Translations under genes and position numbers: made by a program
Shown: piece by piece, positions 1 through 32,463 of the stretch
How positions within the stretch are numbered: the first letter of the stretch is position 1
Layout: each line of letters opens with the position of its first letter
Notes under the pieces: generated by a model
The model's database searches: none
What the model was told of the DNA's origin: nothing
What the model saw: only the letters and a program-made list of their open reading frames with translations
Source: Rubellimicrobium sp.
GTDB lineage: Bacteria > Pseudomonadota > Alphaproteobacteria > Rhodobacterales > Rhodobacteraceae
Direction of reading: 5' to 3'
NCBI GenBank assembly: GCA_020832515.1
Contig: JAFIEN010000007.1
Location: 1 to 32,463, forward strand
Length of the DNA: 32,463 bases

Positions 1-38
1 GATGCGCGGGTCGGGTAGGCGGCGGCACCGTAGGGTCG

Positions 39-100
39 GGGGGGGCGCTGCCCCCCGGGCCTTCGGCCCTCCCCCCGGAGTATTTGAACCAAAGCGAAAG
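39..100 (+). repeat. G/C-block interspersed repeat, copy 1
   Basis: GGGGGGGCGCTGCCCCCCGGGCCTTCGGCCCTCCCCCCGGAGTATTTGAACCAAAGCGAAAG. Two nested hairpins (GGGGGGC/GCCCCCC and GGGCC-TTC-GGCCC) plus a shared A-rich tail. Confidence 0.7.
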
Positions 101-128
101 GCAGGGCGGGTTGCCCCTGGCATGGGGG

Positions 129-1726
<1,598 letters not shown>

Positions 1727-1730
<4 letters not shown>

Positions 1731-2833
1731 GCGAAGGTCTTTCTGGGGTCGAAGGCGTCGCGCACCCCTTCGAAGATGAACACCAGAAGCGACAGCATGA
1801 TCGCGAAGGTGAAGAAGGCGGTGAATCCCAGCCACGGCGCGTGCAGGTTGCGCTTGGCCTGCAGCGTCATCTCGCCAAGCGAGGGCGCTGACAACGGCAG
1901 GCCGAAGCCCAGGAAATCGAGGCTGGCCAGCGTGCCGATGGCGCCGGTCACGAGGAAGGGCAACAACGTCACGGTCGCGACCATCGCGTTGGGCAGCATG
2001 TGGCGGAACATGATCGTCCAGCCCGTCACGCCCAGCGCGCGCGCGGCGCGGACATATTCGAAATTGCGTGCCCGCAGGAATTCGGCCCGTACCACGCCGA
2101 CAAGGGCCGTCCAGCCGAAGAGGACGGTCAGCAGGACCACCAGCCAGAAACTTCGCTCGAGGATCGCGAAGACGATGATGATCACGTAAAGCGACGGGAT
2201 GCCGGTCCAGACCTCGATCACGCGCTGGAAGACAAGGTCGGTCTTGCCGCCCAGAAAACCCTGCACCGCCCCTGCGATCACCCCGATGATCGAGGAGCAG
2301 GTCACCACGATGATGGCGAAGAAGACCGAGAGCCGGAAACCGTAGATCACCCGGGCCAGCACATCGCGCTTGGTGTCGTCGGTGCCCAGCCAGTTGACCG
2401 ATGAGGGCGGCGAGGGGGCGGCGCCCGGAATGTCGACGATGGTATTGTAGGAAAACGGGATCGGCGGCCAGAGCATCCAGCCGCGGTAGAACTCGTCATC
2501 GATGATCGTGCCCGCGCGTGCCTGCTCGATCAGACCTTCGGGATCGTCGTAACATTCGATCAGCCCGCCGGTTGCGATCAGGCACTGCAGCTCGATGTCG
2601 TGATAGCGGGCAGGGGTAGGCAGGTCGCCGCCGAAATCGCGCTCGGAGTAGTACTGAAGGATGGGCATCCTCAGCTCGCCCCGGAAGCTGACGAGGATGG
2701 GGCGGTCATTGGCCAGAAATTCGGCGAAGAGCGTGATGCCGAAGAGGATGCTGAAGACCACGAGCGACCAGTGGGCCCGCCGGTTGCGCTTGAAATTGCG
2801 CCATCGGCGCTGGTTGAGCGGCGAAAGGCCCAT
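1727..2833 (-). CDS. yejE: ABC transporter permease (YejE-like)
   Basis: Multi-TM protein with MGLSPLNQRRWRNFKRNRRAHWSL N-terminus and BPD-transporter signature (RAARALGVTGWTIMFRHMLPNA). Operon position between YejB- and YejF-like genes. Confidence 0.92.
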
Positions 2834-2836
2834 GCG

Positions 2837-3925
2837 CTAGCCCCGGCTTTCGAAGTCGATGCGCGGGTCGATCATCACATAGGTAATGTCGGTGACGATG
2901 CCGATGATCAGCCCCATGAGCGAGAAGGCGAAAAGGGTGCCGAAGATCACCGGATAGTCGCGCTGCAGTGCCGCCTCGAACCCCAGCCGACCAAGGCCGT
3001 CCAGCGAAAAGAGCGTCTCGATGATCAGGCTTGATCCGAAGAATACCCCGATGAACAGCGCGGGAAAGCCCGAGATCACGATCAGCATCCCGTTGCGGAA
3101 GACATGGCCGTACAGCACCCGGGATTCGGCCAGGCCCTTTGCCTTGGCTGTCATGACGTACTGCTTCTTGATCTCGTCCAGAAAGCTGTTCTTGGTCAGC
3201 AGCGTCAGTGTCGCGAAGGACGAGATCGTCATCGCGAAGACCGGCAAGGTGATGTGCCAGAGATAGTCGAGGATCTTGCCGATCAGGCTGAGGTCGGCCC
3301 AGTTGTCCGAGGTCAGCCCCCTGAGCGGGAAGATGCGCCAGTAGGATCCGCCCGCGAACAGCACGATCAGCAGGATCGCGAACAGGAAACCGGGGATCGC
3401 ATAGCCCACGATGATCGCCCCGCTTGTCCAGGTGTCGAAGGGCGAGCCTTCGCGCACCGCCTTTCGGATGCCAAGGGGGATCGAGATCAGATAGGCGATC
3501 AGGGTGGACCACAGGCCAAGCGTGATCGACACCGGCATCTTTTCCAGCACCAGATCGATGACCGAGATCGACCGGAACCAGCTGTTGCCGAAATCAAGCC
3601 GCATGTAGTTCCACATCATCGTCAGGAACCGTTCAAGCGGCGGCCGGTCGAAGCCGAATTCGCGTTCGAGCTGTTCGATGAATTCCGGCGGCAGACCCCG
3701 CGCCCCGATGTAGCGCGAGCTGACGTCCGATGCCTCGAAGGCGATCTGGGCATCGCCGCCACCGCCCGCAAAGCCCTGGAACACGTCGCCGCGGCCCTCC
3801 ATCTCGGCGATGATCTGCTGGATCGGGCCGCCCGGCACGAACTGCACCAGGACGAAATTCACGATCATGATGCCCAGCAGCGTGGGCAGCACCAGAAGCA
3901 GGCGTCGCAGGATATAGGCACCCAT
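2837..3925 (-). CDS. yejB: ABC transporter permease (YejB-like)
   Basis: [35 protein letters not shown]-terminus, DppB/YejB type, with a permease EAA-like loop. Lies 3 bp upstream of the YejE gene. Confidence 0.92.
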
Positions 3926-3943
3926 GGGTTTGGTGATCCCGCT

Positions 3944-5875
3944 CTAGCGCCGCAAGGCCCCGGCGGCGCGCAGCTCCTCGGCGCGTTCGGCATTGAACCA
4001 CCAGAAATCCAGATGGCCCAGCGCATAGGGCGGCAGCGGATCGGGATGTTCGAACATGTCGAAATAGGCCACCCAGAAGTTCGGGTTGTACCAGGTCGGC
4101 ACAATGAACATCTCGCGCCGCATGATGCGGTCGATGGCGCGCACGCCGGCGGCCATTTCGTCAAAGCTGTCGGCGTCGATCACCATCTCGATGATCCGGT
4201 CGACCGCAGGGTGCGAGAAGCTGGCCGGGTTGAACAGATCGCCCAGCCCGTCGCTGCCGAAGCGCTGGCCAAGGCCGATCCCCTCCTCGAGGTTGTTGTT
4301 GTAACCGTCAAGGATCATGTCCCAGTCGAAGCTGCGCTCGCGGTTGGTGTATTGCGCGGGATCCACCCGGTTGTAGGTGGCCCGCACGCCCAGGCGCTGA
4401 AGATTGTCGATGTAGGGCAGGATGATCCGGTCGAGCGTGGGGTTGTCGGACAGGAACTCGACCGCCAGCACCTCGCCCGCCGCGTTGCGCAACAGGCCGT
4501 CGGGTCCGTTGGTCCAGCCCGCCTCTTCCATCAGGGCGACGGCCCGGCGCAGGTTCGTGCGGTCAAGCTGCTGTTCGCCTGACGTATGCGGCATGGTGAC
4601 CGGCTCGGTCAGGATCTCGGGCTCGATCAGGTCGGCGACCGATTCCAGGATTTCCAGTTCGCGCCCCTCGGGCACGCCGTGGGCGGCCAGCGCGCTGTTC
4701 TGCCAGAAGCTTTCGCGCTGTTCGAACAGGCCGAACTGCAGCGCGCGGTTGGTCCATTCGAAGTTGAACATCAGCGCCAGCGCCTCGCGGACGCGGCGGT
4801 CCTCGAACTGCGGTTGCAGCAGGTTCATGACAAAGCCGGTCGCGGGCGGAAGGTTGCCGTTGGGCAGCTCGGCCCGGACCACGTGGCCCGCGTTGAGCGC
4901 CGGAAAGTCATAGGCCGTGGCCCATTGCAGCGACGAGTTTTCCTGCCGGAAGGTGTATTCGCCAGCCTTGAACGCCTCGAACGCGGCGGTGGCATCGGCG
5001 AAATACTCGACCCGGATGACGTCGAAATTGTGCCGGCCCTGATTGATCGGCAGGTCCGCGCCCCAGTAATCGGGGTTGCGCCGGTAGGTGATCGAGCGGT
5101 TGATGTCGAAACTGTCCAGCACATAGGGTCCCGAACCGGGCGAAATCTCGAGGCGGCTTTCGTCGAGCCGGGCCCCGGTTTCCTCGTACCAGGCGCGCGA
5201 CCAGATCGGGGTGCCACCAGCCTGGTTGATGAGGTTCTTGCGCGGCACATCCTCGCCGAAGGTGAACTTGACGGTGTAGTCGTCCAGCGCCTCGACCATG
5301 GGGATCAGCGCGCCCACCGCCTGTGCATAGGAGGGCAGACCCTGTTCCAGAAGCAGCATGTGCGAAAAGACCACGTCATGTGCGGTCAGGGGCGTGCCGT
5401 CCGAAAACCGCGCCTCGGGGCGCATGTGGAAGATCACCCAGTCCTTGCTTTCGGGATATTCCAGATGTGTGCAGATCAGGCAGTAATCCGCGCTGACCTC
5501 GTCGGCGGTGCCGATCATGAGGGATTCGTAGCCGATCGTGGAGAGAGCACCTGCCCGCCCCTCGCGCGAATAGGGGTTGAAGCTGTCGAAGGTGCCCTGC
5601 GCCGAGATCGAGATCGTCCCGCCCTTGGGCGCATCAGGGTTGACATAGTCGAGATGGGGGAAATCTGCCGGGTATTTCAGTTCGCCGAAGGTGGAGTAGC
5701 CGTGGCTGGTGATCATCACCTCGTCCTGGGCCAGAGCCTGGCCTCCGAGACCCGTGCCCAGGGTGGCGATCATGGCCAGTGCCGCCAGCAGAGGCGATCG
5801 CCGACCCGCCCCGGGACGGGGAAGATGGCCTTCGACGCAGGTCGCGGCGGCTGCAGGACGGCGCGGGCTGTTCAT
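3944..5875 (-). CDS. yejA: Extracellular solute-binding protein, family 5 (YejA-like)
   Basis: Signal-peptide-like N-terminus, then HGYSTFGELKYPADFPHLDYVNPDAPKGG, typical of YejA-type SBP_bac_5 proteins. First gene of the minus-strand operon with AGGAG upstream of ATG. Confidence 0.93.
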   Translation of the reverse strand: MNSPRRPAAAATCVEGHLPRPGAGRRSPLLAALAMIATLGTGLGGQALAQDEVMITSHGYSTFGELKYPADFPHLDYVNPDAPKGGTISISAQGTFDSFNPYSREGRAGALSTIGYESLMIGTADEVSADYCLICTHLEYPESKDWVIFHMRPEARFSDGTPLTAHDVVFSHMLLLEQGLPSYAQAVGALIPMVEALDDYTVKFTFGEDVPRKNLINQAGGTPIWSRAWYEETGARLDESRLEISPGSGPYVLDSFDINRSITYRRNPDYWGADLPINQGRHNFDVIRVEYFADATAAFEAFKAGEYTFRQENSSLQWATAYDFPALNAGHVVRAELPNGNLPPATGFVMNLLQPQFEDRRVREALALMFNFEWTNRALQFGLFEQRESFWQNSALAAHGVPEGRELEILESVADLIEPEILTEPVTMPHTSGEQQLDRTNLRRAVALMEEAGWTNGPDGLLRNAAGEVLAVEFLSDNPTLDRIILPYIDNLQRLGVRATYNRVDPAQYTNRERSFDWDMILDGYNNNLEEGIGLGQRFGSDGLGDLFNPASFSHPAVDRIIEMVIDADSFDEMAAGVRAIDRIMRREMFIVPTWYNPNFWVAYFDMFEHPDPLPPYALGHLDFWWFNAERAEELRAAGALRR

Positions 5876-6115
5876 GAGGCTCTCCTGTCGGGCGGTTGTG
5901 GGGGCGGTACCTTCAAGATGTAGCTAACGGGCGCGGTGTCGAACATTCAAGTTGAGAATGTGTGAACCGGTGGGCAAGGCGCGCGTTCGGCATGCCCGAC
6001 AGGCGGGTCGCGAAGACGGGTACCCTGCCACGTGGCCATGCCGGAGTGGTCCACCCCGGATCTGGCCGCCCAGTGCCGGACGGGCCGCAGCCGCCCGGCG
6101 TGGCAGGCGCCAGTC

Positions 6116-6637
6116 CTAGTCGTCGAGGCTGTCGAGGAAGGCGATGAGGTTCGCCCGGTCCTGAATGTTGCGCATCCCGTTGTAGCCCATCGAGGTGCCG
6201 CGGGCGTAGCCGCTCGGGTTGGCGATGAAAAGGTTGAGGTTTTCCGGCGTCCAGACGTCGGCCGCGTCGGCCAGCGCGCCGGAATAGCCGAAACCCGCCA
6301 CCGATTGCACATCACGCCCGACCACACCGTGCAGATAGGGGCCGGTGCCGTTCGTGCCCGCCTCGGGCGAATGGCAGGCCTGACAGGCCCGAACGAAAAG
6401 CGTCTGCCCCGCAGCGACATCGGCCGAGGCAAGGAACTCGCTGAAATCGGGGGCATCTTCCTCGATCACTTCAGCGCCACCCTCGGCATCGGGCAAGGCG
6501 ACCACGAAAGCCTGGTGGTCGTCATGGTGCGATCCGCCGCCGTAGATCAGCTCGGCCATCCAGCCACCCAGAAGAAAGACCAAAAGCGCGCCGCAGAGGC
6601 CGCCGAGAGCCTTGGTCAGGGTCATTGTGTCGAACAT
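6116..6637 (-). CDS. Membrane-anchored c-type cytochrome (class I)
   Basis: N-terminal TM segment (ALGGLCGALLVFLLGGWMAELIYGG), CQACH heme-binding motif and distal Met ligand region GTSMGY. Start at MFDTMTLTKALGG rather than the longer ORF start. Confidence 0.88.
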   Translation of the reverse strand: MFDTMTLTKALGGLCGALLVFLLGGWMAELIYGGGSHHDDHQAFVVALPDAEGGAEVIEEDAPDFSEFLASADVAAGQTLFVRACQACHSPEAGTNGTGPYLHGVVGRDVQSVAGFGYSGALADAADVWTPENLNLFIANPSGYARGTSMGYNGMRNIQDRANLIAFLDSLDD

Positions 6638-6771
6638 GTCGCGATCCGTTCCCGCCGTTTTCGGTGCCCATCTATGCGCTTCCTGCCCCATACCGCAAGG
6701 TATAAGGGCGCGACTTATTGGCCGCTTAAGGTCATGCGGACACAGCAACCAGAGACGCGGGGGATACAGGG

Positions 6772-7626
6772 ATGCCCGACCGGATCGCCTTTCAGGGGGA
6801 ACCCGGCGCCTATGGCCATCAGGCCTGCCTGGATGCGCGACCGGATCTGGAGCCGTTGCCCTGTGCCACATTCGAGGATGCGATGGCCGCCGTGCGCGAG
6901 GGGCGCGCGGAACTTGGCATGATCGGGGTCGAGAATTCGACCTACGGCCGGGTCGCCGATGTGCATCTTCTGCTGCCCGAAAGCGGCCTGCATATCGTCG
7001 ACGAAGCCTTCGTGCGGGTCCACATCAACCTGCTGGCGCTGCCCGGTGCAGCCCTGACCGATATCCGGCGGGTGCGTGCGATGGGCATCCTTCTGGGTCA
7101 GGCGCGGGGGTTTCTGCGCGAGCATGGGCTGGCGACGCTTGCCTGGTCGGACAATGCCGCCGCCGCGCGCGAGGTGGCGCGTCTGGGCGACCCGGCCGAA
7201 GCCGCGCTTGCCTCGGAGATCGCGGCCGAGATCAACGGACTTGCCGTTCTTGCCCGGCATGTCGAGGATACGGCCAACAACACCACGCGCTTTCTGATCA
7301 TGGCGCGCGAGCCCGATCACCGGCGGCGCGGCGACTACGGGATGATGACCAGCTTCATCTTCCGGGTCCGCAACATTCCGGCCGCTCTCTACAAGGCGCT
7401 TGGCGGCTTCGCGACCAATGGCGTCAACATGACCAAACTGGAAAGCTACATGGTCGGCGGTCGCTTCACCGCCACCCAGTTCTATGCCGAAATCGAGGGC
7501 CATCCCGAGGACAGCAGCGTCCAGCTTGCGCTGGAAGAGCTGGACTATTTCACCGACATGGTCCGGCTTCTGGGGGTCTATCCGGCCGCGCGGCGGCGGC
7601 ACGAGGAGCAGCACGCCTCAACCTGA
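6772..7626 (+). CDS. pheA: Prephenate dehydratase with C-terminal ACT domain
   Basis: MPDRIAFQGEPGAYGHQACLD start, ENSTYGRV, DTANNTTRFL, and ACT region ALYKALGGFATNGVNMTKLESYMVGG. Confidence 0.94.
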   Translation: MPDRIAFQGEPGAYGHQACLDARPDLEPLPCATFEDAMAAVREGRAELGMIGVENSTYGRVADVHLLLPESGLHIVDEAFVRVHINLLALPGAALTDIRRVRAMGILLGQARGFLREHGLATLAWSDNAAAAREVARLGDPAEAALASEIAAEINGLAVLARHVEDTANNTTRFLIMAREPDHRRRGDYGMMTSFIFRVRNIPAALYKALGGFATNGVNMTKLESYMVGGRFTATQFYAEIEGHPEDSSVQLALEELDYFTDMVRLLGVYPAARRRHEEQHAST

Positions 7627-8091
7627 ACGGGCAGTGCCGTAGGTGGTCTCGACATCCTTGCCGAAGCGGGTCATCCGGTCGGCCAGGCGCTGGGCCAGCG
7701 TTGCGCGGGCCAGTTTCAGCGATTGCAGCAGTAGCCGCGCCGTCATCGTCGTCGCCGCCATCTCGACCGCCAACGCCACGCGGGTCTGTCCGGGCGAAAG
7801 GGCGACAAGCTCTACCACCAGCACGCTGTCGATGCCGCCGACCTGAGAGGTGACGACGAAGCCGGCCGGACGGTCGAACTCGGTCACGACCGAGGTCATC
7901 TCGCGATCGCGGCCACGGTAGTTGAAGCGCGCCTTCCAGGTCATGCCCACATCGACCGGGCCAGGCTGGTCAAGACGTTCCACCTGCGCGCCCTTGCGCA
8001 TCGCCTGTCGGCTGAGGCCGTCGAAATCGGTGATCTGGGCGAAGACGAAATCCGCGGGCGCCCCGACGTCCATGGTGTGCACCAGTCTCAT
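7618..8091 (-). CDS. SRPBCC-fold family protein (polyketide cyclase/dehydrase-like)
   Basis: 157-aa ORF with MRLVHTMDVGAPADFVFAQITDFDGLSRQAMRKGAQV, typical of SRPBCC proteins. 4-bp overlap with nudC. Confidence 0.75.
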   Translation of the reverse strand: MRLVHTMDVGAPADFVFAQITDFDGLSRQAMRKGAQVERLDQPGPVDVGMTWKARFNYRGRDREMTSVVTEFDRPAGFVVTSQVGGIDSVLVVELVALSPGQTRVALAVEMAATTMTARLLLQSLKLARATLAQRLADRMTRFGKDVETTYGTARSG

Positions 8092-9143
8092 CGCTCGGAT
8101 CCTTCGGTCGGGGTGGCCCGTTCCGGCATCTCCAACGGCCGGGGGGGCGGCAGGCTGGCGTCGGGCGCATCCGGGCCGATCCGGCCGTCGAGCCAGTTTC
8201 GCAGCAGAAAATGGGCGATTGCGCCTTCGCGGGCGGGCTTCACCTCGGCATCCTCGCCGGCGAAGATCCGGGCAAGGCGATCCCGCCCGATCCAGAGCGC
8301 ATGTTCAAGTTCCGCCGGATCGACCGTGATCGCGGTCGAAAGCGCCTCGCCCCTGCAACCCAGCATCAGCGAGGCCGGAAAGGGCCAGGGCTGGCTGGCC
8401 AGATATTCGACCCGGCCCACGCGGATGCCCGCCTCTTCGAAGACCTCGCGGCGGACGGCGGCCTCGATCACCTCACCGGGTTCGATGAACCCCGCGAGCA
8501 GTGAATACATCCCCTCGGGCCAGCCGGGCGAACGGCCCAGAAGCACCCGGTCACCATCGGTGACCAGCATGATCACCACCGGATCGGTCCGGGGAAAGTG
8601 ATGCGCCCCGCAGGCCGGGCAGGTCCGTTGCCAGCCCGCCTGCGCCATGTCGCTCGGGGCACCGCAGCGGGCGCAGAAGCGGTGCGTCTCGTGCCAGCCC
8701 AGCACGGCCTTGGCGGTCGCGGCGAGTTCGGCATCGCGGGGCGAAAGCAGGGTCATGACCGCGCGAAGCTCGGCGAAATGGTGCGCCGGCAAGAGCGGAT
8801 GCAGCTGCTGCGACGGATCGAGGAACGTCCCGAGCGTCGAGAAATCCATGTCGTCGGGGTTCCAGCCCGCCAGATCGCGGACCCAGACGCCTTCACCCCC
8901 TTCGCGGCCCAGAAGGACCGCCTCGTCGCTTGCCTCGGCAAGCACCGGATGATCGAGCGGCAACCGCGCAAGCCTGCCGCCGCTGCCGTTTCCGGCAAGC
9001 AGGAGGGGCTTGCCGCGCCACATCAGCAGGGTACGCGCGCCGGGCCGTGCGGCCAGCGCAGCGACCCCGGCAGGATCGGCGCGCAGATCCGACGCCCGGT
9101 CGAGGGCCGAGCCCCCGAATGTGACTGTCTCGGCGTTTTCCAT
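8088..9143 (-). CDS. nudC: NAD(+) diphosphatase, Nudix family
   Basis: Zn ribbon (CARCGAPSDMAQAGWQRTCPACGAHHFPRTDPVVI) and Nudix box (GFIEPGEVIEAAVRREVFEEAGI), followed by SQPWPFPASLMLG. Start chosen at MENAETVTFGG. Confidence 0.93.
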   Translation of the reverse strand: MENAETVTFGGSALDRASDLRADPAGVAALAARPGARTLLMWRGKPLLLAGNGSGGRLARLPLDHPVLAEASDEAVLLGREGGEGVWVRDLAGWNPDDMDFSTLGTFLDPSQQLHPLLPAHHFAELRAVMTLLSPRDAELAATAKAVLGWHETHRFCARCGAPSDMAQAGWQRTCPACGAHHFPRTDPVVIMLVTDGDRVLLGRSPGWPEGMYSLLAGFIEPGEVIEAAVRREVFEEAGIRVGRVEYLASQPWPFPASLMLGCRGEALSTAITVDPAELEHALWIGRDRLARIFAGEDAEVKPAREGAIAHFLLRNWLDGRIGPDAPDASLPPPRPLEMPERATPTEGSER

Positions 9144-9268
9144 CGCTCTCTCGTTGCATTTCCGTGCGGGGGAGGCAATTACCCCCAACGTTGCCCCGCG
9201 AAAGATGCCGGGCCCTGCGCGAATTGGATGACGGCTTGGCATCGGTGCAAGACCCGCACAAGACCACG

Positions 9269-11158
9269 ATGGGCAGGTTGCGGATCCTCGCGACGACCGA
9301 TCTGCATATGCATCTGATGCCGCATGACTATTTCACGGACACGCGGGATGATTCCGTTGGCCTTGTGCGGACCGCATCGCTGATCGAGCGCCTGCGCGCC
9401 GAGGCCCCCGGTGCGGTTGTGCTGGTCGACAATGGCGATTTCCTGCAGGGCAATCCGCTGGCCGACTGGATGGCCGAGCCCGACAGCCTGTCCAGCCGTG
9501 TGCATCCGATGATCGCGGCGATGAACCGGCTGGGATATGATGCCGGCACGCTGGGCAACCACGAGTTCAACTACGGGCTTGAGTTCCTGCGCCAGGTCCT
9601 TTCGCAAGCGCGGTTTCCGGTGGTCTCGGCCAATCTTGCGCTGAGAGATCCTGCCGCCGGTCCGCTGGTGCCGCCCTTTGCCGTGCTGCCCCGGATGATC
9701 GCCTGCTCCGACGGGCAGGTGCTGCCCCTGCGCATCGGCCTGCTGGGTGTTGCCCCGCCCCAGGTCACCCGCTGGGATGCGGTGGTCCTCGGGGACAGGG
9801 TGGTTGCGACGGATATCGTCAAGGCAGCACGCCTTGCCCTGCCCCGTCTGCGTGCGGCGGGGGCCGATCTGGTGGTGGCGCTCTGCCATTCCGGGATCGG
9901 GCCCGAGCATCACGCCGAGGGGATGGAGAATGCCGCCGTCCCGCTTGCGGCGCTGGACGGGATCGACGCGATCGTGACGGGCCATGTGCACGGGGTCTTT
10001 CCCGGCGATGGCTTTGCCGCGTCGGATGCCGTCGATCCGCGGCGCGGGCGGCTGCATGGCAAGCCCGCGGTGATGGCGGGGTTCTTCGGATCGCATCTGG
10101 GCCGGATCGATCTGACGCTTGCGGTCGATGGTGCGGGATGGCGGGTTGCCGGGGCCGATGTGGGCGTCCATCCGGTGGCCGCGCGCCGCGACGGCGGCAC
10201 CGCGCGACCGCTGGTCAGGATACATCGACCGCTGGCACGGTCCGCCGTGCCGCTGCACCGGGCGATCCGCGACAGGATCCGCGCGCCGATCGGGGAAACG
10301 GCGCTGCCGCTGCACAGCTATTTCGCGATGGTGGCCCCCGACCGGGCGCTGCAGGTCGTGTCGGATGCCCAGAAGGCCTTCGCGCGCAGGATTTTGGCAG
10401 GCCGGCCCGAGGCCGGGTTGCCGCTTGTTTCGGCCGTGGCTCCGTTTCGCTTCGGCGGGCAGGGGGGGCCGGGGAACTACATCGACATTCCTGCAGGCAG
10501 GCTGGCCATGCGCCATGCCTCGGAGCTTTATCCCTATCCCAATTCGGTCTGCATCCTCGCCCTGCCCGGCCGCGCGATCGGCGACTGGCTTGAACGCAGT
10601 GCGGCGGCCTTTTGCCGGATCGAGCAGGGGCAATGCGATCAGCCGCTGCTGACACCCGGTTTCCCGCCCTATCTGTTCGATGTCCTCGATGGCGTGACCT
10701 GCACGTTCGATCTGACCCGACCCGCCGCCAGCACACCGGCGGGCGAGTCCGTTCCCGGCGGCGGCGGCCGGGTGCGCGATCTGCGGCTGGGGGGCCGTCC
10801 GCTCGACCCTGACAGGGCGGTTCTGGTCGTCACCAACAGCTATCGTGCAGGCGGGGGCGGCGGGTTCGAGGCGGCCCTGCAGGGCGAGAGCCTGCATGAA
10901 GACACAAGGACGGTGCGCGATCTGGTGCTGGACCATGTCGCCGCTTCGGGCCGGCTGGCACCGGATGCGCCTGCGCACTGGCGCTTTGCGCCGCTGCCGG
11001 GAACCGGCGCCTGGTTCGACACCGGGCCCGGCGCACTGGCCCACGAGGCGCCCGCCGGTATCGCGCCGTCGGGCCCGGCAAGGGGCGGCTTTCATCGCTT
11101 CACGCTGCGGTTCGCGGGCGGAGCAGAGGACGAACGGGGACCGAATGACCGCCTATGA
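9269..11158 (+). CDS. cpdB: Bifunctional 2',3'-cyclic-nucleotide 2'-phosphodiesterase/3'-nucleotidase (CpdB-like)
   Basis: MGRLRILATTDLHMHLMPHDYF, DNGDFLQGNPLADW, LGNHEFNYGLEFL and GGPGNYIDIPAG: metallophosphatase plus 5'-nucleotidase C-terminal domain. Confidence 0.9.
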   Translation: MGRLRILATTDLHMHLMPHDYFTDTRDDSVGLVRTASLIERLRAEAPGAVVLVDNGDFLQGNPLADWMAEPDSLSSRVHPMIAAMNRLGYDAGTLGNHEFNYGLEFLRQVLSQARFPVVSANLALRDPAAGPLVPPFAVLPRMIACSDGQVLPLRIGLLGVAPPQVTRWDAVVLGDRVVATDIVKAARLALPRLRAAGADLVVALCHSGIGPEHHAEGMENAAVPLAALDGIDAIVTGHVHGVFPGDGFAASDAVDPRRGRLHGKPAVMAGFFGSHLGRIDLTLAVDGAGWRVAGADVGVHPVAARRDGGTARPLVRIHRPLARSAVPLHRAIRDRIRAPIGETALPLHSYFAMVAPDRALQVVSDAQKAFARRILAGRPEAGLPLVSAVAPFRFGGQGGPGNYIDIPAGRLAMRHASELYPYPNSVCILALPGRAIGDWLERSAAAFCRIEQGQCDQPLLTPGFPPYLFDVLDGVTCTFDLTRPAASTPAGESVPGGGGRVRDLRLGGRPLDPDRAVLVVTNSYRAGGGGGFEAALQGESLHEDTRTVRDLVLDHVAASGRLAPDAPAHWRFAPLPGTGAWFDTGPGALAHEAPAGIAPSGPARGGFHRFTLRFAGGAEDERGPNDRL

Positions 11159-11807
11159 CGCCGTGATCTTCGATCTGGACGGAACCCTGATCGACACCGA
11201 GGCCCTGTGCAACGAAACCGGGGTCGACGCCTGCCGCAACCTCGGGCTCGATGTTGGTCTGGCCTTTTTCGAGACACTGGCCGGGATCCATGACGCCGAG
11301 CGCGTGCGACTGATCAGCGGCCATGTCGGGCAGGCGCTCGATTTCGAAGTCTTCTTTGCCGAATGGGACCGGCTCTGCAGCTTGCGTTTCCGCGACGGCG
11401 TGCCGCTGAAGCCGGGGGTCGAGGAACTTCTGCAAGCTATCGCCGGGCAGGGCCTGCCGATGGCCGTAGCCACCTCGAGCCGGCGGGGGCCGGCGACGGA
11501 GAAGATCGTGGCTGCGGGGCTTGCCGCGCATTTTGCCCATGTCGTGACCTATGACGATGTGACGGCGGCAAAACCTGCGCCCGAGCCCTATCTGCTGGCG
11601 GCGGCGCGTCTGGGGGCGACGCCCGTGCGGTGTGTGGCCTTCGAGGATTCCGAAACGGGTGCGGCCTCGGCCCATGCGGCGGGGCTGACGGTGGTGCAGG
11701 TGCCCGATCTGCATGCCGCCACGGGGCGGTTTGCCCATCACGTCGCGCCGACGCTGCTTGAGGGTGCGCGCGCAGTCGGGCTTCTGTCCGCCAACGGGGG
11801 CGCGTGA
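11145..11807 (+). CDS. HAD-family phosphatase (beta-phosphoglucomutase-like)
   Basis: MTAYDAVIFDLDGTLIDTE motif I, TSSRRG motif II and FEDSETGAASAHAAG motif IV. Overlaps the cpdB 3' end by 14 bp. Confidence 0.88.
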   Translation: MTAYDAVIFDLDGTLIDTEALCNETGVDACRNLGLDVGLAFFETLAGIHDAERVRLISGHVGQALDFEVFFAEWDRLCSLRFRDGVPLKPGVEELLQAIAGQGLPMAVATSSRRGPATEKIVAAGLAAHFAHVVTYDDVTAAKPAPEPYLLAAARLGATPVRCVAFEDSETGAASAHAAGLTVVQVPDLHAATGRFAHHVAPTLLEGARAVGLLSANGGA

Positions 11808-11821
11808 CGCCGGGGCAGGGA

Positions 11822-11887
11822 TGCGGAAATTTGGCCAAATTTCCGCACCGCCCGGCCGGGCCGGGCGGGCCCGAATTTTGCAAATTC
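11822..11887. terminator. Stack of three inverted repeats between convergent genes (possible bidirectional terminator or interspersed palindrome)
   Basis: TGCGGAAATTTGGCCAAATTTCCGCA is a perfect 26-bp palindrome (11822-11847). CCGCCCGGCC-G-GGCCGGGCGG follows (11848-11868), then GAATTT-TGC-AAATTC (11873-11887). Confidence 0.6.
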
Positions 11888-12518
11888 AGGGGCTCTGCAG
11901 CCCGTGGCGGGCGCGGAAGCGGGGGATCTCGGCCCCGGTCGGGGCCACGCCCGAAAAGGTCTGGATGTAGAGCGGCATACGCTGGATCCTGAGTTCCGCA
12001 GGTTCCTGCACCATCATCGCGATATAGCCGATCTGGGTGTAATAGACCGTCAGTGCCCGCACCTCGGCCAGATCGGGCGGCTGGCCGAAGCGGGCGAAGA
12101 TCGCCGTGATCGCGGCAATCCGGGCGCGGTCGTTCTGCTCGAGCAGGTCGCGCAGGGCGGCGTCGCCCAGAGCCCAGTTGCGCACCGCCACGTCAAGGCC
12201 TGCGTCGAACAGATCAGAGCTCAGCCAGCAGTCGAAGAGATTGAACAGCGCCTCGGACAGGCTGTCGGCATAGGCCTCGCAGCGGGCGATCAGGTTGGTG
12301 GTGTTCTTCTTCTGCCAGCGCTCGACGAGGGCGGCCAGAAGATCGTCGCGGCTGTCGAAATGGCCGTAGAAGCTGGTGCGCGACAGTCCCATCCGCTCGG
12401 CCAGAAGGCCCGGGCGGACCTGATCCACCCCGGCCTCGACCAGCAGCGCATGGGCCGCCTCGAGCCAGTGTTCGGGCGATCCCCGCACCGCCTGCTGCCG
12501 TTCCGCCGCCTGTCCCAT
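11886..12518 (-). CDS. TetR/AcrR family transcriptional regulator
   Basis: N-terminal HTH (LLVEAGVDQVRPGLLAERMGLSRTSFYGHFDSRDDLLAALVERW). Start taken as MGQAAERQQ. Confidence 0.88.
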   Translation of the reverse strand: MGQAAERQQAVRGSPEHWLEAAHALLVEAGVDQVRPGLLAERMGLSRTSFYGHFDSRDDLLAALVERWQKKNTTNLIARCEAYADSLSEALFNLFDCWLSSDLFDAGLDVAVRNWALGDAALRDLLEQNDRARIAAITAIFARFGQPPDLAEVRALTVYYTQIGYIAMMVQEPAELRIQRMPLYIQTFSGVAPTGAEIPRFRARHGLQSP

Positions 12519-12593
12519 CGGCCCCGGATAGCAGGGCGAGGGGCGTCGTTCAACCAAGCCGGAGCCATCCTGTGACGCCTGCGTCGGAAATCT

Positions 12594-12607
12594 TGACACA
12601 TGTGTCA
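12594..12607. promoter_or_regulatory. Perfect 14-bp palindrome, candidate TetR operator, overlapping a TTGACA -35-like hexamer
   Basis: TGACACATGTGTCA is identical to its reverse complement. It lies between the divergent TetR (start 12518) and mttB-like (start 12653) genes. Confidence 0.6.
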
Positions 12608-12652
12608 TTTTCGGCTGCACTACGGCTTGTCCGTCAGCCGGGAGCCAGCCTC

Positions 12653-14218
12653 ATGAGCGATGTCACCGAAGCCGCCCCCCGCCGGACCCGGGCGGCGCGG
12701 CGACCTGCCCGCAGCGCAGCACCCGGTCAGAACCCGACGCTGGAATGCGCCTATATCACCCGCCGCATCCCGACCTATGACCTTGTGGGCGAAGAGGCGC
12801 TGGAGCGGATCGAGGCGACAGCCGACCGGATCCTTGCCGAAATCGGGATCGAGTTCCGCGAGGATCCCGAGACGGTCGAGCTGTTCCGCCGCGCGGGCGG
12901 CGAGGTGCGCCCCGTGTCCGAGAACGCCTGGAACATCCGCTTCGCGCCCGGCCTGATCCGCAGCCTCTGCGCCACGGCGCCCGCGCGGTTCACGCAGCAG
13001 GCCCGCAACCCCGCCCGCAATGTCGAGGTCGGGGGCGATGCGATGGTCTTTGCGCCGTCCTACGGCAGCCCCTTCATCATGGAGACTGACGGCAACCGCC
13101 GCTATGCGACGCTGGAAGACTTCCAGAACCTGATCAAGCTGGGCCAGTCCTCGCCCTGGTTGCATCATTCGGGCGGGACGATCTGCGAGCCGACGGATGT
13201 GCCGGTCAACAAGCGGCATCTGGACATGGTTCATGCGCATATGCGCTATTCCGATCGGGCGTTCCTCGGCTCGATCACGGCACCCGAACGGGCCGCCGAC
13301 AGTATCGAGATGTGCCGGATCCTGTTCGGGCCGGAGGTGGTTGACGCGCATTGCGTGATCATGGGCAATTTCAACTCGACCTCGCCGCTGGTCTGGGACG
13401 GGGTGAGCACGCGGGGCATCCGCATCTATGCAGCGGCAGGGCAGGGGTCGATCCACCTGCCCTTTCTTCTGGGTGGTGCTGTCAGCCCGGTGACGATGGC
13501 GGGCGCGCTGGCGCAATCGCTGGCGGAATCCATGGTGGGCGTGGCGCTGACCCAGCTGGTCCGGCCCGGGGCGCCTGCGCTGATCGCGACCTTCCTGTCG
13601 TCGCTGTCGCTTCGGTCGGGCTCGCCCACGTTCGGCACGCCGGAACCGGCGCTGGGGTCGTTGGTGATGGGGCAGCTGGCGCGGCGGCTGAACCTGCCGC
13701 TCAGGTGTTCGGGCAATTTCTCGACCTCGAAACTGCCCGATGCGCAGGCGATGACGCAGAGCATGATGTCGATGATGGCGGCTGTGCAGTGCGGGGCGAA
13801 TTACATCCTGCATTCGGCGGGGTTTCTCGACGGCCTCCTGTCGATGTCCTACGAGAAATTCGTGCTGGATTGCGACCTTTGCGGGGCGTTGCATGCCTAT
13901 CTGAAGGGGCTGGACATGAGCGAGGAGGCGCTGGGCTTCGAGGCCCTGGCCGAAGGGGGGCCGGGGGCGCATATGTTCGGCACCGCCCATACGCTTAGGC
14001 ATTACGAGACGGCCTATTGGGACTCGGGGATGGACGATTACCAGACCTGGGAGGCCTGGAACGAACAGGGGCGCGAGGATGCGATCGGGCGCGCCGAGCG
14101 GCGGTGGAAGGCGATGCTGGCCGCCTATGAGCCACCGCCCATGGACGAGGGCGTGGACGAGGCTTTGTGTGACTTCGTGGCGCGGCGCAAGCGCGAGATG
14201 GCGGACCTGTGGTATTGA
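12653..14218 (+). CDS. Trimethylamine methyltransferase (MttB) family protein, non-pyrrolysine type
   Basis: MttB-superfamily features (LAEIGIEFREDPETVELFRRAGGEV; HHSGGTICEPTDVPVNKRHLDM). Single uninterrupted ORF with no in-frame amber codon. Confidence 0.85.
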   Translation: MSDVTEAAPRRTRAARRPARSAAPGQNPTLECAYITRRIPTYDLVGEEALERIEATADRILAEIGIEFREDPETVELFRRAGGEVRPVSENAWNIRFAPGLIRSLCATAPARFTQQARNPARNVEVGGDAMVFAPSYGSPFIMETDGNRRYATLEDFQNLIKLGQSSPWLHHSGGTICEPTDVPVNKRHLDMVHAHMRYSDRAFLGSITAPERAADSIEMCRILFGPEVVDAHCVIMGNFNSTSPLVWDGVSTRGIRIYAAAGQGSIHLPFLLGGAVSPVTMAGALAQSLAESMVGVALTQLVRPGAPALIATFLSSLSLRSGSPTFGTPEPALGSLVMGQLARRLNLPLRCSGNFSTSKLPDAQAMTQSMMSMMAAVQCGANYILHSAGFLDGLLSMSYEKFVLDCDLCGALHAYLKGLDMSEEALGFEALAEGGPGAHMFGTAHTLRHYETAYWDSGMDDYQTWEAWNEQGREDAIGRAERRWKAMLAAYEPPPMDEGVDEALCDFVARRKREMADLWY

Positions 14219-14230
14219 GGCGGGCCGGGC

Positions 14231-14290
14231 TGGGGGGCTCTGCCCCCCGCCTTCGGCTCCCCCCGGGATATTTGTGAACAAAAGAAGCGA
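14231..14290 (+). repeat. G/C-block interspersed repeat, copy 2
   Basis: TGGGGGGCTCTGCCCCCCGCCTTCGGCTCCCCCCGGGATATTTGTGAACAAAAGAAGCGAG matches the block at 39-100 closely by eye. Confidence 0.7.
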
Positions 14291-14299
14291 GTGGGCGGG

Positions 14300-16282
14300 A
14301 TGAGCTTTCCACATATGTTCGAGCCCCTGCGGCTGCGTCACAGGGTGTTGCGCAACCGGGTGGTGTTCGGGGCGCATACGGCGAACATGTCCGAAGGCGG
14401 GCTGCCTGGGGCGCAGCATATCGGCTATTATCGCGAGCGGGCGATCGGGGGGGCTGCGATGATCGTGGTCGAGCCGATGCCGGTGCATGGCTCGGCCGTG
14501 CTGACGCGGGGCAATTTCCGCCATTCCGACGATGCGGTGGTGCCGGCGTTCCGCAAGCTGACCGAGGCGGTCAAGGCGGAAGGGGCGGTGATCCTGCAGC
14601 AGTTGTACCACGTGGGGCAGCACGGGGATCAGGACAATTCCTGGCATCCGAACTGGTCGCCCTCGGGCGGGCCGTCCTGGCATGACAGCGACGCGAGCCA
14701 TGCGATGACCGAGGCCGAGATCGAGGAGGTGCTGGAGGGCTATGTGGCGGCAGCGATCCGCTGTCGCGAGGCCGGGTTCGACGGGGTGGAGTTCTGGGCC
14801 GCCTATCACGCGCTGCCCGACCAGTTCTGGACGCCGTTTTCCAACCGGCGCGAGGATCGCTGGGGTGGGTCGCTCGAGAACCGGACGCGGTTTTCGCGGC
14901 AAGCGATGCACCGGATCCGGGCGGCCTGTGGCGATGATTTCATCATCGGGCTGGCGGTGAATGACGAACCCGATGTTCCGGCCGCGCTGGGGCGCGAGGC
15001 GCTGGCCGAGGTCATTGCGCTCCATGATGCCGAGGGGGCGATGGATTACGTCACCTGCGGGTCGGGGAGCTATTTCGATTTCTACAAGCTGATGCCGACC
15101 TTCCTTTATCCCGAAAAGCTGGGGGCCGATCTGGCCGCGCATCTGAAGGGCGTGGTGAAGAATGCGGTGGTGACGGCCGAGAGCCATATCCGCACGCCCG
15201 AGAATGCCGAGGAGGTGCTGCGGCAGGGGCAAGCCGATCTGGTGAGCATCGTGCGCGGCCAGATCGCCGATCCGCATCTGGTGGAGAAGGCGCGGGCGGG
15301 GCGGGCCGGGGATGTGCGGGGGTGTATTTCCTGCAACCAGATGTGCTGGGGGCGGCGGAGCCGGGATTACTGGATTTCCTGCCTGATCAACCCTTCGGCG
15401 GGGCGGGAATGGGAATGGGGCGGGGATCGCTTCGTGCCCGGTCCGGGTGGGCGGGTGCTGGTCGTGGGGGGTGGCCCCGCGGGGCTGGAGGCGGCGCGGG
15501 CCGCGGCCGAGCGGGGGTTTGACGTGACATTGGCCGAGGCGGGGCCGGCGTTGGGGGGGCAGTTCCGGCTGGCGGGGCTGCAGCCGCGCCGCGCGCAGAT
15601 CACCGATCTTCTGGGCGGGTCCGAGCGGCAGCTGGCGCGGCTGGGGGTCGAGGTGCGGCTGAACGCCTATCTGGAGGCCGACGAGATTGCCGGGATCGGC
15701 GCGGAACTTGTGGCGCTGGCGACGGGATCGCTGCCCGATCCGGACGGGTTCCAGCGCGCGATGACGCATCTGGAGCGGCTGCCGGGGATCGAGGCGGGGC
15801 GGGTCTGGTCGCCCGAGGATGTGCTGGGGCGGGTCGCGCGCCCTGGCCGCCGGGTGGTCGTGCTGGACGAGGGGGGCAACTGGCGGGGCGCGGGCACGGC
15901 CTGGTGGCTGGCCGAGGCGGGGCATGAGGTGACGGTGGTCACGCCCGATCCGCTGGTCGGCAAGGAGCTGCAGCGCAGCGCCGCCGATTTCCCGCTGCGC
16001 AAGCGCATGGCGGCGCTGGGTGCGCGGTTCGTGACCGAAAGCGCGATCGCAGCCTGGCGGGGGAACGGGGGCGGGGCCGAGGTGCTGGACCTGCTGACGG
16101 GCGAGGTCGAGGTGATCCCGGCGGATGATCTGGTGATGTCGACGGCCAACAGGGCGGATACGGAGCTGCCGGGCGCGCTGGCGGCACTTGGGGTGGGGTT
16201 CACCCAGCTTGGCGATGCCGCAGCCCCCCGAATGGCGGCGCAGGCGTTTCATGACGGGCGGAAATGGGCGCTCTCTCTCTGA
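14300..16282 (+). CDS. NADH:flavin oxidoreductase / FAD-dependent oxidoreductase (TMADH/FadH-like, FMN + 4Fe-4S + FAD)
   Basis: OYE-like barrel (FSNRREDRWGGSLENRTRF), Fe-S motif C-x2-C-x3-C-x11-C (CISCNQMCWGRRSRDYWISC), and dinucleotide-binding motif VLVVGGGPAGLEAARAAAERG. Confidence 0.9.
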   Translation: MSFPHMFEPLRLRHRVLRNRVVFGAHTANMSEGGLPGAQHIGYYRERAIGGAAMIVVEPMPVHGSAVLTRGNFRHSDDAVVPAFRKLTEAVKAEGAVILQQLYHVGQHGDQDNSWHPNWSPSGGPSWHDSDASHAMTEAEIEEVLEGYVAAAIRCREAGFDGVEFWAAYHALPDQFWTPFSNRREDRWGGSLENRTRFSRQAMHRIRAACGDDFIIGLAVNDEPDVPAALGREALAEVIALHDAEGAMDYVTCGSGSYFDFYKLMPTFLYPEKLGADLAAHLKGVVKNAVVTAESHIRTPENAEEVLRQGQADLVSIVRGQIADPHLVEKARAGRAGDVRGCISCNQMCWGRRSRDYWISCLINPSAGREWEWGGDRFVPGPGGRVLVVGGGPAGLEAARAAAERGFDVTLAEAGPALGGQFRLAGLQPRRAQITDLLGGSERQLARLGVEVRLNAYLEADEIAGIGAELVALATGSLPDPDGFQRAMTHLERLPGIEAGRVWSPEDVLGRVARPGRRVVVLDEGGNWRGAGTAWWLAEAGHEVTVVTPDPLVGKELQRSAADFPLRKRMAALGARFVTESAIAAWRGNGGGAEVLDLLTGEVEVIPADDLVMSTANRADTELPGALAALGVGFTQLGDAAAPRMAAQAFHDGRKWALSL

Positions 16283-16965
16283 TCCAGCGCCGGGGCGGAA
16301 CCTGGTTCCGTGTCAGGTCCTGCCGGTCCCGGTGGCCGACCCCTGCCTTGTGCCTGCAGGAGCAACCGGTTCCGCTTCGGCCTGGGTGCCCGGCAACCGA
16401 GGCGACCGGCCAGGGTTGGCACCCGCCATCATCATCGCGAAGGGGCCATGGACCCGCGCGCGGCCTGACGGGCCGGTCCGGGGCATGGCCGTCGGGCACT
16501 GAGCATCGGGATGTGGGGGGAGCATGCGGCGGCATGGGGGATTGCCAGAGGCCGCGCGCGGCGACGGCGCCGATCGTGAGTTGACGGGTCAAGTCCGGTG
16601 CGGCCCTCCATCAGCGCACTTGCCCAGACACAGGGCACGGCCCCGGTCCGGCACGATGTCGCCGATCTGCTGTATGAATTGCCGTTCGCAGCGCAACAAG
16701 ACCGCGATCTGAGGCAACCGGCCCCGGATCAGCTGCTCGGGCGGAATGAAGGATCGCGCAAGGTTGTGATGCAGCGGCGCGGAGGACCGCCCGCCTTCAA
16801 CGGACGGAGCCAGACGGCTGTCGGACATGTCTCGTCTGCCATTCGCTTTGGTCGAGTTACCCCTGCGGGCAGAGCCCCCGGTGACCGGACCTCTTGCAGA
16901 GCGACGGGATTGTCTGGTCCGGGCGCCGGGTCGGACTGGCCGGCCCCGACCCGGGTTGCACCTTT

Positions 16966-17835
16966 TCAGGCATCACCTGCATCTGCCTCGCGCGCAAGAA
17001 GGGCGGCAAGGCCCGAACGATAGTCCGGATGGAGAAGCTGCACGCCAAGTTCGCTCTTGATCAGGTCATTCCTCACCTTTTTGCTTTCGGCATAGAAGCT
17101 GCGGGCCATCGGCGTCATTTCGGCGGTGGCGAAATCCTCGGCCGGAGGGACTGGCAGCCCGAGGAGTTCGGCGGCATGCGCGATCACGTCTTCGGGCGGG
17201 GCCGGGTCGTCGTCGCAGAGATTGTAGATCGCGCCGGGGCGGGGCCGCGCAATGGAGGCGGCAAGGACCTGGGCAATGTCGTCGACATGGATGCGGCTGA
17301 AGACCTGGCCGGGCTTGACGATCCGCCGCGCACTTCCCTCGCGCACCTTCGCGAAGGGGCCGCGGCCGGGGCCGTAGATGCCCGCAAGCCGGAAGATGTG
17401 GAGCGGCAGGCCGGGGATCGCCTGCCACGCCGCCTCGGCCGCAACGCGGGCGCGGCCGCGTGCGGTCGTGGGCGCAAGCGGCGCAGTTTCATCCACCCAG
17501 TCGCCGCCGCGATCGCCGTAGACACCGGTTGTCGAGAGATAGCCGACCCAGTCGAAACGCTCGGCCCGGGCCGCGATATCGCACCAGAGCAGGTTGAGGA
17601 CGGGGTCACCCATCGCATCGGGTGCGGCCGAGATCAGCAGGTGGCTGGCGGCATCCAGGGCCGGCGTCATGTCCGAGCCGGGCCAGACCAGGGGATGGAT
17701 ACCTTCGTCGTAGAGAGCGCGGGCCTTGTCGTGGCTGCGGGTGGTGCCGATCACGCGCCAGCCCTGCGGCAGGAGAAGGCGCGCAAGGGCGCCCGCCGAG
17801 AAGCCGTGGCCGAAAGACAGAAGGGTGCCGCTCAT
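16966..17835 (-). CDS. NAD(P)-dependent epimerase/dehydratase-like SDR protein (YeeZ-like)
   Basis: MSGTLLSFGHGFSAGALARLLLPQGWRVIGTTRS, GYLSTTGVYGDRGGDWVDE, HIFRLAGIYGPGRGPFAKVREG, RIHVDDIAQVLAASI. Confidence 0.85.
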   Translation of the reverse strand: MSGTLLSFGHGFSAGALARLLLPQGWRVIGTTRSHDKARALYDEGIHPLVWPGSDMTPALDAASHLLISAAPDAMGDPVLNLLWCDIAARAERFDWVGYLSTTGVYGDRGGDWVDETAPLAPTTARGRARVAAEAAWQAIPGLPLHIFRLAGIYGPGRGPFAKVREGSARRIVKPGQVFSRIHVDDIAQVLAASIARPRPGAIYNLCDDDPAPPEDVIAHAAELLGLPVPPAEDFATAEMTPMARSFYAESKKVRNDLIKSELGVQLLHPDYRSGLAALLAREADAGDA

Positions 17836-18032
17836 GAAGATAGGGGATGGGCAATGGCGGCCGTGTCTGCAAGGGCCGTTGCGCAGGGAAATGTGTAAAA
17901 TTCTCGGGAATGCGCCCAAGGCCGGGGTGGGAGGTTTCGCGCGCATTGTCTTCGGCTGCCCGGCGCGGTGCCCCTCGACCTGTGGACATGGACGGGGCTT
18001 GCGCAGAATGCCTGAGTCGGAACAGATGGCGT

Positions 18033-19835
18033 ATGGAACATCATATCTTGCAGAGTTGGGCTGAAAGTGCCCCCGGTCTTGTCGCCGTGGCGGCAGGCCG
18101 TGCCGCGGCGGATACGGTCATCCGCGGCGGCCGTCTGGTGAACGTCCAGAGCCGTGAGGTGCTGGACGGCTGGCAAGTTGCCATTGCAGCGGGGCGCTTC
18201 GCCTATGTCGGTCCCGACGCGTCGCATTGCATCGGGCCCGACACGCAGGTGATCGAGGCCGAGGGGCGCTACCTGATCCCGGGCCTCTGCGACGGCCACA
18301 TGCATATCGAATCAGGCATGCTGACGCCCGCCGAATTCGCCGCAGCCGTGATCCCGCATGGCACCACGACCATGTTCACCGACCCGCACGAGATTGCCAA
18401 TGTGCTGGGGCTGGAGGGCGTGCGGATGATGCATGACGAGGCGATGATGCAGCCCGTCAACATCTTTACCCAGATGCCCTCCTGCGCGCCGTCCGCCCCG
18501 GGGCTCGAGACGACGGGCTACGAGATCGGCCCCGCGGATGTGGCCGAGGCGATGACATGGCCCGGCATCATCGGCCTGGGCGAGATGATGAACTATCCCG
18601 GCGTGATCAACGGCGATCCGCAGATGCTGGCCGAGATGGCCGAGGCGATGCGGGCGGGCAAGACGGTGGGTGGGCATTATGCGTCCCCTGACCGGGGCAT
18701 CCCGTTTCACGCCTATGTCGCGGGCGGTCCGGCGGATGATCACGAAGGCACCGCCGAGGCCGATGCGATTGCCCGCGCGCGGCAGGGGATGCGGTCGATG
18801 CTGCGGCTGGGCTCTGCCTGGTACGATGTGGAAAGCCAGATCACGGCGATTACGGAAAAGGGTCTGGATCCGCGCAATTTCATCCTGTGCACAGATGATT
18901 GCCATTCGGGCACGCTGGTGAACGAGGGCCACATGAACCGCGTGGTGCGCCACGCCATCGCCTGCGGTTGCGATCCGCTGGTGGCCTTGCAGATGGCCAC
19001 GGTGAACACCGCGACTCACTTCGGGCTGGAGCGCGAGCTTGGGTCGATCGCGCCGGGTCGGCGGGCGGATGTGATCCTGACCTCGGATCTTGTGGCGTTG
19101 CCGATCGAGGTGGTGATCGCGCGCGGGCGGGTGGTGGCGCGGGATGGGCAGATCACGGTCGCCTGCCCGCATTACGACTGGCCCGAGACTGCGCGGCAGA
19201 CCGTGCGGCTGGGCAAGGTGATCGCCCCCGAGGATTTCGCCATTCCCGCGCCCGAAGGCGCCAATGCGGTCCGCGCCCGCGTGATCGGCGTGGTCGAGAA
19301 TCAGGCCCCGACAAAGGCGCTGAGCTTTGAACTGCCCGTGACCGAAGGCCGGGTGCAGGCCACCGGAGAGGTCTGCCAGATCGCGCTTGTCGAACGGCAC
19401 CGGGCGACGGGCAAGGTGGTGAACGGCTTTGTGTCGGGCTTCGGCTATACGGGCGAAATGGCCATCGCCTCGACCGTGGCGCATGACAGCCACCACATGA
19501 TCGTCGTGGGCACATCCGCCGCAATGATGGCGGCCGCCGCGAACCGGTTGGGCGAGGTGGGGGGCGGGGTCACCGTCTGGAAGGACGGGGCCGAGATCGC
19601 GCTGGTCGAACTGCCCATCGCGGGCCTGATGTCCGACAGCCCGGCGGCCGAGGTGGCGGCGAAGGCGCAGGGCATCGTGGCGGCGATGGAGGCCTGCGGC
19701 TGCACGCTCAACAACGCCTATATGCAGCATTCCCTTCTGGCGCTGGTCGTCATACCCGAGTTGCGCATCTCTGACATGGGTCTGGTCGACGTGACCCGGT
19801 TCGAGGTGACGGACCTTTTCGAGGATAATGCATGA
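18033..19835 (+). CDS. ade: Adenine deaminase
   Basis: RGGRLVNVQSREVLDGWQVAIAAGRFAYVG, IPGLCDGHMHIESGMLTPAEFAAAVIPHGTTTMFTDPHEIANVLG, CTDDCHSGTLVNEGHMNRVV. Confidence 0.93.
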   Translation: MEHHILQSWAESAPGLVAVAAGRAAADTVIRGGRLVNVQSREVLDGWQVAIAAGRFAYVGPDASHCIGPDTQVIEAEGRYLIPGLCDGHMHIESGMLTPAEFAAAVIPHGTTTMFTDPHEIANVLGLEGVRMMHDEAMMQPVNIFTQMPSCAPSAPGLETTGYEIGPADVAEAMTWPGIIGLGEMMNYPGVINGDPQMLAEMAEAMRAGKTVGGHYASPDRGIPFHAYVAGGPADDHEGTAEADAIARARQGMRSMLRLGSAWYDVESQITAITEKGLDPRNFILCTDDCHSGTLVNEGHMNRVVRHAIACGCDPLVALQMATVNTATHFGLERELGSIAPGRRADVILTSDLVALPIEVVIARGRVVARDGQITVACPHYDWPETARQTVRLGKVIAPEDFAIPAPEGANAVRARVIGVVENQAPTKALSFELPVTEGRVQATGEVCQIALVERHRATGKVVNGFVSGFGYTGEMAIASTVAHDSHHMIVVGTSAAMMAAAANRLGEVGGGVTVWKDGAEIALVELPIAGLMSDSPAAEVAAKAQGIVAAMEACGCTLNNAYMQHSLLALVVIPELRISDMGLVDVTRFEVTDLFEDNA

Positions 19836-21316
19836 ACGCCCCCGACCCGCCACCCGAGATGCTGACGCCCGCATTGCCTGCCCCAGAGGAGTTCCGCGAT
19901 CCCCGCGCGGCCGTGCAGAGGCTGTGCGAGCTCTACGATGCCTCGGTCCGCTTCCTGACCGATCAGTTCAGCCGCACATTGCGCAATGGCCCGCCGGGCA
20001 GGCGGGTCCGGGCCTTTTATCCCGAGGTCAGGCTTGTCACCTCGAGCTTCGGGATCATCGACAGCCGCCTCTCGTTCGGCTATCTGGCCCAGCCCGGCAG
20101 CTATGCGACGACGATCACGAGGCCCGACCTGTTCGGCAATTACCTCGAACAGCAGATCGGCCTTCTGATCCAGAACCACGGTGTGCCGGTCACGATCGGT
20201 TGTTCGGACACGCCGATGCCGGTGCATTTCGCCGTGGCCAATGATGCCGCCGTCACCGTGCCACAGGACGGGGCGATGGATTTCACGCTGCGCGACGTAT
20301 TCGACGTGCCCGATCTGGCCACCACGCATGACGATATCGTCAATGGCGTGGGCTTTCGTTATCCCGACGGCGCAATGCCTCTGGCCGCCTTCACCGCCCA
20401 GCGGATCGACTATTCGCTGGCGCGGCTGGCGCATTACACGGCGACGGCGGCGGACCATTTCCAGAACCATGTCCTGTTCACCAACTACCAGTTCTACGTC
20501 GAGGAATTCGAGGCCTACGCCCGCCATGTCCTTGCCGATCCTGACAGCGGCTACACCGCCTTCGTCGGCCCCGGCAACCGGGAGATCACCGCCCCCGACG
20601 AGGCGCTGCCCGTTCCCGCGAAACTGCCGCAGATGCCGAGCTATCACCTCAAGCGCGCGGACGGGCAGGGGATCACGCTGGTCAATATCGGCGTTGGCCC
20701 GTCGAACGCCAAGACCGCGACCGACCATATCGCCGTGCTGCGGCCCCATGCGTGGCTGATGGTGGGCCATTGCGCGGGGCTGCGCAATTCGCAGCGGCTG
20801 GGGGATTTCGTGCTGGCCCATGCTTACTTGCGCGAAGACAATGTCCTTGATGCGGACCTGCCCGTCTGGGTGCCGATCCCCGCGCTGGCCGAGATCCAGA
20901 TCGCCTTGCAGGACGCCGTGGCGCAGGTGACCGAGCTTGAGGGATACGAGCTCAAGCGGATCATGCGCACGGGCACGGTCGCCACGATCGACAACCGCAA
21001 CTGGGAACTGCGCGACCAGTCCGGCCCGGTCCAGCGCCTGAGCCAGAGCCGGGCGGTGGCGCTTGACATGGAAAGCGCCACCATCGCGGCCAACGGGTTC
21101 CGCTTCCGGGTGCCCTATGGGACGCTGCTTTGCGTTTCGGACAAGCCGCTGCATGGCGAGCTGAAGTTGCCGGGCATGGCGTCGGATTTCTACAAGACGC
21201 AAGTCGGCCGTCACCTGATGATCGGTATCCGCGCGATGGAGCGTTTGCGCGAGATGCCGCTCGAGCGCATCCATTCGCGCAAGCTGCGGAGTTTCGAGGA
21301 AACCGCCTTCCTATAG
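19832..21316 (+). CDS. amn: AMP nucleosidase
   Basis: N-terminal LCELYDASVRFL...RVRAFYPEVRL domain and C-terminal phosphorylase-like region (VNIGVGPSNAKTATDHIAVLRPHAWLMVGHCAGLR; VALDMESATIAANGFRFRVPYGTLLCVSDKPLHGELK). 4-bp ATGA overlap with ade. Confidence 0.92.
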   Translation: MNAPDPPPEMLTPALPAPEEFRDPRAAVQRLCELYDASVRFLTDQFSRTLRNGPPGRRVRAFYPEVRLVTSSFGIIDSRLSFGYLAQPGSYATTITRPDLFGNYLEQQIGLLIQNHGVPVTIGCSDTPMPVHFAVANDAAVTVPQDGAMDFTLRDVFDVPDLATTHDDIVNGVGFRYPDGAMPLAAFTAQRIDYSLARLAHYTATAADHFQNHVLFTNYQFYVEEFEAYARHVLADPDSGYTAFVGPGNREITAPDEALPVPAKLPQMPSYHLKRADGQGITLVNIGVGPSNAKTATDHIAVLRPHAWLMVGHCAGLRNSQRLGDFVLAHAYLREDNVLDADLPVWVPIPALAEIQIALQDAVAQVTELEGYELKRIMRTGTVATIDNRNWELRDQSGPVQRLSQSRAVALDMESATIAANGFRFRVPYGTLLCVSDKPLHGELKLPGMASDFYKTQVGRHLMIGIRAMERLREMPLERIHSRKLRSFEETAFL

Positions 21317-21928
21317 GCTCAGCTCTGCGGCCAGTCTTTCATCATGGTCAAGCGCGGCGGCCGTCGAGTCGCGGTTGCCACAGCGCCTGACCCAGTCCCG
21401 GATTGCGGGATCGTCGGGCACCGCGTCGGTGAACCAATGGTAGGGCGATGCCATCAGAAGGTCGGCTGCCGTGTAGTTTTCGCCCATCAACCAGGGTGCC
21501 TTGCCCAGCGCCGTCGAAAGGCGTGCGGTCAGTTCGGGTATGCCGCGAAACGTGACGTGCAAAACCGGATGGTCGAGGCCCGCATGGGCATGGATCAGGA
21601 CCGGCTCGACCACGGATCCGTAATAGAACAGCCACGAAAGATAACGACCCCGCTGCGGATGTCCCGGGGGCACGCCAAGGCCGGCTTCCGGGAAGAGGTC
21701 GGTCAGGTAAAGCATGATGGCCGCGGATTCCCAGATATGCACCCCGTCATGGTCAAGAAGCGGCACCTTGCCCTCTGGATGCGGGTTGGCGAGATCACGT
21801 CCGCCCGATCCGTCGACGCGGGGAATGCTGACGTTGCGGATCTCGACCCGGTCGAGTGCCTTCATCGCATGAAGCAGGTCGAGGATGCGGGTCGAACGGG
21901 ACCGGGGAGAGTGGAAAAGCGTAAGCAT
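21311..21928 (-). CDS. Glutathione S-transferase family protein
   Basis: MLTLFHSPRSRSTRILDLLHAMKALDRVEIRNVSI, NPEGKVPLL-type motif (NPHPEGKVPLLDHDGVHIWESAAIMLYLTDLFPE), WLMGENYTAADLLM. Confidence 0.88.
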   Translation of the reverse strand: MLTLFHSPRSRSTRILDLLHAMKALDRVEIRNVSIPRVDGSGGRDLANPHPEGKVPLLDHDGVHIWESAAIMLYLTDLFPEAGLGVPPGHPQRGRYLSWLFYYGSVVEPVLIHAHAGLDHPVLHVTFRGIPELTARLSTALGKAPWLMGENYTAADLLMASPYHWFTDAVPDDPAIRDWVRRCGNRDSTAAALDHDERLAAELSL

Positions 21929-21988
21929 GGTGCAGTTCCTGACTGGTGGTTGCCTGTTGCGTCGTGACCTCACTATAGTCGATCTATC

Positions 21989-22005
21989 CTGACAGTTTCC
22001 GTCAG
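21989..22005. promoter_or_regulatory. Inverted repeat CTGAC-N7-GTCAG, candidate YafY/WYL regulator operator
   Basis: CTGAC AGTTTCC GTCAG in the divergent GST / WYL-regulator intergenic region, 8 bp before the regulator ATG. Confidence 0.5.
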
Positions 22006-22012
22006 CAGGATC

Positions 22013-22735
22013 ATGCCCCGCTCCGATCGCCTTTTTCGCCTCTTGCATCTGCTTCGGTCCCTGCCCGCCCCGGTGACGGCCATGCGGCTGGCCGACGAGA
22101 CGGAGGTATCGGTCCGGGCGATCTACCGCGACATTGCCGCCCTTCGCGCTGCCGGGGCACGGATCGAAGGCGCGGCGGGATATGGTTACGTGCTGACCGA
22201 GGATCCGGCCCTGCCGCCGCAGAGCTTTGTCCGGATCGAGATCGAGGCGCTGATGTTCGGGCTTGCCGAGGCAGGCAACTCGGGCGATGCGCAGATCGCC
22301 GAAGCGGCCGGAACGGCGCTGGCCAAGATCCTTGCCACCCTGCCCGAACGCCAGCAGCGCGAGGCGGCCCATGCCGTGCATTACGTGCACAGGCACGACC
22401 GGCGCGACGTGCCGGCGCGTGATCTTGCCATGATCCGGGAGGCCTGCTGGGAAGAGCGCGTGCTGGTCATGGACTATCGCTCGGAGCAGGGCGAACGGAC
22501 CCGGCGCGAGGTCTGGCCCTTGATGCTTGCCTACGGAGCCCAGCGGGTCAACCTGCTGGCCTGGTGCAGGTTGCGGCAGGACTGGCGGCAGTTCCGGCTG
22601 GACCGGATCGAGGCCGCAGACCCCACGGGCGAAAGCTTCAGGCCCCGCCGTGCGGGGTTGATCAAGGCTTATGTCGCAAGGCTCATCTCGCAGAACCAAG
22701 GTCGCGAGACCGGTCGTTCCGGTGCCATTCGGTGA
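22013..22735 (+). CDS. YafY family HTH / WYL-domain transcriptional regulator
   Basis: MPRSDRLFRLLHLLRSLPAPVTAMRLADETEVSVRAIYRDIAALRAAGARIEGAAGYGYVL, with the C-terminal region VLVMDYRSEQGERTRREVWPLMLAY. Confidence 0.9.
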   Translation: MPRSDRLFRLLHLLRSLPAPVTAMRLADETEVSVRAIYRDIAALRAAGARIEGAAGYGYVLTEDPALPPQSFVRIEIEALMFGLAEAGNSGDAQIAEAAGTALAKILATLPERQQREAAHAVHYVHRHDRRDVPARDLAMIREACWEERVLVMDYRSEQGERTRREVWPLMLAYGAQRVNLLAWCRLRQDWRQFRLDRIEAADPTGESFRPRRAGLIKAYVARLISQNQGRETGRSGAIR

Positions 22736-22880
22736 CGAAATTCCGCCAAAACGGCTTTCCGGGACGGAAAACGTCGAAATTGCTCTTGCAAACCTTCCCG
22801 CTTCGTTGTGGACCTATCCGACATCGCGCGCGTGCGGGGGCCTGAGCCCGCCGGGGGGCGCACCGAACAGGAGACAGACA

Positions 22881-23168
22881 ATGGCCAACCAGATGACCAA
22901 GGCGCAACTCGTCGCCGCACTCGCTGACGAAACCGGCAGCGACAAGAAATCGGCGGGGGCTGCGCTGGACGCGCTGGTCACGATCATCACCCGCGAAGTG
23001 TCGAACGGCGGCGCTGTCACGCTGCCGGGCGTGGGCAAGTTCTACTGCCGCGAGCGGCCCGAGCGCATGGTGCGCAACCCGGCCACGAACGAGCAGATCA
23101 AGAAAGAGGCCGACAAGGTGGTCAAGGTGACCATCGCCAAGGCGCTCAAGGACAGTGTGAACGGCTGA
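22881..23168 (+). CDS. HU family DNA-binding protein
   Basis: MANQMTKAQLVAALADETGSDKKSAGAALDALVTIITREVSNGGAVTLPGVGKFYCRERPERMVRNPATNEQI, a full HU/IHF domain. Confidence 0.93.
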   Translation: MANQMTKAQLVAALADETGSDKKSAGAALDALVTIITREVSNGGAVTLPGVGKFYCRERPERMVRNPATNEQIKKEADKVVKVTIAKALKDSVNG

Positions 23169-23193
23169 GGCCGACCCTGGAATGGCGAACAGG

Positions 23194-23221
23194 AAGAGCC
23201 GCCCTTGGGCGGCTCTTTGCT
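23194..23221 (+). terminator. Rho-independent terminator-like hairpin downstream of the HU gene
   Basis: AAGAGCCGCC-CTTG-GGCGGCTCTT perfect 10-bp stem followed by TGCTT, 25 bp after the HU stop codon. Confidence 0.8.
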
Positions 23222-23231
23222 TGACCGGCGG

Positions 23232-24149
23232 TCAGGTCGCCGAACGCCTGAGCACCGTTGCGACTGCGCCAAGGATCAACACGGCGCCGACAAGCTGAGT
23301 TGCCTTCATGCTTTCCCCCAGAAACAGCATGCCACCTGCGACGCCAAAGATCGGCGTCAGCGTCAGGAACAGCCCTGCCGTCGTGACGGGCAAATGGCGC
23401 AGGGCAACAAGATACAGCCAGAACGCGAGGGCGTACTGGATAAGACCCGAACCCACCGCAAGCACCAGCATCTCGCGGGGCGGCATCCCCGGCAGGCGTT
23501 CAAATCCGGAGACAAGCGCCAGCGCAAGCACCGATATCGCAACACCCAGACCGACGCTTTGCTGAAGTGCGGTCAGCACCAGCGGCGCGTTGTCCGTGAC
23601 AAGCCGGCTTGACACGACGACATAGACCGCCGCCAAGGCCGTTCCGAGAAGCACCAGCGCGTCCCCCCGCATGTCACCATCGCCCAGCCCCGACAGGTCG
23701 GGCAGGGACAGCAGGCAAACCCCGAGAAAGGCCGCAATGAGCGCCGCCGCCACGCGGGCATCGGGACGCAGCCCGAATGCGATCCATACGAGAAGAACGA
23801 CGAAGACCGGCTCCATCGCCGCCACGACCGAGGCATTTCCCGCTGTGGTCAGCGCCAGTCCCGGCACGCCCACCGCATAGGCAAGCCCCGGTTCGAAAAC
23901 CCCGGAAGAGGCTGCGCGCATCGCCGGTCGGACAGGCCCCACCCGCAGCCGCAGGAGGCGGACCGCAGCCCAGAGGGCCGTGACACTTGCCGAAAGCTGG
24001 ATTGCAAGCAGCGTGAACGGAGGAAAGACCTCGAGCGCCCCCTTGGTCATGACCGTGGCCCCGCCCCAGCACGCCGCCGACCCGACCATCGCCGCGACAG
24101 GGAGCGCCCGGTCGCGCCATGTCCCCTGTATCCTGGCAGTCTCGGTCAT
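23232..24149 (-). CDS. DMT family (EamA) transporter
   Basis: Hydrophobic ~10-TM protein: MVGSAACWGGATVMTKGALEVFPPFTLLAIQLSASV; LFLTLTPIFGVAGGMLFLGESM. Confidence 0.87.
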   Translation of the reverse strand: MTETARIQGTWRDRALPVAAMVGSAACWGGATVMTKGALEVFPPFTLLAIQLSASVTALWAAVRLLRLRVGPVRPAMRAASSGVFEPGLAYAVGVPGLALTTAGNASVVAAMEPVFVVLLVWIAFGLRPDARVAAALIAAFLGVCLLSLPDLSGLGDGDMRGDALVLLGTALAAVYVVVSSRLVTDNAPLVLTALQQSVGLGVAISVLALALVSGFERLPGMPPREMLVLAVGSGLIQYALAFWLYLVALRHLPVTTAGLFLTLTPIFGVAGGMLFLGESMKATQLVGAVLILGAVATVLRRSAT

Positions 24150-24655
24150 GACAGCGCGATCGCCCGCCGCTCGACCGGGCAATCTTCGCCACCGCAGGCC
24201 TTCTCGTCGCAGAGGCGGCACATGTGGTCGGCAATCGCGCGGCTTGTTGTCAGGCGCTCCAGAATGCCGGCCACGCCCCGGGCGAAGGCCTCACGTTCCG
24301 GACCTGCGAGGCCCCCGATGGCGCGCCCGAGGACCGTGGCCCGCGCCGCCATCAGGCGCGTGCGTATGGCCTCGCCCTGTGCCGTCAGACCGACCCTGAC
24401 CGACCGCCGGTCATTGGCCGGTTCCCGCAGCACAAGACCCCGTCGGCCAAGATCGTCCACCAGCCGCACCGTGGCCGAATGTGTCAGCCCCACGATCGCC
24501 GCAAGCTCTGCGATCGACAGCCGGGGCGTTTCGCCGATCGTGACGACCGCCGCTGCCGCGCTTGCGCGCAGACCGGACACTGCCTCCATCTCTTGAAACT
24601 GCGCGTCCGTCACGGCAAGCGCGAGAGCCCCCAGAAGGTTTGTGACCTGATCCAT
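24146..24655 (-). CDS. MarR family transcriptional regulator with Cys-rich C-terminal tail
   Basis: wHTH core LSIAELAAIVGLTHSATVRLVDDLGRRGLVLREPANDRRSVRVGLTAQGEAI, with tail CRLCDEKACGGEDCPV (CX2C-X4-C-X4-C). 4-bp overlap with the EamA gene. Confidence 0.88.
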   Translation of the reverse strand: MDQVTNLLGALALAVTDAQFQEMEAVSGLRASAAAAVVTIGETPRLSIAELAAIVGLTHSATVRLVDDLGRRGLVLREPANDRRSVRVGLTAQGEAIRTRLMAARATVLGRAIGGLAGPEREAFARGVAGILERLTTSRAIADHMCRLCDEKACGGEDCPVERRAIALS

Positions 24656-24673
24656 GCGGAAATCTCCATTAAG

Positions 24674-24693
24674 ATGTATGTATCATGCATGTA
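24674..24693. promoter_or_regulatory. Candidate MarR operator between divergent marR and eamA genes
   Basis: ATGTATGTA-TC-ATGCATGTA: near-identical 9-mers with an 11-bp period, containing palindromic CATGCATG, just upstream of the marR start (24655). Confidence 0.45.
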
Positions 24694-24776
24694 AATCCTG
24701 GATCCGCAAGACTGTGTTGACGCTGCCGGTTCGAGGCGCTAGCCGCCTTTTGGTCCGGACCAGGGAGGGGCACGCC

Positions 24777-25649
24777 ATGGACATCCGCGCGATCGCCCTG
24801 GGGCTTGCCTTTGCGGTGATGTGGTCCTCGGCCTTCGCGAGTGCCCGGATCATCGTTACCCACGCCCCGCCGATGACGGCGCTGTCCCTGCGGTTCCTGA
24901 TCTCGGGCCTGATCGGCATCGGGATCGCCCTTGCACTGGGCCAGACGGCACGGCTGGACGCGCGGCAATGGCGCGGGGTGGTGATCTTCGGGATTTGCCA
25001 GAACGCGCTCTACCTCGGCCTCAACTTCATCGCGATGCAATGGGTCGAGGCGTCGCTGGCCGCGATCATCGCCTCGACCATGCCGCTTCTGGTGGCGCTG
25101 TTCGGCTGGGCGATCCTGCGTGACCGGTTGCCGTGGCTGGCGGTGGCGGGCCTTGTGGCGGGGTTCGCGGGGGTGACGCTGATCATGGGCGCAAGGCTGC
25201 AGGGCGGGGTCGACCTTGCCGGGGTGGCGCTTTGTGTTCTGGGGGTTCTTGCGCTGACGGCGGCGACGCTGGCGGTGAAGGGGGCTTCGGCCGGTGGCAA
25301 CCTTCTGATGATCGTCGGGCTGCAGATGCTGGTCGGCGCAGCGATCCTGGCCGTCCCGGCCATCGCCTTCGAGACCCTGGAGGTGGACTGGACCCCGGCG
25401 CTGGTCCTGGCCTTCGGTTATACGACACTGGTGCCCGGTCTGCTTGCAACCTGGGTCTGGTTCCTGCTGGTGGGCCGGATCGGCGCGGTCCGGGCCGCGA
25501 CCTTTCACTTCCTCAACCCGTTCTTCGGCGTCGCCATCGCCGCCGTCCTTCTGGGCGAACGGCTGGGGCTGCTGGACGTGCTGGGTGTCGTGGTGATCGC
25601 TGCCGGGATCCTTGCGGTGCAGCTGGCCCGGCAACAGGGCCGGGCCTGA
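24777..25649 (+). CDS. DMT family (EamA) transporter
   Basis: MDIRAIALGLAFAVMWSSAFASARIIVTHAPPMTALSLRFLISGL; AATFHFLNPFFGVAIAAVLLGERL. Confidence 0.88.
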   Translation: MDIRAIALGLAFAVMWSSAFASARIIVTHAPPMTALSLRFLISGLIGIGIALALGQTARLDARQWRGVVIFGICQNALYLGLNFIAMQWVEASLAAIIASTMPLLVALFGWAILRDRLPWLAVAGLVAGFAGVTLIMGARLQGGVDLAGVALCVLGVLALTAATLAVKGASAGGNLLMIVGLQMLVGAAILAVPAIAFETLEVDWTPALVLAFGYTTLVPGLLATWVWFLLVGRIGAVRAATFHFLNPFFGVAIAAVLLGERLGLLDVLGVVVIAAGILAVQLARQQGRA

Positions 25650-25655
25650 GAAAGC

Positions 25656-27200
25656 TCAGCCTTCTTCCGTGCCGATCATGAAGCACTGTGTGCCTGCGGC
25701 CTGAAGCCTGCGGCAGGCCAGATCGGCGTTCTCGCGCGTCAGCCCCATGATGTTGGCGTCGAACCCGCCCGACCGCTGCACGACCCGGCGCAGGCCGCCG
25801 TCCAGGGTTGTGGCCTCGGTCAGTGCGACCTGAAGCAGAACCCGCTCGGCTTCGTTCCGCGAGGGGTAGCGGCCGATGTTGATGCCCCAGTGCCGCCCGC
25901 CCGAAGTCGAGATGCGGGCCACGACCTCGGCCTCGGCCGAATGGGCGATGCCGGCGGCGGGGGCGATTGCGGCGGCGGTCATGATGATCTCGGCCGGGCG
26001 TGCTTCGGGGGTGACGACGGCTTCGTCGATCCCCAGCGCGGCCAGCGTCTCGGGCTGGGCGTCGGGCGTGCTGACCGACGGCACGGGCGGCTGGCCCGAG
26101 GCGGCCACCTGCGTGACTTCGGCCAGCAGCGATTCGATGAAGTCCGTCGAAACCGCCGAGGCAACGACGGCGGCCGCAACCTCGCCTGTTGGTCGGGGAA
26201 TGGGGCGCAGGCTTTGCTGCACCTGCCCGGTCACCCGGATGGTGCGCGCTGCACCGCCCTGCGCGACTTCGTCCGTGGGGGCGGCGGGCGCGGCTGCGAC
26301 CAGATCGGGCTGTCGGGCGGGCTGGCTTGGGGCCGCCGGCGCGCCGGGTGCCTGTGGCGGCCGGACCGGTGCATTGGCATTCGCGCGCTGGAAGCCAAGG
26401 TCCAGAAGCTCGACGATCCGCTGGGTCCGGTGCGCGATCGAGGTGCCGCCGAAGACCGTTGCGATGATGCGCACATTCCCGCGCTCGGCCGAGGCGACAA
26501 GGTTGTAGCCTGCGGCATTGGTGAAGCCGGTCTTGATCCCGTCCGCGCCCCGGTAGCTGTCCAGCAGGCGGGTGTTGGTATTGTTCACCTGCGCGATGCC
26601 CGCATCCGCCGTCCGACGCGAGAAGAGGTTGTAATACTGGGGAAAATCATAAATCAGGTGCCGCCCCAGGATCGACATGTCGCGTGCGGTCGAGAACTGC
26701 CCCTGCTGCGTCAGACCGTGCGCATTGAGGAAATTGGTATTGTTCATCCCCATCGCGCGGGCAGTTGCGTTCATGCGTTCGGCGAAGGCCGCTTCCGAAC
26801 CGGAAATGGCCACGGCGATGGCCGTCGCCGCATCATTGGCCGACCTGACTGCGGATGCGCGCAGCAGATAGCGCAGGCGAATCGTCTGGCCCGTGCGCAG
26901 GCCCAGCTTGGAAGGCGGCTGGTTCGCCGCCTCTGCCGTGATCCGCACGTCGGTATCGAGGGTGATCTCGCCGCGCGAGATGGCCTGAAACGCGACATAA
27001 AGGGTCATCATCTTGGTCAGCGAGGCCGGATGCAGCCGTGTGTCGGCGTTCTGGGCGTGGATCACCTCGCCGTTGCGGGCGTCCATCACCATCGCGGCGA
27101 AGGGGGCGGAATGTCCGACCACAGGCGCCAAGGATCCGGCGATGATGATGAAGAGTAGCAACAGCCCGATGCGGGCCGACTGAAACAGCCGACTGCTCAT
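25656..27200 (-). CDS. D-alanyl-D-alanine carboxypeptidase family protein with C-terminal SPOR-like domain
   Basis: SxxK motif HPASLTKMMTLY, SAN motif RSANDAATAIA and KTG motif DGIKTGFTNAAGYNLVA, plus a C-terminal SPOR-like region (WGINIGRYPSRNEAERVLLQV). Confidence 0.92.
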   Translation of the reverse strand: MSSRLFQSARIGLLLLFIIIAGSLAPVVGHSAPFAAMVMDARNGEVIHAQNADTRLHPASLTKMMTLYVAFQAISRGEITLDTDVRITAEAANQPPSKLGLRTGQTIRLRYLLRASAVRSANDAATAIAVAISGSEAAFAERMNATARAMGMNNTNFLNAHGLTQQGQFSTARDMSILGRHLIYDFPQYYNLFSRRTADAGIAQVNNTNTRLLDSYRGADGIKTGFTNAAGYNLVASAERGNVRIIATVFGGTSIAHRTQRIVELLDLGFQRANANAPVRPPQAPGAPAAPSQPARQPDLVAAAPAAPTDEVAQGGAARTIRVTGQVQQSLRPIPRPTGEVAAAVVASAVSTDFIESLLAEVTQVAASGQPPVPSVSTPDAQPETLAALGIDEAVVTPEARPAEIIMTAAAIAPAAGIAHSAEAEVVARISTSGGRHWGINIGRYPSRNEAERVLLQVALTEATTLDGGLRRVVQRSGGFDANIMGLTRENADLACRRLQAAGTQCFMIGTEEG

Positions 27201-27387
27201 GTTCTCTGCCCTTTTTCTGCCTCAGGGTGCCGGATACATGCCCGCACACCTCAATTGATGCGCGAAAGCTAACATGATGCTCTGCTTTGGAAAACAGCAA
27301 AACGCGCACTGGCTGACGGATTGTTTCCCGATCGACACGGCAGATGTTGTGGACCTTGTGCGACCACGCCCCAGATCGCGCAATGTG

Positions 27388-28119
27388 TCAGGAATGCGGC
27401 ATGATTGTGGAGAGGGTGGACACAAGATCGGGCAGGTCGCGCAGGTTGTCGATCCGGCGGAACCGGGGGTGATCCTTCGGCTCTTCGGCATGTTCGAGCG
27501 CCCAGGTCAGATCGTGGGGCACATGCACGCCCCACCCCCCGGCCCGAAGCGCGGGGATGACGTCGGATTTCAGCGAATTGCCCACCATCATCGCCGGACC
27601 CGGCCCGTGGCGGGCAAAGACGCGGGCATAGGTCGCGGTGGTCTTGTCGCTGACGATCTCGACCGCGTCGAACAGGTCGCCCAGCCCCGACTGCGCCAGC
27701 TTGCGTTCCTGATCCAGCAGGTCGCCCTTGGTGATCAGGACCAGCGCGCCGCGCTCGGCCAGCGCCTCGATCGCCTCGCGCGCATGGGGCAGCAGCTCGA
27801 TCGGATGGGCCAGCATCTCGCGCCCGGCCTCCATCAACTCGGCGATCACGCCGGCGGGAACGCGGGCCTCTGTCACCTCGATGGCGGTTTCGATCATCGA
27901 GAGCACGAATCCCTTGATGCCGAATCCATAGTGGCCAAGGTTGCGTCGCTCAGCCGCAAGAAGGCGCTCATGCAAGTGGTCGGGGTCGGCATGATCGGCA
28001 AGCAGGCCCGCGAAACGGTCCTGCGTGAGCTTGTAGAAGCGTTCGTTGTGCCAGAGCGTGTCATCGGCGTCGAAACCGATGGTCCAGCGGGGCGGATCGG
28101 GCAGCCGGTTTCGGGTCAT
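27388..28119 (-). CDS. HAD family hydrolase
   Basis: [17 protein letters not shown] motif [45 protein letters not shown]. Confidence 0.88.
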
Positions 28120-28206
28120 GGGGCCAAGAGGCTCTTTTCAGGGCGGACAGGCGGATTATATAACCGGGACGACCAAGGTCTAGTTCTGGAACGGGCGTGG
28201 CGCGGA

Positions 28207-28545
28207 ATGCAGGCGGACATCATCTCAATGGCGGATCGCCCGGAAGACGGCCCCGACTACGGGGTCAAGCTGGCCACGCGTGCCAAGACCAAGCGGCCGC
28301 CGCTCTACAAGGTGCTGCTTCTGAACGATGACTACACGCCGATGGAATTCGTCGTTCATGTGCTGGAACGTTTCTTCGGGATGAGTCATGCGCAGGCCTT
28401 CGAACTGATGCTGACGGTGCACAAGAAGGGCCTCGCCGTGGTCGGGGTCTTCTCCTACGAGATCGCCGAGACGAAGGTCGCGCTGGTGATGGACTTTGCC
28501 CAGCGCCACCAGCACCCGTTGCAGTGCACGATGGAAAAGGAGTAG
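28207..28545 (+). CDS. clpS: ATP-dependent Clp protease adaptor ClpS
   Basis: [61 protein letters not shown], canonical ClpS. The start may instead be the internal ATG at MADRPED. Confidence 0.95.
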
Positions 28546-28584
28546 GGCTGCCGGGGTGACATACCCCCGCTTCCCTTGCCGCTG

Positions 28585-29568
28585 ATGGCCCGTTCCCGCA
28601 TTGCCACCGCCCTTGACGAGGGGCTGTTTCCCCTTCGCGAGGGAGAGGTCGCCGTGATGCGCCCGCCGGCGGGGATGGACCTTGCACCCCTTCCGCGCGC
28701 CGGACTGCGCATCATCCATACCTTCCGTCCCGATGCGGACTACTGGGAGGCGTCGGGCCTGCCTGTCACCGCCGAGGCCGGGCCGGCGGCATTGGCCGTG
28801 GTCTGTCTGCCCCGGTCCAAGGCATTGGGGCGCGGGATGGTGGCCGAGGCCTGCCGACTTGCCCCGATGGTCGTCATCGACGGACAGCGCGAGAACGGTG
28901 TCGACAGCCTCTGGCGCGAGATGCGCGAGAGGGTGGGGGACATGCCGGTCCTGGCGAAGGCGCATGGGCGGTTGTTCGTCCTGCCCGCCTCGGAGGCCTT
29001 CGCCGACTGGACCCTGACCGGGCCCGTTCGCGGCGAGGACGGGATGTTCACGCAGCCAGGCGTCTTTTCCGAGGGGCAGGCGGATCGCGGATCGGCGCTT
29101 CTGGCGCGCGCGCTTCCGGCACGGCTTCCGACGCGCATGGCCGATCTGGGTGCGGGCTGGGGGTATATCTCACGGGCGGTGCTGGCGCGCGAAGGGGTGG
29201 GGTCGCTCGACCTGATCGAGGCCGAGAAGCTTGCCCTTGATTGCGCGCGGCTGAATGTCGTCGATCCCCGCGCCGCGTTTCACTGGGCCGATGTGACGCG
29301 CCATGTGGCGAAGCCTGCCTATGACGGCATCGTCATGAACCCGCCGTTCCATCAGGGACGCGCCGCCCAGCCCGATCTTGGCCGCGCCTTCATCGCCGCC
29401 GCCGCGCGGATGCTGCAGCCCTCGGGCCAGCTCTGGATGGTCGCCAACCGGCACCTGCCCTATGAGGGGGCGCTCTCGGCCGCGTTCCGTCAGGTGACGA
29501 CCCTGGCCGAGGAGGGCGGGTTCAAGCTGTTCCACGCCACGCGCCCGATCGGGCAAGGCAAACGCTGA
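28585..29568 (+). CDS. Class I SAM-dependent methyltransferase, RsmC-like (16S rRNA guanine-N2)
   Basis: MADLGAGWGYISRAVLAREG SAM-binding motif, catalytic-type IVMNPPFHQG, and overall RsmC-like two-domain layout. Start uncertain. Confidence 0.8.
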   Translation: MARSRIATALDEGLFPLREGEVAVMRPPAGMDLAPLPRAGLRIIHTFRPDADYWEASGLPVTAEAGPAALAVVCLPRSKALGRGMVAEACRLAPMVVIDGQRENGVDSLWREMRERVGDMPVLAKAHGRLFVLPASEAFADWTLTGPVRGEDGMFTQPGVFSEGQADRGSALLARALPARLPTRMADLGAGWGYISRAVLAREGVGSLDLIEAEKLALDCARLNVVDPRAAFHWADVTRHVAKPAYDGIVMNPPFHQGRAAQPDLGRAFIAAAARMLQPSGQLWMVANRHLPYEGALSAAFRQVTTLAEEGGFKLFHATRPIGQGKR

Positions 29569-29585
29569 CCTGTCAGGAGGCAGAG

Positions 29586-30389
29586 ATGTCCTTTTCCATT
29601 TCCGGCAAGACCGCCATCGTCACGGGCGCGGCGAATGGCGTGGGCCTTGCCATCGCGCGGCACTTCGTCGATCAGGGCGCCCGCGTCGTCTTCGCCGACC
29701 GCGACGAGGCAGCGCTCGAACGCGAGGCGGGCCAGATCGCGGGTGAGGATGGCCCGGCGCGCATCTTTGCGGGTAACCTGTCCGAGAAGCTGGCCATCGC
29801 CAACCTCATGTCGCTGACCATCGACGCCTTCGACCGGATCGACATTCTGGTCAACGCCGCCCGCCTTGTGGCCCTGTCGGACCCGTTCAACCCCGACGAC
29901 CAGACCGTCGAGGAGCTTTTGCAGCACAACCTGATGATCGCCCTGCGGATGTCGCAGGCCGCCGCGAAACGCATGATCAAGCAGGCCGAGGGGCGCGAGG
30001 ACGGGCCGCTGGGATCCATCGTCAACCTGTCCTGCATCGCGGCGCGGGTGACGCGGCCCGACCTGCTGGCCTATTCCGTGAGTTCGGCGGCGGTCGAGCA
30101 GATGACCCGGTCGCTGGCCGTGGCCTATGCGCCCAGGCGCATCCGGGTGAACGGGGTGGCCTTCGGCAGCGTGATGAGCAACCACCTGCGCTCTGTCCTG
30201 CGCGAGGATGATGACAAGCGCTCCGAGATCCTGTCCCACACGCCCCTTGGCCGCATCGCGAGCCCCGCCGAGGTCTCGGACGCGGTGCAGTATCTGGCCT
30301 CGGACGCATCGAGCTTTGTCACCGGGCAGATCATCACCGTGGACGGCGGGCGGACGCTGATCGACCCGGTGTCGCTTTCGGCGCATTAG
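29586..30389 (+). CDS. SDR family oxidoreductase
   Basis: TAIVTGAANGVGLAIARHFVDQGARVVFADRD, conserved N-A-A and downstream YSVSSAAVEQMTRSLA, and C-terminal SSFVTGQIITVDGGRTL. AGGAGG upstream of ATG. Confidence 0.9.
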   Translation: MSFSISGKTAIVTGAANGVGLAIARHFVDQGARVVFADRDEAALEREAGQIAGEDGPARIFAGNLSEKLAIANLMSLTIDAFDRIDILVNAARLVALSDPFNPDDQTVEELLQHNLMIALRMSQAAAKRMIKQAEGREDGPLGSIVNLSCIAARVTRPDLLAYSVSSAAVEQMTRSLAVAYAPRRIRVNGVAFGSVMSNHLRSVLREDDDKRSEILSHTPLGRIASPAEVSDAVQYLASDASSFVTGQIITVDGGRTLIDPVSLSAH

Positions 30390-30548
30390 GGGGGGCATTG
30401 GTGGCAGTGAGCACCAACGACGGCGATGCGCGGGAAGCAGATGGTAGATGTGTCGCTTATCCAAGGAGATCGTCACGAACAGCGAACTCTCATTCTGCCA
30501 GATTGACGCTCGGAGGCGCCTTTCCAGACAACTTCCAAGCACGCAGAT

Positions 30549-31616
30549 CTAGATGTGCTTCGACGGCTCTTTGAATACGTATTGTGAAAGTGAGGTTGCC
30601 CGCGCGACCCGGTTTGCCCTATCAGATGCGGCGCGAGCCACCGCGTTTGCATAATCAGCTACGAATCTGTCGAGATCGTGACGATCTTTAGCCTCAATTT
30701 TCAACGCGTCATCTACTGCCCTTTGGAATTCCCCGAGCTTGTTGGAGATTGCATCGCTAACATCTGCAGAAAATGGCAGCTCACGATGGCGAGCTGCAAT
30801 CTCTAGAAACAAAGTATAAAAGTCAGACTTCTTTCGCCATCTAGTGGCTTTAATGTTCGGTAGTATGATGGAAATAGTGGCAGCGGTTTTCGAAAAGACT
30901 TCAAATGCGTAATCTGCATCCTCAAATTCCTCTTCGTACAGTTGATAGAAGTGGTCAAGCTTATCCTTTTTGTTCTGCGGGCCGTGCATCCATGCAATGA
31001 GAAGTTCGCTGATAAACTCCTGATCACCCATCCTTCGCACTTCATTCGCAGTGAAAATGGCAGCTTCAGACCAATAGGGAATGTCATCGGATATGCGTTG
31101 TACCGCGCTTATGAAGCCGCCCCAATACGTCGAGTTTCTGAGCTCCTGCTCTGTAAGTGCGACAACATTCTTATTAAGGCGAGAGAAAATCCTCCTAATG
31201 CCCTCGTCATCCAGAGATTCTGGCAAAATTCGGGCGACAAATTTGTAGCCAAATATCGCTCTTCTTTCAGCTTCTGAAAGTTCGTCAAACTTTCTCCCTC
31301 TCCAGGCCTTATCGACGTCGTCTCCCTCCAACGCATATTCTCCAAGCACGAAACCCAGAACCGCTCGGACTCTCTGCTGACCATCAACCACAACGCTCTT
31401 TTCCGAGCCATCAGAGCTTGTCTTATCCTGCATATACAACTCGGGAATCGGAAAACCCCTGATTATCGTATCTATAAGGTATGATTGCTGCTTTCTCGTC
31501 CAGACCGCATTTCTCTGAAAGGGCGGCGACAATTCAAGTTCACCCGCAGATGATGATTTTTTGAACCAGCTAGTGGTTCTATGTGTGGTGTGTAGGAAGT
31601 TTTCTTCGGGGGTCAA
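30549..31616 (-). CDS. DUF262 (GmrS/ParB-like) domain protein
   Basis: LSPPFQRNAVWTRKQQSYLIDTIIRGFPIPELYMQ and VVVDGQQRVRAVLGF (DGQQR motif). No HNH/DUF1524-like motif in its 355 aa. AT-rich composition. Confidence 0.87.
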   Translation of the reverse strand: MTPEENFLHTTHRTTSWFKKSSSAGELELSPPFQRNAVWTRKQQSYLIDTIIRGFPIPELYMQDKTSSDGSEKSVVVDGQQRVRAVLGFVLGEYALEGDDVDKAWRGRKFDELSEAERRAIFGYKFVARILPESLDDEGIRRIFSRLNKNVVALTEQELRNSTYWGGFISAVQRISDDIPYWSEAAIFTANEVRRMGDQEFISELLIAWMHGPQNKKDKLDHFYQLYEEEFEDADYAFEVFSKTAATISIILPNIKATRWRKKSDFYTLFLEIAARHRELPFSADVSDAISNKLGEFQRAVDDALKIEAKDRHDLDRFVADYANAVARAASDRANRVARATSLSQYVFKEPSKHI

Positions 31617-32257
31617 AGCGGTTCTCCGTCTTCAACTGGAATTTCGTTGCCATCTTGACTATACTCAAGATCGCTCAAAATTTTCTCATTTCTGATTTTC
31701 TCAATATTTTTCGCTTGATATTGTCGAAGGGCGTCAAAGTCTTTGTATATCCTCAACTTCACATCCCGTCCCTTTGTTGGTTCCATCTCAGTCATCAAGT
31801 CCAGAGCAGCTTGCCAATTTTTCCCGAAAGGCAGTATCGAAAGCATCCTATCAGCAGCGATGGTTCCCAAGAAGACAAAGTGTTTTCTATGGTCCTTGAT
31901 AGCTTCTGACGTCTCTCTTGATATCGAGCCAAGGGAAACGCTTTCCTTGCGGAGATGCCTCCACGATATGTTAAAGTAGTGCTCGCTTACCACGCCACAG
32001 TCGATGTCGCTCTTGATATCAAACTTCTTGAAATTCTTTGTTGGGTTCAGGCTGAATCCTAGCGCTCCACTTCCTGTAAGAACGACATCTCTAGCATCTA
32101 CATCAAGCAAGTCAGAGAGCGCATGCTTCCATTCAACCCATCGCTCCGCATCGCCTCCGAAACAGAAAGGAACTGGATCGAAAAGATGGCGAGAAACAAA
32201 CGACATGGGAGGCAGCCTAATGAGTTCCGACTTTAATTCGTCAATTGTGTTCACCAT
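31613..32257 (-). CDS. Putative nucleotidyltransferase-fold protein in an operon with the DUF262 gene
   Basis: VVLTGSGALGFSLNPTKNFKKFDIKSDIDCGVVS resembles hG-S...SDID NTase motifs. Stop overlaps the DUF262 start by 4 bp. Confidence 0.6.
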   Translation of the reverse strand: MVNTIDELKSELIRLPPMSFVSRHLFDPVPFCFGGDAERWVEWKHALSDLLDVDARDVVLTGSGALGFSLNPTKNFKKFDIKSDIDCGVVSEHYFNISWRHLRKESVSLGSISRETSEAIKDHRKHFVFLGTIAADRMLSILPFGKNWQAALDLMTEMEPTKGRDVKLRIYKDFDALRQYQAKNIEKIRNEKILSDLEYSQDGNEIPVEDGEPL

Positions 32258-32412
32258 GCAGTTGATCTTTGATCCTGAAAGCTGGAGAGCGGATGTTGAG
32301 TGGAAGGTTAAATTCCTTCATCGCCTCTTGCAAGGTCCGTGATATTTGCGGCGCTGTGGTCTCAGCATTTAGGGCGGTTGCCCGTTACCCGCCACAATGG
32401 CCAGCTGGCTGC

Positions 32413-32463
32413 TTAGATTCCAGCTTCAAGTGCAACGGTTGATGTGAAGGCCGCGATTTCGTC
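32413..32463 (-). CDS. Possible 3' end of a truncated gene running off the window
   Basis: Reverse strand from the window edge reads DEIAAFTSTVALEAGI-stop (TAA at 32413-32415). Only 16 codons visible. Confidence 0.2.
   Translation of the reverse strand, partial: DEIAAFTSTVALEAGI

Follow-up and report, generated by a model that had tools for sequence, protein, structure and literature searches.

What do a minimal nucleotidyltransferase (NTase)-like gene and a gene for a stand-alone DUF262 protein do together at one end of an alphaproteobacterial contig? The stretch of DNA analysed (hereafter, the window) comprises contig C345 in full (32,463 bp), from a source genome of 461 contigs. Both genes lie on the minus strand: the first (31613–32257, ATG start) encodes the NTase-like protein of 214 aa, and the second (30549–31616, TTG start) the DUF262 (GmrSD_N) protein of 355 aa. 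Both open reading frames were confirmed as originally predicted, together with the 4-bp overlap (TTGA, 31613–31616, minus strand) that joins the NTase stop to the DUF262 start. The sequence GGAG (31624–31627, minus strand) can be read 7 nt ahead of the TTG. The next gene past DUF262 is an SDR gene on the opposite strand. Upstream of the NTase gene only 206 bp are visible before the contig end; their translation gives the possible C-terminus of a truncated upstream frame (DEIAAFTSTVALEAGI*; 32413–32463, minus strand), and no defence neighbour is visible in the window itself.

The base composition of the two genes sets them apart from their surroundings, with 45–47% GC versus 66.6% for the remaining contig, and GC3 of 0.48–0.50 versus 0.84–0.90 in two resident genes that were checked. 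The pair was not seen in the short flanks examined of seven relatives with a homologous SDR-gene region. The low GC and GC3, together with the lack of any sign of the pair in these homologous regions, suggest that the window copy was probably acquired horizontally.

A single-sequence search with the NTase returned no close relatives in plasmids, phages or genome contigs; relatives were reached with an alignment-based profile. The same taxonomic order contains two distant NTase relatives, with 25% and 34% identity in the matched part, and behind each lies a DUF262 gene with a 4-bp overlap. The profile search of genome contigs, for which the NTase alone was the query, yielded 80 loci, and in 73 of these a DUF262 gene lies directly downstream on the same strand. 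The paired loci span at least eight bacterial phyla, and one contig from the NTase search belongs to a Lokiarchaeota MAG. The spacing of the two genes is nearly always between -70 and +44 bp, and -4 overlaps recur in many relatives, most of which are only 20–30% identical to the window's proteins. Six of the seven unpaired loci belong to a subgroup of longer NTases (258–284 aa) in different contexts; in the seventh (L054) the sequence stops 221 bp past the NTase. On viral contigs, 14 of 15 loci with the NTase have the DUF262 gene as well. Pairing at this frequency far exceeds what chance would give, and adjacency of the homologues, which the original prediction had proposed as a check, clearly proved to be the rule.

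The two genes also appear to have travelled together. Pairwise distances of NTase and DUF262 proteins co-vary with r = 0.915 (best of 2,000 shuffles, 0.178), and the nearest relatives of both window proteins (40% and 43% identity) are found at one and the same locus in the actinobacterium Nocardia niwae, which speaks for transfer as a unit. By these sequence comparisons, the NTase and DUF262 genes are a real, mobile two-gene module distributed across many phyla. Disrupted or incomplete reading frames of the NTase, DUF262 protein or methyltransferase were noted in several loci (L027, L051, L056, L057 and L069), and this suggests frequent inactivation of the module.

The window DUF262 protein matches Pfam PF03235 (GmrSD_N) at 1.1e-22, and the GmrS domain was found in all 62 members. 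Its PPFQR motif (residues 31–35; 31512–31526, minus strand) and the DGQQR motif of the nucleotide pocket (residues 78–82; 31371–31385, minus strand), both recognized earlier, are intact and conserved: Q34, R35, D78, G79, Q81 and R82 are invariant in the 62 aligned sequences, and Q80 is present in 97%. An AF2 model (pLDDT 91.8) gave BrxU as top Foldseek match (E 4.4e-4, probability 1.00), with ParB, Noc and sulfiredoxin ranking next, as expected because DUF262 has a ParB/Srx-like fold. In BrxU, GmrSD and SspE, the DUF262 domains are NTP-binding and NTP-hydrolysing units that govern a nuclease (PMC10952713), and for this reason we infer by analogy that DUF262 is the sensor and switch of the present pair and the NTase, whose active site is intact, its effector.

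The pair shares with GmrSD, BrxU and SspE the DUF262 domain with DGQQR, and differs from them in having a separate NTase as partner and no DUF1524/HNH domain, fused or adjacent, in any of the 62 members. The absence of the nuclease agrees with the original prediction. DUF1524 is lacking from all 62 DUF262 proteins by Pfam, and their alignment contains no strongly conserved His column (best 69%) and no other obvious nuclease signature; with neither a DUF1524 match nor a conserved His column, a hidden HNH nuclease was discarded as unlikely. In six loci (L013, L015, L022, L025, L028 and L065) the DUF262 proteins are about 500 aa long, with roughly 150 additional, conserved residues at the C-terminus, for which the Bacteroidota sequences give no recurrent Pfam match.

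The earlier view that a stand-alone DUF262 protein without HNH is unusual did not hold. The systems PD-T4-2, Menshen and Dazbog already lack an HNH on the DUF262 protein, and PD-T4-2 pairs it with a HEPN protein (PMC10952713). Operons of MAE_28990-HEPN, ‘ParB’ and DNA methylase genes were described in 2013 by Anantharaman (PMC3710099), and by our own reading this ‘ParB’ is DUF262. These operons resemble the present loci in combining a ParB-fold gene, a toxin-like partner and a DNA methylase, and differ in that the partner is a HEPN RNase where the present pair has an NTase. In PADLOC, the best match of the window DUF262 protein is NsnA (1.9e-40), with PD-T4-2_A at 4.9e-24; both models are matched by all 62 members, NsnA down to 1.2e-42. 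PD-T4-2 is said to be an anti-T4 system, reported by Vassallo in 2022. It is likewise a module with a stand-alone DUF262 protein, but the partner here is an NTase rather than a HEPN protein, and the window protein scores lower on PD-T4-2_A than on NsnA. On the side of the partner gene, none of the 71 aligned NTases matches any PADLOC partner model beyond weak oligonucleotide-cyclase matches in at most two members (best 0.0054). The publication behind the NsnA model was not found in the literature searched.

The GS...DxD signature of the NTase, from which its nature had been predicted, is intact. In an alignment of 71 relatives, G62 and S63 of the GSG motif (residues 62–64; 32066–32074, minus strand) and D84 and D86 of the metal-binding DxD motif (within SDID, residues 83–86; DxD at 32000–32008, minus strand) are invariant, and D136 (31850–31852, minus strand), a candidate third catalytic Asp, is conserved in 92%. 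Taken alone, the window NTase stayed below the cut-off in Pfam, NCBIfam and PADLOC, and a PDB sequence search returned nothing convincing; six of the 71 aligned members match NTP_transf_2 in Pfam (best 3.5e-4). A Barstar match (0.0073), below cut-off and confined to one of the 71 members, was taken as chance. In profile-profile comparison by hhalign, MNT-type NTases were matched weakly (P 2.8e-4, probability 18%), and in this alignment the GS and DxD motifs line up. Foldseek searches of the PDB with the AF2 model (pLDDT 89.6) returned nothing significant, the sub-significant matches including several NTases (TUT4, CutA, Tam41 and HI0073). The NTase assignment is well supported by sequence and not by structure comparison, so that the predicted fold stands on motifs and profiles and lacks a significant counterpart in the PDB.

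A complete NTase motif next to a protein with a nucleotide pocket raises the question of CBASS-like signalling, in which the NTase would make a nucleotide signal and DUF262 would bind it as both receptor and effector. The weak PADLOC cyclase matches described above point the same way. However, SMODS is absent from the 71 members by Pfam, and hhalign gave no match to SMODS or AbiEii with the small reference alignments used, so that neither method detects the CD-NTase/SMODS cyclase that is found in CBASS. The NTases (about 180–300 aa) are also shorter than the SMODS proteins retrieved for comparison (290–416 aa), and the typical two-gene unit encodes no nuclease, TM, TIR or phospholipase effector. 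We regard a CBASS-like role as very improbable.

A DUF262 profile search in the class of the window organism revealed that the NTase is one partner among several. The best matches adjoin an NTase, and weaker ones have other partners: HEPN-like proteins with an R-N-x3-H motif (recognized by eye) downstream, AAA proteins downstream, or FRG-like proteins upstream. Many short DUF262 proteins thus have partners other than the HNH nuclease that had been taken as the normal one. In the tree, 74 NTase-linked DUF262 proteins form a pure clade (support 1.0), within a larger clade (0.95) of 81 NTase-linked proteins and five others, one of them beside a HEPN-like gene. Because HEPN-like, ATPase or FRG proteins are the partners of short DUF262 proteins at other loci, the NTase probably fills the same partner, or effector, slot, an argument from analogy that is imperfect in that the NTase is encoded upstream of DUF262 and HEPN partners usually downstream.

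The main rival to an NTase effector is a toxin-antitoxin-like pair, from which sequence data cannot separate it. Here, DUF262 would be the harmful component, as a ParB-fold DNase or an NTPase, and the NTase an antitoxin that silences it by NMPylation, as MntA does HepT. The gene order fits, as the NTase gene precedes and overlaps its partner in the manner of many antitoxin-toxin pairs, and the weak profile match goes to MNT-type NTases rather than to CD-NTase or AbiEii. ParB-like folds have been classed among endoDNase domains (PMC3710099), and neutralisation by adenylylation is established for HEPN-MNT pairs (PMC7641770). As in HepT-MntA (HEPN-MNT, type VII toxin-antitoxin), a small MNT-like NTase with GS...DxD is combined with one partner gene; the partner, however, is DUF262 and not HEPN, and the NTase is only weakly similar to MNTs and longer than the MNT-type proteins retrieved (72–152 aa). 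Known DUF262 domains are NTP switches that leave catalysis to a partner or to a further domain (PMC10952713), the DUF262 proteins here carry neither a conserved His nor another obvious nuclease signature, and the known alternative partners are HEPN toxins, suggesting an effector slot. We therefore consider an antitoxin NTase rather unlikely.

The neighbourhoods of the pair bear on what such an effector might serve. C5-cytosine methyltransferase is the commonest neighbour family, with 8 of 150 pair neighbours, and is not listed for 150 controls. It occurs in the flanks of 14 genomic pair loci versus 0 of 36 control stretches (Fisher P 0.004, which is indicative, the controls being Pseudomonadota only and not phylum-matched), as well as in the viral pair loci L222 and L230. 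Seven of the methyltransferase genes lie directly upstream of the NTase, on the same strand and within 14 bp (L013, L015, L022, L025, L028, L043 and L065). The next recurrent neighbour is a Vsr-type endonuclease (Pfam Vsr, 5 loci), which abuts or overlaps the NTase start in L018, L041 and L086. Type II endonucleases were found in three loci (NaeI in L018, SmaI-family in L041 and MvaI/BcnI in L043). For L013, L022, L025 and L065, the scan on the downstream side showed housekeeping genes, and the pair may for this reason stand in the place of the restriction enzyme. A general role as accessory module of type II restriction-modification (R-M) fits only in part, as most pair loci lack a methyltransferase in the surrounding 6 kb or so and the window is cut by the contig end. 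The only C5-methyltransferase of the source genome lies on another contig (C131; locus L155, 900–3358), together with a Vsr-like gene and a probable endonuclease beside a phage terminase-like gene; a link to the pair was considered and dropped for want of evidence.

A second context is a phage hotspot. In Escherichia coli strain 1500 the pair (NZ_CP040269.1, 3286–4880) is inserted in a P2-family prophage between gpA, the replication endonuclease gene, and gpQ, the portal gene, a locus known in P2-like phages as an antiviral hotspot (PMC9122126). The viral contig L229 matches this prophage at 98–99% identity in gpA, portal, terminase and capsid, and carries a pair at the same place whose DUF262 protein is only about 27% identical to that of strain 1500. 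A further P2-like case, L231, has at this place a pair 73–77% identical to that of L229 and, in the DUF262 protein, about 27% to that of strain 1500. Divergent pairs at one place in near-identical backbones indicate, from these sequences, that different versions entered the hotspot independently. Distant blastn detected the pair in 1 of 5,426 E. coli genomes, a rare occurrence, and no L229-type pair was found in the E. coli genomes searched. Given this rarity, the pair would have escaped the hotspot survey, which curated only arrangements seen at least 10 times (PMC9122126). No NTase relative was returned from phage records, enterobacterial queries included. The pair is also carried by a 6.2-kb Cronobacter plasmid and by a large Pseudoalteromonas plasmid; a weak match on an Aliarcobacter plasmid (H74) was not counted, the next gene encoding a DUF4365 protein and not DUF262.

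These contexts could in principle reflect an accessory pair for plasmid or phage maintenance, or for regulation, that rides on mobile elements. The P2 hotspot also holds partition-like and other non-defence genes (PMC9122126), and ordinary neighbours surround the pair at many loci. Linkage to C5-methyltransferase, Vsr and restriction endonucleases, the independent entry of divergent versions into a defence hotspot and the defence record of described DUF262 systems (PMC10952713) argue against such a role, which we judge quite improbable. A defence role is well supported by genomic context, namely the P2 hotspot, the R-M loci, the small plasmid and the low-GC insertion. Of the alternatives offered in the original prediction, a distinct defence or toxin-antitoxin-like pair, it is defence to which the neighbourhoods of this conserved module point. 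No description of a DUF262 and nucleotidyltransferase pair was found in the literature searched, outside of which subscription papers largely fall, and the pair is probably a previously undescribed anti-phage defence module.

We propose that the pair is a horizontally spread module against phages or other mobile genetic elements, in which DUF262 would act as an NTP-dependent switch that inspects nucleic acid for its modification state or for an infection-related structure. On detection it would release or activate the NTase. The infected cell would cease to grow once the NTase had added a nucleotide to a molecule that the cell cannot do without, the likeliest candidates being the 3' ends of RNAs, for example tRNA, or a protein. 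Most copies would work alone, and a minority would add to, or stand in for, the restriction arm of a C5-methyltransferase system, with methylation marking self DNA. To this proposal as a whole, with DUF262 gating an NTase effector, alone or as an R-M arm, we assign about an even chance. A substrate such as tRNA, by analogy with MenT toxins, is speculation. Doubtful, if a real possibility, is a methylation-gated abortive infection in which DUF262 would test DNA for the C5-methyl mark of self, or for a modification of phage DNA, and a failed test would unleash an NTase that poisons the cell by nucleotidyl transfer; R-M specificity would then drive an NTase toxin rather than a DNA-cutting nuclease.

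GmrSD, BrxU, SspE, PD-T4-2, Menshen and Dazbog make up a growing group of DUF262 defence systems. That the DUF262 switch has exchangeable partners is partly known already; the NTase partner is undescribed in the literature searched. Its occurrence across many phyla and at R-M loci would show that the switch serves generally as a sensor to which different effectors can be coupled, and these systems would gain an outcome that involves no nuclease. The copy in the E. coli P2 prophage makes direct testing possible in a laboratory strain.

Related loci of two kinds were noted alongside the pair. A short DUF262 gene followed by a HEPN-like gene was seen in L103, L104, L105, L106, L108, L110, L112 and L118. 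Among these, L108 has a C5-methyltransferase upstream and L106 a Vsr-like gene upstream, and R-M linkage may on this account be general to short DUF262 modules. The longer NTases without DUF262 (L031, L038, L044, L050, L080, NTase at about 5,860–6,700; L064, 276–1130) are situated in other defence-looking loci. In L050, the NTase gene lies between genes for a large methylase-like (DUF1156-like) protein and a DUF499-like ATPase, followed by SIR2/HerA-like genes as identified by eye.
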